The position numbers and the translations under genes are program-made. This document shows, piece after piece, positions 1 to 58,292 of a stretch of DNA of 58,292 bases. The DNA comes from Ruminococcus sp. (GTDB lineage: Bacteria > Bacillota > Clostridia > Oscillospirales > Acutalibacteraceae), in NCBI GenBank assembly GCA_017473775.1, contig JAFUJH010000071.1, forward strand, positions 1-58,292, in the 5' to 3' direction. Positions within the stretch are counted from its first letter, which is position 1, and every line of letters starts with the position of its first letter. The notes beneath the pieces are model-generated. The model was given only the letters and a program-made list of their open reading frames with translations, was not told where the DNA came from and did not search any database.

Positions 1-39
1 CACCTCTGAAAATTTTTTTGAAAAAAATAAAAAAAAGTA

Positions 40-68
40 TTGACAAATCAAAGATTGTATAATATAAT
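40..68 (+). promoter_or_regulatory. sigma-A type promoter of the tRNA-Met/tRNA-Glu unit
   Basis: TTGACA at 40-45 and TATAAT at 63-68 are separated by 17 bases, a consensus vegetative promoter. It lies about 30 bases before the first tRNA and is the only promoter seen for both tRNAs. Confidence 0.8.
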
Positions 69-99
69 ATGCAAGCGTTGTGTTGAGCGGCGTTGACGT

Positions 100-176
100 G
101 GCGGCATAGCTTAGTTGGCTAGAGCGTTCGGTTCATACCCGAAAGGTCGTAGGTTCAAGTCCCACTGCCGCTACCA
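100..176 (+). tRNA. tRNA-Met (CAT), elongator type
   Basis: The cloverleaf folds with a 7-bp acceptor stem (100-106 with 166-172), an anticodon loop ttcatac carrying CAT, a T-loop ttcaagt and an encoded CCA (174-176). The first acceptor pair is G-U, not the unpaired C-A of bacterial initiator tRNA, so it is read as elongator Met; a lysidine-modified tRNA-Ile cannot be excluded by eye. The T-stem has an A-C mismatch (151 with 163). Confidence 0.93.
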
Positions 177-228
177 TTCAGTAAAATAAAGAGTGTAGGA
201 AACGCGATCCTTCCTCTTTTACATATAA

Positions 229-303
229 GGCCCGGTGGTCAAGCGGTTAAGACACCGCCCTTTCACGGCGGTAACACGGGTTCGATTCCCGTCCGGGTCA
301 CCA
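229..303 (+). tRNA. tRNA-Glu (TTC)
   Basis: Acceptor stem 229-235 pairs with 293-299. The anticodon stem ccgcc/ggcgg encloses a loop with TTC, the T-loop is ttcgatt, and CCA is encoded at 301-303. It follows tRNA-Met by about 50 bases with no promoter of its own, so the two are probably co-transcribed. Confidence 0.95.
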
Positions 304-344
304 AAAAAATATAAGCCACACTTTTGTGTGGCTTATATTTTTTT
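303..344 (+). terminator. rho-independent terminator of the tRNA unit
   Basis: A near-perfect inverted repeat: 303-321 pairs with 326-344 around a four-base loop, with an A-run on the left and a T-run on the right. It starts immediately at the tRNA-Glu CCA and would end transcripts in either direction. Confidence 0.9.
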
Positions 345-345
345 G

Positions 346-484
346 AATGAAGCGCATCTTCAATGCATGAAAAATGAAGCACACCTGCGGTGCGTGAAAA
401 ACCGGATTAAAAGCTTGATCTTCCGCGCTTTGCTTCATGGCGACGAAGGAGCCGCTTCGTGTTCGCGACAGCGAACGCTTCATT
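346..484. repeat. composite hairpin array A (spacer AATGAAGC)
   Basis: The word aatgaagc occurs directly at 346-353 and 373-380 and inverted (gcttcat, gcttcatt) at 432-438 and 477-484. Between the words sit small unrelated hairpins: gcat/atgc (354-366), gcac/gtgc (379-393), acgaag/cttcgt (443-460) and gttcgc/gcgaac (461-476). No gene-like reading frame with a ribosome binding site is seen. The architecture matches arrays B and C in this window. Confidence 0.7.
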
Positions 485-553
485 AAACCGAAAAAAGCGC
501 AGAAAAACAATAATCATATCAAAGACCTTATAGTGTGATGTGAACGTTTTTTC

Positions 554-675
554 AATGAAATTCGCCTTGCGGCGAGTGAAATATTACTTCGTAATATGAA
601 ATAGCTCACGCTATGAAATACGCTGCGGCGTATGATAGATTTATTTTATATCGAGCATACGCGAGATATTTCATT
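554..675. repeat. composite hairpin array B (spacer TGAAAT)
   Basis: The word tgaaat recurs at 556-561, 577-582, 597-602 and 614-619, each time followed by a different perfect mini-hairpin: tcgcc/ggcga, atattac/gtaatat, atagc/gctat and atacgc/gcgtat, with 3-4 base loops. An inverted word atttcatt closes the array at 668-675. The stems share no sequence with each other, only the pairing. The rest of 485-760 shows no gene; an isolated attgcgaaagcaat hairpin at 719-733 repeats the first hairpin of array C. Confidence 0.7.
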
Positions 676-756
676 ATTAAAGTCAGAACTATTACCGGAT
701 AGGCATTCATTTTTATCCATTGCGAAAGCAATGGCATACCATCCCACCTAAACTAC

Positions 757-793
757 AAAAACGACAGGCTATGGTTTATAGTCTGTCGTTTCT
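757..793 (-). terminator. terminator of the minus-strand HK operon
   Basis: The stem 761-772 pairs with 778-789 around a 5-base loop (one G-U pair). On the minus strand it is followed by TTTT. It lies just downstream of the last gene of the two-component operon. Confidence 0.8.
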
Positions 794-814
794 TTTGTAT
801 TACTTATATGCAGA

Positions 815-1222
815 TTATTGAAGCAGATCGTCAGTGAGTCGGAGGATTTCGGGGGCTATTCTTGCTCGTTCCTTCCTGACGATTCTGTTATATATGGGAT
901 ATGCAAGGCACACAAGGATGATACCTGCTATACCGATGATAATACCTATGGGCATTGCAAGCTCCTTGAAGCTTCCTAAAAATTCACTCAGGTTGCTCAT
1001 TGTAAGGCTCATACCTATTCCTAAAATCAGTGCACCTATAATACCAAGCGAAAGGGCTGCTGTCTGAGCTTTTTGTGTGACGCTTGCGTCCAGACGGCGT
1101 AGCTGTGACAGCTTGTCCTCTTGCTCCTCTATGGGTGAATATTTCTTTCTGATTGTCTTGATTTCCTCCTGCTCCTTTGCACTGTAAGTATAGCAGAAGG
1201 CTTCCTTTTCTGTATTTTCCAT
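815..1222 (-). CDS. small two-helix membrane protein, paralogue of the 7844-8227 gene
   Basis: This 135-residue protein has a charged N-terminal segment with the motif YTYSAKEQEEI followed by IRKKYSP, then two hydrophobic helices (about residues 52-72 and 88-110), and ends in a charged tail with RLTDDL. The 7844-8227 product has the same layout and motifs (YTYSAKENEEV, IRRKYLP, LTDEL), so the two are paralogues that bracket the locus. The start is ATG at 1222 with AAGGAG seven bases upstream. It is the last gene of the RR-HK operon, 4 bases after the 294-residue membrane protein. No function is known to me; both copies sitting beside a stress-type two-component system and ABC transporters suggests a membrane role, which is inference. 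Confidence 0.85.
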   Translation of the reverse strand: MENTEKEAFCYTYSAKEQEEIKTIRKKYSPIEEQEDKLSQLRRLDASVTQKAQTAALSLGIIGALILGIGMSLTMSNLSEFLGSFKELAMPIGIIIGIAGIILVCLAYPIYNRIVRKERARIAPEILRLTDDLLQ

Positions 1223-1226
1223 CTGA

Positions 1227-2111
1227 TTACTCCTTAGGTAATTTTAGTTGATTCAGCTTTTTTGTTCCCTTTACTATCATATATATTGACATTGCAATGA
1301 TAAACGCGGATATTGCTCCACCTGATGTACCAAGAAAAAGCCTACGCTGTGAGAGGCTGATTGAGCCGTCGCCGAAGGTGGTGAGCATAGTTGACTCCAG
1401 AGTAAGCATAGATACAAAGGCTGAGGCAAGGCTGATCGCCTTGGAGGCTGAGTACACAGGGCTGTTGTAGCGTCTGTACCTGAGGGTGTTCGCTATAGCA
1501 AAAGCCAAAGATGTGAAGGTATATGCCGCCAGTGCTATGGTTGTTATCTCGTGGTGAATGAAGGTTCTGTTCCAATACACCATAAAGAAAATTATCAGTG
1601 CAAGTGCCAGATTCATTATAAGCAGGAATACTCCACAGGTGCGATATCTGCGAAGCTCCTGTTCCATATGCTCTGCCGGCTTATGGCGGCTTGTGTAGCG
1701 GACTAAGAAAAACCGCATAACTGCAAGAAAAATATAATACACAGCCAAAGAATAATACCAGAAGGTATGATGTATGACACCAAGTGCCAATTGAAACACT
1801 GCGTAGGCTGTATTGAACAACAGAGAGCCGTAAAGAGAAACATTAACTCTGAGTCGGGCATCCTCCTGCCATAGCCTTGTATATTTGTTTTTTGCTATAA
1901 AGCCTTTTACCCATGCAATCAACCGAGGAATCCGCAGGCACCAAACAAACACTGTGTACGCCGAAAGCACATAGGAGACAATGGCAAAAGGCGACTCTGT
2001 ACCTAAGTAAATCATTGAACAAATAAGAAACAATGCAGATACAGGTATGAGAATTATCATCAGTGCTGTATGAGGATAAAGGAAGGCTGTGCCGATTTTC
2101 TTCCACATCAT
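1227..2111 (-). CDS. polytopic membrane protein of unknown function
   Basis: 294 residues with about seven or eight hydrophobic segments spread over the whole length, a short basic C-terminus, and no catalytic motif that I recognise. It begins one base after the histidine kinase stop codon and is preceded by CAGGTG. Two ATGs are adjacent (2111 and 2108), so the start is uncertain by one residue. It is co-transcribed with the kinase and regulator and may be a target or accessory of that system. I do not recognise the family. Confidence 0.85.
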   Translation of the reverse strand: MMWKKIGTAFLYPHTALMIILIPVSALFLICSMIYLGTESPFAIVSYVLSAYTVFVWCLRIPRLIAWVKGFIAKNKYTRLWQEDARLRVNVSLYGSLLFNTAYAVFQLALGVIHHTFWYYSLAVYYIFLAVMRFFLVRYTSRHKPAEHMEQELRRYRTCGVFLLIMNLALALIIFFMVYWNRTFIHHEITTIALAAYTFTSLAFAIANTLRYRRYNSPVYSASKAISLASAFVSMLTLESTMLTTFGDGSISLSQRRLFLGTSGGAISAFIIAMSIYMIVKGTKKLNQLKLPKE

Positions 2112-2112
2112 A

Positions 2113-3186
2113 TCAGCACCTGCTTATTCTGACAACAAAGGTGGAGCCCTTGCCCACCACGCTCTCTACTGAAATCTCGCCGTGCATAATATCAACCACG
2201 CGCTTGACAAGAGCCAAGCCAAGTCCGTTGCCCTGTGAGCTGTGGGAGGTATCCCCTTGATAGAACTTCTCAAATATATGCGCTCCCACTTGGGGAGTCA
2301 TTCCGCAACCTGTATCAGTAACCCTGACTTGCGCATAGTCAGGCGTAGCACTGAGGCTGACCGTCACCTTACCGCCTGAGGGTGTAAACTTGAAGGCATT
2401 GGAAAACAGGTTATTCCACACATGGCTCAGAAGCTCTGCGTCAGCCTTCACTATGATATCCTCGGCAATGTCTGTTTCTATCTCAATATCTGATTGCTCC
2501 CATACATTCTCATACTGCAACAGGCACTCGCAAAGCTGTTCGCCTAAGTTGAATTCGGTTATGCAAGGGTAAATCTGCTGATTTTCAAGTCGGTTGAGCT
2601 TCAATATATTTGTCATCATATCTGCCATTTTACGGCAGGTATCGGTGACAGCCTTTGCATATTCCATTCGCTTTTCTTGAGACAAATCGGGAGCTTGCAG
2701 GAGAGTTCCGTAATTCTGCATAACAGCAAGAGGAGTCTTCATCTCGTGGGAAACATTGGCAATAAAATCCGTACGCAGAGTCTCCACACTGCCCAGCTCC
2801 TCTGCCATTTTATTGAAGCAATCGATAACACGGTTGAAGGTCTCATCTGTACCGATTATATTTTTATTATTGATACGCACAGAGAAATCACCCTGTATGA
2901 GCTTCTCTGCTGCCTGCGTGATATTCCTGACAGGACGCTCAACCGTCAGCTTCCTGCGGATAGTATCAATCACTGTGAAAATCAGGCTGAGAAGTGCTAC
3001 ATTGATAAAGGTAATCTTTGCGGCGGCGCCGATGTTATCATCTGTCAGCTCAAGTCCCAGACTATCCCTGAGAGTTGACACAAACAGCATGGTACAGCAG
3101 GTGATAATGAAGGCTACCAGAATAAAAAACACAAAGTAATGATTGAGCCATCTGAGGATACTTTTGATAACGGTTTTGTCCTTCAC
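2113..3186 (-). CDS. sensor histidine kinase with short extracellular loop
   Basis: 357 residues. Two membrane helices (about 14-37 and 58-75) enclose only about 20 external residues, then a HAMP segment, a dimerisation/phosphoacceptor helix with VSHEMKTPL (the His is phosphorylated), and an ATPase domain with N-box NNLFSNAFKF, G1 DTGCGM and G2 GNGLGLAL. A loop this short cannot hold a ligand domain, which fits kinases that sense envelope stress within the membrane or through an ABC partner. It overlaps the regulator stop codon by 4 bases, so the two are translationally coupled. Nearby ABC pairs of the peptide-resistance type make antimicrobial peptides or cell-wall stress the likely cue; this is inference. 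Confidence 0.95.
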   Translation of the reverse strand: MKDKTVIKSILRWLNHYFVFFILVAFIITCCTMLFVSTLRDSLGLELTDDNIGAAAKITFINVALLSLIFTVIDTIRRKLTVERPVRNITQAAEKLIQGDFSVRINNKNIIGTDETFNRVIDCFNKMAEELGSVETLRTDFIANVSHEMKTPLAVMQNYGTLLQAPDLSQEKRMEYAKAVTDTCRKMADMMTNILKLNRLENQQIYPCITEFNLGEQLCECLLQYENVWEQSDIEIETDIAEDIIVKADAELLSHVWNNLFSNAFKFTPSGGKVTVSLSATPDYAQVRVTDTGCGMTPQVGAHIFEKFYQGDTSHSSQGNGLGLALVKRVVDIMHGEISVESVVGKGSTFVVRISRC

Positions 3187-3854
3187 TTAATCACCGCCTT
3201 GTAACCAAGACCGTGGACGGTCTTTATCTCGAAATCATCACAGGCTGACAGCTTGGAGCGAAGCTTGGTCATATATACATCCACTGCTCTGGGAGCAGTT
3301 TCGGTATCTGCATCCCAGAACTCATCCATAAGCTGTGTCCTCGTGAAGGTCTTCTTAGGGTAGCTGAGGAGCTTGTAGAGAATACTGAACTCACGGTTTG
3401 TAAGGGGTATCTCCTCATCCCCAAGATACGCAGTATGCTCATCTGCATCCATAACGAAACTGCCAATCTCCAACTTTCGTGAGGAGGCGATTTTAGCACG
3501 GCGGAGCAGTGCACCGATACGAAGGTACAGCTCGTCTAAATCAATGGGCTTTACCATATAATCATCTACGCCGATACGGAAGCCCCTCTGCTTGGAGGCT
3601 ATATCATCACGGGCGGTCATAAAGAGGATTGGGATATCCTCATTAAGCTCACGCACATTGCTTGCAAACTCAAAGCCGTCCACCTGAGGCATCATAATAT
3701 CGGATATGATAAGGTCTATTATATTTTCATACAGAGCGTCATAGCCCTCTGCCGCACTCAGGCAACCGATGGCTTCGTAGCCGCTGTGATTCAGAAATGA
3801 ACAAACGGTCTTGTTAAGTTCTCTGTCGTCCTCTACAACTAATATCTTGAACAT
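3183..3854 (-). CDS. OmpR/PhoB-family response regulator
   Basis: 223 residues. The receiver domain (1-115) has the acidic pair VVEDD, the phosphoacceptor Asp in IISDIMMPQ and the Lys in MVKPIDL. The C-terminal winged helix (about 130-220) has NREFSILYKLL and the recognition region ending GLGYKAVIK. The start is taken at ATG 3854 because GGAGGTAGCAGG lies directly upstream; the frame is open 17 codons further but without a site. It has its own promoter (3885-3912), and a direct-repeat box overlaps the -35, suggesting autoregulation. Confidence 0.95.
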   Translation of the reverse strand: MFKILVVEDDRELNKTVCSFLNHSGYEAIGCLSAAEGYDALYENIIDLIISDIMMPQVDGFEFASNVRELNEDIPILFMTARDDIASKQRGFRIGVDDYMVKPIDLDELYLRIGALLRRAKIASSRKLEIGSFVMDADEHTAYLGDEEIPLTNREFSILYKLLSYPKKTFTRTQLMDEFWDADTETAPRAVDVYMTKLRSKLSACDDFEIKTVHGLGYKAVIK

Positions 3855-3884
3855 CCTGCTACCTCCGTATAATACTTCAATTCT

Positions 3885-3912
3885 ATTATACAGTATAACA
3901 CCCAAATGTTAA
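3885..3912 (-). promoter_or_regulatory. promoter of the RR-HK operon
   Basis: On the minus strand TTAACA (3912-3907) and TATAAT (3890-3885) are 16 bases apart. The start site would lie about 25-30 bases before the regulator ATG. The -35 lies inside the putative regulator box at 3904-3924. Confidence 0.75.
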
Positions 3913-3924
3913 AGTTTTGTTTAC
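3904..3924 (-). promoter_or_regulatory. putative response-regulator box 1 (upstream of RR)
   Basis: Minus-strand reading is GTAAACA-AAAC-TTTAACA-TTT: two 7-base half-sites in direct repeat with an 11-base period, as expected for OmpR/PhoB-type dimers. The same arrangement occurs at 8534-8554 and 8641-8661. Confidence 0.6.
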
Positions 3925-3938
3925 GATTTGATATTGTC

Positions 3939-3979
3939 AAAAAAAATGCGGAGCTGTACCTAAAATGATACGCTCCGCT
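3939..3979 (-). terminator. terminator of the ABC operon
   Basis: gcggagc (3948-3954) pairs with gctccgc (3972-3978); on the minus strand the stem is followed by eight T residues. It separates the ABC genes from the RR-HK operon, so the latter needs its own promoter. Confidence 0.85.
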
Positions 3980-3983
3980 GAAT

Positions 3984-4799
3984 TTATACCAACCTTGTTT
4001 TATTAAGTACTAATCTGCTGAACACCCCAAGACAAAGGCTAAACAGTACTCCCCCTGCAATGCAGAGAAACACATTCATTAAACCTGAATTGAGAGGAGT
4101 TATCATTGAAACCATCATAAAGAGCAACATTCCACCGCCGAGGGAGCCACAGATTGCAAGCCAGGACTTCTGCTTTGCTATGACACTTACAAGTACAAAT
4201 ATAGCAACAAACACAAGCATCAGAAAAAGCTTTGCAATCATACACAGTACAAGATTTACTGCTGTAAAACCCAACATCTCAAAGGAAAGCCCTGATACAG
4301 CTCCGCCAATAATTGCACCGATAAAGTAAAAAGCAAGCATAAATGCTCCGCAGATAAAGCCCGCAAGTGTTTTGGAAACAACATACTCCCCTTTCCTTGC
4401 ACGGACGGTGAACAGATTCTTTGCGTAACCACTTCTGAAATCTGCACAGATAAACAGGCAGACGAAAACGGCAACCAACATAAACATCATATTGATGTTG
4501 CACATACTCATTACATCCATTCCACCCATAGCAGCACCTTGAGCTGTAGGCAGAGTTCCGATAGACTGCCACACATTTTCAGGCCCGTGGATTATAGTCT
4601 CAACTCCTGTCTGTGGATCAACAGACACAGAGCCGTCCATCATACTCATCATAACATTCATTACAACAGGAATCAAAAGTGCACAGGCAATCAGAATATA
4701 AAACAGCGGAGATTTGAACATTCGCCTGAAGTCCACCCTGAACATACTTATTAGCCGTTTACCGAATGTATACTCAGGAAATCTTAACCGGTTATTCAT
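3984..4799 (-). CDS. ABC-2 type permease (second pair)
   Basis: 271 residues with a cytoplasmic N-terminus and about six membrane helices, plus an extracellular loop (about 60-105) after the first helix. It is homologous in layout and opening (RMFKSPLFYIL / RLFHTPMFYIF) to the permease at 5714-6550, so the two pairs arose by duplication. ATG at 4799 is preceded by GGAGGCAATTAAA and follows the ATPase stop by one base. With the adjacent ATPase it would form a BcrAB/LanFE-like exporter or membrane-clearing transporter; the substrate is not visible in the sequence. Confidence 0.9.
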   Translation of the reverse strand: MNNRLRFPEYTFGKRLISMFRVDFRRMFKSPLFYILIACALLIPVVMNVMMSMMDGSVSVDPQTGVETIIHGPENVWQSIGTLPTAQGAAMGGMDVMSMCNINMMFMLVAVFVCLFICADFRSGYAKNLFTVRARKGEYVVSKTLAGFICGAFMLAFYFIGAIIGGAVSGLSFEMLGFTAVNLVLCMIAKLFLMLVFVAIFVLVSVIAKQKSWLAICGSLGGGMLLFMMVSMITPLNSGLMNVFLCIAGGVLFSLCLGVFSRLVLNKTRLV

Positions 4800-4800
4800 T

Positions 4801-5700
4801 TTAATTGCCTCCTTTCATCAAATCGATGTAGTATTCTTCAAGACCAATCTTTTCTGTCATTATTTCAGTGACAATGACTCCGTTTTCGTACAGATAAGTG
4901 ACAACCGCCTCAGGTGGCACAGGGTCATACACACGGATGTAGCCTGCCTCATCCACTTCCACACGGGAATACTTACTGTTGAGCAATAACTTTGCTCTGC
5001 TCATATCCTTTGCCTGAAGTGCTGTATAGGTTCGACAGCTTGCATCAAGCTCCTGAGCGGTCATCTCTCGTATCATTCTGCCGTGACGGATGATACCATA
5101 GTGAGTTGCTACCTTCTGAAGCTCACCCAGCAAATGAGAAGACACAATGATGCTTCTGTTGCCGTCCTTGACAATATCAGTAAAAACCTCACGCATAATT
5201 CTCATACCATCCGCATCCAGACCGTTGAGGGGCTCATCCAGCACAAGCAGATAAGGGTTACCCAGCAGTGCCATTGCAATTCCGACCCTCTGCTTCATAC
5301 CAAGGGAGCAATTCTTATACTTATTGCTTGCGGCTCCCTCCATTCTGACGGTTTTCAGAATACTGATGACCTGTTTTTTTGCATCAGGCAGACTCAGGTT
5401 CTCCGCCTGAAGCATCATATTATCCCAGACAGAAAGTTCAGGAAAGCACCCGGGGGATTCAATCAGAACACCCAGCTTTGCACGGACATTGGCATCTGTA
5501 TTATCCTTGCCGTAGAGTCTGATACTGCCACTGCTTTTGGGAATAAGTCCGCAAATCATTTTTTCTGTGGTAGATTTGCCTGAGCCGTTCTCTCCGATGA
5601 AGCCGTAGATTGCACCCATGGGTACTGTCATATCAAGTCCACGGACAGCCTGTTTTGAGCCGAAGCTCTTTGATAGATTTTTAATTTCAACTGCATTCAT
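4801..5700 (-). CDS. ABC transporter ATPase (second pair)
   Basis: 299 residues. Walker A is GENGSGKST (about 37-45), the signature is SLGMKQR, Walker B is LLVLDEP, and the switch His lies in IVSSHLL; a C-terminal regulatory segment of about 80 residues follows. It belongs to the bacitracin/lantibiotic-immunity ATPase type. The start is ATG 5700, which has AAGGAGGCGGACA upstream; the frame is open eight codons further upstream. It is nearly collinear with the 6552-7454 ATPase. Confidence 0.94.
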   Translation of the reverse strand: MNAVEIKNLSKSFGSKQAVRGLDMTVPMGAIYGFIGENGSGKSTTEKMICGLIPKSSGSIRLYGKDNTDANVRAKLGVLIESPGCFPELSVWDNMMLQAENLSLPDAKKQVISILKTVRMEGAASNKYKNCSLGMKQRVGIAMALLGNPYLLVLDEPLNGLDADGMRIMREVFTDIVKDGNRSIIVSSHLLGELQKVATHYGIIRHGRMIREMTAQELDASCRTYTALQAKDMSRAKLLLNSKYSRVEVDEAGYIRVYDPVPPEAVVTYLYENGVIVTEIMTEKIGLEEYYIDLMKGGN

Positions 5701-5713
5701 ATTGTCCGCCTCC

Positions 5714-6550
5714 TTAATATACATCGCTCTTATTGAGGATAAGAGTACCGAGCAGGTTATAGAACACTGCCCACACTACTGACACAAGCACACAGGTGAT
5801 GAGTGTCCCTGCATCCGATGTAAGGCAGGCGTTAACTGAGGACCCGTATAGAAAAAGATTGAGGAAAGTTGTGGGAAGTGGCAAGCTCTCCACTACGGCG
5901 GCAACTCCGATAATAAGAATACCTGTTCCGAAGAAAAAGCTGGAGGCTATGGAAATACCGAAGTATCTTCTGAACACAATGTTCAGAAATGTATAAAGAC
6001 TTGCCCATCCAAGGCTCATAATCATCTTGCCCATAACAGCAAGAACAAGAGAGACGACATTAACCTCCATCGAATAGCCTGCAAGCATACCTCCCACAGT
6101 ACCGCCGATAAAATATGTAATGCACATACACACCATAGCAAAGGCACAAACTATGGATTTGGACATCATATAGTCCTGCTTCTTTGCGTGAGTGGTAAAC
6201 AACTGCTTTACATATCCGCTCTTATAATCGTGTCCGATGAAGATAGAAACCATAATTCCGCCAAATATGAATACCATATTCATATTGGCATAATCAGCGA
6301 TAGTGTTAATTACATAAAGTGGCTCTGAGGCGGCAATTATCTGCCACACATTGGAGTAGAGAGGCTCCATAGTGTTGCCATTCTGATCAGGCATTGTTGT
6401 CATTGCTGATACCATAGCAGGGATTATAGCTGCTATAGTAAGGAAAATATAAAACATAGGAGTATGAAAAAGGCGGTAAAAGTCTACGCCCAACATTCCC
6501 CTGAGTCTCTCTGAGAAACGGGGAGTTCTGAATCTGAGTTCTTGCGTCAT
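5714..6550 (-). CDS. ABC-2 type permease (first pair)
   Basis: 278 residues with six predicted membrane helices and an N-terminal amphipathic stretch before helix 1. It starts at ATG 6550, one base after the ATPase stop, with GGAGGAG upstream. It is paralogous to the 3984-4799 permease and is the partner of the 6552-7454 ATPase. Confidence 0.9.
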   Translation of the reverse strand: MTQELRFRTPRFSERLRGMLGVDFYRLFHTPMFYIFLTIAAIIPAMVSAMTTMPDQNGNTMEPLYSNVWQIIAASEPLYVINTIADYANMNMVFIFGGIMVSIFIGHDYKSGYVKQLFTTHAKKQDYMMSKSIVCAFAMVCMCITYFIGGTVGGMLAGYSMEVNVVSLVLAVMGKMIMSLGWASLYTFLNIVFRRYFGISIASSFFFGTGILIIGVAAVVESLPLPTTFLNLFLYGSSVNACLTSDAGTLITCVLVSVVWAVFYNLLGTLILNKSDVY

Positions 6551-6551
6551 T

Positions 6552-7454
6552 TTAGTTCTCCTCCTTTGCTGACATAAGCTCTATGTAATACTGCTCAAGT
6601 CCAATCTTGTTCTTTCGTATTTCGCTGACAATGTGACCTTGTCTCATTAAGTAATCAACAACAGCGGCTGTATCCTCAACATCATAAACACGGATATACT
6701 CATCATCCATACGCACACGGGAAAATTTCTGTGACAAAAGGTCTGCGGCGGACTGCATATGACGGGTTTTCAGAGAAATATACACCTGTGCTCTGCTGTC
6801 CATTTCTGTAGCGGTAAGCTCCATTATCATTCTGCCCTGACGGATAATTCCGTAATGGGTGGCAATTTTCTCAAGCTCGCCCAGAATATGGGAAGAAATA
6901 AGCACAGTACAGCCGTAGTTCTTTGTAATGTCCACGAGTATCTCTCGCATAATCCTCATACCGTCTGTGTCAAGTCCGTTGATAGGCTCATCAAGAATGA
7001 GAAGTGCAGGCTCACCAAGGAGAGCCATCGCGATACCGATACGCTGCTTCATACCAAGGGAGCAGCTCTTGAATTTAATGTTTGCAGAATCCTCCATACG
7101 GACGATTTCAAGAACACGGCGAATTTCCTCATCAGCGTTTTCAACACCGAGATTGATACACTGCATCATCAGATTCTGATATACGCTCGAATCGGGGAAA
7201 CAGCCTGCGTTCTCAATAAGTGCACCTACCTTCACACGGACACCTGCATCAGTGTAATCCTTGCCGAACAGCCTGATGCTTCCCCTGTCGGGAACAAGGT
7301 GTCCGCAGATGAGCTTTTCTGTGGTGGATTTGCCTGAGCCGTTCTCGCCGATAAAGCCGTAGATTGCACCTACAGGAACGGTCATATTCAGGTTATCAAC
7401 CGCATACATACCGCGGAAGCTCTTGGACAAGCCGCGTATTTCAATAGCGTTCAT
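6552..7454 (-). CDS. ABC transporter ATPase (first pair)
   Basis: 300 residues with Walker A GENGSGKST, signature SLGMKQR, Walker B LLILDEP and the H-loop VLISSHIL. ATG 7454 is preceded by AAAGGAGAATTATT. It is the first of the four ABC genes, which are packed with gaps of one to thirteen bases. The duplicated pairs may form one heteromeric transporter or two transporters with related substrates; the sequence does not decide. Confidence 0.94.
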   Translation of the reverse strand: MNAIEIRGLSKSFRGMYAVDNLNMTVPVGAIYGFIGENGSGKSTTEKLICGHLVPDRGSIRLFGKDYTDAGVRVKVGALIENAGCFPDSSVYQNLMMQCINLGVENADEEIRRVLEIVRMEDSANIKFKSCSLGMKQRIGIAMALLGEPALLILDEPINGLDTDGMRIMREILVDITKNYGCTVLISSHILGELEKIATHYGIIRQGRMIMELTATEMDSRAQVYISLKTRHMQSAADLLSQKFSRVRMDDEYIRVYDVEDTAAVVDYLMRQGHIVSEIRKNKIGLEQYYIELMSAKEEN

Positions 7455-7489
7455 AATAATTCTCCTTTGCTTTGTTCAGATGCTGACAC

Positions 7490-7515
7490 AGCGAGGCACC
7501 AAGCAGTACCTCGCT
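7490..7515 (-). other. stable intercistronic hairpin without T-run
   Basis: On the minus strand AGCGAGGTAC pairs with GTGCCTCGCT (ten pairs, one G-U) around the loop TGCTTG. It lies between the 82-residue protein and the first ABC ATPase. No T-run follows, so a processing or mRNA-stability element is more likely than a terminator. Confidence 0.6.
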
Positions 7516-7529
7516 TTGATGTATTTCAA

Positions 7530-7778
7530 TCAGTTGCTCTTTGCGGAATCTATACGAGCCTGTGCTTCTTCCTGACGCTTCTTTGCTTCTGCTATCTGCT
7601 TGTCATGCTTTGCCTGCATCATAGCCTTGCGTCTCTCTGGATCGCCCATTGCCTTTGCTTCTTCCCACTGCGCTCTGGACTCAGACTTGTGTGCCTCAAA
7701 CTGAGCTTTATCAACCTGATGCTGTGCTCTTGCAGATTCCTTCATATCCTCGAATGCTTTTTTGATGAAATTTGCCAT
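7530..7778 (-). CDS. small charged helical protein
   Basis: 82 residues, almost entirely charged or Ala/Gln and without a membrane segment, predicted to be one long helix or coiled coil (about 10-78). ATG 7778 follows GGAGAATACCATA. It lies in the operon between a two-helix membrane protein and the ABC genes. I do not recognise the family; a soluble or membrane-peripheral helical accessory protein is the most that can be said. Confidence 0.75.
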   Translation of the reverse strand: MANFIKKAFEDMKESARAQHQVDKAQFEAHKSESRAQWEEAKAMGDPERRKAMMQAKHDKQIAEAKKRQEEAQARIDSAKSN

Positions 7779-7843
7779 TATGGTATTCTCCTTTATTAAA
7801 AATATATTTATAAATTTTGCGTCTGATAAGGTCAGGTGGTGTA

Positions 7844-8227
7844 TTACTCAATTGAAAGTTCATCTGTTAACTCAAGTATCCTTGAGGTGTGTTTTGCTTT
7901 CGCTTTGTTATGGGCTGTTGTGTACACAGGAAAGGCTGAAATCATAGTCCCTGCACCTATAAGACCGACCACAACACCGCATATTACGGAAAGGGTACCC
8001 TCTCCTATAACCTGCATTGAAAGGCACATTCCTGCGCCAAATATCAATACTCCGATAATTCCTACACATAGGGACAGCGTAACACCTGAGTTTTGGACAA
8101 AGTCATCCAGTCGTTTCAGTTCCTCGTATTTACTTTCCTCACGAGGAAGGTACTTGCGGCGTATTGCCTGTACCTCTTCGTTTTCCTTCGCTGAATATGT
8201 GTAGATGAATGTTGTATCCTGATTCAT
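7844..8227 (-). CDS. small two-helix membrane protein, paralogue of the 815-1222 gene
   Basis: 127 residues from ATG 8227, chosen because AAGGGGAAATAT lies directly upstream; a GTG seven codons earlier has no clear site. The N-terminal motif YTYSAKENEEV and IRRKYLP, two hydrophobic helices (about 45-65 and 78-100) and C-terminal RILELTDEL match the paralogue at the other end of the locus. It is second in the operon that leads into the ABC genes. Function unknown. Confidence 0.85.
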   Translation of the reverse strand: MNQDTTFIYTYSAKENEEVQAIRRKYLPREESKYEELKRLDDFVQNSGVTLSLCVGIIGVLIFGAGMCLSMQVIGEGTLSVICGVVVGLIGAGTMISAFPVYTTAHNKAKAKHTSRILELTDELSIE

Positions 8228-8251
8228 ATATTTCCCCTTGCTGTGCACAGA

Positions 8252-8467
8252 TTATTTATTGCCTGAGAGGCGTTTCTTTGCATCCTCGACGGATTCGCCG
8301 TCCTTCGTAAAAAGCACCTCGACACATTTGTCGGTTACCTTACCGAAGCCTGTGACTGCACCTTCTTCGATTTTCTTGTAGCCGCTGACTACGCCGTCCT
8401 CAATCTTCTTGAAGCCGTCAACTACCTTCTCTGCGATTTTCTCGTTAGCGTTTGTGAATTTTGACAT
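8252..8467 (-). CDS. 71-residue protein with three 11-residue amphipathic repeats
   Basis: Residues 15-25, 26-36 and 37-47 (VVDGFKKIEDG, VVSGYKKIEEG, AVTGFGKVTDK) are tandem 11-residue repeats; small, aromatic and paired Lys/Glu positions recur in register. Such 11-mers form curved amphipathic helices that bind lipid surfaces in synuclein and perilipin-like proteins; applying this here is inference. The C-terminal part ends in a charged helix (VEDAKKRL). ATG 8467 has AAAAGGAGAATGTGCA upstream. It is the first gene of the ABC operon, behind the putative regulator boxes. Confidence 0.8.
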   Translation of the reverse strand: MSKFTNANEKIAEKVVDGFKKIEDGVVSGYKKIEEGAVTGFGKVTDKCVEVLFTKDGESVEDAKKRLSGNK

Positions 8468-8533
8468 TGCACATTCTCCTTTTCTTAGTTTACGGGTTTA
8501 TTGTACCCGATGGTTGTTTGTGAGTTTTTTGAG

Positions 8534-8554
8534 AAATGTTTAAGTTTTGTTAAA
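8534..8554 (-). promoter_or_regulatory. putative response-regulator box 2 (upstream of ABC operon)
   Basis: Minus-strand reading is TTTAACA-AAAC-TTAAACA-TTT, the best copy of the direct-repeat box. It lies upstream of a candidate -10 TACAAT (8496-8491) that lacks a good -35, as expected for an activated promoter. Confidence 0.6.
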
Positions 8555-8640
8555 GATAAACTTAATTTACGCTCCGGGGAGTTCCCTTTGCTCACCTTAC
8601 ACAGAGATTATACGATGTCAATGTTTAGATGGTGTTTTTG

Positions 8641-8661
8641 AAATGTTTAAGTTTTATTAAA
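8641..8661 (-). promoter_or_regulatory. putative response-regulator box 3
   Basis: Minus-strand reading is TTTAATA-AAAC-TTAAACA-TTT, 107 bases from box 2 in the same orientation. It lies between the ABC operon and the divergent SecB-like gene and could affect either. Apart from these boxes and the promoters, 8468-8772 holds no gene that I can support. Confidence 0.5.
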
Positions 8662-8706
8662 AATACCATGTAAAACAAAAAAGCGAATTGATAGTTATTG
8701 TGTGGC

Positions 8707-8734
8707 TTGCATTTTAAGAGCATTGTGGTATAAT
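8707..8734 (+). promoter_or_regulatory. promoter of the SecB-like gene
   Basis: TTGCAT (8707-8712) and TATAAT (8729-8734) with a 16-base spacer, about 38 bases before the chosen start. Confidence 0.7.
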
Positions 8735-8772
8735 CTTAATATATAATGCATAAAATAAAGGAGAGTTCAATT

Positions 8773-9177
8773 ATGGCATGCTGTGATCTGAAAGCATATA
8801 CTGTATCTGATGTGGTCTTTGTAAACCGCCTTGACCCTAATGTACAGATTAAAATCGGAAATAAGTTTTCTTACAATGTAAAGTACCCTACAGATTCCTC
8901 ATCAACTGTTTGCAGAGGTGAGCTTGAGGTTGAGGTTGGCGATACCTCTGACGATAGCAAGCTGAAGGTTAAGGTTGTGCTTGTGGGCATCTTTGCATAT
9001 GACCCCAACGCAAAACGCGAGCTGATACATACAGAAAGCTTCAAGGTGATGTTCCCCTATGCAAGGGCTATGGTGACAACCATCACTGCAAACGCAGGCA
9101 TCAAGCCCATTATCCTGCCTAACATCAATATTGATGACCAGGATATTTATCGCATTGAGGGTAACAAGCCCCAGTAA
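8773..9177 (+). CDS. SecB-like preprotein chaperone
   Basis: 134 residues. The central beta-rich part and the C-terminal segment FPYARAMVTTITANAG followed by PIILPNINID closely follow the SecB pattern (FPY-R-x-I-S-x-LT-x-x-G, then P-x-x-L-x-P-INFD). SecB holds unfolded exported proteins and hands them to SecA. ATG 8773 is chosen because AAAGGAGA lies eight bases upstream; an ATG nine codons earlier has no site. Canonical SecB is proteobacterial, and SecB-like proteins occur sporadically elsewhere, some controlling toxins; no toxin gene is adjacent here. Family assignment is by motif reading only. Confidence 0.75.
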   Translation: MACCDLKAYTVSDVVFVNRLDPNVQIKIGNKFSYNVKYPTDSSSTVCRGELEVEVGDTSDDSKLKVKVVLVGIFAYDPNAKRELIHTESFKVMFPYARAMVTTITANAGIKPIILPNINIDDQDIYRIEGNKPQ

Positions 9178-9203
9178 TGTTTGCTAATTTTTGAAATTAT
9201 TAA

Positions 9204-9233
9204 TTGACAAAGCAACGGTAGTTGTGATATAAT
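9204..9233 (+). promoter_or_regulatory. tRNA-Gly promoter inside a perfect inverted repeat
   Basis: TTGACA (9204-9209) and TATAAT (9228-9233) with an 18-base spacer. gcaacggtag at 9212-9221 and ctaccgttgc at 9236-9245 form a 10-bp perfect inverted repeat centred on the -10, like an operator; alternatively it is the SecB-like gene's hairpin, although no T-run follows. Confidence 0.75.
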
Positions 9234-9251
9234 ATCTACCGTTGCAAATAT

Positions 9252-9325
9252 GCGGATGTAGTTTAGTGGTAGAACTTCAGCCTTCCAAGCTGATCGTGTG
9301 GGTTCGATTCCCATCATCCGCTCCA
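9252..9325 (+). tRNA. tRNA-Gly (TCC)
   Basis: Acceptor gcggatg (9252-9258) pairs with catccgc (9315-9321). The anticodon loop is cttccaa with TCC, the T-loop is ttcgatt, the discriminator is T and CCA is encoded (9323-9325). Confidence 0.95.
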
Positions 9326-9588
9326 AAAAGAAAAAGCACCCAACAAGGGTGCTTTTTTCTTTTTGGACTTAGGAATGATGATGGGAATCGAAAGGGCGTG
9401 AAGAAAACAGGCTCACAGCCCCTGTCCCCCTTTGTCGGCATTGCCGACATTTCCCCCACACTGTGGGGGAATCTTCCTGCGGACTGTTTTTAGCCCGTCG
9501 CGATGATGAGACTTTTAAGTCAATACACGCCCCGTCTGACGAGAAGGTAGTTACTTCTTTATGACAGGCACATCATCCGCTCCAAAAA
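9312..9588. repeat. duplicated tRNA-Gly 3' end (att-like) flanking a gene-free insert
   Basis: The 18-base tRNA 3' end catcatccgctccaaaaa at 9312-9329 is repeated exactly at 9571-9588, and a terminator hairpin (9589-9616) follows the second copy as it would a tRNA gene. Inside, tcgattcccatcatc of the T-arm (9304-9318) recurs inverted at 9377-9391. The 241 bases between contain hairpins (tcggcattgccga, cccccacactgtggggg) but no gene. This resembles the footprint of an integration at a tRNA 3' end. Confidence 0.6.
9326..9366 (+). terminator. terminator after tRNA-Gly
   Basis: aagcaccc (9334-9341) pairs with gggtgctt (9347-9354), followed by TTTTCTTTTT. It begins right after the CCA. Confidence 0.85.
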
Positions 9589-9616
9589 CCGACTTGTTGA
9601 AACAAGTCGGTTTTTA
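9589..9616 (+). terminator. terminator after the second tRNA 3'-end copy
   Basis: ccgacttgtt and aacaagtcgg pair with a short loop and a T-run follows. It is probably the original terminator of the tRNA-Gly gene, displaced by the insertion. Confidence 0.75.
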
Positions 9617-9618
9617 TT

Positions 9619-9789
9619 CATTGCGAAAGCAATGGCATATCATCACGCGGCACGCGTGTATATCATCGCCGTAGGCGTATATCATCAGCCGTAGGCTGTA
9701 TAAAACACTTTCGCAATGATGATATACAAAACTCCGTTTTGATGATATGCAATTCTTACAGAATTGATGATATCCACAGCTTCGCTGTG
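9619..9789. repeat. composite hairpin array C, mirror-symmetric (spacer ATATCATC / GATGATAT)
   Basis: atatcatc occurs at 9637, 9660 and 9679; its reverse complement gatgatat occurs at 9718, 9741 and 9766. Left-half hairpins precede their spacers: cattgc/gcaatg, acgcg/cgcgt, cgcc/ggcg and agcc/ggct. Right-half hairpins follow theirs: aaaac/gtttt, aattc/gaatt and cacagc/gctgtg. Loops are 3-5 bases. Also cattgcgaaag (9619-9629) recurs inverted at 9709-9719. The three left spacers can pair with the three right spacers, giving a long interrupted stem with side hairpins. Confidence 0.75.
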
Positions 9790-9942
9790 ATTAATATGTA
9801 AGGAAACGAATATATTTCAAATTTCCTTCACGCCCATCTAACGAGATGATGGTTACATATATATGACAGGCACATCACCGATATATACGCTGACGACCAA
9901 CGGTCGTCCCTACGCATTACATAAAAATTACCGATACAAAGT

Positions 9943-9986
9943 AAAATCGCCGTAGCATCTGTATTGAGAGCTACGGCGATTTTTTA
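9943..9986 (-). terminator. terminator of the flavodoxin operon
   Basis: aaaatcgccgtagc pairs with gctacggcgatttt across a 13-base loop; A and T runs flank both sides. It abuts the flavodoxin stop codon. Confidence 0.88.
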
Positions 9987-10409
9987 TTAAGCTAATGCGG
10001 CACCCAGAGATTTGCAGGCAGATACTGCCTCATCATCGGGAGATTCGTTACAGATTACGGAATCGCAGGCAATAACTGCTCCGTCTGCAATACAGGTCTC
10101 CTCCCAGTTACGCATCCATTCTCCGTCGCCCCAACCATAGGAGCCGAACAAAGCAAGCTTCTTGCCGCTAAGCTTCGGCTCACAGGACTCAAACATTGGT
10201 GCAAACTCTGTGTCCTCCAGTTCCTCTGCGCCCATTGAAGGACATCCAAATGCAATTGCATCGTATGCATCCATCATTGATGAGTCAAACTCTGCTGAGG
10301 TGAGAATCTCTGCTTCTCCGCCTTTTTCACGGACACCCTGTGCGACCGCCTGAGCCATTGCCTCGGTGTTGCCTGTGCCGCTCCAATACACTACTGCTAC
10401 TTTACTCAT
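9987..10409 (-). CDS. flavodoxin
   Basis: 140 residues, the normal length of short-chain flavodoxins. The FMN phosphate loop is WSGTGNTEAMA (about 9-19), and the later FMN loops are GCPSMGAEEL (about 55-64) and FGSYGWGDG (about 88-96). It carries low-potential electrons and replaces ferredoxin when iron is short. The ATG at 10409 is preceded by AAAGGTAGGAATTTCCT. It is downstream of the DUF3793 gene in one operon whose leader carries three DtxR-like operators, consistent with induction by iron limitation. Confidence 0.95.
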   Translation of the reverse strand: MSKVAVVYWSGTGNTEAMAQAVAQGVREKGGEAEILTSAEFDSSMMDAYDAIAFGCPSMGAEELEDTEFAPMFESCEPKLSGKKLALFGSYGWGDGEWMRNWEETCIADGAVIACDSVICNESPDDEAVSACKSLGAALA

Positions 10410-10443
10410 AGGAAATTCCTACCTTTCATATAACTTCTATATT

Positions 10444-10995
10444 TCAACCGGCTACTGTCAGCCGCTCGATTGACCTACCCTTTGCAAACTGTGTGCAATA
10501 TACATCGGTGCACTTTCTGAATCTGGCAAATATTTTTTGTGCTGCCTGCTCGTCGCCGTATACCTTCCAACAACCTACACACTTACAGCCTTCTGCTTTA
10601 TTCTCAATAAAAGCAGATACATCCTCAGGGGGATATCCCAGGAACAAGCCTATCTCGTGGGGAAACTCGTCCTGCTCACACAGACGCTTCATAAGCTCTA
10701 TGATGCATCGGTCTGATGACTCGGGGGTATATCCCCTCTCCCGAAGAAGGCTGTCTGCTATATTATGCTTAAGGTCACGCTTGAGTAATGCAGGACGGTA
10801 TACATATATAAGTGCTCTGCCCTTGCAAAAACGCAGCGGAATCACACGCAGGCCCTTTTTGGTGAGGAGCTTATTCCAGCAACGGACACAATCCCTGAGC
10901 TGTGACTGCGAATCAAAAGAGCAGGTAAACAGGTTGGCTGTCTTCATACCTGCAAGGGTTGGCGAACAATGCTTGACAAGTAATATTTCTGACAT
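10444..10995 (-). CDS. DUF3793 family protein
   Basis: 183 residues, opening with HCSPTLAGMKTANLF and containing the conserved ending of the DUF3793 family (FxxYxxCTDVYCxxFAKGRSIERLTVA-like) and several Cys residues (about 46, 110, 138, 141, 162 and 168) that might bind metal or a cofactor. The biochemical role is unknown; in clostridia the family is often found with flavodoxin and iron genes. ATG 10995 has AAAGGAGGGAGC upstream. A DtxR-like operator overlaps the leader just before this site. Confidence 0.85.
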   Translation of the reverse strand: MSEILLVKHCSPTLAGMKTANLFTCSFDSQSQLRDCVRCWNKLLTKKGLRVIPLRFCKGRALIYVYRPALLKRDLKHNIADSLLRERGYTPESSDRCIIELMKRLCEQDEFPHEIGLFLGYPPEDVSAFIENKAEGCKCVGCWKVYGDEQAAQKIFARFRKCTDVYCTQFAKGRSIERLTVAG

Positions 10996-11010
10996 ATGCT
11001 CCCTCCTTTG

Positions 11011-11026
11011 GTTAGCATTGGCTAAC
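11011..11026. promoter_or_regulatory. DtxR-like operator 1
   Basis: gttagc-attg-gctaac: 6-bp arms with a 4-base centre. The core TTAGC-N4-GCTAA resembles operators of DtxR/IdeR-type iron or manganese repressors. It sits just upstream of the DUF3793 ribosome binding site. Confidence 0.65.
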
Positions 11027-11113
11027 TATTGATTAAAAAATAACGCACTCATACTCAGTGCAAATGTATTATGTCACCTGTATAAATTAATATACACTGT
11101 TAAAGGTTCGGCG

Positions 11114-11129
11114 GTTAGCGTACGCTAAC
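11114..11129. promoter_or_regulatory. DtxR-like operator 2
   Basis: gttagc-gtac-gctaac, a fully symmetric 16-base palindrome in the leader between promoter and gene. Confidence 0.65.
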
Positions 11130-11173
11130 TATATACCAAAAAAACAAAGCTGAATACACAGCTCACCACAGCG

Positions 11174-11189
11174 GTTAGCCTTTGCTAAC
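11174..11189. promoter_or_regulatory. DtxR-like operator 3 at the start site
   Basis: gttagc-cttt-gctaac lies just downstream of the -10 of the operon promoter, so a bound repressor would cover the start site. The rest of 10996-11447 shows only promoters. Confidence 0.7.
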
Positions 11190-11196
11190 TGATATG

Positions 11197-11225
11197 ATTA
11201 TAGTATATTATTCCTGTTTTGTCAA
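11197..11225 (-). promoter_or_regulatory. consensus promoter of the DUF3793-flavodoxin operon
   Basis: On the minus strand TTGACA (11225-11220) and TATAAT (11202-11197) with an ideal 17-base spacer. The leader is about 195 bases long. Confidence 0.85.
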
Positions 11226-11399
11226 CTATTATTTATTATAATTTTTCAGGTAAATTACAGCGTGTTTCCCTATTAACCCATTGTAATTCATTAACACACA
11301 GAAAAAATAATACTGTAATTTCACCTTTGATTTTTTGCATTTCAGGACTTAAATCTGACCTGACAGGTGATTTCTCAAGACAAATGTGCAGTTTTCCCA

Positions 11400-11405
11400 T
11401 ATAAT
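11400..11405 (+). promoter_or_regulatory. -10 element before the Ntn hydrolase gene
   Basis: TATAAT with a weak -35 (AAGACA, 11377-11382) at 17 bases. The gene starts about 43 bases downstream. Confidence 0.55.
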
Positions 11406-11447
11406 ACAGACAGTGACAGACACAAATACATAATGAAGGTGATTTTT

Positions 11448-12503
11448 ATGAAAACACAAAAGAAAATCAAAAGGGTGCTTTTAATTACAGTTGCAATCAT
11501 ACTGACAGCTGTTCTGACAACAGGAATTATAGGATACATTTTATTCTCAGATATGCTGTCAGCGGCAGGCAGTGTGAGAGAGCTTGAGGATGGACTATGG
11601 TATATGGAATATGAGGGTGACTACGGATTTGAGGATTTCCTTGAAAAAGGCGGTGCTTCATCAGAACGAGATATGGCACTTTATCTTATATCCTTTATGT
11701 CAGGCGGATTCTGGGAGGGTGACCCTGAAGAAAGGTCCCTTGATTTCGGATGCAGTGCTCTGACAACAGAAACAGACGAAGGCACAATAATGGGCAGAAA
11801 CTTTGACTGGGAAGGCAATGACAGCTCAGTTATGATTATCCATACAAAGCCTGAAAACGGTTATGAATCCTACTCTACAACATGGTTGGATTTTCTTGGA
11901 TTCGGTGATGGTTTTAAACCTGAAAGCTTTGCTGAAAAATATATGGCTATGGCGGCTGTTTATGTACCGCTGGATGGTATAAACGAAAAAGGTCTCTGCG
12001 TGGCAGACCTGCTTGCAGGCGACAGCGACACCACAAATCAGCAGACAGAAAAAGTTGACCTTACAACTACAAGTGCAATAAGACTACTGCTTGACAAGGC
12101 GTCTGATGTTGACGAGGCTGTGGAGTTACTCAAAAACTACGATATGCACTCATCAATAGGTACATCTCATCATCTTGCCATCAGCGACGCAAGGGGTAAA
12201 TCCGTAGTTGTTGAATATATTGATGATGTTATGGTTGTTACAGAAACAAAGGCTGTGACAAATCACTATTTGTCTGAAGGCGAAAAGTACGGCACAGGCA
12301 ACGAGGAATCACACAACAGATTTGATAAACTGCTGACACTTGAGCCAAATATAAAAAGCTGTGAGGGTATGAAGGATTGTATGAAAGATGCTTCCTATGA
12401 AGGTGAGACACAGTGGAGTATTGTGTACAATCTTGACACAAAAACTTTGGATTTTTATTTTCACAGAGATTATGAAAATTCACACCACTTTACATTAAAT
12501 TAA
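11448..12503 (+). CDS. membrane-anchored linear amide C-N hydrolase (Ntn, choloylglycine-hydrolase-like)
   Basis: 351 residues. One N-terminal membrane helix (about 8-30) is followed by an Ntn-type domain. The segment FGCSALTTETDEG then GRNFDW (about 102-122) matches the start of the acyl-amide hydrolase fold, with Cys as likely nucleophile, and NHYL (about 264-267) is the conserved region near the end. Unlike soluble bile-salt hydrolases, the Cys is far from the N-terminus, so activation must differ or require cleavage. ATG 11448 follows GAAGGTGATTTTT. It hydrolyses acyl amides such as penicillin V, bile salts or N-acyl amino acids in known relatives; the substrate here is not known. It is followed by a small membrane protein and a LytTR/DUF3021 pair. 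Confidence 0.82.
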   Translation: MKTQKKIKRVLLITVAIILTAVLTTGIIGYILFSDMLSAAGSVRELEDGLWYMEYEGDYGFEDFLEKGGASSERDMALYLISFMSGGFWEGDPEERSLDFGCSALTTETDEGTIMGRNFDWEGNDSSVMIIHTKPENGYESYSTTWLDFLGFGDGFKPESFAEKYMAMAAVYVPLDGINEKGLCVADLLAGDSDTTNQQTEKVDLTTTSAIRLLLDKASDVDEAVELLKNYDMHSSIGTSHHLAISDARGKSVVVEYIDDVMVVTETKAVTNHYLSEGEKYGTGNEESHNRFDKLLTLEPNIKSCEGMKDCMKDASYEGETQWSIVYNLDTKTLDFYFHRDYENSHHFTLN

Positions 12504-12521
12504 ATTTTAGAGGAAAACAAA

Positions 12522-12710
12522 ATGGAAAAGTTCAAACAGATGATTACTTTAATTTTCAAAGCGGTATCCCTTGCTATGGGTATAGCAGTTGTGGCGATGA
12601 TTATTATGAATATTATTGCTATTAACAATGCTGTACTGCTGCTTGGAATCGGACTTGCCTGCGCAGGAATCGAGAGACTTATAAAAGCAGAGAAAACTAC
12701 TGAGGAATAA
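12522..12710 (+). CDS. small membrane protein, two helices
   Basis: 62 residues: basic N-terminus, a helix at about 10-32, a second at about 36-52 and a charged tail. ATG 12522 has AGAGGAAAACAAA upstream. It lies 18 bases after the amide hydrolase, so it is probably co-transcribed. Family not recognised. Confidence 0.7.
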   Translation: MEKFKQMITLIFKAVSLAMGIAVVAMIIMNIIAINNAVLLLGIGLACAGIERLIKAEKTTEE

Positions 12711-12787
12711 AATTCTCGTAAATATGTGGCAATCGATATGCTTTTGATATATAATTGTCTCATATAACAGGAAAAGAGGTAGACAAA

Positions 12788-13225
12788 GTGAAAATCACTC
12801 TGGAGCCTATGAACACGGGCGAAACAGAAATTATCATCCGAGGTGACATTGCATCTGAGGAGGTCAGTACACTTCTAAGCTTCATAAATACAAGCAATAA
12901 CAGCGGAAAGCTGATACTTTACAGAGAGGATGAGCAATTCCTTGTGAACGCAAGGGATATCATCTACTTAGAGGCTTGTGACGGCAAGGTTACTGCTGTT
13001 ACAACAGAAGGAGTATACAGCACAAAACAGAAGCTCTACGAGCTGAAGGAATCCCTCTCTGCTCAGCCCTTCGCACAAATCAACAAGGGAATGCTTGTGA
13101 ACATAGACTTTGTAAAATCCGTATCTGCCGAGTTCAGCGGTAACTATACACTGAGGCTTAAACAAAGCAAAGAAACACTTACAATATCAAGAAAATACTT
13201 CAAAGAATTCAAAAGCAAAATTTAA
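12788..13225 (+). CDS. LytTR-domain DNA-binding regulator
   Basis: 145 residues from GTG 12788, chosen because AAGAGGTAG lies nine bases upstream and the product then begins at the normal family position (VKITLEPM). The C-terminal half (about 50-145) is a LytTR domain with DIIYLEACDGKV, INKGMLVNIDFVKSV and LTISRKYFKEFK. There is no receiver domain, as usual for LytTR proteins paired with a DUF3021 membrane protein. The product probably autoregulates its operon. Confidence 0.9.
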   Translation: MKITLEPMNTGETEIIIRGDIASEEVSTLLSFINTSNNSGKLILYREDEQFLVNARDIIYLEACDGKVTAVTTEGVYSTKQKLYELKESLSAQPFAQINKGMLVNIDFVKSVSAEFSGNYTLRLKQSKETLTISRKYFKEFKSKI

Positions 13226-13237
13226 GGAGATGTTATT

Positions 13238-13633
13238 ATGAAATTCAAAGACATTATTTTAGCAACTATCGGCGGTATCGGTATCGGTATGCCTATCACA
13301 ATTATATGTATGGTTTTAATCGGCGGTTGGAATGGGGTTATAAAGGAGTTCCTTGTGTGGCTTGCGGCATCTGCACTTTTCGGTGTGCTGAGTATTCTTT
13401 TTAAAAGTTCCAGACTCCCTCTCCCCCTTATCACAGTTATTCACTGTGTGGGCTGTCTGATAATTACCTGTGGTGCCTGTGCAATAATCGGCTACAGCGA
13501 CAGCTTCTTCTCTATTCTTCCGGCTGTACTGCCTGTGTTTATTGTGGTGTATGCAGTGATTTACATTGTAACTCTGCTCAGTGCAAAAGCTGAGGCTAAG
13601 AGAATCAACGCAGAGCTTAACAGTAAGAACTAA
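13238..13633 (+). CDS. DUF3021 family membrane protein
   Basis: 131 residues with four membrane helices (about 8-30, 36-54, 64-86 and 94-116) and a charged tail. It starts 12 bases after the LytTR gene with AAGGAGATGTT upstream. DUF3021 proteins are the standard membrane partners of LytTR regulators and are thought to restrain them. Confidence 0.87.
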   Translation: MKFKDIILATIGGIGIGMPITIICMVLIGGWNGVIKEFLVWLAASALFGVLSILFKSSRLPLPLITVIHCVGCLIITCGACAIIGYSDSFFSILPAVLPVFIVVYAVIYIVTLLSAKAEAKRINAELNSKN

Positions 13634-13655
13634 ATTCTGATACAAACCAATCCGT

Positions 13656-13692
13656 GACAGCAGATGTTTTCTCACACATCTGCTGTTTTTTA
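13656..13692 (+). terminator. terminator of the LytTR operon
   Basis: acagcagatg (13657-13666) pairs with catctgctgt (13677-13686), followed by a T-run. Confidence 0.88.
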
Positions 13693-13704
13693 TTATTTCA
13701 CAAG

Positions 13705-13733
13705 TTGTAAAAAGCTTTTGAATATGGTATACT
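13705..13733 (+). promoter_or_regulatory. promoter of the ABC-F gene
   Basis: TTGTAA (13705-13710) and TATACT (13728-13733) with a 17-base spacer, 34 bases before the start codon. Confidence 0.65.
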
Positions 13734-13766
13734 TGCGGAAGATGTTTATATTTTTGAGGAGTTATT

Positions 13767-15323
13767 ATGAGTATACTTAATGTTGAGCATTTGTCCCACG
13801 GATTTGGTGACAGAGCCATATTTGATGATGTTTCTTTCAGATTGCTCAAGGGTGAGCACATCGGACTTATCGGTGCAAACGGCGAAGGTAAATCCACATT
13901 TATGAATATTGTCACAGGCAAGCTGATGCCTGACGAGGGTAAGATTGAATGGGCTAAGAATGTCAGAGTAGGATACCTTGACCAGCACACAGTACTGAAA
14001 TCAGGTATGACCATTGAGGATGTACTGAAGTCTGCTTTCTCCTATCTGTTTGAGCTTGAGGAAAAGATGAATGATATCTGCGACAAGTTGGGCGATGCCG
14101 ACGAGGACACAATGGCAGAAATGCTTGAGGAACTTGGCACGATTCAGGACACGCTTACTCTCCACGACTTCTATGTTATTGACGCAAAGGTTGAGGAGGT
14201 CGCCAGAGCACTGGGACTTGCTGACCTTGGGCTTGAGCGGGATGTTACGGACCTGAGCGGCGGCCAGAGAACAAAGGTGCTCCTTGCAAAACTTCTGCTT
14301 GAAAAGCCTGATATTCTTCTGCTGGACGAGCCTACCAACTATCTGGACGAGGAGCATATCACTTGGCTCAAGCGATATCTGATTGACTACGAGAATGCAT
14401 TTATCCTAATTTCTCACGATATTCCCTTCCTTAACGAGGTAATCAATATTATCTATCATATGGAAAATCAGAAGCTGGAGCGATATGTTGGAGACTACCA
14501 TCATTTTGAGGAAGTACACGCTATGAAGAAGGCTCAGCTTGAGGCGGCGTTCAAGCGTCAGCAACAAGAGATTAGCGAGCTGAAAGACTTTGTGGCAAGG
14601 AACAAAGCCCGAGTCTCCACAAGAAATATGGCTATGTCCAGACAGAAGCTCCTTGATAAGATGGATGTAATTGAGCTTGCACAGGAGAAGCCAAAGCCTG
14701 AGTTCAACTTCAAGGTGGGACGCACACCGGGCAAGTTTATCTTTGAGGCTGAGGAACTTGTAATAGGATACGACGAGCCCTTGTCAAAGCCCTTGACCAT
14801 ACATATGGAGAGAGGACAGAAGATAGCTCTTGTTGGTGCAAACGGTATTGGAAAGACCACATTGCTCAGAAGTATTCTGGGACTTATCCCTCCTATTTCC
14901 GGCAAGGTGGAGTTAGGCGACAACCTGATGATTGGGTACTTTGAGCAGGAGTTTACAGGTGACAAGACAGTGACCTGCATTGAGGAAATATGGAAGGACT
15001 TCCCCTCACTGGGTCAACACGAGGTACGAGCCGCCCTTGCAAAATGCGGTCTGACAACTAAGCATATTGAAAGTCAGGTACGGGTACTCAGCGGTGGCGA
15101 GCAGGCTAAGGTGAGACTATGTAAGCTTATTAATAAAGAGACAAATGTACTCCTGCTGGACGAGCCTACAAACCATCTTGATGTAGACGCAAAGGAAGAG
15201 CTCAAACGAGCACTGAGGGAATACAGAGGAAGTATTCTGATTATCTGCCACGAGCCTGAGTTCTACCTTGATGTAGTGGACGAGGTCTGGGACTGCACCA
15301 AGTGGACAACCAAGATTTTTTGA
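13767..15323 (+). CDS. ABC-F ATPase (YbiT/YkpA-like)
   Basis: 518 residues with two ABC cassettes and no membrane part. Walker A motifs are GANGEGKST (about 37) and GANGIGKTT (about 353); signatures are LSGGQRTKV and LSGGEQAKV; Walker B is ILLLDEPTNYLD and VLLLDEPTNHLD. The charged linker (about 240-310) is the P-site tRNA-interaction motif typical of ABC-F proteins. These proteins act on the ribosome, in translation control or antibiotic protection. The linker is of ordinary length, so a housekeeping role is more likely than resistance. ATG 13767 follows TGAGGAGTTATT. Confidence 0.93.
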   Translation: MSILNVEHLSHGFGDRAIFDDVSFRLLKGEHIGLIGANGEGKSTFMNIVTGKLMPDEGKIEWAKNVRVGYLDQHTVLKSGMTIEDVLKSAFSYLFELEEKMNDICDKLGDADEDTMAEMLEELGTIQDTLTLHDFYVIDAKVEEVARALGLADLGLERDVTDLSGGQRTKVLLAKLLLEKPDILLLDEPTNYLDEEHITWLKRYLIDYENAFILISHDIPFLNEVINIIYHMENQKLERYVGDYHHFEEVHAMKKAQLEAAFKRQQQEISELKDFVARNKARVSTRNMAMSRQKLLDKMDVIELAQEKPKPEFNFKVGRTPGKFIFEAEELVIGYDEPLSKPLTIHMERGQKIALVGANGIGKTTLLRSILGLIPPISGKVELGDNLMIGYFEQEFTGDKTVTCIEEIWKDFPSLGQHEVRAALAKCGLTTKHIESQVRVLSGGEQAKVRLCKLINKETNVLLLDEPTNHLDVDAKEELKRALREYRGSILIICHEPEFYLDVVDEVWDCTKWTTKIF

Positions 15324-15360
15324 TAATTCTCTTAATAAATACAAAGTAATAAAACAAAGC

Positions 15361-15391
15361 AAAACCACCCGTTTGACGACGGGTGGTTTTA
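15361..15391. terminator. bidirectional terminator
   Basis: aaccacccgt pairs with acgggtggtt between A and T runs, located between the convergent ABC-F and cysteine protease genes. Confidence 0.88.
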
Positions 15392-15405
15392 TTGTTCAAT
15401 ATTGT

Positions 15406-17592
15406 TTACCATTCTTTAACGGTGTATTTGCCGTCAGAGGATGGGGCGTCTGCATAGTAGCGTTTTTCTCCGCCGCTGTAGGGGATATCTGCTGTCTGCA
15501 CACTGCCGTTTGTGAAGATGATATACTCCGCATCCTGCGGAATCTGGAGCACATACACGCTCTGACCGTAGTCATTGACAGAGGAAATAGTCATAGGCAC
15601 CCCCGGCCAGGAGGTCATATTGGTGTCGGAATCCGACCAGTAGTAGCAGGATACTGTACCGCTCCACTGGTGAGCGTTTGTAAAATACACAGTGTTTTGC
15701 ACTGCAGGCTCTGTTGTGACAGGTTCTGTTACAATAGTTGAAGGCTCTGTGGGGTCTGTAGCCTCTGTGGGAGCAGTTGTTACAAAAGGTGTTGAAGCCT
15801 CAGTAGACTCTGTGGGGTCTGCAGGCTTTGATGGCTGTGTGGGAATGATGGTATCTATCAGCACCTGAGTACCTGTGATGCCTGAATCCTTAAGCTCTGC
15901 CAGGTACTTCTGGATACAGGTAGCATCCTTGATAGTTACCTTTGTATCTGCGTCGCAATCAGAAAGGAGCAAAGATATATCCCCCTCGTCTACAAGATTG
16001 CTTATGTACTTCTGGATAAGGGTTGCGTCACTTATACTGATGTCACCGCTTTGGTTGCTATCCCCCGAGAGTCCATAGACATACTCCACAGGGTCTGTAA
16101 CTGTCGCTTCGGTCGATGTAGTGACAGTGGTTGTTGCTGTTGTCAGGGGCTCTGTTGTAATAAGTTCTGTTCCAGTAGTTGCCTCGGTCTCTGCAGGTTG
16201 TGATGAGGTTGAGGGAGCAGTGGGCTCTGCATACTCAAACTGAGGGAAGGTAACCTCCTTTGATGTGCCGTCCAGCTTCAGAGGATAGACATTATCAGGC
16301 CTTACAACTCTGCCTGTTGTGTCGTCCACTATCTCCATATTCTTAACAGTGAACACTATGCCGTCGGCTTCTTCATCCTCAAACTTAATGCTCCACTGAT
16401 ACTCGTGGAGAGTCTCAGAAGTTATATCGGGTACAAGGTTACTGAGGGCATAGACCATAGTGCCGTCGTTTGATTTCGTTGTGCCGTCATAGGAGAAGGT
16501 GTTTGCATACATTCCGTGCTGACGCTTGGGGCCAAGCTCGAAAGTGTAGGTAGTATCCCCCTTTGTGGCTGTGGCGTACATCCTGCACTGGCCGCGGTCT
16601 GAGGTGTTCAAGGTATAGCGGAAGTACAGCTCCGTATCGAAATCATAGGGCAGAATCTCTATCTGAGTATAATCGTGAAAAGCCGCAGGTCTGTAGTCAG
16701 GCACAGGGGCATTGCTGACACAGGAGACTCTGTTCAGTGCATCATATGCAATCCACATAAAGCCTTGGTTGTGGCGGTCTGTACCCCAGGAGTTGGCAAT
16801 TTTAAGAGCACCCATCTCGCCTGCATCAACCTTATCGTTTGAGTTGATATCCGTCCAGATATTATCGTTATAGCCAACGATTGCAAGCCTGTGACGGACA
16901 GAGGTACCGTCCTCATACATAACAACATATTCGTTCAGGTATTTATCGTTTTCAGGCGCAGAAGAATTCTGCTTGAGCCTGCCTACCTTCCATGAGCTGA
17001 TATATGTAGTTCCTGCAAGTACCTCTCCCTGCGCTAGCAAGGTCTTGATATTTGTAAGGTCAGGGTCGTCGGGTGATGTTATCTGAGAATCCTCCTCGCC
17101 GATATTCTTGAAAATTGTATAGTCGCTGATTCTGTATTGCATTGCAGTTTTCCACATTTCTTCAGTGGGATACCAGTTCTGGTCATCTTCGTTTGAAAAC
17201 TCTGCATCGCTTTGTCTGAGGCAACCTATCTCCTTCATCATATTATACACATCGTTTTCCCATGTGCCTGCTGACCTGCCGCCGTTGGCAAGGTTATACA
17301 GCCATCTGGCTGAAAAAGCATTCTCTGAAGTTGTGGCTATATCCAATTCCCTGTTCATCATATAGGTAAATTGGTAATAGCCCTGTGCCCAGCACACACA
17401 AGAACCTTGGTCACCCTGGGTATCTATGGGAGGAAAGTATTTGCTCTGACTGTTATCAACAATATCAGGGAGGTCACCCTGTGAGGAAACTGATTCTGAA
17501 ACAAAAACAGTTGCGTCAGAAGTGATTACTGCAGACAAAACAAGCAGTAAAGAAATAAAAACAGAACAAAGTTTAATTAATTGCTTTTTCAT
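15406..17592 (-). CDS. secreted papain-family cysteine protease with dockerin and starch-binding-like module
   Basis: 728 residues from ATG 17592 (AAAGGATA upstream). A signal peptide (1-28) is followed by a C1 peptidase domain (about 50-310): oxyanion Gln59 and nucleophile Cys65 in TQGDQGSCV, the His in VRHRLAIVGY and the Asn in IANSWG. A beta-rich region follows, then Thr/Pro/Glu linker, a type I dockerin (about 510-567, two calcium loops GDSNQSGDIS and CDADTKVT, each followed by a DATxIQKY helix), a second Thr/Pro linker and a C-terminal module (about 635-728) with the W/Y-rich pattern of CBM26 starch-binding domains. It would attach to a cohesin scaffold and to starch. It sits 54 bases after clpE. 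Confidence 0.9.
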   Translation of the reverse strand: MKKQLIKLCSVFISLLLVLSAVITSDATVFVSESVSSQGDLPDIVDNSQSKYFPPIDTQGDQGSCVCWAQGYYQFTYMMNRELDIATTSENAFSARWLYNLANGGRSAGTWENDVYNMMKEIGCLRQSDAEFSNEDDQNWYPTEEMWKTAMQYRISDYTIFKNIGEEDSQITSPDDPDLTNIKTLLAQGEVLAGTTYISSWKVGRLKQNSSAPENDKYLNEYVVMYEDGTSVRHRLAIVGYNDNIWTDINSNDKVDAGEMGALKIANSWGTDRHNQGFMWIAYDALNRVSCVSNAPVPDYRPAAFHDYTQIEILPYDFDTELYFRYTLNTSDRGQCRMYATATKGDTTYTFELGPKRQHGMYANTFSYDGTTKSNDGTMVYALSNLVPDITSETLHEYQWSIKFEDEEADGIVFTVKNMEIVDDTTGRVVRPDNVYPLKLDGTSKEVTFPQFEYAEPTAPSTSSQPAETEATTGTELITTEPLTTATTTVTTSTEATVTDPVEYVYGLSGDSNQSGDISISDATLIQKYISNLVDEGDISLLLSDCDADTKVTIKDATCIQKYLAELKDSGITGTQVLIDTIIPTQPSKPADPTESTEASTPFVTTAPTEATDPTEPSTIVTEPVTTEPAVQNTVYFTNAHQWSGTVSCYYWSDSDTNMTSWPGVPMTISSVNDYGQSVYVLQIPQDAEYIIFTNGSVQTADIPYSGGEKRYYADAPSSDGKYTVKEW

Positions 17593-17646
17593 ATTAATAT
17601 ATCCTTTCAACTTCTACGCAACTGTAGGTTAGATTATTTAGTTTTA

Positions 17647-19983
17647 TTAAATTACTTCGATTTTTACATTGCCGTCAACTGCAGTCAGGTTGATACCGAT
17701 GATACCGCCCTCACCCTTTGCAATCATCTCCTCAGCAATGAGTTCTTCTACCTCTTTGCGGATGATGTTACGCAAATCTCTTGCTCCGCTTCTGCCGTCT
17801 GTAATTTTATCGGTGAGGCACTCACAAGCAGCCTCGTCAAAGGTAAACTGAATACCCTTTTCCTTTAAGGTATCCACATATTCGGAGAGCATCAGGGATG
17901 CAATCCTCCTCAGGTCATCCTTCTCAAGATGACGGAAAACTAAAATCTCGTCCACACGGGCTATGAACTCGGGACGAAGGAACTCAGCAAGCGCCTTCAT
18001 CACCTTGTCGCGGGTAGCGTCTGCCTCGCTCTTTGCAAAGCCAAGGGCGTTTTCCTTCTTCTCTGAGCCTGCGTTACTGGTCATAACAATAACTGTATTC
18101 TCAAAGTTTACAACTCTGCCGTGGGCATCGGTGAGCTTACCTTCGTCCAGAATCTGCAGGAGAATATTGAGCACATCGGGATGAGCCTTTTCAATTTCGT
18201 CAAAGAGGAGCACACTGTAGGGACGGCGGCGGACTTTTTCGGTAACCTGTCCTGCCTCATCATAGCCTACATATCCAGGAGGTGAGCCGATAATCTTGGA
18301 GACAGAGTGCTTCTCCATAAATTCGGACATATCCAGACGGATTAAGGTCTCGGGAGTATCAAAGAGAAGTGAGGAAAGCACCTTGACAAGCTCGGTTTTA
18401 CCTACACCTGTGGGGCCAACAAAGATAAAGGATGCAGGACGGCGTCTGGGAGAAATCTGCACACGGCTACGCTTGATAGCATTTGCGAGAGCCTTCACAG
18501 CCTCATCCTGACCGATAATCTTCTCTTTCATCCGGGATTCTATGTTTGCAAGCTTTGCAAGCTCGTTCTCACGGACATGAGTTGAAGGGATACCTGTCCA
18601 CAGCTCGATAACCTTGGCAAGGTCCTCCTCGGTGACTGCAGTCTCCAGTGACTCCTGAGGAATCTCGGCAATCTGCTGGTCAACACGGGCAAGCTCACTC
18701 TTGACTGTGGCAAGACGCTCGTAGTCTATCTGCTCCTCGGTTGTAAGCTTCTCCTGTACAAGCTGGAGGTGGTGCTTCTCGTCGCAGAGCTTATCATAGC
18801 GCTCACGCTCTTTGTTACGAAGTGATGCACAGGCACAAGCCTCGTCCAGCAGGTCGATAGCCTTATCGGGCAGGAAGCGGTCTGTGATGTATCGCTCAGA
18901 GAAAATAACAGCCTTACGGATAATATCCTCACCCACTGTAACACGGTGGTGCATTGCGTAGTAATCCTTGATACCATCAAGCACCTCGATAGCCTCGGAT
19001 ACTGAGGGCTCGGCAACCTTCACAGGCTGGAAACGACGCTCTAAAGCTGAATCCTTCTCGATGTATTTTCTGTATTCATTGAAAGTGGTAGCACCTACCA
19101 CTTGAATCTCACCACGGGACAAAGCAGGCTTCAGAATATTTGCCGCGTTCATTGTACCCTCAGCATCACCTGTACCTACAAGGTTGTGAACCTCGTCAAT
19201 GAACAGAATGATATTGCCAAGATTCTTGACCTCCTGAGTGAGTCCCTTGATTCGGCTTTCAAACTGACCTCTGAACTGAGTACCTGCCACAAGAGCAGTC
19301 AGGTCAAGGAGGTGAATCTCCTTATTCCTGAGACGCTGAGGCACATTACCCTGTGCAATACGAAGTGCCAGACCCTCGGCGATAGCGGTCTTACCTACAC
19401 CGGGCTCACCGATGAGACAGGGATTGTTCTTGGTGCGTCTGGAGAGAATCTGGATAACACGCTCAATCTCTTTATCTCTGCCGATTACTCTGTCAGTCTT
19501 ACCCTCTCGGGCTTTACGGGTTAAGTCCTCGCAGTAAAGAGAGAGGAACTTCCGCTCTTTCTTCTCCTTTTTCTCCTGCTTCTTTGTCTTTTTGGGGTCG
19601 GCGTTACCTGCACCTGAGGGGGGATTGGCATTGCCGCCGAAGAAGTTATTGAAGAAGCTTGGGAATGCAGGAGCACCGCCTGGAGTGAAGTCATCTCCGT
19701 CTGCAGACTCTGCCTCCTCAACTCCCATATCATCAGGAGTCATTCCCTGCATCATCTCGGACAAATCGCCGCCCTCCTGGAGGCTCTCCATCATAGGACC
19801 CATCTGGTCCTCCATAGCTTTTAAGTCCTCGTCTGTGATGCCCATCTTCTTCATCAGGTCATCCACAGGCTTGATACCCAGCTCTCTTGCACAGGAGAGG
19901 CAGTAGCCTACTGTGTTTGAGTCATTCTGGTTATTGGAAACAAATACAACTGCGGTACGCTTACCGCATCTTGAACATAACAT
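17647..19983 (-). CDS. clpE: ClpE-like AAA+ unfoldase with N-terminal zinc finger
   Basis: 778 residues. The N-terminus has a four-Cys zinc finger (C3, C6, C28, C31), as in ClpE and McsA, in place of the Clp N domain. An acidic/Gly linker (about 60-150) follows. D1 has Walker A GEPGVGKT (192-199) and FIDEVHNL; a short coiled middle domain follows; D2 has GPTGVGKT and [12 protein letters not shown]. The LGF tripeptide in ENALGFAKS is at the place of the ClpP-docking loop. It unfolds proteins for ClpP. No CtsR-type box is seen; it follows pgsA by 23 bases and is probably in the same transcript. Confidence 0.9.
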
Positions 19984-20006
19984 AACATTCTCCTTTATAT
20001 GAGCAA

Positions 20007-20621
20007 TCAGTCAGCAGTGTTACCTGCCTGTGATTTTTCTTCTTTGGCTTTTTTCATCATTGCCCTGAAGATAAGGTAGTATCTTACAAGGGAATACAGC
20101 ATAATCACTGCTGTTATTGAAAGAAGTATAAGTGAAACAATATCGAAGTTCTGAACATCCAGAATAAGGTCGAACACCACAATTGCTGCTACAGATACAT
20201 AGAAGCAGACAGTGCCTACCTTGCCGTACCACTCGGAGGCAAAGGGCATAACCTTATTCTTGAGCATTACTGATGCACCGATGAGCATAAGCAAATCCTT
20301 GATAATCAGAATAACAATTACAGGGATAATCATAGGCTCCACAACAGACAGGCAAACGCCCACTGCAAGAAGTGTCAGCTTATCAGCCACAGGGTCCAGC
20401 ATCTTGCCAAGCTGGGTAATCTGATTGAGTTTTCTGGCTAAGAAGCCGTCCACACAATCAGAAAGTCCTGAGACAATTATGCATATAGCGGCAAAGAGGT
20501 ACTCCTTCTTCAAAAAGAGTATCACAAAGGGCGCTATGAGCACAATCCTGATATAGCTCAGAATATTCGGAACAGTGAAAATATACCGAAGGTCTACTTT
20601 CTTTTCTTTATTCCACTCCAT
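20007..20621 (-). CDS. pgsA: CDP-diacylglycerol-glycerol-3-phosphate 3-phosphatidyltransferase
   Basis: 204 residues with the CDP-alcohol phosphotransferase signature D-x2-D-G-x2-A-R-x8-G-x3-D-x3-D (SDCVDGFLARKL, then G-KMLDPVADK at about 54-82) and five or six membrane helices. It makes phosphatidylglycerophosphate for phosphatidylglycerol. It lies between the CvpA gene and clpE in a minus-strand operon. Confidence 0.94.
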   Translation of the reverse strand: MEWNKEKKVDLRYIFTVPNILSYIRIVLIAPFVILFLKKEYLFAAICIIVSGLSDCVDGFLARKLNQITQLGKMLDPVADKLTLLAVGVCLSVVEPMIIPVIVILIIKDLLMLIGASVMLKNKVMPFASEWYGKVGTVCFYVSVAAIVVFDLILDVQNFDIVSLILLSITAVIMLYSLVRYYLIFRAMMKKAKEEKSQAGNTAD

Positions 20622-20650
20622 TTTAAACTTTCTCCTATACCTTACAAAAA

Positions 20651-21382
20651 TTAAATAATCTCCTGAACAGAGTAGGTAAACTGCTGAGTCAGGCTGATAA
20701 TATCGCCGTTATAGATAAAACTGAACACATAGGAAGTGTCTATATATTCCTGACTGAGGAAGGTCCACTGTGCAGGGAACAAGGGAAGCAACAGGTTAAA
20801 CAGTATAAGTATGAGGGTAACGGTGACAAGTCCCTCAACAAGTCCCAATGCACCGCCAAGAACAGAATCGACCACACGGATAAGAGGCAGACGGAAAACC
20901 TTAGCCACAACCTTTGCAAGCTTTGACAGAAGCACTGACAGCACAATGAAAAGGATGATACAGAGTATAGTGCTTATGACACCTGTGACTGTAGGCTCGA
21001 TTGCATCGGTAATAGACTGTGCGGCAAGCTCGCCCTTATCGGTTACCGTCTGTGCACAGAAGCTCTCAAAGCTGCTCTGAGGCAGACCGAAAAACGCCAT
21101 AGCTGAAATAACAAACGCAGGGATTGCTGTAACTATATCAGCGGCGGTCTGTGTAACTGAGTTCATCGCTGAGCTTACGAGCACATCGGATATCCTGCTC
21201 TCAAGAGAAGCCCTGATAAATGCATCAAAGATAAATTGGGAAATAAACCGTGACAGCACAACGCTGAGCACGCCTGCGGCGATAAGTGCCACCACAGACA
21301 GCAGAGTCTTTGCGGCACCGCGTCGTACACCGCCTATAATAAATACAATTAATATAATAAGTATGACAAGGTCGTAAAGCAT
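20651..21382 (-). CDS. CvpA family membrane protein
   Basis: 243 residues. The opening pattern (DLVILIILIVFIIGGVRRGAAKTLLSV) and four membrane helices with a conserved late RVVDSVLGGALGLVEG segment fit the CvpA family. Relatives are linked to colicin V export or envelope processes; the molecular role is unclear. It begins 12 bases after the upstream beta-propeller-like gene. Confidence 0.85.
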   Translation of the reverse strand: MLYDLVILIILIVFIIGGVRRGAAKTLLSVVALIAAGVLSVVLSRFISQFIFDAFIRASLESRISDVLVSSAMNSVTQTAADIVTAIPAFVISAMAFFGLPQSSFESFCAQTVTDKGELAAQSITDAIEPTVTGVISTILCIILFIVLSVLLSKLAKVVAKVFRLPLIRVVDSVLGGALGLVEGLVTVTLILILFNLLLPLFPAQWTFLSQEYIDTSYVFSFIYNGDIISLTQQFTYSVQEII

Positions 21383-21394
21383 AATGCCTCCCTA

Positions 21395-22630
21395 TCAGAG
21401 TGCAAGTCCGTTAATATCGGAAAGTCCTAAGATGTATACAAAGTTTGTGGATGCAAGGCGAATCTGCTTGCAATCGGAGTTAACCTGACTGCTTGAAATC
21501 AGGTCGCCGTTATAGCGGTAAAGGTGAACACCCTGTGTATCGCACACGGCGAGTCTGTCCTTATATGTGCTGACAGAGATAAGAGCTTTGTCGGTCTCGA
21601 TGGTTTTCTCTGTTTTGCCTGAAGCGTTTACATACTCAACACTGCAGTTTCTGCCGTCACCGCTTCGGGAAAGTGACAGTGCAAGCACACCCACATCAGT
21701 GTTGATATCGTAAGCAGTAAGGGTCATCTGGCTGTAGGACTTCTTCTGAAGGGAAGAAAACTTACTGCCGTTTACCACATAGGATGCATCAGAGCCGATA
21801 GCACACACGGAGTTACGGCTGAGGTAATTGCAATCAAAGAGCATATCCCCTGATATCTGATGCTTGGCGACAGGCTCCTCCTTGCTGAAATCCACAACAT
21901 ATATAATGCTCACACTGCTGCCCTTGTCGGCAGATATACCGCACACAACAGCACCTGAGCCGTCAGGACTGAGCGCCATGGAAGTGATATAATACTCCGA
22001 GAAGGAGTAGGAATATCTGATTTTGTGCTCAGCGGTGTAGGCACTGAGTCTGGCATTGTAGCCGCTTTCCTCAGTAACAAGAGCATAGCTCATATCAGAC
22101 GCCAAATCTGCAAGATATATATTATATTCTGCATCCGAAGAATATATAACATGGGTGCTGTCTGCAAACATAAAGCCTGTGGAGCCTAAGTCATAGACAA
22201 GTGCCGCTGTGTCGGTAGTCTTCATCACAGGTCTGGCGTAGCCGTGCTGTGTACTGAACAGCTCCTGTCCCTGTGAATCAAGACACACAAAGCTTGTATC
22301 TGAGGCATAGCAAAGTCCATCAGAAAAAGTACGGAAGTTACCTGCATCCACAGAGGAGCCTGATACAACCGAGGTGAAGCTCTTGCCTTTGCTCATGTTA
22401 TCTACACAGGAGGAGATGTTACCCCTTGTAAAATACAGCACAACACAAAGCACAAGAAGCACAAGGATGCCCGCGGCAATGAGGAGCTTTTTCTTATCAA
22501 GCTTTAAGCCTGAGGACTCCTGCTTTTCGTACTCGTCAAGAGGCAGTTGTTCAAAGCTCATAACCTGACGGTCGTCCTTTTTCTTTTTATCATTGCGGTA
22601 ATGATTTGGTTTTTTTCTGAATAAACCCAT
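21395..22630 (-). CDS. membrane-anchored beta-propeller-like protein (DUF5711-like)
   Basis: 411 residues. The start is ATG 22630, preceded by AAAGGGGGAATACCCC; the frame is open about 100 codons further upstream, but that extension has no site and an unlikely composition. The N-terminus is basic (MGLFRKKP) and cytoplasmic, one membrane helix follows at about 62-82, and the outer part consists of repeated beta motifs ending in short GDGRNCSV- or DTQGVHLY-like turns, as in propellers. First gene of the operon with CvpA, pgsA and clpE. The family name is from memory and moderately sure. Confidence 0.75.
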   Translation of the reverse strand: MGLFRKKPNHYRNDKKKKDDRQVMSFEQLPLDEYEKQESSGLKLDKKKLLIAAGILVLLVLCVVLYFTRGNISSCVDNMSKGKSFTSVVSGSSVDAGNFRTFSDGLCYASDTSFVCLDSQGQELFSTQHGYARPVMKTTDTAALVYDLGSTGFMFADSTHVIYSSDAEYNIYLADLASDMSYALVTEESGYNARLSAYTAEHKIRYSYSFSEYYITSMALSPDGSGAVVCGISADKGSSVSIIYVVDFSKEEPVAKHQISGDMLFDCNYLSRNSVCAIGSDASYVVNGSKFSSLQKKSYSQMTLTAYDINTDVGVLALSLSRSGDGRNCSVEYVNASGKTEKTIETDKALISVSTYKDRLAVCDTQGVHLYRYNGDLISSSQVNSDCKQIRLASTNFVYILGLSDINGLAL

Positions 22631-22709
22631 GGGGTATTCCCCCTTTCTACAATAATACACTAATAAAAAAATAATGTATGGATAATTTGTAAATATTGAA
22701 AATAAAAAT

Positions 22710-23492
22710 TCAGAGGTCGTAGAAAACCTCGTCCAGATAAAGTCCGCAGGCAGGAGCAGTAGGGCCTGCCTCACAGCGGTTAAGTGCACTGAGTATATAG
22801 GGTATTGCATCAGGTGTTGTGCCACCCTCGTTGATATACAGAAGTGTACCCACCATAATACGCACCATATTATACAGGAAGCCGTCTGCACTGACAGAGA
22901 AGTAGACCATATCTCCCTCACGCCATACAGAGAAGTCGGAGACATTGCGTACAAAATCCCCTATCTCACGCTTATCAAGAGTGCAGAAGGATGTGAAATC
23001 GTGTGCACCGATGAATGCCTTGGAGGCTTCGTTGAGCATATCTGCGTTAATAGGTCTGCGGTAATGGAGTGCCCTACCCCGAAGGAAGGGGTCCCTGACC
23101 TGAGAATTGTGGACTTTGTAAATATAGCGTTTGCCGAGAGCACTGTATCGCGCGTGAAAATCAAGAGGCACCTCGCGGACATTGGTGACCACTACCTCCT
23201 CAGGCAGATGAGAATTCACCGCCGCTAAAAAACGCTCGCAGGGTATGGGATGATTGACCCTCATACTGATGCAGAACATATTGGCATGCACACCTGAGTC
23301 GGTACGGCTGCAACCTTTGATATCGGGACATTTGCCGATAATCTTTGCCACTGCCTCCTGAAAAACCTGCTGGACGGTAATGGCGTTATGCTGAATCTGC
23401 CAGCCGTGGAACACACTGCCGTCAAACCTGAGTGTAAACAGCAGGTTACGCTCACTTTGGACAATATCGGGAATTACAGGAAGATGTTGCAT
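22710..23492 (-). CDS. truA: tRNA pseudouridine(38-40) synthase
   Basis: 260 residues from ATG 23492 (AGCAGGAGTAG upstream); an in-frame extension of 38 codons runs inside ecfT and is rejected. The catalytic Asp is in GCSRTDSGVHA, and RYIYKVHN and FLYNMVRIMVGTL are conserved TruA blocks. It modifies the anticodon arm of several tRNAs. The start overlaps the ecfT end by 19 bases, which indicates coupling; ecfA1-ecfA2-ecfT-truA is a common Firmicute order. Confidence 0.95.
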   Translation of the reverse strand: MQHLPVIPDIVQSERNLLFTLRFDGSVFHGWQIQHNAITVQQVFQEAVAKIIGKCPDIKGCSRTDSGVHANMFCISMRVNHPIPCERFLAAVNSHLPEEVVVTNVREVPLDFHARYSALGKRYIYKVHNSQVRDPFLRGRALHYRRPINADMLNEASKAFIGAHDFTSFCTLDKREIGDFVRNVSDFSVWREGDMVYFSVSADGFLYNMVRIMVGTLLYINEGGTTPDAIPYILSALNRCEAGPTAPACGLYLDEVFYDL

Positions 23493-24274
23493 AATACTAC
23501 TCCTGCTGTTGTAACTGCTAAAACTCCCAGTGCAATGAAATCCCTTGCACTCATATGGAGCTGTTTCATTCTTGTTCTGCCTTCTCCGCCCTGATAGCAA
23601 CGGCACTCCATTGCCATTGCAAGCTCATAGGCCCTGCGGAATGCAGAAACAAACAGGGGTATGAGTATGGGAATGAGAGCCTTGATTCTTCTGATAAGAT
23701 TGCCGCTTTCCATATCTGCACCACGGGCCTTCTGAGCAGACATAATCTTGTCTGTCTCCTCAAGCAGTGTGGGCACAAAACGCAGGGCAATAGTCATCAT
23801 CATTGCAATCTCGTGGGTTTTGATTTTAAGGAGGCTCAGGGGCTTCATAAGCCGCTCCAGAGCATCTGTCAAATCTGTAGGTGAAGTAGTAAAGGTAAGC
23901 GACGAGCTGACCATTACCAGTGAAATAATGCGGACAGCAACATAGATTGAGTTCTTGATACCGTCTGCTGTGACCTTGAATATCCACCATTCAAACAGAG
24001 GCTCACCTGTACCGTAGAACAGGTTGAGAAGTGAGGTAATGAGGATAACAAGGATGATAGCCTTCATACTCTTGAGATACAGATTAACAGGCACCTTGCT
24101 GAGTATAACGGACAAAGCCACCAGAAGTGCCACGACTCCCAGTGAATAGAAATTAAAGGTGCAGAATATAAGGATGATAACTCCTATAAGCAGGAGCACC
24201 TTTATTCTTGCGTCAAGTCGGTGGAGTATTCCGTTTGAGGGATAATACTGACCGAGGGTAATATCACGCATCAT
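23474..24274 (-). CDS. ecfT: ECF transporter transmembrane subunit EcfT
   Basis: 266 residues with about five membrane helices and two cytoplasmic coupling helices: the first holds ALRFVPTLLEETDKIMSAQKARGAD (Ala-Arg-Gly), the second AMAMECRCYQGG, a variant of the usual AMEARGY. It couples ATP hydrolysis by EcfA1/A2 to vitamin-specific S-components. Start overlaps the ecfA2 stop by 4 bases. Confidence 0.95.
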   Translation of the reverse strand: MMRDITLGQYYPSNGILHRLDARIKVLLLIGVIILIFCTFNFYSLGVVALLVALSVILSKVPVNLYLKSMKAIILVILITSLLNLFYGTGEPLFEWWIFKVTADGIKNSIYVAVRIISLVMVSSSLTFTTSPTDLTDALERLMKPLSLLKIKTHEIAMMMTIALRFVPTLLEETDKIMSAQKARGADMESGNLIRRIKALIPILIPLFVSAFRRAYELAMAMECRCYQGGEGRTRMKQLHMSARDFIALGVLAVTTAGVVLCNIFL

Positions 24275-25140
24275 AGTCTGCCCTCCTTCTTCAGGATGGC
24301 ACAGATTTCCTCAAAGGCTTTATCCACAGTAAGGATGCCCTCTGACAGAGGCACTCCCCTTCTGCGGAGCTCTGTGGTAATCTTGGTAATCTGAGGTACA
24401 CGAAGTCCGATTGACTCCAGCTCCTCAGACCTTGAAAATACATTCTGAGTTGTATCAAGCATTACGCAGTCGCCGTGATTCATAACAAGGACACGGTCTG
24501 CAATGCCTGCGATATCCTCCATACTGTGAGACACAAGGAGAACTGTATTGTTACGGGATTTATGGTATGCGTCAATCTGAGACAGGAGCACATCCCTGCC
24601 CATAGGGTCAAGTCCTGCTGTAGGCTCGTCCAGAATGAGAATCTCAGGGTCCATTGCAATAACACCTGCAATAGCGGCACGACGCTTCTCGCCACCTGAC
24701 AAATCAAAGGGTGAGCGGTCAAGGAGCTCGTCCTTGAGTCCTGCAAAAACGGCGGCACGCTTGACGCGTTTTTCGATAGATTCATCGGGAAGTCCCATAT
24801 TACGAGGGCCAAAGGAGATATCCTGTCTGACGGTTTCCTCAAAAAGCTGATTCTCAGGATACTGGAACACAAGTCCCACGCGGAATCGAACATCGCGGAG
24901 TTTCTTTTTATCAGCGTGGATATCAACTCCGTCCAAGTACACCTTGCCTGAGGTAGGCTTGATAAGGCCGTTGAGCATCTGCATCAGAGTGGATTTACCA
25001 CTGCCTGTATGACCGATGACACCTATAACCTCGCCACGGTTAATCTCGATAGAGACATCCTTGACGGCGTGCTTCTCAAATGGAGTACCCTTGCCGTATA
25101 CAAGGCTGAGGCACTCTGTTCTTAAAATCGGATTACTCAT
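24271..25140 (-). CDS. ecfA2: ECF transporter ATPase EcfA2
   Basis: 289 residues from ATG 25140, preceded by CGGAGGTGCTGTT. Walker [11 protein letters not shown]-loop [14 protein letters not shown], signature LSGGEKRR, Walker B ILILDEP. The Q-loop [10 protein letters not shown] form is typical of EcfA2. It overlaps ecfA1 by 4 bases. Confidence 0.95.
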
Positions 25141-25985
25141 AACAGCACCTCCGAAAGAACATCTATACATTCCTGTGTATCAAGGGGAAGCTGTGAAAGC
25201 TCAAGTCCGCAAGCGGCGAGCTTTGCACAAAGCTCTGTCGCCTGGGGCACATCAAGCTGATGGCTTCTGATAAGCTGTACCTGAGAAAAAACCTCTCTGG
25301 GTGTACCCTCAGTGAGGATTCTGCCCTTGTCCATTACAACCACACGGTCACAGTTTACGGTTTCGTCCATATTGTGTGTGATAAGCACAACTGTGATGCC
25401 CTGCTCGCGGTTGAGCTTAGTGACAGCAGAGATTACTTCCTCTCTGCCCTTGGGGTCCAGCATAGCCGTAGGCTCATCAAGCACAATACAATCAGGCTCC
25501 ATTGCAAGTATGCCTGCAATAGCAATCCTCTGCTTTTGTCCGCCTGAGAGCTTGTGGGGTGCGTGGAGTCGGTACTCGTACATATCCACAGCCTTCAGTG
25601 CATTATCCACACGGCGGCGGATTTCCTCAGGCTCTACGCCTAAGTTCTCAGGGCCGAAGGCTACATCCTCCTCAACAATACTTGCTACAAGCTGATTGTC
25701 GGGATTCTGGAGTACAAGACCCACCTTGCGTCTTACATCGTAAATACGATCCTCGTCCTGAGTGTCGATATCCTCCACCAGAATTCTGCCTCCTGTGGGA
25801 AGCAGGATAGCATTCATATGCTTGGAGAGTGTGGATTTACCTGAGCCGTTGTGCCCGATAATAGCAAGGAACTCGCCCTTTCTCACAGACAGGGACACAT
25901 CACGCAGGACATTCACTGCATTATTCTGTTGTTCGTCCTCCTGCTCGTAATAAAAGAACAGGTGCTCTGCCTTTATAAAATCCAT
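25137..25985 (-). CDS. ecfA1: ECF transporter ATPase EcfA1
   Basis: 282 residues. Walker [11 protein letters not shown]-loop [14 protein letters not shown] (EcfA1 form), signature LSGGQKQR, Walker B CIVLDEP. ATG 25985 follows CAGGAGAGTCTGA. As the group II shared module, it should serve the RibU and FolT S-components at 42-43.7 kb and others elsewhere. Confidence 0.95.
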
Positions 25986-26049
25986 TCAGACTCTCCTGTA
26001 AAATTCCAAAATTTCATATACATTTTCTTTCCAAATTAAGTGAAAATAT

Positions 26050-26916
26050 TTAATCCTTCTGCCAGATAGCAGTGCTTCCGCAAGGGAGCACAAGTCCTGT
26101 TGAGGTAACAGGCAGGCCAATCTCGTCGCAAGTAACCCTGCCGCCGAACTTCGGTACTATGACACTGCTGAGAATGTAGTGCATAACGGAGGGAGAAAGT
26201 CCTGCTGTGTAGGAGTTGAGGATGAAGAACTTTGCATCATCTGAGAGAAGCTGTGCACTTAATTCTATAAAAGAATAAATTTCCTCCTCAAGCTTCCATA
26301 CCTCACCACCGGGACCTCTGCCGTAAGAGGGAGGGTCCATAATGATGCCGTCATACTTGTTGCCCCGTCGAAGCTCACGCTTTACAAACTTGATGCAATC
26401 ATCCACAAGCCAACGGACAGGCTTATCTGCAAGTCCGCTCTCCTGTGCATTATCCCTTGCCCACTGGACCATACCCTTTGAGGCATCCACATGGCACACA
26501 CGGGCTCCTGCGTCTAAACACGCAAGGGTTGCACAGCCTGTATAGCCGAAAAGATTGATAACACTCAGCTCACGGTCTGAGTTGCGGATAATATCTGTAG
26601 CAAAATCCCAGTTCACTGCCTGCTCAGGGAAAACACCTGTGTGCTTGAAGCCCATGGTGCGGACATTGAAGGATAGATTGTCGTATTTAATATTCCATCT
26701 GTCGGGGAGGTTTTTGTATACCTCCCACCTACCGCCACCCTTCTGGGAGCGGATGTATCGGGCGTGGGCGGTGTACCATCGTTTGTCCTTCTTCTCTGTA
26801 TTCCAGATTATCTGGGGGTCGGGACGGATAAGGATGATATCACCCCAACGCTCAAGCCTCTCTCCGCCTGATGTATCAAGAAGCTCGTAGTCCTTGAATC
26901 TGTCAGCAACTCTCAT
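26050..26916 (-). CDS. class I SAM-dependent methyltransferase (RlmI/RlmK-like)
   Basis: 288 residues. The SAM motif is NLFGYTGCATL (about 120-131), followed by an acidic ribose-binding residue in CHVDASKGMV and a catalytic-type DPPSYGRGP (about 190-198), as in 23S rRNA cytosine/guanine methyltransferases of the RlmI/RlmK group. It lacks an N-terminal PUA domain, so the target is uncertain. ATG overlaps the glmM stop by one base (TGATG), so it is translationally coupled to glmM. Confidence 0.85.
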   Translation of the reverse strand: MRVADRFKDYELLDTSGGERLERWGDIILIRPDPQIIWNTEKKDKRWYTAHARYIRSQKGGGRWEVYKNLPDRWNIKYDNLSFNVRTMGFKHTGVFPEQAVNWDFATDIIRNSDRELSVINLFGYTGCATLACLDAGARVCHVDASKGMVQWARDNAQESGLADKPVRWLVDDCIKFVKRELRRGNKYDGIIMDPPSYGRGPGGEVWKLEEEIYSFIELSAQLLSDDAKFFILNSYTAGLSPSVMHYILSSVIVPKFGGRVTCDEIGLPVTSTGLVLPCGSTAIWQKD

Positions 26917-28265
26917 CAGGTAAGTCTCTCCTTGATTACTGCGGCTGTCTCGTTAGCAAGGCGGGATATCTCGGCGTAGTCCTCACCCTCAAGCATTACT
27001 CTGATGATAGGCTCGGTACCACTGAGTCTTACAAGTATTCTTCCCCTGCCCTCAAGGATTCCCTCAACACGCTTGATTTCTTCCTTGACTTCCTTATCGG
27101 TGTAGAATTTATTCTTGTTCTCGTTAGAAACTGTTACATTAATGAGAATCTGAGGATAACGCTCCATAAGTGTGGCAATTGATGACAGGCGTGCCTGACG
27201 GCGGTTGATAAGGCTTAAAAGCTGTGCACCTGTAAGCTGACCATCGCCTGTGGTGGAGTAATCAAGGCAGATAACATGGCCTGACTGCTCGCCGCCGATG
27301 TTGTAATCCTCCTGACGCATCGCCTCAAGCACATAGCGGTCGCCCACCTTGGTGGAGACAAAGTTCATACCATTTGCCTCGCAGAATTTCTGGAAGCCCA
27401 TATTAGTCATAACTGTGCCTACAACTGTGTCACGCTTGAGCATACCGCGGCTCTTAAAGTCAGCGGCAATAATAGCAATGATAAAGTCGCCGTCTACAAG
27501 CTCGCCGTTGTCGTCAACAGCAAGGCATCTGTCTGCATCACCGTCAAAAGCAAGACCTGCATCAAGGTTATTATCACGGACATAACGCATCAGTGTCTCG
27601 GTGTGAGTTGAGCCGCAGTTTGCGTTGATGTTGATTCCGTCGGGATGGTCAAAAAGCATATGACACTCTGCACCCAGCTTCTCAAACAGCTTCTTGGCTG
27701 TGGTACTTGCAGAGCCGTTGGAGCAATCCAGCGCTATACGCATACCCTTCAGGTCATACTGGACAGTGCTTGCAACATGGTCAATGTACTCGTCAGCGGC
27801 AGAGGTTACATATTCTACTCTGCCCAGCTCGTCACGGGTGCATACCTTGTAGGGAACGGTGTTATCCAAAACAATGGACTCAATCTGCTCCTCCAGCTCA
27901 TCAGGAAGCTTGAAGCCTTCGTCGTTGAAAAGCTTGATTCCGTTGAATTCATAGGGGTTATGGGATGCAGAAATCATAATACCTGCATCAGCCTTGTACT
28001 TGGAAACAAGGTAAGCAACTGCAGGTGTGGGCACAACGCCCAGAATCTTCACATTAGCACCAACAGAGCAAAGTCCTGCAATCAGTGCACCCTCCAGCAT
28101 ATCGCCTGAAAGACGGGTGTCCTTGCCGATAACGAAGGTAGGATGTGCTACCTCGTCACTTGTGAGCACCATTGCGGCGGCTCTGCCGATATTCATTGCA
28201 AGCTCACAGGTGAGCTCTGTATTTGCGACGCCTCTGGCGCCGTCTGTTCCAAATAATCTTCCCAT
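26916..28265 (-). CDS. glmM: phosphoglucosamine mutase
   Basis: 449 residues from ATG 28265 (CGGAGGATTATT upstream; 20 open codons further up lack a site). Start GRLFGTDGARGVAN, phosphoserine loop ISASHNPYE (about 100), metal loop DGDADR and C-terminal phosphate loop RLSGTEPIIRVM. It converts glucosamine-6-P to glucosamine-1-P for UDP-GlcNAc and cell wall. Confidence 0.97.
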   Translation of the reverse strand: MGRLFGTDGARGVANTELTCELAMNIGRAAAMVLTSDEVAHPTFVIGKDTRLSGDMLEGALIAGLCSVGANVKILGVVPTPAVAYLVSKYKADAGIMISASHNPYEFNGIKLFNDEGFKLPDELEEQIESIVLDNTVPYKVCTRDELGRVEYVTSAADEYIDHVASTVQYDLKGMRIALDCSNGSASTTAKKLFEKLGAECHMLFDHPDGININANCGSTHTETLMRYVRDNNLDAGLAFDGDADRCLAVDDNGELVDGDFIIAIIAADFKSRGMLKRDTVVGTVMTNMGFQKFCEANGMNFVSTKVGDRYVLEAMRQEDYNIGGEQSGHVICLDYSTTGDGQLTGAQLLSLINRRQARLSSIATLMERYPQILINVTVSNENKNKFYTDKEVKEEIKRVEGILEGRGRILVRLSGTEPIIRVMLEGEDYAEISRLANETAAVIKERLT

Positions 28266-28310
28266 AATAATCCTCCGTTTTATGTAAAGTCTGTTATTGA
28301 TGATTTTTAC

Positions 28311-28334
28311 GGATGTGCAATGCACATCCCTACG
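28311..28334. repeat. CCCTAC palindrome (28.3 kb copy)
   Basis: ggatgtgcaatgcacatccctacg in the 96-base gap between glmM and ruvB: a palindrome followed by the shared tail CTACG. One of a dispersed family in this window. Confidence 0.6.
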
Positions 28335-28361
28335 CGGATTTATTGATTGATTTTTACTTCC

Positions 28362-29441
28362 TCAGTCAGTTTCGTCAAAAAGTGTGGGCTGGCAGGTGTT
28401 GCAGGCTGTGCCCTCGGTGGGGATTCCCAGATGCTCATATGCAAGGGCTGTTACACATCTGCCGCGTGGAGTACGGCTTAAAAATCCAATCTGCATCAGA
28501 TAAGGCTCGTACACATCCTCGATAGTGACTGCCTCCTCGCCTATTGCGGCGGCGATGGTATCAAGTCCCACAGGGCCTCCGCCATAGTTACGAATCATTG
28601 CAAGGAGCATTCGTCTGTCACTGCTGTCAAGGCCCAAGGAGTCAATCTCCAGTCTGTCGAGGGCTGTCTTTGCAACTTCATAGGTAATGGTGCCGTCAGA
28701 CATAACCTGAGCAAAATCACGGACTCGCTTTAAGAGACGGTTGGCGATTCGGGGTGTACCGCGGGAGCGTGATGCAAGCTCCATAGCTCCTCCTGCATCG
28801 ATGCCGATACCTAAAATTCCTGCTGAACGGGTGATAATCTCTGCCAGCTCCTCTGCCTTGTAAAGCTCAAGCCTGAGTACCACTCCGAAGCGGTCTCTCA
28901 GCGGTGCTGAAAGCTGACCTGCACGGGTGGTAGCACCTACAAGGGTGAACTTGGGAAGCGGCAGGTGGTAGGATGCCGCCATCTGACCTTTACCTGTGAT
29001 GATATCAATAGCGAAGTCCTCCATTGAGGGATAGAGTATCTCCTCTACTGCACGGCTCATACGGTGTATCTCGTCAATAAAGAGTACATCACCGGGATTG
29101 AGGTTTGTAAGCAGTGCGGCCAAATCGCCGGGCTTCTCGATAGCAGGGCCTGAGGTGATACGGATATTAACGCCCAGTTCGTTTGCTATGATGTTTGACA
29201 AGGTAGTCTTACCAAGTCCCGGAGGGCCGTAAAGAAGCACATGGTCCAGAGGCTCGCCTCTGAGCTTTGCGGCTTCAATATAAACCCTGAGATTCTCCTT
29301 GACCTTCTGCTGTCCGATATAATCGTCGAAGGTTTTGGGTCTTAATGGGTTATCCCCCTCTAAGGCATCGGTAGGAATCTCTGCTGTATCTACTATTCGG
29401 TTTTCAAAGTCAAAGTCGTCTGAAAATACATTTGCACTCAT
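28362..29441 (-). CDS. ruvB: Holliday junction branch migration ATPase RuvB
   Basis: 359 residues. Walker [11 protein letters not shown], Walker B FIDEIHR, sensor GATTRAG and the C-terminal winged helix with [11 protein letters not shown] slightly long acidic N-terminus and an extra C-terminal tail with [10 protein letters not shown] are seen. It follows ruvA by two bases. Confidence 0.97.
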
Positions 29442-29443
29442 AA

Positions 29444-30037
29444 TTATCTACCCATTCTCCTCAAGGTCTGAGCAATAAGCTGTTCTACTGTAAGTGTGGG
29501 GTCAAGGGTGCTCAGCACAGGCATAACATCTGCTGAGGAATAACCCAGCACTGCAAGGGCGGCTACTGCCTTGGGAATATTGCCTGTATCGGCAATGACA
29601 GAGCCTGCTGACTCCACTGATATCTCGGATGAAGCAAAGCCCTTGAGCTTATCCTTCAGTTCAAGGATGATTCGCTGTGCAAGCTTGGGGCCTACACCTG
29701 AGGCTCGGGTCAGGGACTTCACATCAGAGGAGGCAACCGCCATTGCCACCTGCTCTGAAGAAAGCTCGCTGAGAATGGACAGTGCCATCTTGGGGCCTAC
29801 ACCGGTGACGCCAATGAGTATGCGGAATGTGGACAGCTCCGTCTGGCTGTAAAAGCCGAAAAGCTCCATTGCATCCTCGCGGACATTCAGGTGAGTGTAC
29901 AGTGTAACCTCACTGTTCAGCTTGATGTTCCTTTGTGTATTGGAAGTAGTCTGGCATCTCATTCCTACGCCTGAGCATTCCACAACGGCAAAGCCCGGCT
30001 CCATATGGATGAGAGTACCTCTGACAGAATAAATCAT
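29444..30037 (-). CDS. ruvA: Holliday junction binding protein RuvA
   Basis: 197 residues with the N-terminal OB fold (MIYSVRGTL), two helix-hairpin-helix motifs ([22 protein letters not shown]) and the C-terminal RuvB-contact domain (about 150-197). Operon order is ruvC, ruvA, ruvB. Confidence 0.97.
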
Positions 30038-30055
30038 TGCTTGTTACCTCTTGTT

Positions 30056-30122
30056 TTCGGGCGATTCGTGAATTGCCCCTACGATTTTACTTTTTCGGGT
30101 GATTCATGAATCACCCCTACAA
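30056..30122. repeat. two tandem CCCTAC palindromes between ruvC and ruvA
   Basis: gggcgattcgtgaattgcccctacg (about 30059-30083) and gggtgattcatgaatcacccctac (about 30097-30120) fill the gap between ruvA and ruvC in the same orientation. Each arm change in one is compensated in the other arm (cgatt/aattg; tgatt/aatca). Confidence 0.65.
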
Positions 30123-30132
30123 AGATGGTGGT

Positions 30133-30642
30133 TTATTTGATGCCGTCTGTACGAAGTTTGAGTCTTGCAGCAGTGCCTGCGGCGTGAATATGGCAGATAG
30201 CAACTGCCAGTGCATCGCAGGTATCGTCATACCGAGGCATCTTTGCAAGATGCAGAAGACGCTTTGTCATTTCCATAACCTGTGGCTTCTTAGCCTTACC
30301 GTAGCCTGTGACTGCTGTCTTGACCTGCAGGGGTGTGTACTCATACACAGGGATGCCTGCAAGATTTGCACACAGCAGGATAACTCCCCTTGCCTCTGCC
30401 ACCATAATTGCTGTCTTCTGGTTATTCTGGAAGTACAGGGATTCGATGGAGATAGCATCGGGCTTTGTCTTCTCAATCAGGTCGTTCATATTATCGTAAA
30501 TGATACGGAGTCGCTCAGTAAAAGGGGTATCAGCATCAGTGGTGATAGCACCGCAACCCAAGGCTCTGTAGTTAACTCCCTGATAGGTTATAACGCCGTA
30601 GCCTACTATGGCGTAACCCGGGTCAATTCCCAGAACTATCAC
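30133..30642 (-). CDS. ruvC: Holliday junction resolvase RuvC
   Basis: 169 residues, RNase H fold. The acidic residues are in LGIDPGYAIVGYG, AISIESLYFQNN and DDTCDALAVAICH. ATG 30642 has AGGAGGGAGCGCAGT upstream. No LexA-type box is seen upstream (30643-30813 has no gene). Confidence 0.96.
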   Translation of the reverse strand: MIVLGIDPGYAIVGYGVITYQGVNYRALGCGAITTDADTPFTERLRIIYDNMNDLIEKTKPDAISIESLYFQNNQKTAIMVAEARGVILLCANLAGIPVYEYTPLQVKTAVTGYGKAKKPQVMEMTKRLLHLAKMPRYDDTCDALAVAICHIHAAGTAARLKLRTDGIK

Positions 30643-30795
30643 TGCGCTCCCTCCTTGTTGGCATACTGACCGACGATAATTTTACTAATGAAGTATTATA
30701 ACATATAAATGCAAATTTAGCAATGTATATTCGCAAAAGATTTGCAGTTTTTTGAGAGCTTGGGAAAGATGCTCAAAGCGTCATTTGAGAGAAGC

Positions 30796-30832
30796 GAAAA
30801 AATCAAGTGTTTATCAGGGATTTCCCTTGATT
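30796..30832 (-). terminator. terminator overlapping the lipoprotein 3' end
   Basis: On the minus strand AATCAAG and CTTGATT pair with an inner GGGAAATCCC hairpin, then TTTTTT. It spans the stop codon of the lipoprotein gene. Confidence 0.65.
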
Positions 30833-31200
30833 GGGATTTTTGTTTCTTCCAAAGCTACAGGATAAAACACCAGTGTATCTGTGCCGTAGGTAATCTCCGC
30901 TCTGTTTGCGTACACCTGATAGGAAAAGGTGTAGGTTCTGAACATATCTTCGCTTGTTATGTAAAAGCGGTTGCTGTCTATACTAAGCTTACCTGATAGT
31001 GTTACTTCATCCTGAGAAGAAGCAATCACAAGGCTTGCTGAATCCTCGCAAAAAGCAAGTGACGCTCTGAGCCCTGATGCGGTCTCTGTCTGCCAGTTGC
31101 GAGAGGTAAGCTCATCGGCAGGGGTCAGTACCACACTCTGACAGGATGCAAGTATAAGACACAAAAGCACAGCACAGGCTGAAATTACAGTACGCTTCAT
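30814..31200 (-). CDS. small lipoprotein
   Basis: 128 residues. A signal peptide with lipobox LASC predicts lipid attachment at Cys20. The mature part is beta-rich with a pattern of short strands, lipocalin-like at best. It stands alone between ruvC and the divergent DUF2804 operon. Family not recognised. Confidence 0.8.
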   Translation of the reverse strand: MKRTVISACAVLLCLILASCQSVVLTPADELTSRNWQTETASGLRASLAFCEDSASLVIASSQDEVTLSGKLSIDSNRFYITSEDMFRTYTFSYQVYANRAEITYGTDTLVFYPVALEETKIPIKGNP

Positions 31201-31318
31201 AAAATTACCTCGTGATAAAAGTATTGGGGGATTTGTTGAAAACTATTGAATTAATGCGTAAATAATGTATAATTAATAATTAGATTGGGTTAATATTATA
31301 TTTTTCAGGTTTTACCTG

Positions 31319-31324
31319 TATAAT
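31319..31324 (+). promoter_or_regulatory. -10 element of the DUF2804 operon
   Basis: TATAAT lies 24 bases before the chosen start; no convincing -35 is seen. Confidence 0.5.
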
Positions 31325-31348
31325 CTGACATTGTAAGGAGTGAGGCGT

Positions 31349-32353
31349 ATGCAGAATGAGATTAAGACAGAGTCTGCTGTATTTGATGCATCAGGCTATG
31401 TGAAAAATCCCGGTTGGAGCAGACTTCCTCTTTTTACCTTTGATAAATCCCTGTGCAAAAACAGGTTTTCACTATGCGAGCGGGACAGCTATCTGATTGC
31501 AAACGACGAGGTTTCTATCTACCTTTCTGTTGCAGAGCCGGGTGTCACCTGCGAGGTGACTGCTGTAATTGCTGACCACATAAGGGGCACAATTGATGCA
31601 CGCACACTAAAGAAATATATGTCCTTCGGACGGCTTGATATGCCCTCCTCCAGCAAAAACGGCGATGTTACCTTTACTGATGCAAGAGTGGGGATGAATT
31701 TTTCCAACACTGCACTGAAAAGATACATCCGCTGTGAGTTTGTAAACTTCTGCAAGGACAAGAATCTTTATATCAACATTATGCTTGAGGACACCATTGA
31801 CGAGAGCCTGAATGTGCTAATCCCCACCAAACAAAACAAGCGGGGCTTCTTCCTGAAAAGGTTTATGCCTGCTATGAGTGCATCGGGTGTTGTCCGTTGC
31901 GGCGGTGCAGAATACAACCTGACTGCAGAAAAAACAACCGCCTTCCTTGATTGGCAGAGGTTTTCAATTAATGACAAGGCATATTACCACGCATTGTATG
32001 CAGATACCACCATCGGCGGCAGGAAGTTTTCGCTGTGCCTTGCAGGTGGCTTAGGTGACCCGTCACAGGGATCTGAAAACTGCTATTTTCTGGACGGAGA
32101 GCTACACAAATTTGCATCCGTTAAGGCAGAGGGTAACGAGGACAGACCTGACAAGCCATGGCGATTCACTGCAGGCAGCAGTGCTATGGAGATAGTGTTC
32201 AGACCTGAGATAAAATCAGGCAGGCTTATGAGTCAGAAATGCGGACAGAAAGTGCTTATCTTCGGCAAGCTCTACGGCAATATCAAGCAAATCGGCACAG
32301 AGAAGATAGTACTGGACGCTGTGCCTGCACACCTGGAATTCACTCTGGTATAA
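31349..32353 (+). CDS. DUF2804 family protein
   Basis: 334 residues. The family hallmarks are present: an N-terminal GWSRLPLF, a middle FLDWQRF, ENCYFLDGELHKF and a late PWRF...MEIVFRPE...KVLIFGKLYG. The fold is probably an all-beta lipocalin or carotenoid-synthase-like barrel; the function is unknown. ATG 31349 follows AAGGAGTGAGGCGT; a CGT-ATG frame three codons earlier is not used. First gene of a three-gene operon with a helical membrane protein and a PP2C-like phosphatase. Confidence 0.85.
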   Translation: MQNEIKTESAVFDASGYVKNPGWSRLPLFTFDKSLCKNRFSLCERDSYLIANDEVSIYLSVAEPGVTCEVTAVIADHIRGTIDARTLKKYMSFGRLDMPSSSKNGDVTFTDARVGMNFSNTALKRYIRCEFVNFCKDKNLYINIMLEDTIDESLNVLIPTKQNKRGFFLKRFMPAMSASGVVRCGGAEYNLTAEKTTAFLDWQRFSINDKAYYHALYADTTIGGRKFSLCLAGGLGDPSQGSENCYFLDGELHKFASVKAEGNEDRPDKPWRFTAGSSAMEIVFRPEIKSGRLMSQKCGQKVLIFGKLYGNIKQIGTEKIVLDAVPAHLEFTLV

Positions 32354-32365
32354 GGAGAATTATAT

Positions 32366-33460
32366 ATGATAATCCACAGCAAAGAAGAACTGACAAGTTT
32401 TCTATCCCAACTCCCCAAGGAGACGGACCGAGATTTTGAGAAAAAGATAGTTTCACTCTGCACAGAAGAAAATCAGGATAAGAATTTCTACGCATGGACA
32501 GAGGAGCTGGCAAATACAGAATTCTCAAGTGAGAGTGAGGAGAAGGTTGCCTTTGCCGCCTTTTGCATCCTGAGCAATATTGCAAGGAGGAGCTTTGACA
32601 GAACAAAGGAAACCGACCTTATCAACGGCTACAGAGAGAAGTTCGGCAATCACGCCTTCTACAAGCATCTGAAGCTGCTGTGTATGCTGGATAATCATGT
32701 GGGACTTGACCATGAGGAAATACTGGAGCTTGCATATGAAAACTCCAGAAACATATATACTAATGCAGGTGTTCAGCACGCACTGGCTGACGCGGTTGCA
32801 ACACTGTTTGAGGAAAATGAATTCACCCCCGAGCAGTGTCCCGACAAGCTGTGGCTTGAGCGTGGTATGGAGGCAGTGCTCCTTGCAATCAACTTTGACA
32901 GTGCATATGCCAAGTTCTACTGCACTAAGGCACGCATACTGTCACTTCAAGGCAACCACAAGGAAGCACTGCGTTGCATAGACACAGCAATTGACTATGA
33001 GAACTCAAAGAACAAGGACTATGCACTGCGTGTAGGCAGATATCAGATGCACGCACAGACTATAAACAACAGACTTCATAATCAGCTTATGCGTCAGCAG
33101 CTGCAAGAGGAGATGACTGCACAGAAGGAAGCATACATCACCGAGATGCAACAGCGTCAGGAGGAGCTTGAGACCCAGACAAACCGCTCCAGAATCAAGA
33201 ATATGGAGTTCATCGGTTTGTTTGCAGGTATTATCAGCTTTACTATCGGCGGACTCAATATTGCTCAGGGACTGGCAGGTCAATCAATTATAGCAGTGGC
33301 AGGACTTATCATTGTACTGATGGGTGCATTGCTTGGAGTATATGCAGGCTTTGGCGTTATACTCCATGGCTTCAGAGGCAAAGAAAGTGTGAGGAATTAC
33401 ATAGTATTTGCTATGGGATTATTACTTATTGTAGGAGGAGTTATCCTTTGTTTGAGATAA
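32366..33460 (+). CDS. helical-repeat, coiled-coil membrane protein
   Basis: 364 residues. The first 240 are helical, with a TPR-like pair near 165-215 (YAKFYCTKARILSLQGNHKEAL). A Gln/Glu-rich coiled coil spans about 225-285, and three hydrophobic helices (about 285-305, 308-333 and 342-362) close the protein. The soluble part should face the cytoplasm. It starts 12 bases after DUF2804 and its end overlaps the next gene by 13 bases. Family not recognised. Confidence 0.82.
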   Translation: MIIHSKEELTSFLSQLPKETDRDFEKKIVSLCTEENQDKNFYAWTEELANTEFSSESEEKVAFAAFCILSNIARRSFDRTKETDLINGYREKFGNHAFYKHLKLLCMLDNHVGLDHEEILELAYENSRNIYTNAGVQHALADAVATLFEENEFTPEQCPDKLWLERGMEAVLLAINFDSAYAKFYCTKARILSLQGNHKEALRCIDTAIDYENSKNKDYALRVGRYQMHAQTINNRLHNQLMRQQLQEEMTAQKEAYITEMQQRQEELETQTNRSRIKNMEFIGLFAGIISFTIGGLNIAQGLAGQSIIAVAGLIIVLMGALLGVYAGFGVILHGFRGKESVRNYIVFAMGLLLIVGGVILCLR

Positions 33461-34308
33461 AAGACAGCATCTGCATAACAGGAGGAGCATCCCCCTGTGA
33501 AGATGCCATAGGCTTCGGTGACAACTACATATTTGCACTGGACGGAGCCTCCTGCCTGACAGGTGTCAACCTTGTGCATACTCAGTCGGATGCTCACTGG
33601 TTTGCAAATAGGGTCAGAGACGGATTGTGCCGCCTGCTTGACAACGGCGACTCACGCCCCACTGAGGAAATACTCTGTGATGTGATTGCCCCATTGAAAG
33701 CGGAATATATAAACGGTGCTGAAAAATCAGGGACTCCTATCCCCGATGACAGCCCCTCTGCCGGTATTGCTTTGTTCAGAATTCGCGAGGGCTTCCTTGA
33801 GTTTTACGGACTTGGGGATTGCGTTGGTGTGATTGCTACAAAGGACGGCAAGGCTCAGTGGCTCAACGACCCGTCACTATCAAAGCTTGACGGCATTGTA
33901 ATCAGCAAAATGGCACAGATCCACAAAGAAACAGGCGTACCTGTAACACAAGCAAAAAGTATGTGTACCGACCTGCTCATAAAGCACAGAGGGCTCAAGA
34001 ATACACCCGAGGGTTACCATATCCTTGACCCCTTCGGCGAGGGTATCGACCACGCCTGCAAACTGAGGATTCCCCTTAATGAAGTAAAGTCTGTGTCTGT
34101 ATTCTCTGACGGCTTTGCACAGCTTTCTGAAGTTTTCGGAGTGTTTGATGACTTTGCACAGCTTCACGCGGCTTTAGGCGACACTCCCCTGTCGGAGCTT
34201 TGTCACAAGCTGTTTGCACTGCAGGACAATGACCCCGAGTGCAACGCACACCCCAGATTCAAGCTCAGAGACGACACATGCGCGGTTTTTGCAGAAGTTC
34301 ACGAATAA
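33448..34308 (+). CDS. PP2C-like serine/threonine phosphatase
   Basis: 286 residues from TTG 33448, decided by GGAGGAG seven bases upstream. The metal-binding pattern of PP2C is present: CEDAIGF, FALDGAS, SAGIALFRI, GLGDCVG, FSDGFAQ and RDDTCAVF. A segment at about 140-190 (after SKLDGIVISKMAQ) departs from the usual PP2C and may be a flap. A kinase partner is not present in the operon. It would dephosphorylate Ser/Thr proteins; the membrane protein upstream may localise it. Confidence 0.82.
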   Translation: MFEIKDSICITGGASPCEDAIGFGDNYIFALDGASCLTGVNLVHTQSDAHWFANRVRDGLCRLLDNGDSRPTEEILCDVIAPLKAEYINGAEKSGTPIPDDSPSAGIALFRIREGFLEFYGLGDCVGVIATKDGKAQWLNDPSLSKLDGIVISKMAQIHKETGVPVTQAKSMCTDLLIKHRGLKNTPEGYHILDPFGEGIDHACKLRIPLNEVKSVSVFSDGFAQLSEVFGVFDDFAQLHAALGDTPLSELCHKLFALQDNDPECNAHPRFKLRDDTCAVFAEVHE

Positions 34309-34317
34309 AAAAGCATC

Positions 34318-34347
34318 AGGCTCCCTTTGCACAAGGGAGCCTTTTTG
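34318..34347 (+). terminator. terminator of the DUF2804-PP2C operon
   Basis: aggctccctt pairs with aagggagcct and TTTTT follows. Confidence 0.88.
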
Positions 34348-34351
34348 TATA

Positions 34352-34386
34352 AAAAACAACCGATGGCTTAACCATCGGTTGTTGTG
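34352..34386 (-). terminator. terminator of the LCP genes
   Basis: caaccgatgg (34357-34366) pairs with ccatcggttg (34372-34381); a T-run follows on the minus strand. Confidence 0.85.
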
Positions 34387-34396
34387 TTTGTGATTA

Positions 34397-35539
34397 TTAC
34401 TGAGTGGTAACAAGCTCCTCGTAGATAAAGGTTGCAAGGTCACGGCGTACCTGATACCAATCATCCACAAGGATAACAGAGCCTGCCTCGTTGTAGCCGT
34501 AGCTCCAGTTACCGTCAGAGGGCATATGACACTGCTCAATATCGTAGGTGAGATATGTCATAGCATTGGCAACAAGGGACTGAATCTCTGTTTTCTTCAG
34601 GTTAGTGGTAACCATGGGACCTACCTTGTTGACAATCTGGACGATTTCTGTCAGGCTTGCGTCCTCCTTGAGGTTGGTGATAACTGCCTCGATAAACTTA
34701 CGCTGACGGTCTGTACGATCCCAATCATCGCCTGAGAAGGACATTCCGTTATAATAGCCGCCGCGGTTTCTGGCGTACCAGAGGGACTGCTGACCGTTGA
34801 GAGTTACCATACCTTCTGATGCATACAGATAATCGGACTGTCCGTTGTGGGCAATCTGAGCGTTGATGTAATCTATCTCCTCTGCTGTGACATACAGCTC
34901 AACACCGCCCATAATATCTACAATCTCCTTGAAGGTGGAGAAATTTACTGTAGCATAGCGGTCAATCTGGATGCCGTAGTTGGACTCGATTGTCTGGATA
35001 GAAAGAGCTGCACCGCCTACTGCGTATGCATAGTTAAGCTTATGAGAGCAGACACCGGGGATTGAGATATAGGTATCTCTCAGGAATGAGGTCATCTTAA
35101 TCTTCTGGTGACGGTTATCGATAGAGAGCAGAATCATAGTATCGCTGAGTCCCTCATCGCCGTATCTGTCTGTACCAAAAAGCATAATGTTCAGCACATA
35201 GGGGTCGTTGAGCAGTGAACCTGAGGACTCGTTATTAAACTGTAAATCCTCTGTAGAGGGCTCACCGGTTGCATCCTGCACACCTGTTGCTACAGGTGTT
35301 TCTGTCAAATCCTCATATCCGAAGGAGTTGAGGGTTTTGTAGCCGTAAAGACAGATACTGCCTGCAAAAACAAAAACGAAAGCCAGCACAACGGCAACAA
35401 TTCTGATTGTGGTTGCGGTCTGCTTTTGATTCTTTCGGTTTTTAGCCGCAGTGTGTCTGCCCTGTGCTCCTGAGCGAGAGCCGCCCGAAGAGTTACAAGC
35501 ATTGATGTCAACATAATCCATATTATCTTTATTATTCAT
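34397..35539 (-). CDS. LytR-CpsA-Psr family cell-wall glycopolymer ligase (second copy)
   Basis: 380 residues from ATG 35539 (AAAGGAGTGCGGTAT upstream). Cytoplasmic Ser/Gly/Lys-rich N-terminus, one membrane helix (about 45-68), then the LCP domain with NIMLFGTDRYG, SDTMILLSID, SFLRDTYI and SLWYARNRGG. LCP proteins move lipid-linked glycopolymers to peptidoglycan. It lies 39 bases after a close homologue, a tandem duplication. Confidence 0.93.
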   Translation of the reverse strand: MNNKDNMDYVDINACNSSGGSRSGAQGRHTAAKNRKNQKQTATTIRIVAVVLAFVFVFAGSICLYGYKTLNSFGYEDLTETPVATGVQDATGEPSTEDLQFNNESSGSLLNDPYVLNIMLFGTDRYGDEGLSDTMILLSIDNRHQKIKMTSFLRDTYISIPGVCSHKLNYAYAVGGAALSIQTIESNYGIQIDRYATVNFSTFKEIVDIMGGVELYVTAEEIDYINAQIAHNGQSDYLYASEGMVTLNGQQSLWYARNRGGYYNGMSFSGDDWDRTDRQRKFIEAVITNLKEDASLTEIVQIVNKVGPMVTTNLKKTEIQSLVANAMTYLTYDIEQCHMPSDGNWSYGYNEAGSVILVDDWYQVRRDLATFIYEELVTTQ

Positions 35540-35578
35540 ATACCGCACTCCTTTACTGAAAAGGTATTGTGTTTATAA

Positions 35579-36826
35579 CTACTGAACTGCTGTATCCTCG
35601 TAAATAAACTGTGCAAGGTCATTGCGTACTGTCTCAAAGTCGTACACATAGATAACATTGCCTGCAAAGTTATCCTCATATCCCCAGTTGCCGTCAGTGG
35701 GCATTGAGCACTGCTCCACAGGGTAGCTGAGATATGTAAGGGAATTTGCAACCAGATACATAAGCTCTGTTTTCTTAAGATTTGTGGTGATATAAGGTCC
35801 TACCTCATTGACAATAGAGAGCACCTCAGTGATGCTTGCATCCTTCATCTGGTCAATAACTGCAGACAGGAACTTACGCTGACGCTCGGTTCTGTCCCAG
35901 TCAGTGCCCTCGTAGAATTCTACCCCGTTGATAACATCACCGCCGCGGTTTCTGGCATACCAGAGTGCCTGCTGTCCGTTAAGGGTCACAGGGCCTGCTG
36001 CTGCGTCCAGATACTCGGTCTGATTGTTCTGGGCTATCTGACAGTTGATGTATAGTATCTCTCTGTCGGTAAGCTCAACCTGAACACCGCCTAAGATGTC
36101 AACGATTGTTTTGAAGGATTCAAAATTCACTGTGGCGTATCGGTCAATCTGTACGCCGAAGTTAGCCTCTATGGTATTGATTGCCAAGGGAACTCCCCCA
36201 TAGCTGAAGGCGTTGGTAAGCTTTGTGTGATATGCACCCTCAGGGTCAGGCACATAAACGAAGGTATCCCTCTGGAAAGAGGTCATCTTCAGTTTTTTGT
36301 GTCGATTGTCGATGGAGAGCAGGAGCATAGTGTCGCTTCTGCCAAACTCCGATGAATCCTCATCCACACCGAAAAGCATAACATTGAGCACCTGATTATC
36401 ATTGAGCAGGTCCCCTGCTGTACCCTCTGCATCAGACAGATAGTCGTCTGAGGTATCAACATCAACATAGTTTATAGGGTCAAGGATTAAGTGAAGTCCA
36501 AGGCAGGCTCCTCCTGCAACAAGGAACAAAAGTGCAAGGAATATACAGAAGCCGCGTCTGAGGCTGTGCTTTCCTGACTTTTTCTTTTTTGAAGTGTGAG
36601 AACTTCTGCGATTATCAGAGGAGCGTCTGCTGTGAGAATAAATCTCCTCAGACTCTGATACATCCTCGGTGCCGTCACCGTAATTATTGAAGTACGGTGC
36701 ATATTTAGCGGTTACGGGATACTCCTCATCACTATCATAGTAACGGCTTTTTCTGCGTGGAGATGAGCCGTAGTTATCGCCGTAATCATCATAGTAATCG
36801 CTATTACGGCTGTTGTTATCTGCCAA
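35579..36826 (-). CDS. LytR-CpsA-Psr family cell-wall glycopolymer ligase (first copy)
   Basis: 415 residues from TTG 36826, decided by AGGAGGGGTAACC upstream. The long cytoplasmic tail (1-95) is very rich in Tyr, Asp, Arg and Ser (e.g. DYYDDYGDNYG), then a membrane helix (about 97-117) and the LCP domain (NVMLFGVDEDS, SDTMLLLSID, SFQRDTFV, ALWYARNRGG). The Tyr/Asp-rich tail could be a phosphorylation or interaction region; this is inference. Paralogue of the next gene. Confidence 0.92.
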   Translation of the reverse strand: MADNNSRNSDYYDDYGDNYGSSPRRKSRYYDSDEEYPVTAKYAPYFNNYGDGTEDVSESEEIYSHSRRSSDNRRSSHTSKKKKSGKHSLRRGFCIFLALLFLVAGGACLGLHLILDPINYVDVDTSDDYLSDAEGTAGDLLNDNQVLNVMLFGVDEDSSEFGRSDTMLLLSIDNRHKKLKMTSFQRDTFVYVPDPEGAYHTKLTNAFSYGGVPLAINTIEANFGVQIDRYATVNFESFKTIVDILGGVQVELTDREILYINCQIAQNNQTEYLDAAAGPVTLNGQQALWYARNRGGDVINGVEFYEGTDWDRTERQRKFLSAVIDQMKDASITEVLSIVNEVGPYITTNLKKTELMYLVANSLTYLSYPVEQCSMPTDGNWGYEDNFAGNVIYVYDFETVRNDLAQFIYEDTAVQ

Positions 36827-37014
36827 GGTTACCCCTCCTGAAAATGCATAGGAAAAGTTGATTGCTAACTAACAAAACTCTAATCATTATACCGCTGTAG
36901 TTTTTATTTATTGTTCTAATATAGAATAATTCGTAGGATTTATAAGGAAATATGAAGTTCGTGACGAATTGTTTTAAGTTCTGTCATATACTTATCACCT
37001 GTACATCACACAAA

Positions 37015-37593
37015 TCACTCAAGCTCATCCAGCGTAAGCTCGTACGCAGGGAGGAATTCCTCCATAAAAACTCTCAATGCTGAAAGCTCAGTTTTCATCA
37101 GCGAGTCGCGGATAGTCCGCTCTGCCTTTGAAAATTCTGTGTTGCCCATTCGTATCTCACAGATGCACTTGATTAACGCTGAGAGCTTGTCCGCCGCCTT
37201 CACATAAGGCACAAGCTCAGCGTCAAATTTGGAGGAATCAACAAGAGGTTCATACACAGGGCGGATATCCTCAGGCAACATCCCAAGGAGGCTCTGCTCG
37301 GAGACCACCTCAATCTGCTGATAAGCGGAACGGATATCGTCGTTGTAGTATTTGATGGGAGTAGGCATATCACCTGTGATTATCTCCCCTGCATCGTGGA
37401 ATATTCCCATTACAGCAGCTCGGTCTGCGTTGAGGTTTGCACCAAATCGCTCGTTGGCAATGGTAACAAGAGCATGGGAAAGCATCGCCACCTCAAGGCT
37501 ATGCTCACTTATGTTCTCCTCACGGGTATTGTTCATAAGTCCCCAGCGGTTGATATATCTCATTCTGGAGAGCATTGCAAAAAAGTTACTCAT
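37015..37593 (-). CDS. yfbR: HD-domain 5'-deoxynucleotidase (YfbR-like)
   Basis: 192 residues. HD-domain metal ligands are in EHSLEVAML, FHDAGE and, later, KAADKLSAL. RWGLM near the N-terminus and the SEHS-HDAGE spacing match YfbR. It dephosphorylates dNMPs. ATG 37593 has AAGAGGTAAATTT upstream. It is divergent from pepV. Confidence 0.9.
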   Translation of the reverse strand: MSNFFAMLSRMRYINRWGLMNNTREENISEHSLEVAMLSHALVTIANERFGANLNADRAAVMGIFHDAGEIITGDMPTPIKYYNDDIRSAYQQIEVVSEQSLLGMLPEDIRPVYEPLVDSSKFDAELVPYVKAADKLSALIKCICEIRMGNTEFSKAERTIRDSLMKTELSALRVFMEEFLPAYELTLDELE

Positions 37594-37713
37594 AAATTTA
37601 CCTCTTATAAAATAAATGGTGCATTTTGTAAACAGATGTGTTATACTATAGAGTATTATATACTATGGAAACAGATTGGTAAAGATATTTTGATTAAAAT
37701 TTGGAGGCGTAAT

Positions 37714-39075
37714 ATGAATTTCGGTGCTAAAATACTCGACTATAAAGAGGATATACTGAGAGATTTGGATGAGCTTTTGCGTATCCGCTCTGTGTACTCT
37801 GAGGACCCAGCAAAATGCAGAGAAGCTCTTGAATGGATGCTGAAAAAAGCTGAGAGCTTCGGACTTGTTACAAAGAATATCGACAACAAAGCAGGCCACG
37901 CTCAGCTTGGAGAAGGCGGTAAGTTATGTGCAACACTGACTCACCTCGATGTAGTTCCTGCAGGCGAGCACTGGGACTGCGAGCCCTTTGAGCTTACAAT
38001 CAAGGACGGCAAACTCCTTGGCAGAGGTGTAGCTGATGATAAGGGTGCCGCACTGATTACCCTGTACTGCCTGAAAATCTTAAAGGACGAGGGCGTTATC
38101 GGCAACAATACTCTGCGTGCCATCTTCGGCACAGACGAGGAGGTTGGCATGACCGATGTTGTTGCATACTTCGCTAAGGAAGCTATGCCTGATATGTCCT
38201 TTACTCCTGACTCGGGCTACGGCATTTGTGCCGCTGAGAAGGGCATACTCCAACTTGAGATAAGATCAAAGAATCAGAACGCTTCCCTGCTGACTGAGCT
38301 CAAGGGCGGTACTGCTACAAACGCTGTGCCTGACAGTGCATACTGTCTGCTGTATTGCAACGAAAACGACGACCACCAGCTTATGCGTCTTGCTGATGCA
38401 AAGAATGGTGAGTTTGAGTTCAGATATACTATCGACGGACTGATGATAATCAGCCGCGGCAAGGCGGCTCATGCCTGTGAACCTCATCTGGGACTTAACG
38501 CAATACTGGAGCTTGTTGACCTGCTGGCATCCAACTTCTCTCTGGAATCACTGGGAGACCTGTGCACCTTTATCTCTACTCATATTAAGCTTGAGCATGA
38601 CGGCACTTCCCTTGGTATGAAGATGCGTGACTCTCAGTCAGGTGCACTGACAGCCTGTCTGTCCACAATCAAAATTGACGAGACAGAAGCAAAGGCTACC
38701 ATTGACATCCGCTACCCTGTAACCTTTGGCGGCAAGGAGATTATCAGACGCGTGAAGAAGGCCGCAGAGCTTGAGAATGTAGAGGTTAAGATTCTCTCCC
38801 ACACTCTGCCCTTGTGCCTTGACGAGTCAAAGCCCGTCATCGGCATACTTCAGGAAGCTTACAAGGAAGTTACAGGTGAAGCCCCTGCGATGTACTCTAC
38901 AGGCGGCGGCACCTATGCAAGGAAGCTGGGCGGCAACGGCGTAGCTTTCGGCCCTGTATTCCCCGGTGAGGACGCAAGGCTTCACAACTCAAACGAGGGC
39001 ATCAATGAGGAAAGCTTCTGGAAGCACGCTCAGATTTGCCTTGAGGCTATGTACAGAATGTACACCGCAGAGTAA
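37714..39075 (+). CDS. pepV: dipeptidase PepV (M20 family)
   Basis: 453 residues from ATG 37714, set by TGGAGGCGTA upstream; the open frame further upstream overlaps yfbR on the other strand and is rejected. Zinc ligands and the catalytic pair are in LTHLDVVPAG, GVADDKGAALI, GTDEEVGMTD, TPDSGYG and, near the end, ARLHNSNEGI. It is a cytoplasmic dizinc dipeptidase with broad specificity. Confidence 0.94.
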   Translation: MNFGAKILDYKEDILRDLDELLRIRSVYSEDPAKCREALEWMLKKAESFGLVTKNIDNKAGHAQLGEGGKLCATLTHLDVVPAGEHWDCEPFELTIKDGKLLGRGVADDKGAALITLYCLKILKDEGVIGNNTLRAIFGTDEEVGMTDVVAYFAKEAMPDMSFTPDSGYGICAAEKGILQLEIRSKNQNASLLTELKGGTATNAVPDSAYCLLYCNENDDHQLMRLADAKNGEFEFRYTIDGLMIISRGKAAHACEPHLGLNAILELVDLLASNFSLESLGDLCTFISTHIKLEHDGTSLGMKMRDSQSGALTACLSTIKIDETEAKATIDIRYPVTFGGKEIIRRVKKAAELENVEVKILSHTLPLCLDESKPVIGILQEAYKEVTGEAPAMYSTGGGTYARKLGGNGVAFGPVFPGEDARLHNSNEGINEESFWKHAQICLEAMYRMYTAE

Positions 39076-39111
39076 TCTGCTGGAACTAAAAAAACAAAGG
39101 AGTCTTTTATT

Positions 39112-39936
39112 ATGAGTCCTGAAAAGAAAATAAGACTGCAGGCAAGGAACACCCTATCACGCAACAACTGGCCTATGGCGGTGGCTGCTGTGCTGGTTGC
39201 ATTGTCTGCTGTGCTTGCGGTTATATACCTGCTGTCGGGTGTTGATTTGTTATTCACTGCTATTCTTGACCCTGTTATTGAAGCACTAAACATCAACAAT
39301 GACTTGGGTGAGGATATATCCTACGCAGGCACAATATCAAGTACACTGACACTGCCTTTCCTTGTTATGCTGATTCCGCTTTTTATGGGAGTTATCAGGG
39401 TATTCTACCTTATAACAAAGAACGATGAGGTTGCTTTCTCTCAGGTATTTTACTATATAGGACGCAGATACTTCCGCACATTGGGAGTGTTTTTCGGAGT
39501 ATTTGTCCGCTGTCTGTGGCAGGCGGCTGTGTGCTTTCTGCCCTCTTACATCGGACTCAGTGTGCTGACTGTCAGCACCGCAGAAAAAGATAAACTTGCA
39601 TTTTCCGACAATATATGGTATTTTATAGTTTACGCCCTGTTATTTGGCGGTATACTGCTGTTTGCAAAGCTCAGCATCAGGTATTTCCTTAGCTTCTTCC
39701 TGTATTTTGAGGATGAAAGCCTCTCTGCACGAGAGCTTTGTGAGCTCTCCCGTACTTATATGGTGAGGTTTGAGAGCAGTGTAATGAAACTGATTTTGTC
39801 CCTTTTCCCATGGATACTGAGTTGTATCCTGATTATCCCCTGTCTGTTTGTGCTCCCCTATGCACTTACCTGCCTTGCTACATCAGCCAAGTGGATAATC
39901 GCCCTGTATCATCAATCAGAAAATAAGGATGAGTAA
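39112..39936 (+). CDS. polytopic membrane protein, DUF975-like opening
   Basis: 274 residues and about six membrane helices. The N-terminal amphipathic segment (KKIRLQARNTLSRNNWPMAV) resembles the start of DUF975 proteins; the family call is tentative. AAAGGAG is upstream of ATG 39112. Its last 8 bases overlap the glycosyltransferase start, so it is in the operon with GT2 and LicD. Confidence 0.8.
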   Translation: MSPEKKIRLQARNTLSRNNWPMAVAAVLVALSAVLAVIYLLSGVDLLFTAILDPVIEALNINNDLGEDISYAGTISSTLTLPFLVMLIPLFMGVIRVFYLITKNDEVAFSQVFYYIGRRYFRTLGVFFGVFVRCLWQAAVCFLPSYIGLSVLTVSTAEKDKLAFSDNIWYFIVYALLFGGILLFAKLSIRYFLSFFLYFEDESLSARELCELSRTYMVRFESSVMKLILSLFPWILSCILIIPCLFVLPYALTCLATSAKWIIALYHQSENKDE

Positions 39937-41029
39937 AAATATGTTAGTTTCACTGTGTGTAATTGCATATAACGAAGAGAGAGTCCTCAACGGATTGTTC
40001 CGCAATATTGCAGACCAGACATATCCCCATCAGAATATTGAGGTTGTACTTGTAGACAGCAACTCTACAGACAAGACCCACTCTATGATGGAGGATTTCA
40101 AAAACACTGACTACAAGTTCAGACGGGTAGCTATTGTCAGCAACACAAAGCTCAGACAGGCAAGTGCATGGAACTGTGCTCTGTGTGAGGCTACAGGCGA
40201 TGTTATTATCCGCATTGACGCCCACGCCCAGATTCCCAGAGACTTCATCAGAAGATGTGTGGATAATCTTGAGGAAGGCGAGGATATTGTAGGCGGCGGC
40301 AGACCCAATATTGTTGACAACGAGACCCCCTGGAAGCTAACACTTTTAGCGGCTGAGGAGTCCTTGTTCGGCAGTTCTATCGCTGAGTACAGACGCCCTA
40401 CAGAGAAGAAGGAATACCACGATTCCCTGTTCCACGCGGCATACAGACGCCAGGTGTTTGAGAAGGTAGGCGGCTTCAACGAAGCATTGGGCAGAACAGA
40501 GGACAACGAGCTTCACTACAGAATCCGTGAGGCAGGCTATAAGATGTGCAGTTGTCCTGATATTATATCCTTCCAGCACACAAGAAACTCGCTGAAAAAT
40601 ATGATTAAGCAAAAGTTTGGTAACGGCTACTGGATAGGACTTACCTTCGGTGTTTGCAGAGGATGCCTGTCTTACTTCCATTTTGTACCCTTTGCGTTCC
40701 TTATGGTGCTGTTGCTGTTTTCAGCAATTGCCTGCTTCGGCTATGTTTATCCGCTGATGTTCCTGTGCCTTGCATACGGAATGTTCGACTTTACAAACAC
40801 TGTAGGCTGCTTTATGACAAAGAAGTTCCAGCCTCAGTTCTTTATACTTCCTGTGCTGTTCCCCATTCTGCACTTAGCTTACGGTGTAGGTACACTGGTG
40901 GGACTTGTCAAGATGCCCTTCTGGAAGAAAAAGCTGGGAGACAAGCCCTACAAGCGGATTGAGGAAGTACGCCAAACTATGATAAGCAATCGCAGAGAGT
41001 CTGTGGATTCAGAGAACGCTATCGGGTGA
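39929..41029 (+). CDS. family 2 glycosyltransferase with membrane anchor (ExoA-like)
   Basis: 366 residues. A GT-A domain (1-230) opens with VSLCVIAYNEERVL and has DSNSTDKT and RIDAHAQIP as the metal/nucleotide site and GRTEDNELHYRI as the acceptor-side motif. Three or four hydrophobic helices follow (about 245-335). Probably transfers sugar to a lipid-linked surface polymer. The LicD gene follows after 4 bases. Confidence 0.9.
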   Translation: MSKNMLVSLCVIAYNEERVLNGLFRNIADQTYPHQNIEVVLVDSNSTDKTHSMMEDFKNTDYKFRRVAIVSNTKLRQASAWNCALCEATGDVIIRIDAHAQIPRDFIRRCVDNLEEGEDIVGGGRPNIVDNETPWKLTLLAAEESLFGSSIAEYRRPTEKKEYHDSLFHAAYRRQVFEKVGGFNEALGRTEDNELHYRIREAGYKMCSCPDIISFQHTRNSLKNMIKQKFGNGYWIGLTFGVCRGCLSYFHFVPFAFLMVLLLFSAIACFGYVYPLMFLCLAYGMFDFTNTVGCFMTKKFQPQFFILPVLFPILHLAYGVGTLVGLVKMPFWKKKLGDKPYKRIEEVRQTMISNRRESVDSENAIG

Positions 41030-41033
41030 TTAT

Positions 41034-41882
41034 ATGGCTGAGATGTTAAAACTCACACCTGAAAAGCTTCGTGAGCTTCAGCTATGCGAGCTCCAGGGAC
41101 TTATATTCTTTGATGAATTCTGTCGCAAACACGGGCTTACATATTATCTGTGCGGAGGATGCCTGATAGGCGCACTGAGGCACAAGGGGTTTATTCCTTG
41201 GGATGATGACGCGGATGTGCTTATGCCCAGACCCGACTATGAAAGATTCCTTGAGCTTTACAGGCAGGAAAATCCCAGTGAAAGATTTGTGCTTGTGGAT
41301 GACTCTGATATAGAAAGCTACTCAGGCAATATCTTCGCAGTTATAAGCGACACTGACCACACTCTGATTAAGGAATATCAGAAGGACCTTGAGATGCCCC
41401 ACGGACTGCCTCTTGACATCTTCCCTATTGACGGCTTGGCAGAGGGCAAATGTGCTCGGTATATCCAGTATTTCTGGACTATGATATATTCCCTGTTCCG
41501 CTCTCAGATAGTGCCGAAAAATCAAGGCGGTGTGCTGGCTCTTGGCAGTAAGATTCTTCTTGGAATGTTCAGAAGTCGCAAGACCAGATACAAAATCTGG
41601 CGTTATGCCGAGAAGCGTATGACACGATACAGCTTCTATGAAAGCTCTAATGTAGCTGAGCTGTGTGCAGGATTTTACTTTATGAAAAAGGTTTATCCCC
41701 GACACATATACGAGGATGGTACTGTAGAGCTTGAGTTTGAAGGCAGGAATTTCCTTGCTATGAAAAACTATGACGAGTATCTGAAGATACCCTTCGGAGA
41801 TTATATGGAGCTACCTCCTGAGGAGGAGAGAGTCCCCCACCACGATATTATATCGCTTGAACTTAACAAGCCTTGCAGATAA
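41034..41882 (+). CDS. LicD family phosphotransferase
   Basis: 282 residues with the LicD signature: LCGGCLIGALRHKGFIPWDDDADVLMPR, a nucleotidyltransferase-type Asp cluster. LicD proteins attach phosphocholine or related groups to teichoic acids or surface glycans. With the GT2 gene it forms a small surface-polymer modification operon. Confidence 0.92.
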   Translation: MAEMLKLTPEKLRELQLCELQGLIFFDEFCRKHGLTYYLCGGCLIGALRHKGFIPWDDDADVLMPRPDYERFLELYRQENPSERFVLVDDSDIESYSGNIFAVISDTDHTLIKEYQKDLEMPHGLPLDIFPIDGLAEGKCARYIQYFWTMIYSLFRSQIVPKNQGGVLALGSKILLGMFRSRKTRYKIWRYAEKRMTRYSFYESSNVAELCAGFYFMKKVYPRHIYEDGTVELEFEGRNFLAMKNYDEYLKIPFGDYMELPPEEERVPHHDIISLELNKPCR

Positions 41883-41904
41883 GCAGGGCTTGTATTTTGT
41901 TACT

Positions 41905-41975
41905 GCGTAGGGACGAGCATTGCTCGTCCATCCTCAATAGATTAACTGACGACCGATGGTCGTCCCTACGAGTTT
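41905..41975. repeat. pair of CCCTAC palindromes facing each other
   Basis: gtagggacgagcattgctcgtcc (about 41908-41930) has the tail on the left; gacgaccgatggtcgtccctacg (about 41950-41972) has it on the right. So the two copies are inverted relative to each other. Confidence 0.6.
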
Positions 41976-42016
41976 AAATCCAAATCATCTCTCCGCGAAA
42001 ATCCCCATAAAAACTA

Positions 42017-42045
42017 TTGACAAATAGGCTTTACAGTAATAATAT
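42017..42045 (+). promoter_or_regulatory. promoter of the ribU leader
   Basis: TTGACA (42017-42022) and TAATAT (42040-42045), 17-base spacer, just before the riboswitch. Confidence 0.75.
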
Positions 42046-42054
42046 ATATTAGAA

Positions 42055-42256
42055 GTCTTTGAGGCGGGGTGAGATTCCCCACCGGCGGTATAGCCCGCAA
42101 CCACTGAGATGTTCAGTGCTGAACAGGTGAAAATCCTGTGCCGACGGTACAGTCCGGATGAGAAAAGATGAAAGGCAAGTTTTTTATAATGTATCATAGA
42201 TAAACTTGCATCTTATCTTAAAAATCAGTCCCTGCGGATTTCGCAGGGGCTTTTGT
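42055..42256 (+). promoter_or_regulatory. FMN riboswitch (RFN element) with terminator
   Basis: The aptamer (about 42055-42168) holds the conserved blocks gaggcggggtgagattcccc, accggcggtatagcccgc, ggtgaaaatcctgtgccgac and ggtacagtccggatga. Then gcaagttt (42175-42182) can pair with aaacttgc (42202-42209), and a terminator (gtccctgcg/cgcaggggc then TTTT, 42229-42255) lies before ribU. High FMN should end transcription. Confidence 0.95.
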
Positions 42257-42278
42257 ATTTTTCAAGGGAGGTTTTGTT

Positions 42279-42902
42279 ATGAGTGAACTGGCTAAGAACA
42301 AAAAGAAAAAGGGATTTTTTACAACAAGGAATATTGTGAGCTGTGCTATGCTTGCAGCTTGTGCAACAATACTCACCTACATTGAGTTCCCTACCTTTAT
42401 TGCACCCAGTTTCTACAGATTCAATGTTTCCGATTTACCTGCGTTGATTGGTGCCTTCAGTATGGGGCCTGTGGCAGGTGTTATCATCGAGCTGGTACGA
42501 AGCCTGATTATGCTGTTTGTTAATCCTATGAATCCTTCAATGGGTATTGGCGAGCTGTCAAACTTCGTTCTGGGTTGTATATTTGTTGTACCTGCTTCAC
42601 TTATCTACAGACGCAACAAAACAAAAGGCAGAGCCATTGTGGCGTTGCTTGTAGGCGGATTGATTATGTCTGTGCTTGCAACCTTCCTGAATGCATTTGT
42701 AATGATTCCTCTTTACACAAAGATGATGTCTATTGAGGATATACTCAGTCAAGTGCCGGAGTTCCTGCCTTTTGTTGATACTGTGTTTGAGCTATGCCTT
42801 GTGTGCGTGTTGCCCTTTAACCTTATCAAGGCTTTCGTGGTATCCTTTATCACCATATTCATTTATAAGCCTCTTAGCGTACTAATTAAAGGTTTGAATT
42901 GA
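42279..42902 (+). CDS. ribU: riboflavin ECF S-component RibU
   Basis: 207 residues, six hydrophobic segments; the N-terminus is basic with KKKKGFFTTRN and a helix containing AACATILTYIEF, and the FRFNVSDLPALIGAFSMGP region is typical of RibU. ATG 42279 has AAGGGAGG upstream. It binds riboflavin and docks with EcfA1-EcfA2-EcfT. The FMN riboswitch in its leader confirms the substrate. Confidence 0.95.
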   Translation: MSELAKNKKKKGFFTTRNIVSCAMLAACATILTYIEFPTFIAPSFYRFNVSDLPALIGAFSMGPVAGVIIELVRSLIMLFVNPMNPSMGIGELSNFVLGCIFVVPASLIYRRNKTKGRAIVALLVGGLIMSVLATFLNAFVMIPLYTKMMSIEDILSQVPEFLPFVDTVFELCLVCVLPFNLIKAFVVSFITIFIYKPLSVLIKGLN

Positions 42903-42926
42903 CAAATATAAACTTAGTGGTATAAT
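42899..42926 (+). promoter_or_regulatory. promoter of the folT leader
   Basis: TTGACA (42899-42904) overlaps the ribU stop codon; TATAAT (42921-42926) follows after 16 bases. Confidence 0.8.
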
Positions 42927-42934
42927 AAGTAATT

Positions 42935-43083
42935 ACAGAGTAGAAGCTGTGCGTGAAGTGCCTGAGGGACGGGGAGTTGCCTGCAGGACGAAGGATTTTT
43001 CACTAAATCTGCGGTACAGCTTTCGCATCCCGCTGTTTATGAAAGACTTTGGGACAGAACCTCTGTGTTCTGTCCTTTTTTCT
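42935..43083 (+). promoter_or_regulatory. tetrahydrofolate riboswitch with terminator
   Basis: Aptamer 42935-43036: P1 acag/ctgt, then agtagaagctgtgcgtgaagtgcc, ggacggggagttgcc, ggacgaagg, gcggtac and gcatcccgctg, the folT-type THF motif. A terminator (ggacagaac/gttctgtcc plus T-run, 43052-43083) follows and ends before the folT ribosome binding site. Binding of THF should lower folT transcription. Confidence 0.92.
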
Positions 43084-43121
43084 TTGTCAAAACGGCGTAC
43101 AAACAAGTGAGGTCTTATATA

Positions 43122-43673
43122 ATGAACTGTTTGATCGCTAAATTCAGAGACTCTGCACAGGAACTTTCAAGCGTTAAGGGAGTATCACTATGTGCAATGC
43201 TGTTAGCCCTCAGGGTAGTTGTGGGGTACTTTGCAAATTTCAGCCTTGCAATAACACCAAACGCAAAGGTGGGCTTTGCGTTCCTGCCTGTTGCCATTGC
43301 ATCTATGCTTTTCGGTCCTGTATGCGGTATGATTGTGGGCGGACTGGGAGATATAATCAGCTTTCTGCTGGCGCCTATGGGCGGATACTTCTTCGGCTGG
43401 ACGCTTAATGGTATTCTGGTGGGTATGCTGTACGGATTGTTTCTTTACAAGACAGACAGCAAGATTTTATTTAAACTCATTATCTGCGAGGTGCTCATAA
43501 ACTTTGCGGTGGAAGTCCCCTTGGGCTCCCTGTGGCTGATGATTCAATCCGGCAAAGCCTTCTGGGTTATGGCAGGTACACGAGCAATAAAGTGCCTGAT
43601 TTCTGTGCCTATTGAAACGGTGCTGGTATACTTTTTCGGAAAAGTAGTGCTCAGAAGAATACTGAGGAAATAG
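43122..43673 (+). CDS. folT: folate ECF S-component FolT
   Basis: 183 residues from ATG 43122 (GTGAGGTCTTATA upstream); an upstream in-frame start lies inside the terminator and is rejected. Six hydrophobic helices with ALRVVVGYFANFSLAI and GALxDIISF-like GGLGDIISFLLAPMG, the FolT pattern. It brings folates in with the ECF module; the THF riboswitch supports this. Confidence 0.93.
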   Translation: MNCLIAKFRDSAQELSSVKGVSLCAMLLALRVVVGYFANFSLAITPNAKVGFAFLPVAIASMLFGPVCGMIVGGLGDIISFLLAPMGGYFFGWTLNGILVGMLYGLFLYKTDSKILFKLIICEVLINFAVEVPLGSLWLMIQSGKAFWVMAGTRAIKCLISVPIETVLVYFFGKVVLRRILRK

Positions 43674-43707
43674 ATATAAGCTTTGCAGATTTATTGAATA
43701 CAGATAC

Positions 43708-43744
43708 AAAAAAGTTCCGACTGTGATTAGTCGGAACTTTTTGT
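43708..43744 (+). terminator. terminator after folT
   Basis: aagttccgact pairs with agtcggaactt with a 6-base loop and T-run. Confidence 0.9.
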
Positions 43745-43749
43745 TTTAT

Positions 43750-44105
43750 GATATCAACTCAGTGTAGGGGCGGTTCCTTGCAGGAACGGCAACCCTTTTG
43801 TCGGCAAAGCCGACATTTCCCCTAACAGGGGAATTTCATGAACCGCCCGTTAAACCTTTCATCAATGCAAACCCTTTCGGGCGATTCGTGAATCGCCCCT
43901 ACGGTATAACACCTGCCCCATGGAAGCGTTCTATGTCACCCGAAAGGTTTCATATATGAACAGCGTTTCCACCTCATCCGTCTTGCTCCGCTTCGCTACG
44001 CAATCCACCTTCCCCTCAAGGGGAAGGCTTTAAGGACCGTCGAGGACGCCGGTCCCTACAATTTTCAAAAGGAAGCGCTGACGAGCAGTGCTCGTCCTTA
44101 CGCGG
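43750..44105. repeat. gene-free cluster of nested palindromic repeats
   Basis: gtaggggcggttc (43755 region) pairs at a distance with gaaccgccc (about 43840), enclosing tcggcaaagccga and ttcccctaacaggggaa. Then gggcgattcgtgaatcgcccctacg (about 43889-43913), ggaccg...cggtccctac (about 44034-44058) and gacgagcagtgctcgtccttacg (about 44083-44105). A block with ctcatccgtcttgctccgct and ttcccctcaaggggaa lies between. No coding sequence is supported. Confidence 0.65.
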
Positions 44106-44128
44106 ATGTAGAAGGGATTAGGTGGAGA

Positions 44129-45730
44129 TTACTCCTTGATTCCAGCAATTGCTTTCTGGATAGCAGTGGCATCCTTGATAGTAATATCATTATCGCCGTC
44201 GTAATTCATAAAGCCTGTATTTTCAAAGCCGTCAAGGTGAGCCAAGAACTTCTGGATATGTGTAGCGTCCTTGATGTTGAAGCTGCCGTCAAGGTTAGCG
44301 TCACCTCTGTGTCTGCCTACAGCACCTGATGTGAAAGCAGCATTAATATCAAGGTCTTCCTTTTCCCATGCTTCTTTGAGAGTATAAACCTTCTGCTCAG
44401 AGGGTACATATACAAAGTAGCTGAGCTCATAAAGGCTGTGAATCTCGTGATGAGTTACAAGATAATCGCCAAACTGTCTTGTGATAAACGCCTGGTCTGC
44501 ACCGCCTACACAAGCCTCAAACACCACATAATCGGGAGCTGTATCTGCGGATTCATTATGAGCATACAAAGTGTCATACATATTCCATGGCAAGCCTGCT
44601 TTACCCTCAAATTTATCGGGATAGAAGTAAGGCACAATATCGGTCATATAGTCATAATTATTGTCGGGATACAGCAACTGCAAAGTTCTTGCATCCTTGT
44701 CAACATCTGTGCCGTATTCGCCGTCACCGAAATAGTAATACCAACTGCAGGATGGTTTCTGATTATCTACAAATATGTTTGGGTCATACCAATCCTCGTC
44801 AATAACGCAAATCATGCCATTGAAGTTGCCTGTACCCTCAGGGAAGTTTTCGTTCTCGCAGGGTTCGTAATATTCCGAGCTGATACTTCTGGTCTGCTTA
44901 GCAAAATCATACATGGGATTAGATTTGTCTGAGCCGCCGTCTATGAAATTATTCCAGATGATAGATGTAACACTTCTGGGTACATCATAGTAATAAACAT
45001 TGGGAGCATCTGCTTTATGGGTCTTGTAACCGGGCCACTCATCAGGAGTTGCATAGCCATCCCACCAGTATATACCTGCTGTGTCGGTGTGCTCGTTGTA
45101 CCAATCATCGGGCATCAGGAAGAAATAGCGGTAACAGCCAATCTCAACCTCTGGTAAATCCTCAAAGTCTATATCCGGCTCCTCGGTACCGTACTCACCG
45201 TTGCCGTAGTAGTAGAACCAATCGCCGTCCAAACAGAGTTTGCCCGCCATAACACTTGTTGAGGTTTTGTCAAAGTCAATGACAAATATCATACCGTCAA
45301 AAGAAGGAACTCCGTCGGGATAATACTCGTTTTCACCTTTGTCATAACAAACTGTGCCGATGTTTACTGTCTGGATTGCATGATAGTATATATCCTGAGT
45401 ATTGTCAGCACCGCCGTCAAGGTTATTGTTCCAGATAATAACCTCTACATCTTTTGGTACATCGTAGTAGTACACATTGTCTGTGTCTGCCTTGTGAGCT
45501 TCATATCCCGGCCAGGAAGTGCACGCATCTGTACCTTCCCACCAATATATTCCTGCTGTGTCGGTATATTCGTTGCTCAACTCATCAGGCATAAGGAAGA
45601 AATAGCGGTTACAGCCTTCTGCTACTTCGGGAAGGTCTACAGATTCTGCTGATACAGAGCCTGTACTGACAATACAAACAGACAACAGCATTAACACTGC
45701 CAACATAAAGCTTGTGATTTTCTTTGTCAT
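44129..45730 (-). CDS. secreted protein with two starch-binding-like modules and a dockerin
   Basis: 533 residues. Signal peptide 1-28. Two tandem modules (about 34-182 and 192-342), each with YRYFFLMPD, TDTAGIYWW, WPGY, NVYYYDVP, IIWNN and GDGEYGT; their aromatic pattern is like CBM26-type starch-binding domains. An unrecognised region follows (about 350-470). The C-terminal dockerin (474-533) has two calcium loops (GDANLDGSFN and YDGDNDIT) and KDATHIQKFL/KDATAIQKAI helices. It resembles the non-catalytic starch-adherence (Sas) proteins of Ruminococcus bromii in design. ATG 45730 has AAGGAGGATTTTAT upstream. Confidence 0.88.
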   Translation of the reverse strand: MTKKITSFMLAVLMLLSVCIVSTGSVSAESVDLPEVAEGCNRYFFLMPDELSNEYTDTAGIYWWEGTDACTSWPGYEAHKADTDNVYYYDVPKDVEVIIWNNNLDGGADNTQDIYYHAIQTVNIGTVCYDKGENEYYPDGVPSFDGMIFVIDFDKTSTSVMAGKLCLDGDWFYYYGNGEYGTEEPDIDFEDLPEVEIGCYRYFFLMPDDWYNEHTDTAGIYWWDGYATPDEWPGYKTHKADAPNVYYYDVPRSVTSIIWNNFIDGGSDKSNPMYDFAKQTRSISSEYYEPCENENFPEGTGNFNGMICVIDEDWYDPNIFVDNQKPSCSWYYYFGDGEYGTDVDKDARTLQLLYPDNNYDYMTDIVPYFYPDKFEGKAGLPWNMYDTLYAHNESADTAPDYVVFEACVGGADQAFITRQFGDYLVTHHEIHSLYELSYFVYVPSEQKVYTLKEAWEKEDLDINAAFTSGAVGRHRGDANLDGSFNIKDATHIQKFLAHLDGFENTGFMNYDGDNDITIKDATAIQKAIAGIKE

Positions 45731-46143
45731 ATAAAATCCTCCTTATATAAAAGAGTAATATTTTCCTACAATTTTAGTCTATCATAACACACAAACAATT
45801 GCAACAAAAAAGTTACATATTTATATTTTGGGTTGTTTTTTTACTTACAATCAAAGTCATCTTCTGTACTGATTCTACCATAATATTAGAACAATCACAA
45901 TCGACATAAAATAGAAAAACTCAACCGTCAGTTTAATTAAAGAAATCATAATATAAATTTCAAAATACATTGCTATATAACAAAAAAGTTCCAACCTATT
46001 CAGATTGGAACTTTAATTTTTGTCGTTAGTATGAAAGGATTAACTCCCCATGTCTGCTTTGCTGACAGCTCTAACCGAGCCTGTCTCCCTCTGTCATTTT
46101 ATGGCAACTCTCTTGTCAAGGGAGTTTCCTCACGGGGAAGATA
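45731..46143. other. AT-rich intergenic region
   Basis: No gene is supported here. It holds the leader of the dockerin protein (45731-45900), a terminator at 45982-46021 and a repeat block (about 46045-46140) resembling the 43.8 kb cluster. Confidence 0.5.
45982..46021 (-). terminator. terminator downstream of alaS
   Basis: aaagttccaa (45986-45995) pairs with ttggaacttt (46005-46014). A run of T follows on the minus strand, about 120 bases past the alaS stop. Confidence 0.75.
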
Positions 46144-48774
46144 TCAGCCGAGGGTGGATTTTACTGTATCGAGAACGGATGCTAAGGCGTCATCTACCTT
46201 GGAGATATCCTTGCCGCCTGCCATAGCCATATCGGGCTTACCGCCGCCGTTACCACCTGTGACAACTGCGGCTGCCTTGACAACATTGCCTGCCTTGATA
46301 CCCTTTGCAACTGCATCCTTACCGCAAGCACAGCACAGAGTCAGCTTCTCGCCGTTTACTCCTGCGATGAGTACAACTGCGTTTGCAAACTTATCTGTAA
46401 CCATTGAGCACATATTGCGGAGCATATCTGCGTCAGCATCTGCGATTTTCTCTGTGAGCACCTTGATGCCATCAATCTCAACTGCTTTGTCTGTGAGGCT
46501 TGCAATCTTGCTCATCGCAATCTGATTCTCAAGCTCAGCTATCTTCTTATCCTTAGCCTTGAGCTCATCCATAAGCTTCTCACAACCTGCAGGCAGGTCC
46601 TTTGCGTTGCTAACCTTGAGGGTCTGTGAGCACTGTGCGATTGTGCCCAGAAGATTTGTAATCATCTCGAGGACACCCTCACCTGTGCGAGCCTCGATAC
46701 GGCGAACGCCTGCGGCAACTGAGCCCTCTGAGCGAATCTTAAAGAGTCCCAGCTTTGCTGTATTATCAACATGAGTACCGCCGCACAGTTCTACTGAACA
46801 GCCCTGTGCATTTACTACGCGGACTACATCGCCGTACTTCTCGCCAAACAGTGCCATTGCACCCATTTCCTTTGCCTCAGCAATGGGCATCTCACGGGTT
46901 ACTACATCAATAGCATCAAAGATATATTTATTTACAAGAGCCTCAACATCTGCAAGCTCAGAGGCTGTCATTGCTGAGAAATGAGTAAAGTCAAAGCGTA
47001 CTGCCACATCGTTGACAAGCTGACCTGCCTGCTCAACATGGTTGCCGAGGACCTTTCTCAGTGCTGCCTGCAGGAGATGTGCGGCTGTGTGGTTACGCAT
47101 AATAGCCTGACGGCGGTCTGTATCAATTGATGCAACTGCACAGTCATCAACAGCAAAGCTGCCCTTCTTCACAACACCTGCGTGCATAAAGATGCCTGCG
47201 TGATCCTTGGTGGTGTTGGTAACTTCAAACTCGGTCTCGCCGATTCTGATGATACCTGTGTCACCTACCTGACCGCCGCTCTCTGCATAGAAGGGAGTTT
47301 TGTCAAGAACAACAACTACTTTATCACCCTCAGAAGCGGCAATTTCTCTCTCGCCGTTTACAACGAGTGCCTTTATCTTTGCATCACAGGAGTAATCTGT
47401 GTAGCCTACAAACTCGGTAGCCTCAATATCAGAAAGGTCTACGCTGTCAGAAATCCAAGCATCTGCACCTGCGTTCTTTCTTGCATCACGGGAACGCTTC
47501 TTCTGCTCTGCAAGGAGCTCGTAGAAGCGGTCTGTGTCAACCTCGATACCCTTCTCTGCCAGAATCTCACGGGTTAAGTCAACGGGGAATCCGAAGGTGT
47601 CGTTAAGCTTGAAGGTATCCTCACCTGAGAGCACCTTCACATCACCCTTGGTGATGATAGCATCAAGCATAGCAAAGCCCTGCTCGATGGTCTTTGCAAA
47701 GTTCTCCTCCTCAACACGGATGAGCTTTGTGATGAACTGCTCTTTCTCTTTAAGCTCGGGGTAAGCGGACTCGTTCTCCTTGATAACTGTGGAGCAAATC
47801 TCATAGAGAAAGGGCTTGTTGTAGCCTAAGAGTCTGCCGTGGCGTGCGGCACGGCGGAGAAGTCGTCTGAGAACATAGCCTCTGCCTTCGTTACTGGGCA
47901 TTACGCCATCACCAATCATAAAGGTAGTGGAGCGGATATGGTCGGTGATAACACGCAGAGAAATATCACTCTTATCGTCTCTGCCGTATTCAACGCCTAC
48001 AACAGAGGAGATGTGCTTCATAATATTCTGAACTGTATCTACAAGGAACAGGTTGTCTACGCCCTGCATTACGCAAGCAAGACGCTCAAGACCCATACCT
48101 GTGTCGATATTGGGATGCTCAAGGGGTGTGTAATTACCCTTGCCGTCGCTCTCGAACTGAGTGAACACAAGGTTCCATACCTCAACAAAGCGGTCGCACT
48201 CACAGCCTACCTTACAATCAGGTGAGCCGCAGCCCTTCTCAGGGCCTCTGTCAAAATAAATCTCAGAGCAAGGACCGCAGGGACCGGAGCCGTGCTCCCA
48301 GAAGTTGTCCTCTTTACCCATTCTGCACATATGTGAGGGGTCAACGCCTACACGCTGAGTCCAGATATCGAATGCTTCGTCGTCATCCTCATAAACGGAA
48401 ACATAGAGGAGCTCCTTGGGCATCTCCAGAACTTCGGTGAAGAACTCCCAAGCCCAGGCAGTAGCCTCAATCTTGAAGTAATCGCCGAAGGAGAAGTTAC
48501 CCAGCATCTCGAAGTATGTGCCGTGGCGTGCTGTGATACCAACTCGCTCAATATCGGGAGTACGGATGCACTTCTGGCAGGTTGTAACCCTTGTTCTGGG
48601 AGGTGTAACCTCACCTGTAAAATACTTCTTCATAGGAGCCATACCGCTGTTGATAAGCAGAAGGCTGTTGTCGTCCTTAGGAATCAGAGGGAAGCTCTCA
48701 AGTCTGAGGCAACCTTTGCTCTCCATAAAGGAAAGGAACTTTTCTCTGAGCTCGTTAAGACCTGTCCACTTCAT
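46144..48774 (-). CDS. alaS: alanyl-tRNA synthetase
   Basis: 876 residues, full length. Class II catalytic core (opening LNELREKFLSFMESKGC; motif 2 region TCQKCIRTPDIERVG), editing-domain zinc ligands HTAAHLL and CGGTHVDNT, and the C-terminal Gly-rich C-Ala part (GGNGGGKPDMAMAGG). It charges tRNA-Ala and is controlled by a T-box leader. Confidence 0.98.
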   Translation of the reverse strand: MKWTGLNELREKFLSFMESKGCLRLESFPLIPKDDNSLLLINSGMAPMKKYFTGEVTPPRTRVTTCQKCIRTPDIERVGITARHGTYFEMLGNFSFGDYFKIEATAWAWEFFTEVLEMPKELLYVSVYEDDDEAFDIWTQRVGVDPSHMCRMGKEDNFWEHGSGPCGPCSEIYFDRGPEKGCGSPDCKVGCECDRFVEVWNLVFTQFESDGKGNYTPLEHPNIDTGMGLERLACVMQGVDNLFLVDTVQNIMKHISSVVGVEYGRDDKSDISLRVITDHIRSTTFMIGDGVMPSNEGRGYVLRRLLRRAARHGRLLGYNKPFLYEICSTVIKENESAYPELKEKEQFITKLIRVEEENFAKTIEQGFAMLDAIITKGDVKVLSGEDTFKLNDTFGFPVDLTREILAEKGIEVDTDRFYELLAEQKKRSRDARKNAGADAWISDSVDLSDIEATEFVGYTDYSCDAKIKALVVNGEREIAASEGDKVVVVLDKTPFYAESGGQVGDTGIIRIGETEFEVTNTTKDHAGIFMHAGVVKKGSFAVDDCAVASIDTDRRQAIMRNHTAAHLLQAALRKVLGNHVEQAGQLVNDVAVRFDFTHFSAMTASELADVEALVNKYIFDAIDVVTREMPIAEAKEMGAMALFGEKYGDVVRVVNAQGCSVELCGGTHVDNTAKLGLFKIRSEGSVAAGVRRIEARTGEGVLEMITNLLGTIAQCSQTLKVSNAKDLPAGCEKLMDELKAKDKKIAELENQIAMSKIASLTDKAVEIDGIKVLTEKIADADADMLRNMCSMVTDKFANAVVLIAGVNGEKLTLCCACGKDAVAKGIKAGNVVKAAAVVTGGNGGGKPDMAMAGGKDISKVDDALASVLDTVKSTLG

Positions 48775-49046
48775 ATAAAATCATCCTTTCAATTAATTAC
48801 TGTAAAAATAAAAAACTCCTGCCCCAAAATAGGGACAAGAGTATAAATCCTGCGGTACCACCCTGATTGACGCATTTATATAAATACGCCCACTCGGTTA
48901 TCTTTAACGCAGATTTACGCTGTACTCATCGCACAGAGCTCAGGGGTGGCTGATGAATCTTTAGCTTGAGCACCTTCCAGCCGTGGGTGCTCTCTCTGAA
49001 AGCTATACAAAACATCTCGTCCCGTCAACGCTTTATAACAATATCT
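48775..49046 (-). promoter_or_regulatory. T-box leader of alaS
   Basis: On the minus strand the T-box core AGGGTGGTACCGC lies at 48851-48865; its UGGU pairs with an ACCA tRNA end, fitting tRNA-Ala. A stem-I-like region (about 48960-49030) has CAGAGAG and a GCTG distal loop. A terminator (gtccc/ggggca stem and T-run, 48809-48842) competes with the antiterminator. An Ala specifier (GCU or GCC) is available on the 3' side of stem I, but I cannot fix which one. Uncharged tRNA-Ala should raise expression. Confidence 0.93.
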
Positions 49047-49052
49047 ATGGGT

Positions 49053-49081
49053 ATTATAGCTTTTATCAAAGGGATTGTCAA
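49053..49081 (-). promoter_or_regulatory. consensus promoter of the alaS leader
   Basis: On the minus strand TTGACA (49081-49076) and TATAAT (49058-49053) with a 17-base spacer. Confidence 0.88.
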
Positions 49082-49095
49082 GTATCTTTGATTTT

Positions 49096-49121
49096 GCGGG
49101 CGATTCGTGAATCGCCCCTAC
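49096..49121. repeat. CCCTAC palindrome (49.1 kb copy)
   Basis: gggcgattcgtgaatcgcccctac, nearly identical to the 43.9 kb copy. The rest of 49082-49200 shows no gene. Confidence 0.65.
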
Positions 49122-49200
49122 AATGCAACTCGACAACTAATCTCAATGATAGGAGAAAGTCCCTACGCGTTACACAAGGGAGCCTTATTGTATCGGAGCC

Positions 49201-50433
49201 TTATTTGCGTTTTACGCGGAGGAAGGAGCCTGCAGGGATTTTTCTTTCACAATGAAGTTCCAATCTCTGCATAGGATGAGGAGTAGAGTCTACTTCTTCC
49301 CCGTTTTCATTAATGAGTTTTTCGGCAATAAAAGTAAATGGGAGTCCGCTTGGGGGCAGTACATCAACCTCGTCACCCAGATAGAACTTATTACGCTGAG
49401 TGATTATACCGCCGAAGTCAGTTTCTTCTTCACACAGAGCCACCAAATCATAATGACGGATATAGCCGCCTGAGGAAGTATTCTGACCGGGAGTTGTGCC
49501 AAGGTAGAAGCCTGTGCTGTAGTCACGATGGCTTATCTTCTCAAGCTCCTGACGGATATTGTCGGGAGTTCTGAAGTTATCCTGACAGCCGCCATCAAAA
49601 TATGCATCCACAGCCTGTCTGTAGGCGTTGGTGGCAACAGCACTGTAGTATGCGGTTTTGGCTCTGCCCTCAATTTTGAAGCTGCTTATACCTACCTTCA
49701 CAAGCTCGGGGATGTAATCTATCATACACATATCCTTGGAGTTGTAAAGGAAGGTGCCGCCGTCTGCCTCCATAACAGGATAGAAATTACCCTCTCGGTT
49801 TTCCTCATACAGGTGGTACTTCCACCTGCAGGGCTGAGAGCAGTCTCCGCGGTTGGGGTCTCTGCCTGTTAAATACTCGGAGATAAGGCATCTGCCTGAA
49901 AAGCTTACGCACATTGCACCGTGTACAAAGCACTCAATCTCAAGTTCAGCAGGAATCTTTGCACGGATATCGGCAATCTCCTCAAAGGAAAGCTCACGGG
50001 CTAAAACCACACGGTCTGCACCCATATTGTAGAAAGCCTTTGCGGTTTCGCTGTTGACGATACCTGCCTGAGTGCTTATATGTCTGGAGGTATTGGGCGC
50101 ATATTTCTTTGCAAGCTCAAAGACACCCAAATCTGCGATTATCAGAGCATCTACCCCACACTCCTGTGCATAGGAGAGAAAATCGGGCAGAAGGTGAAGC
50201 TGAGGCTCACGGGGCAGAACATTACAGGTAAGGTAGAGCTTCTTGCCTAAGCTGTGGGTGTGCTCTACTGCCCTTTTGAGGGATACCCGGTCAAAGTTTT
50301 TTGGTGATGTTCTCATACCGAACTGCTGTGCACCTACATACACGGCATCTGCGCCAAACCGCAATGCGGCGTGGAGTGCTTCTTCGTCTCCTGCAGGAGC
50401 AAGTATCTCGGGCTTTAAAATTAAATCATTCAT
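49201..50433 (-). CDS. peptidase U32 family protein (TrhP/YrrO-like)
   Basis: 410 residues. Opening PEILAPAGDEEALHAALRFGADAVYVG, signature ECFVHGAMC followed by FSGRCLISEY and GDCSQPCRW (the Cys cluster, about 170-205). In bacteria such proteins hydroxylate tRNA U34 or 23S rRNA using an Fe-S cluster and prephenate, not proteolysis. It follows mltG with a two-base gap. Confidence 0.93.
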   Translation of the reverse strand: MNDLILKPEILAPAGDEEALHAALRFGADAVYVGAQQFGMRTSPKNFDRVSLKRAVEHTHSLGKKLYLTCNVLPREPQLHLLPDFLSYAQECGVDALIIADLGVFELAKKYAPNTSRHISTQAGIVNSETAKAFYNMGADRVVLARELSFEEIADIRAKIPAELEIECFVHGAMCVSFSGRCLISEYLTGRDPNRGDCSQPCRWKYHLYEENREGNFYPVMEADGGTFLYNSKDMCMIDYIPELVKVGISSFKIEGRAKTAYYSAVATNAYRQAVDAYFDGGCQDNFRTPDNIRQELEKISHRDYSTGFYLGTTPGQNTSSGGYIRHYDLVALCEEETDFGGIITQRNKFYLGDEVDVLPPSGLPFTFIAEKLINENGEEVDSTPHPMQRLELHCERKIPAGSFLRVKRK

Positions 50434-50435
50434 TA

Positions 50436-51803
50436 TCAGTTCAGACCTGCTTTGGATAGATTTGACATATGGGTGCTGTAGTCTGATGCAAAGTAAGAGG
50501 TAACTGTGCCGTCAGAATCAACACCGTGACAGAAGTACAGATAATCCGTATCAGAGGGAGCAACAGCCGCAATGAGTGCATCTGCACAAGGAGAGTTGAT
50601 TGCACCGGGAGGAAGTCCCTCTCTCTCATATGTGCCGTAGGTGCTGACAAAGCTCTCCAGCTCCTCCTCGGGTACTGAATCTGCATTTTTGTAGGGATAG
50701 TATGCGGTGGAGTCCATACCCAGAGTGTGGATATCGTACTGAGGGCCGTAATCAAGACGGTTATGGATAACAGAGGAAACCTTGAACATTTCCTCAGAGC
50801 TTGCGGACTCACCCTGCACAATAGATGCCATATTAACTATCTCGTCAAGTGTGTAGTTACGCTTATCGTTGATAAGCTGTGAAATAGTCACTGTATCGCT
50901 GTAACCCTTAACTTCGTACTGAGTCTCGAAAACTCTTGTGTAGAAGTTATCAAGGAAACGCCTGATGGTAAGGTCAGGAGCCTCGTCAACATAGAACTCG
51001 TAAGTATCAGGGAACAGGTAGCCCTCCAGCTTATATATACGATTGGGATTATCATCAATATCTGCAAGGAAAGAATAGTCCTCATCAAACTCGTCGCTAT
51101 TGCACAGACGGAGGAACTCGTCCACATCGTAGGTAACGCCTGACTCATACAGCAGGTGTGCCAGGTCAAGGACATTTGTACCCTCGGTAATCTGCAGAGT
51201 TATTGTTGTCTGGCGGTTGCCGGTAAACTGAAGGTGATTGAGGATAGCAAGGTAATCCTTATTTTTGGGAATCTGATACACTCCGGGTTCCATATCGTCA
51301 ATCTTGCCTGTAATATTGGCAAAAACCGAGAAAAATCCTGTGGAGTTGATAACGCCCTTGTCCTCAAGCTTTTTGGCAACATCATTCACAGTATCGTCAG
51401 CCTCGATAATAATGGTAGCAGGAGTCTCGTCCTCTCTTGTGATAGCGAGGAAGTCGTTACTACCGATGATGAGGAACTGAGACGCAACAACAGAAAGGAT
51501 AATCACCACAGCAATCCATGCAATGTGATACACCTTCTTGTTCTGTCCTGCTTTGATACGGCGGATTTTCTTCTCCTCGTTCTTCTGGCGTCTGAGTTCA
51601 CGCTTTGAATCACGCTCAATCTGAGCACGGGTGGACTCATCCGAGAAAGAAGTAATCTCATCAGAAAAATCAGAGTCAGCCTGAGCCTCAGGTAAAGAGT
51701 CATCCTCCTCAATATGCATTCTGAACTGGTCAACCCTACGCTGACGATACAGGCGTATATCCTCCTGATTCTGATTATCGCGGTTATCTGTATTCTCGCT
51801 CAT
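50436..51803 (-). CDS. mltG: endolytic murein transglycosylase MltG
   Basis: 455 residues. The cytoplasmic N-terminus (1-92) is long and highly charged, a single membrane helix follows (about 93-113), then a LysM-like part and the YceG domain with the catalytic Glu in MASIVQGESAS and the late GLPPGAINSPCADALIAA motif. It cleaves nascent glycan strands to terminate them. Confidence 0.95.
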   Translation of the reverse strand: MSENTDNRDNQNQEDIRLYRQRRVDQFRMHIEEDDSLPEAQADSDFSDEITSFSDESTRAQIERDSKRELRRQKNEEKKIRRIKAGQNKKVYHIAWIAVVIILSVVASQFLIIGSNDFLAITREDETPATIIIEADDTVNDVAKKLEDKGVINSTGFFSVFANITGKIDDMEPGVYQIPKNKDYLAILNHLQFTGNRQTTITLQITEGTNVLDLAHLLYESGVTYDVDEFLRLCNSDEFDEDYSFLADIDDNPNRIYKLEGYLFPDTYEFYVDEAPDLTIRRFLDNFYTRVFETQYEVKGYSDTVTISQLINDKRNYTLDEIVNMASIVQGESASSEEMFKVSSVIHNRLDYGPQYDIHTLGMDSTAYYPYKNADSVPEEELESFVSTYGTYEREGLPPGAINSPCADALIAAVAPSDTDYLYFCHGVDSDGTVTSYFASDYSTHMSNLSKAGLN

Positions 51804-51827
51804 ATAAACACCTCCAAAGGGTTTGAT

Positions 51828-52412
51828 TTATATCTTATCGGCTGTATGCCGTGCATATCTGTCTGTTACAAGAAACCTCACGGGTACATCGTGGGATTCC
51901 ACAGGTAAATCCCATTTGACAAAGCTTGTATAGCAAAGTCCCACACTTATCCCCTGATATGTACTGAGGAAGCGGTCGTAGTAGCCGCCGCCGTAGCCAA
52001 GGCGTTGCCCCTGAGGGTCAAAGGTAAAGGCAGGCACAATGCAAAGGGAGGCGGCAAAATCCTCAAGGAGTCTGCATTTGTCTGTATCGGGCTCCATTAT
52101 TCCGAACACCCCTGCAACAAGGTCATCCATAGATGTGATGAGGTAGAAGCTCATTTCACCCTTTTCTCCGCACTTAGGAACTGCAACCTGTTTGCCGTTT
52201 GCAAAAGCGGCGTGAATAATACCTCGGGTCTCAACCTCACCCTTCTTTGCAACATAGGTGATAATGGTCTTTGCGTTCATATATTCTCGGGTACAAAGCA
52301 GTCGGCTTGCAATCTCGATATCAAGGCTGTGTTTGTACTCAGCGGTCATTTTATCTCTCATAGAGCGGTAATGCTGACGAAGCTTTACCTTTTCGTCCTT
52401 CACCTTACTCAC
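51828..52412 (-). CDS. 5-formyltetrahydrofolate cyclo-ligase
   Basis: 194 residues from GTG 52412, which overlaps the DJ-1 stop region by 8 bases; the frame is open 13 codons further up but overlaps DJ-1 more. ATP/folate motif GYGGGYYDRFL, PxxxFDPQGQRLG and an N-terminal Lys-rich KVKLRQHYRSMRDK are family features. It converts 5-formyl-THF to 5,10-methenyl-THF and fits the folate theme of this window (folT, thyX). Confidence 0.9.
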   Translation of the reverse strand: MSKVKDEKVKLRQHYRSMRDKMTAEYKHSLDIEIASRLLCTREYMNAKTIITYVAKKGEVETRGIIHAAFANGKQVAVPKCGEKGEMSFYLITSMDDLVAGVFGIMEPDTDKCRLLEDFAASLCIVPAFTFDPQGQRLGYGGGYYDRFLSTYQGISVGLCYTSFVKWDLPVESHDVPVRFLVTDRYARHTADKI

Positions 52413-52956
52413 TGCACTGCATTGCACTTTTAAGGTCAGCACACACTGCACTGCCTTTAAGCTCGGTTATAATGAGAGAAGCAAACGCAATAGTTGCACC
52501 GGGGCCCTTGCCTGTGATAATTTTACCATCCTGCACTGCAGGCTCAGATGAGAGCTGTGCCCCTGTAAGCTCAGGCTCAAATCCGGGATAACAGGTAGCC
52601 GCTTTACCGCTGAGAAGTCCCATATGACCAAGCACAGAAGGAGCGGCACAGATAGCAAAAATGTATTTATCGTTTTCAGCACAGCAGGAGATAAGCTCTC
52701 TGACCTGTGCACTTTCGTCAAGATTTGTTGTACCTGGCATACCGCCTGGGAGGAATACACCCACACACACATCACTGCTTGCATCAGTGATGTGCATATC
52801 CGCAGTGATTGTGATGTTATGAGAACCTGTAACAGCAAGGGTATTATCCTCTGTAACTGCTACGGTTTTCATATCAATTCCTGCACGGCGAAGCATATCA
52901 ACAGTGGTGATTGCCTCTATTTCTTCAAAACCTGTTGTTAAAAAACAATAGAACAT
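52405..52956 (-). CDS. DJ-1/PfpI family protein
   Basis: 183 residues from ATG 52956 (CAGGAGGACATAAT upstream). Glu in TTGFEEIEA and nucleophile Cys in FAICAAPSVLG mark the DJ-1 subgroup (YajL/ThiJ-like). Possible roles are glyoxal detoxification or deglycation, both debated for the family. Coupled to the cyclo-ligase gene. Confidence 0.92.
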   Translation of the reverse strand: MFYCFLTTGFEEIEAITTVDMLRRAGIDMKTVAVTEDNTLAVTGSHNITITADMHITDASSDVCVGVFLPGGMPGTTNLDESAQVRELISCCAENDKYIFAICAAPSVLGHMGLLSGKAATCYPGFEPELTGAQLSSEPAVQDGKIITGKGPGATIAFASLIITELKGSAVCADLKSAMQCSE

Positions 52957-53037
52957 ATTATGTCCTCCTGAATAAATAAATGTTAATCCCTCCACCGCCT
53001 ATGGTGGGTTAGTTACCTTCAAACAAGAGAGGCAATC

Positions 53038-53724
53038 TTAAATATCAAGAAATGTGCAGGCGGTTTTATATACCTTGTCTGCGATTTCCTCTATAGTATA
53101 AGGAGCTTCGCCGTCACTGCAACTTATAACCGTCCAGCCTTGCTTATTTGCCGCATAGAGGGCACTCTCACGGCAGGCGTTGAGGAAGGTTACATCCTTT
53201 TCGTGCAAATCCTTTTTAGACTCGTCAGCGTTATATCTGCCAGACATAAGCTTCTGAGAAATCTCTGTAGGCATATCAAGGTAGATAACACCTGAGGGCT
53301 TAGGAAGTCCCAGCTTATCATACTCAAAATCTGACAGCCACGAAAGGAAGGAATCCCACTCACTTTTAGGAAGCTTTGCAGGCATATAAATCATATTTGA
53401 GGTTACATATCTGTCAAGGACAAAAACAGTGCCTGCCTCATAATCCTGCTTCCAATGCTTCAGGTAGCTTGCTACCCTGTCCACTGCGTAGAAGGATGCC
53501 GCCGCGTAGGAATTGACGCAGGAGGCATTACTGCCAAACTCTCCGTGAAGATACATCTGCACAGGTGCGGACGCAGGGCTGTCATAATCAGGAAAGGAAA
53601 TTTTCCGCACATTATAGCGCTGTGATAATTTCTCCATAAGAATTTTGGACTGAGTGCCCTTGCCTGAGCCGTCAAGTCCTTCTATTACTATTATGCGTCC
53701 TTTTTTACTCTGATTATTTTCCAT
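53038..53724 (-). CDS. tmk: thymidylate kinase
   Basis: 228 residues. P-loop EGLDGSGKGTQ (about 16-26), DRYVTSN (DRX motif) and LID region with SGRYNADES. It phosphorylates dTMP. Starts inside the thyX end with an 11-base overlap, so dTMP synthesis and phosphorylation are coupled. Confidence 0.93.
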   Translation of the reverse strand: MENNQSKKGRIIVIEGLDGSGKGTQSKILMEKLSQRYNVRKISFPDYDSPASAPVQMYLHGEFGSNASCVNSYAAASFYAVDRVASYLKHWKQDYEAGTVFVLDRYVTSNMIYMPAKLPKSEWDSFLSWLSDFEYDKLGLPKPSGVIYLDMPTEISQKLMSGRYNADESKKDLHEKDVTFLNACRESALYAANKQGWTVISCSDGEAPYTIEEIADKVYKTACTFLDI

Positions 53725-54520
53725 ATCCGTATTTTTCTCTTACTTCCTTAATTTTTCCGCAGGTCATTGCACCCTCAGGGCAAGCACCACGCATACAAGA
53801 GGGACCGCTCTTTGCAAACAAATGAGGTGCAACCTCCTTGCAGATTAAAAGCATCTGCTCGGCAACTTCTCTAATCTCCCACTGGGCACGGTTGCAACAG
53901 CGGTGAGCAAAGAAGTTCTCGAGGCTTCTTGCGTTGAAGGTGCAGACTATCTTTGTGGTGCAGGCATTAGGCAGAATGTAGCGTGCATCCTCATTTGCCT
54001 TCTTGATGAATGCAGAGCACTGAGCTTTATTGTCAGCTTTGAATTGGTCAATAATCTCTGCGTCAGTACCTGTATATTCCTTGTCTGTAAAGTCACGGAT
54101 GTACTTAACAGCCAGAGCATCGCGGATATCGGAATATGCCTGCATCTGCAGGTCGATTACGCGGTTGTAAACCTCAAGGCAATGGTCATCCCCTGAAATC
54201 TCAGGAGGAGTAACAAACTCAAAGCTGTTACCATCTACATATCTCTGGGACTGCTGGCTATAGGATGCAATACGGTGACGCACAAGCTGATGTGAGCAAG
54301 CACGGGAGATACCCTCGATACCGAAGGTAAAGGATGCGTGCTCTGTGGGGCTTGCGTGACCCATATCTGCGAGCATCTTTACAAAGGATGCTGTTTTCTC
54401 CTCGGTTAAACCCTCGCGGATATCGTCAATACCCACAGGTGAATAGCACAACTTTGCCGCTGCAGCTACTATCTCCTCAGGGCTTGGAGTGTGCGCAAGA
54501 AGTGTTACCTTTATAGCCAT
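53714..54520 (-). CDS. thyX: FAD-dependent thymidylate synthase ThyX
   Basis: 268 residues. The ThyX motif RHRIASYSQQSQR (about 80-92) is present, plus a late FAHRCCNRAQWEIR substrate region. ThyX uses NADPH and FAD and yields THF, so it needs no dihydrofolate reductase. A C-terminal Cys-containing extension (CMRGACPEGAMTC) is seen, as in many clostridial ThyX. Confidence 0.96.
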   Translation of the reverse strand: MAIKVTLLAHTPSPEEIVAAAAKLCYSPVGIDDIREGLTEEKTASFVKMLADMGHASPTEHASFTFGIEGISRACSHQLVRHRIASYSQQSQRYVDGNSFEFVTPPEISGDDHCLEVYNRVIDLQMQAYSDIRDALAVKYIRDFTDKEYTGTDAEIIDQFKADNKAQCSAFIKKANEDARYILPNACTTKIVCTFNARSLENFFAHRCCNRAQWEIREVAEQMLLICKEVAPHLFAKSGPSCMRGACPEGAMTCGKIKEVREKYGYGK

Positions 54521-54626
54521 AATATCCCTCTCCTTTTATATCAAAAATCAGTAAGTAATCTGAAAGTTCATACACTTATCCATTATTAACAGATATTATA
54601 GCACAATGTATATCAAAAATCAAGGA

Positions 54627-54663
54627 AGGGCGACAGTATGATTTCTCACACTGTCGCCCTGTT
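54627..54663. terminator. hairpin terminator at the chromosome/prophage boundary
   Basis: agggcgacagt pairs with actgtcgccct across a 10-base loop. Moderately T-rich sequence follows on both strands. It lies between holin and thyX. Confidence 0.7.
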
Positions 54664-54680
54664 TTGTCCTGTTGTTTTAT

Positions 54681-55163
54681 TTATTCCTCTGTAGTATCTG
54701 TGTCTGATTCTTCCGCATCGGAGTCAGCTTTGTCCTCTGCTTTTGACTGAAGCTGAAGCAAAACATTGCGAAGCTTCTGTGGCAATGGAATGAGTCCGTC
54801 TGCATTCTCCAGAATAGAAAAGCCCTCGTTTGCTATGAAGAAAAGCACTGTGATTTCTCTGAGTGGTACGCCATCAGGCAGGAGAGTTTGCAATGTAACC
54901 GACAATCCGATTACAAGGAGTGCCAGAAACTTTTTGATAATTCCTCTAAAGCCAATCTTGCTTGAGAGCTTCTTCTCGCAGACTGCCTTTGCCACACCTG
55001 TCAGGTAATCAATAACCATAAGTGTCAAATGACAGATAATCAGTTCATCCCAGCCCCCAAGAAACCACGCCGCAAATCCGCCTATTCCTGCAATTATTGA
55101 GGAGATGGTGAGCTTCTGCAGTGAGAAACCGCCAACAAAGGATGCAATGAATTTCCCTATCAT
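54681..55163 (-). CDS. phage holin (TcdE/holin_4_1 type)
   Basis: 160 residues from ATG 55163 (AGGGCTGTAAA upstream), which overlaps the endolysin stop region. Three or four hydrophobic helices, with HLTLMVIDYLTGVAKAV and IANEGFSILENA, the signature of this holin family, then a very acidic tail (140-160). It forms membrane lesions that release the endolysin. Confidence 0.92.
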   Translation of the reverse strand: MIGKFIASFVGGFSLQKLTISSIIAGIGGFAAWFLGGWDELIICHLTLMVIDYLTGVAKAVCEKKLSSKIGFRGIIKKFLALLVIGLSVTLQTLLPDGVPLREITVLFFIANEGFSILENADGLIPLPQKLRNVLLQLQSKAEDKADSDAEESDTDTTEE

Positions 55164-55164
55164 T

Positions 55165-56112
55165 TTACAGCCCTGCCACCTTCCTCTGAATTTCTGTGGC
55201 GTCCTTGATATCAACACTGCCGTCGCCGTTTATATCCCCTGCCTGCCGTGACAAAAGCTCAGAAAGCTTTGCTGAGACAGCAGTGTCAAGGTCTGTAATA
55301 AGCTTGATATCCACTGATGATGTGGGATTTTGGTAACCCAGATACTCTCTTGCCTCAATAACAGCACCATTGGTAAGCTTCCCCTTCTTGTTATCTATGG
55401 GAGTAACAAGAGTTTTGACTATACCCAGTGCGTAAGCCTGACGAAGCAGAGCCTGCAGGGCTGCTGTCTCAAGCACCTCTTTGGCCTGTGGGGTGTCAGG
55501 CTCTGTAGGCTTGACTGCCGATGACTTGACGATATCGGAATTGTAGATTACATTCATATCCACATTGCCTGTGATGCCGCTGACCTTCCCCTGGGAAGAA
55601 TACTGCCACACATCACAATCGTACTGAGGCTCTACATAATACTGTGCAAGCCAGATGGGATAAAGCTTTCTCAATGCTTTGTAATCAAGGTAGTTGGTAA
55701 ACCAGTTAGGGTTACTGTACACACCTGCTTTGTAGCCTGCCTTGATAAGAGTGTTACAAAACGCCTTTGCCATTTCTGTCAGGGCTGATTTGCCAAGCTT
55801 TGTCATGGATGATTCCTCCATATCAAAGAACACAGGCATATCAAGACTTTTGCTCTTGAGCACCTGAATACAGGCGTTTGCCTCATTCACAGCATCAGTC
55901 TTATCCACAGCATAGGAGTACCAGTAAACACCCAGTTTCACACCTGCTGCTTTGGCGTTCTTGTAGTTAGTCTCAAAGGTTTTATCTTTCTGAGTTGCAC
56001 TTCTGCCAAAACCTGCACGGAGTATGGCGTGGCCGTAGCCTGCTGACTTTACCTTTTTCCAATCTATAGTTCCCTGCCACTCGGAAACATCAATACATTT
56101 TATATTTGCCAT
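55165..56112 (-). CDS. GH25 endolysin with a half dockerin at the C-terminus
   Basis: 315 residues. GH25 muramidase domain (1-200) with Asp8 in IDVSEWQG and the acidic pair in FFDMEES (97-99), and WQYSSQG. A linker and a helical region follow (about 205-285, QALLRQAYALG and ITDLDTAVSAKL), perhaps a wall-binding part. The last 25 residues (291-315) are one calcium-loop/helix unit of a dockerin (GDINGDGSVDIKDATEIQR); the second unit is missing. No signal peptide, as usual for holin-dependent lysins. ATG 56112 has AGGAGGTAAATA upstream. Confidence 0.93.
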   Translation of the reverse strand: MANIKCIDVSEWQGTIDWKKVKSAGYGHAILRAGFGRSATQKDKTFETNYKNAKAAGVKLGVYWYSYAVDKTDAVNEANACIQVLKSKSLDMPVFFDMEESSMTKLGKSALTEMAKAFCNTLIKAGYKAGVYSNPNWFTNYLDYKALRKLYPIWLAQYYVEPQYDCDVWQYSSQGKVSGITGNVDMNVIYNSDIVKSSAVKPTEPDTPQAKEVLETAALQALLRQAYALGIVKTLVTPIDNKKGKLTNGAVIEAREYLGYQNPTSSVDIKLITDLDTAVSAKLSELLSRQAGDINGDGSVDIKDATEIQRKVAGL

Positions 56113-56182
56113 TATTTACCTCCTGTTTGTCGTCATACTTTTTGTAGCAATTCTGTTGCATCGTAACTGTTGCAACCTGACA

Positions 56183-56214
56183 AGAGGATAAAGTATGGTA
56201 CTACTCTATCCTCT
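56183..56214 (-). other. 13-bp hairpin between tail gene and endolysin
   Basis: On the minus strand AGAGGATAGAGTA pairs with TACTTTATCCTCT (one G-U) around GTACCA. No T-run follows, so it may be a processing site or weak terminator separating late structural and lysis transcripts. Confidence 0.55.
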
Positions 56215-56240
56215 CTGATATACATACAGAAAATTGCCTG

Positions 56241-58292
56241 TTACACAATAGGCTCGTTAACCGTAATAACTGAGTCCGTACCGATATAACTTGCACAAAT
56301 CGCAATAGTACCCGTAGTATCGCCTAAATATGACTCCAGCACCTTAAACTGTGTGATGTTACCATCCACGCTCACTACTCCGTATTCTTCCGAAAGAGTA
56401 TTATTGAGCTGTAAATATGTGTTATAGGTTCCGTCGGATTTCCATGAGCACACTCTGGACTCGTGAGCGTCCGTTATATCATCAGACAATCCCACATTCT
56501 TTAAATAAATTGTATCACCTGCTGATACAGCAAATTGTCCTGTCACCAAAGTACCTGTATTATCTCTGAGTTCACCGCTGGATGTAGAAAATCTCTTGTC
56601 TGCGGTATAACCTACCGAGTCAAGTATGTTTGTATATGCAGGCTCGTTTGAAGATGTGGAATTATCCTCATAATTCAGCTCTCTGTCATAACCTGCACCA
56701 TAACAGATAGCCTTTATAGTGCAGGTATCCAAATCAATACAATAGATACAAAAGGCTGTATCTTTTGCTGAGTTGGCTGTTTTTACATAAGGATTATCTT
56801 CTGTATAACCTGTATATTCCTTGTTTTCAGCACCGAAACAAGCGTTAGGTGTAGCCATTCTCCACACATTTATCTGCTCTGTTGAGCTTTCAATATTGCC
56901 AAGGTAAAGCTTATCTGTTTTCAGATTATGCGTATGTCCGTGAATATTACCAACAATTTTCGCTCTATTGTTTCCACTTGAAAAATCACAGGATACAGAA
57001 TCGTCAGACCAACTTGTACCATTTTGGTACGCATTAAGAATATAAGCAAATTTATAGCCGTCACTTCCTGCCCAGTAATCTAACGGAATATGAGAGAGTA
57101 TAAGGATTTGCCACTCACTTGCATCAGACTTTGATGTCATATCAAGAGAGTTTACAAACCACTGATACTGCTCTGCAGAGCAGGCTAAGCTATCATTTCC
57201 AAGCTCGCTTGTATTGAGGCATATAACTCTGAGTTTCTGAGCCTCAAAATCCTTATAGAAATATCCGCCTAAGCAGTTACCCCAAACCACAGCATCATCA
57301 CTATAGGCTCCGATATATCTATATGCCGCAGGGGACTTTTCTGCAACAAAATCGTGGTTGCCCTGCAGTCTGAGGTTAGGAACAAAACGGAGCTTATCCA
57401 ATACACTATTGACGCCCTTGAAATCATATACTGCTGTATCATACTGCTCTGCCGCCATTCCGTCTGTATAATCTCCCAGCACCGCAACGGCATCAAGCTT
57501 AATGCGTTCATCAATATACTTCAGAGCCTGACAAGCGTGTTTAACTCCTTTGGAATAATCTGTAACACCTTCATAATATCCATAACTGCCATAATGCAAA
57601 TCGGTAATGCAAGCGATGATGAGTGTTCTATTCCCCAGTGCTGACATAACTCTATCCACTACAGAGGCCGCCTCTGTTTCAACATAATCAGGCGGATTAA
57701 GTTCAGCAACAACCTCTTGGGTTATCTCTGCCTTGTCTGCTGGTGTGAAATAGTCAACACCTTTTACAGGAGTATAGCCATCATCTCCTTTTTCACCTGT
57801 TGCTCCAGTGTCACCTTTTTCACCCTGAGCTTTTACTCCCGTATCAGAGTCTCCAATAAACCAATTTCCGTTCTCTCCAATATATGGAGTTAAGCCATCA
57901 GCTCCACCAGAGCCACCAGAAGTCAGGTCTACCCAATTCTCCCAATCCTCGTCTGCATATACTCCGTCCTCGGTGCACCATATTCCGCGGTACTCAAGCT
58001 TATTGTAGCTGAGTCTTATCTGCATAAGGTAAGCATCTGATGCAGGCTTGAGTACAATTACAACCTGATGTACACCTGTCATGGCATCTACCTTGTAGAT
58101 ACCCTCATTTGTCATAGAGTTGTACACTGCATCTGTAATCCCACCAGCCACAGAACGGGTATAAACATGCAGTGACATATACTTTGCAATCATATCTGCA
58201 GAGAACAGAGAGAGTCTGTCGAGAGCGCCATCCTTCATATGGTTACCGCCAACTACTCCGTCTTTGATATGATTTGAGTCAATGGAATCATC
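56241..58292 (-). CDS. phage tail/fibre protein with collagen-like stretch and metallophosphoesterase domain (5' partial)
   Basis: At least 683 residues; the frame stays open to the window edge and the 18 codons before the first ATG continue the same repeat (NHIKDGVV, NHMKDGAL), so the gene starts outside. An N-terminal tail-like part is followed by a short Gly-x-y collagen-like stretch (GEKGDTGATGEKGDDG). A calcineurin-type phosphoesterase domain (about 225-490) has TDLHYG, LGDYTDG, QGNHD, LSHIPLD and GHTHN. The C-terminus (about 550-683) is beta-rich and likely binds a surface. The enzyme may cleave phosphodiesters in the host wall polymer. Confidence 0.85.
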   Translation of the reverse strand, partial: DDSIDSNHIKDGVVGGNHMKDGALDRLSLFSADMIAKYMSLHVYTRSVAGGITDAVYNSMTNEGIYKVDAMTGVHQVVIVLKPASDAYLMQIRLSYNKLEYRGIWCTEDGVYADEDWENWVDLTSGGSGGADGLTPYIGENGNWFIGDSDTGVKAQGEKGDTGATGEKGDDGYTPVKGVDYFTPADKAEITQEVVAELNPPDYVETEAASVVDRVMSALGNRTLIIACITDLHYGSYGYYEGVTDYSKGVKHACQALKYIDERIKLDAVAVLGDYTDGMAAEQYDTAVYDFKGVNSVLDKLRFVPNLRLQGNHDFVAEKSPAAYRYIGAYSDDAVVWGNCLGGYFYKDFEAQKLRVICLNTSELGNDSLACSAEQYQWFVNSLDMTSKSDASEWQILILSHIPLDYWAGSDGYKFAYILNAYQNGTSWSDDSVSCDFSSGNNRAKIVGNIHGHTHNLKTDKLYLGNIESSTEQINVWRMATPNACFGAENKEYTGYTEDNPYVKTANSAKDTAFCIYCIDLDTCTIKAICYGAGYDRELNYEDNSTSSNEPAYTNILDSVGYTADKRFSTSSGELRDNTGTLVTGQFAVSAGDTIYLKNVGLSDDITDAHESRVCSWKSDGTYNTYLQLNNTLSEEYGVVSVDGNITQFKVLESYLGDTTGTIAICASYIGTDSVITVNEPIV

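Follow-up and report, generated by a model that had tools for sequence, protein, structure and literature searches.

A mirror array of mini-hairpins behind a tRNA gene of Ruminococcus sp. as the probable gene-less array of an IVP mobile element

What is the nature of a row of small hairpins in which one short word is repeated three times and then, in mirror order, three times as its reverse complement? The question is raised by a locus in a 58,292-nucleotide stretch of Ruminococcus sp. DNA (GenBank assembly GCA_017473775.1, contig JAFUJH010000071.1, positions 1 to 58,292), the whole of which we refer to as the window. The initial annotation of this DNA had described three linkers and three reverse complements joined by mini-hairpins, and all of these parts could be placed, at 9616-9793. 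Three features described below were not part of it: the pairing of the first hairpin with a middle segment, the setting behind a tRNA and a terminator-like repeat, and the connection with IVP proteins.

The window array consists of seven mini-hairpins and two mirrored sets of linkers

The array (array C) spans about 180 bases (9616-9793) and comprises seven mini-hairpins, three copies of the eight-base linker ATATCATC in its left half and three copies of the reverse complement of this linker, GATGATAT, in its right half. Its parts are as follows.

9619-9634, unstranded: hairpin H1, CATTGCGAAAGCAATG
9637-9644, plus strand: left linker L1, ATATCATC
9644-9658, unstranded: hairpin H2
9660-9667, plus strand: left linker L2, ATATCATC
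9667-9677, unstranded: hairpin H3
9679-9686, plus strand: left linker L3, ATATCATC
9686-9698, unstranded: hairpin H4
9708-9718, plus strand: segment M, CTTTCGCAATG, the reverse complement, without mismatch, of 9619-9629 (5' arm plus loop of H1)
9718-9725, plus strand: right linker R1, GATGATAT
9727-9741, unstranded: hairpin H5
9741-9748, plus strand: right linker R2, GATGATAT
9750-9766, unstranded: hairpin H6
9766-9773, plus strand: right linker R3, GATGATAT
9775-9789, unstranded: hairpin H7, followed by ATT (GTG type)

The word TGATGATAT occurs nine times in the window, five of them inside the array, against 1.04 expected, and none of 100 shuffles reached nine. The window array is real and is not accounted for by chance.

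Around the array, and further upstream in the window, the following features were recognized.

9252-9322, plus strand: tRNA-Gly(TCC) gene upstream of the array (Rfam RF00005, 72.1 bits)
9323-9570, plus strand: separate small insert of about 250 bases between tRNA and array, with a direct repeat at its end
9584-9615, unstranded: terminator-like perfect inverted repeat (A5-stem-T5) directly 5' of the array
347-483, plus strand: second mirror array, with ATGAAGC/GCTTCAT as linker; tRNA-Glu and a terminator-like repeat (303-344) precede it
553-674, plus strand: third array, linker ATGAAAT, with a single ATTTCAT at its right end (668-674), also behind tRNA-Glu

Eighteen bases of the tRNA 3' region are duplicated, 9312-9329 recurring as 9571-9588, where the insert ends, and comparable inserts were seen by eye behind tRNA-Gly(TCC) in relatives. 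A simple terminator scan does not report the repeat at 9584-9615, presumably because its T-run belongs to the stem; array copies behind many tRNAs are likewise preceded by terminator-like repeats.

The insert itself represents a second small element of about 170-250 bases, recognized by eye behind tRNA-Gly(TCC) in the window (9323-9588) and at L373, L379, L381, L384, L385, L389 and L393. Its parts are the tRNA T-arm in antisense, a hairpin resembling ACAGTCCGGTGGACTGTTTTTAG and a tRNA 3' end that is restored, and tandem copies occur at times; by eye, other tRNAs also carry inserts resembling it. Elsewhere in the window, a lone H1-like unit follows the third array (713-743), and FMN and THF riboswitches lie at 42051-42173 and 42934-43037.

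Copies of the array are spread over gut Clostridia

The array plan was found in many gut Clostridia. Further copies, for which the initial annotation had proposed a search in this genome and its relatives, were readily obtained: the three-linker pattern matches at least 119 stretches in public genomes. Among the matches listed the titles are those of Clostridia MAGs, mostly "Clostridia" or "Oscillospiraceae bacterium", many being named after ruminant gut samples, and three viral-labelled contigs also match. The loose two-linker pattern matches 23 of 59 whole genomes, counting our own; some of these hold true arrays, and in others the match is due to chance. In a linker-blind scan, which required two left copies of any word and two right copies of its reverse complement, 972,576 bases (mostly from loci fetched because they bear arrays) gave 107 places with ATATCAT..ATGATAT mirror arrays; mononucleotide-shuffled sequence gave none with any word.

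We worked with 125 unique canonical copies of array C, 114 with a clear left end and 110 with at least 40 nt of downstream sequence. Three left and three right linkers are present in 85 of the 125. A tRNA search restricted to the upstream side and the same strand placed 62 of the 114 copies directly behind an intact tRNA and 10 more within 80-500 bases of one; 13 lie too near the edge of their stretch to be judged, and in 29 no tRNA was found, although several of the latter start with the apparent last bases of a tRNA. In GTG-type copies (e.g., L036, L053, L056, L068 and L123) a stretch resembling the tRNA T-arm (like GGGTTCGAATTCATACGC) recurs by eye behind H7 in several cases, and in L036 it is followed by an IS200-like transposase frame, also seen by eye.

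The stems covary while the linker stays constant

According to the initial annotation, only pairing and not sequence is kept in the stems, and the covariation test bears this out. We used 84 distinct copies in which the left linkers number exactly three and the close right ones three or more, and conservation of pairing was well above permutation for H1, H2, H3, H5 and H6. For H2, 66 of 83 copies (80%) retain an outer stem of 4 bp or longer, as do 73 of 84 for H3 (87%), 80 of 84 for H5 (95%) and 78 of 84 for H6 (93%); with the 3' halves reassigned among copies, the values are 28, 12, 26 and 43%, respectively. The H1 stem is kept in 81 of 84 copies (44% when permuted). Complementarity of at least 9 nt between M and H1 was found in 69 of 84 copies, compared to 23% on permutation, and H1 and M mostly change type jointly (CATTGCG, AAGCCGCAGG, AAGCCGACAGG, AAGCCGATAGG).

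The linker, in contrast to the stems, is constant in sequence over these 84 copies. Its main variable base is an A or C in L2 or L3, and the partner base does not follow: a C in L3 is met by G in R1 in two copies, versus 31 C/T and 11 A/G combinations, and a C in L2 faces T in 21 of 21 cases. The proposal that the two halves pair into one long interrupted stem with side hairpins thus stands in part. Such a stem is the predicted minimum-energy fold of the window array both as RNA and as DNA, and the single-strand fold is far more stable than that of dinucleotide shuffles (z -6.45 as RNA, z -6.91 as DNA), but the copies of array C do not support compensatory change between the spacers within this family, and we rejected linker-linker covariation as proof of the long stem. 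Judged from the sequences, the spacers act as a conserved word, and complementarity of left and right halves is visible only between families with different words.

Sister types include the Rfam family Gut-1

The linker-blind scan returned other words on the same plan, namely ATGAAAT, ATGAAGC, ATGTAAT, ATGATGT, ATGAAGT and ATGAATT; GTGATATT, GCGATATA and AACATC are further ones, the other half carrying the reverse complement in each. One of these sister types is already named. Rfam Gut-1 (RF01706) corresponds to the left half of the type with linker ATGAAAT, so that the earlier statement of knowing no named element class with this plan has to be amended. Like the window array, Gut-1 is a chain of short hairpins joined by one repeated linker. 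It differs in the linker, ATGAAAT instead of ATATCATC, and the Rfam model spans the left half only (77 nt); the window array scores 23.4 bits with the RF01706 covariance model, under the cut-off of 50. The complete Gut-1 form (L075 and C28, C80 and C92 of our genome) has mirror halves and sits behind tRNA terminators, and by eye L075 and C80 have an M segment that pairs with H1. In the third array of the window the left half is a Gut-1 match above the gathering score (65.2 bits at 553-624), while the right half has a decayed look.

Gut-1 was described as a likely RNA from human gut samples only (Weinberg et al. 2010, PMC2864571). Our genome has 24 Gut-1 matches, nine of them above the cut-off and several forming mirrored pairs. 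A tRNA precedes eight of the nine at a distance of no more than about 300 bases; of the weaker matches, roughly half are located elsewhere or belong to other words. None of 14 control genomes gave a match above the cut-off, and one had a weaker match.

The GCGATATA type is found at nine loci of our genome by a strict pattern, none of them near a tRNA match, and we therefore rejected the explanation of a simple tRNA-bound element. Among these loci the IVP gene is frameshifted in L421 and truncated in L419; none was seen in the others. A CRISPR was rejected as well, on repeat structure, as there is no constant repeat with spacers, and attC sites were dropped on their general features.

IVP genes stand behind mirror arrays and match them in word

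What accompanies the arrays? Among 76 open reading frames downstream of array-C copies, 12 form one cluster, and a member typed from it matches PF05635 (57.9 bits), the family of 23S rRNA-intervening sequence proteins (IVP, also S23p). In our own genome PF05635 matches at three loci, C90, C92 and C43 (the last in two pieces and below the cut-off), and by eye all three lie directly behind mirror arrays with the words AACATCG, ATGAAAT and GCGATATA, one each, ATGAAAT being that of C92. The contig of the window array has no IVP match, whereas relatives with the same array type do have an IVP. The IVP of the array-C type was not found in our genome, its sole trace being an apparent decayed gene start behind a second array-C copy (by eye).

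We assembled 97 of 103 IVP match rows from our genome and its relatives, leaving out six short or split ones, and scored the upstream regions for mirror arrays, one mismatch being tolerated. A score of at least 7 was reached by 37 of 97 IVPs; no dinucleotide shuffle out of 291 reached it, and among 222 real windows taken as control from mntP loci of the same genus two did. At a score of at least 6 the corresponding numbers were 54, 5 and 14. Detectors that require exact matches reported arrays at 4 of 16 IVP genes (17 of 33 loci being without an ORF by the motif used) and at 4 of 29, where more are plain by eye.

In a tree of 95 IVPs (two rows being too short after trimming) all 46 array-labelled rows fall within one clade of 50 (SH-aLRT 90), in a tree that has few columns and many open forks. 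The unlabelled rows of this clade are L323, L326, L331 and L333; related repeats are seen by eye in L323, L331 and L333, in L323 in one orientation only. The 11 linker classes, which are our own grouping of k-mer hits, some from one-sided repeats, and include labels set by eye for L265, L266, L271, L273 and L332, require 10 changes on the labelled rows of the tree, the minimum possible. Joint inheritance of adjacent DNA could explain part of this congruence. As far as sequence comparison goes, a word that changes in step with the IVP family points to a new partnership of protein and repeat in gut bacteria.

The closest solved relative of IVP is 2rld (E 3e-36 with the array-C profile), for which five chains are listed, suggesting that IVP may be a pentamer; 2gsc, also with five chains, matches weakly (E 0.38). 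Avd of diversity-generating retroelements has the same fold as IVP. The spacer RNA of these retroelements is reported to fold and to recruit the bRT-Avd complex (PMC12875486). Nucleic-acid binding by the IVP fold would therefore be plausible. To our knowledge no catalytic activity has been assigned to IVP, and an enzyme for mobility would thus be missing or supplied by the host.

In L048, L052, L111 and L171, all with array C, and in the C92 locus of our genome (L201), the stop codon of IVP overlaps or abuts the start of a frame that is different each time. Some of these frames are, by eye, lipoprotein-like or zinc-ribbon-like, as if the element bore a changing cargo.

The array is probably an orphan array of an IVP mobile element

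We consider it reasonably probable that the window array is a copy, orphaned and without a gene, of the array that acts in cis in a mobile element whose protein belongs to the IVP family (PF05635, S23p, a four-helix bundle), with the linker as the word that IVP would recognize. A constant word, its match to a protein subclade and varied stems fit a recognition element best. The linker of 7-8 bases would be the site bound by an IVP oligomer; through the intervening hairpins the strand might fold so that one site after another is exposed, and with mirror halves one strand would offer sites on both flanks of a fold. Since the 5' arm of H1 could pair either within H1 or with M, two exclusive folds may exist. 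With this complex the element, or copies that consist of the array alone and are helped in trans, would be able to insert, frequently right behind tRNA terminators, and candidate routes of such movement are IVP action, host enzymes and recombination at tRNA genes.

The comparison with relatives bears on movement. It covers tRNA-Gly(TCC) at 30 loci, our own and 29 from 56 genomes with a match, of which 25 relatives fit the tRNA pattern. In none of the 25 is there an array behind this tRNA in the sequence read, which extends to about 330 bases at most, is cut off within about 50 bases in three cases and is short in a few more. G068, G028 and G020 also share the flanking gene (91, 89 and 83% identity), which makes orthology firm there; the other relatives match in tRNA and leader only, and for them it is likely. 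Several copies at different places, together with absence at orthologous sites, are the marks of a mobile repeat, and both were found here. The relatives without array diverge too much beside the tRNA to define an insertion junction or a target-site duplication. At the MntP locus (C28 of our genome) the relatives read there have neither tRNA nor array and thus give little information on precise insertion. At 18 of 114 loci the array is preceded by one and the same terminator type; these loci belong to different genomes and follow nine kinds of tRNA, no tRNA being found at six of them.

Promoter-like boxes accompany part of the copies

A different explanation would be that the arrays are operators or leaders through which IVP controls its own gene and a set of neighbours, so that their spread would reflect a regulon and not transposition. 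Arrays do stand directly 5' of IVP start codons. Moreover, H7 ends in TTGATT exactly 17 bases 5' of a TATAAT-like box in 41 of 110 array-C copies, compared to 0-7 copies for the remaining offsets in the range 10-24. The 41 copies all belong to the TTG type (70 copies), and the GTG type (32 copies) contributes none. Thus, the -10 box is missing (28 copies) or weak (one copy) in 29 of 70 TTG-type copies and absent in 32 of 32 GTG-type ones. In the window array no TATAAT-like box stands 17 bases after H7, two of six letters fitting. A regulon is further opposed by the absence of copies behind the same tRNA in relatives, and by the fact that most of the 76 downstream reading frames belong to no cluster. 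On balance we regard regulation as an unlikely explanation of the arrays. Since the array lies upstream of a promoter in some copies and would be a 5' leader at other IVP loci, either DNA or RNA may be bound in the preferred reading, that of an IVP mobile element.

No strand stands out as RNA

Could the array instead be a structured noncoding RNA gene or domain, whose transcription would come from tRNA read-through or from the opposite side? The strong RNA fold (z -6.45) and the covariation of stems would agree with this, Rfam types Gut-1 as an sRNA, and PMC2864571 lists it as a likely RNA. Transcription into the array would start from a weak promoter-like match at 9820-9793 on the minus strand, yet this is the only match in a promoter scan of 9330-9990, versus a mean of 1.6 in shuffles, and a terminator-like repeat stands between tRNA and array. 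The stems also lack a G-U excess. Among 39 single-mismatch stems of 282 unique hairpins we counted 14 with G-T, 10 with A-C and 15 with other mismatches (P 0.54), so that neither strand stands out as RNA. In the H1-M helix there are 14 G-T versus 1 A-C mismatches, with 11 of the 14 G-T at the last pair. A strand-specific G-U signal was rejected on these grounds, the stem counts being about equal and the H1-M excess lying mostly at the last pair. In our opinion, a noncoding RNA is a rather improbable identity for the array.

The position of many copies between a tRNA terminator and the next promoter is reminiscent of E. coli BIMEs and would suit a DNA spacer, an insulator against supercoiling or read-through between a strong tRNA gene and the following promoter. 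However, 14 of the 31 tRNA transcription-unit ends of our genome bear a mirror array of some type (one of them short, by eye), so over half do not, the nine GCGATATA loci all lie away from tRNA matches, and the match of linker to IVP would be left unexplained; we find this account very unlikely. Least credible of all is a functionless, neutral product of tandem duplication and template switching, a process that can repair palindromes to perfection and make inverted copies, because 85 of the 125 canonical copies retain three linkers on either side, the stems vary around a constant linker, and the word is congruent with protein subclades.

IVP genes outside the array clade are flanked by plain heptads

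Returning to the mobile element of the IVP family, we asked what stands beside IVP genes outside the array clade. Tandem repeats of period 7 lie just upstream of 28 of 46 such genes, compared to 0 of 51 inside the clade; as control, lag 5 was found in 2 genes and lags 6, 8, 9 and 10 in none. The reverse complement of the heptad repeat lies behind the gene in 14 of 19 heptad-type IVPs with enough downstream sequence. Heptad repeats beside IVP genes occur in cyanobacteria, Bacteroidota and Clostridia. Inverted repeats flank five of eight plasmid IVPs from named records (Nostoc C052, Dolichospermum, Bernardetia, Nostoc TCL26-01 and Euhalothece); of the others, repeats occur in both orientations in Planktothrix and in the same orientation in Treponema, and Monoglobus has a broken gene and no repeats. 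Three phage- or viral-labelled contigs carry, by eye, an IVP with an array (L401, L408, L409). On a Monoglobus plasmid the IVP gene lies between the gene of a restriction subunit S and hsdR (L405), and on a Nostoc plasmid between cas2 and cas1 (L410).

A wider reading, which we put forward tentatively and would give somewhat less than an even chance, is that IVP/S23p and short-repeat arrays form one broad two-part bacterial system, in which a four-helix-bundle protein would be paired with a cognate word of 7-8 bases in inverted arrays. Its plain form would be the tandem heptads around the gene (Nostoc, Dolichospermum, Bernardetia and many Clostridia), and its derived form the words separated by mini-hairpins in gut Clostridia. 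The system would spread into intergenic sites such as tRNA terminators, and Gut-1, some cyanobacterial heptamer repeats and the 23S rRNA intervening sequences might be its faces.

Comparison with known systems

Gut-1 and IVP are each known; their join, the mirror plan with M and the match of word and protein are new within the open-access literature, as far as our searches reach, and the titles and abstract beginnings searched there gave no paper that joins IVP with repeat arrays. The link between word and IVP turns the question of IVP function into a binding assay with built-in specificity controls, own versus foreign word, and recasts Rfam Gut-1 as half of a bilateral, probably mobile element.

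Among known repeat systems, REP/REPIN sequences with RAYT are dispersed palindromes with a dedicated partner protein, inverted arrays and gene-less copies, and their hallmark is a conserved palindrome with a GTAG-type foot together with a Y1 RAYT gene. The array system resembles them in its dispersed palindromic repeats, putative partner protein family, inverted orientation and gene-less copies. It differs in this putative partner, a four-helix bundle instead of a Y1 transposase, and in palindromes that are unconserved in sequence around a constant spacer word. BOX elements of Streptococcus pneumoniae are likewise built of modules, forming intergenic hairpins whose inner units vary in number. 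We know, however, of no BOX element with a mirror plan of constant linkers, nor of a partner protein of the IVP family for it.

IVP/S23p has been known mainly as a reading frame inside 23S rRNA intervening sequences, the protein family thus being the same by name (PF05635). Inverted repeats border these elements, and the window array has mirror halves. The arrays, however, lie outside 23S rRNA and are built of short repeats and hairpins, and IVPs of the array clade stand beside inverted arrays, not inside them. The intervening sequence of Coxiella is described as a selfish element with complementary bordering sequences that is cleaved by RNase III in vitro (PMC4990558).

Finally, TAACTGA-type heptamer repeats in Beggiatoaceae, cyanobacteria and Bacteroidetes stand before genes, are patchy across phyla and have, to their author, no evident transfer mechanism (PMC4679880); the main text of that paper makes no mention of 23S, helix bundle, S23, intervening or avd. 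They resemble the arrays in being 7-base repeats, as found beside heptad-type IVP genes, and differ in that no hairpins lie between the repeats. IVP would be a candidate partner for such heptamers, whose horizontal spread is without an evident mechanism in that account.
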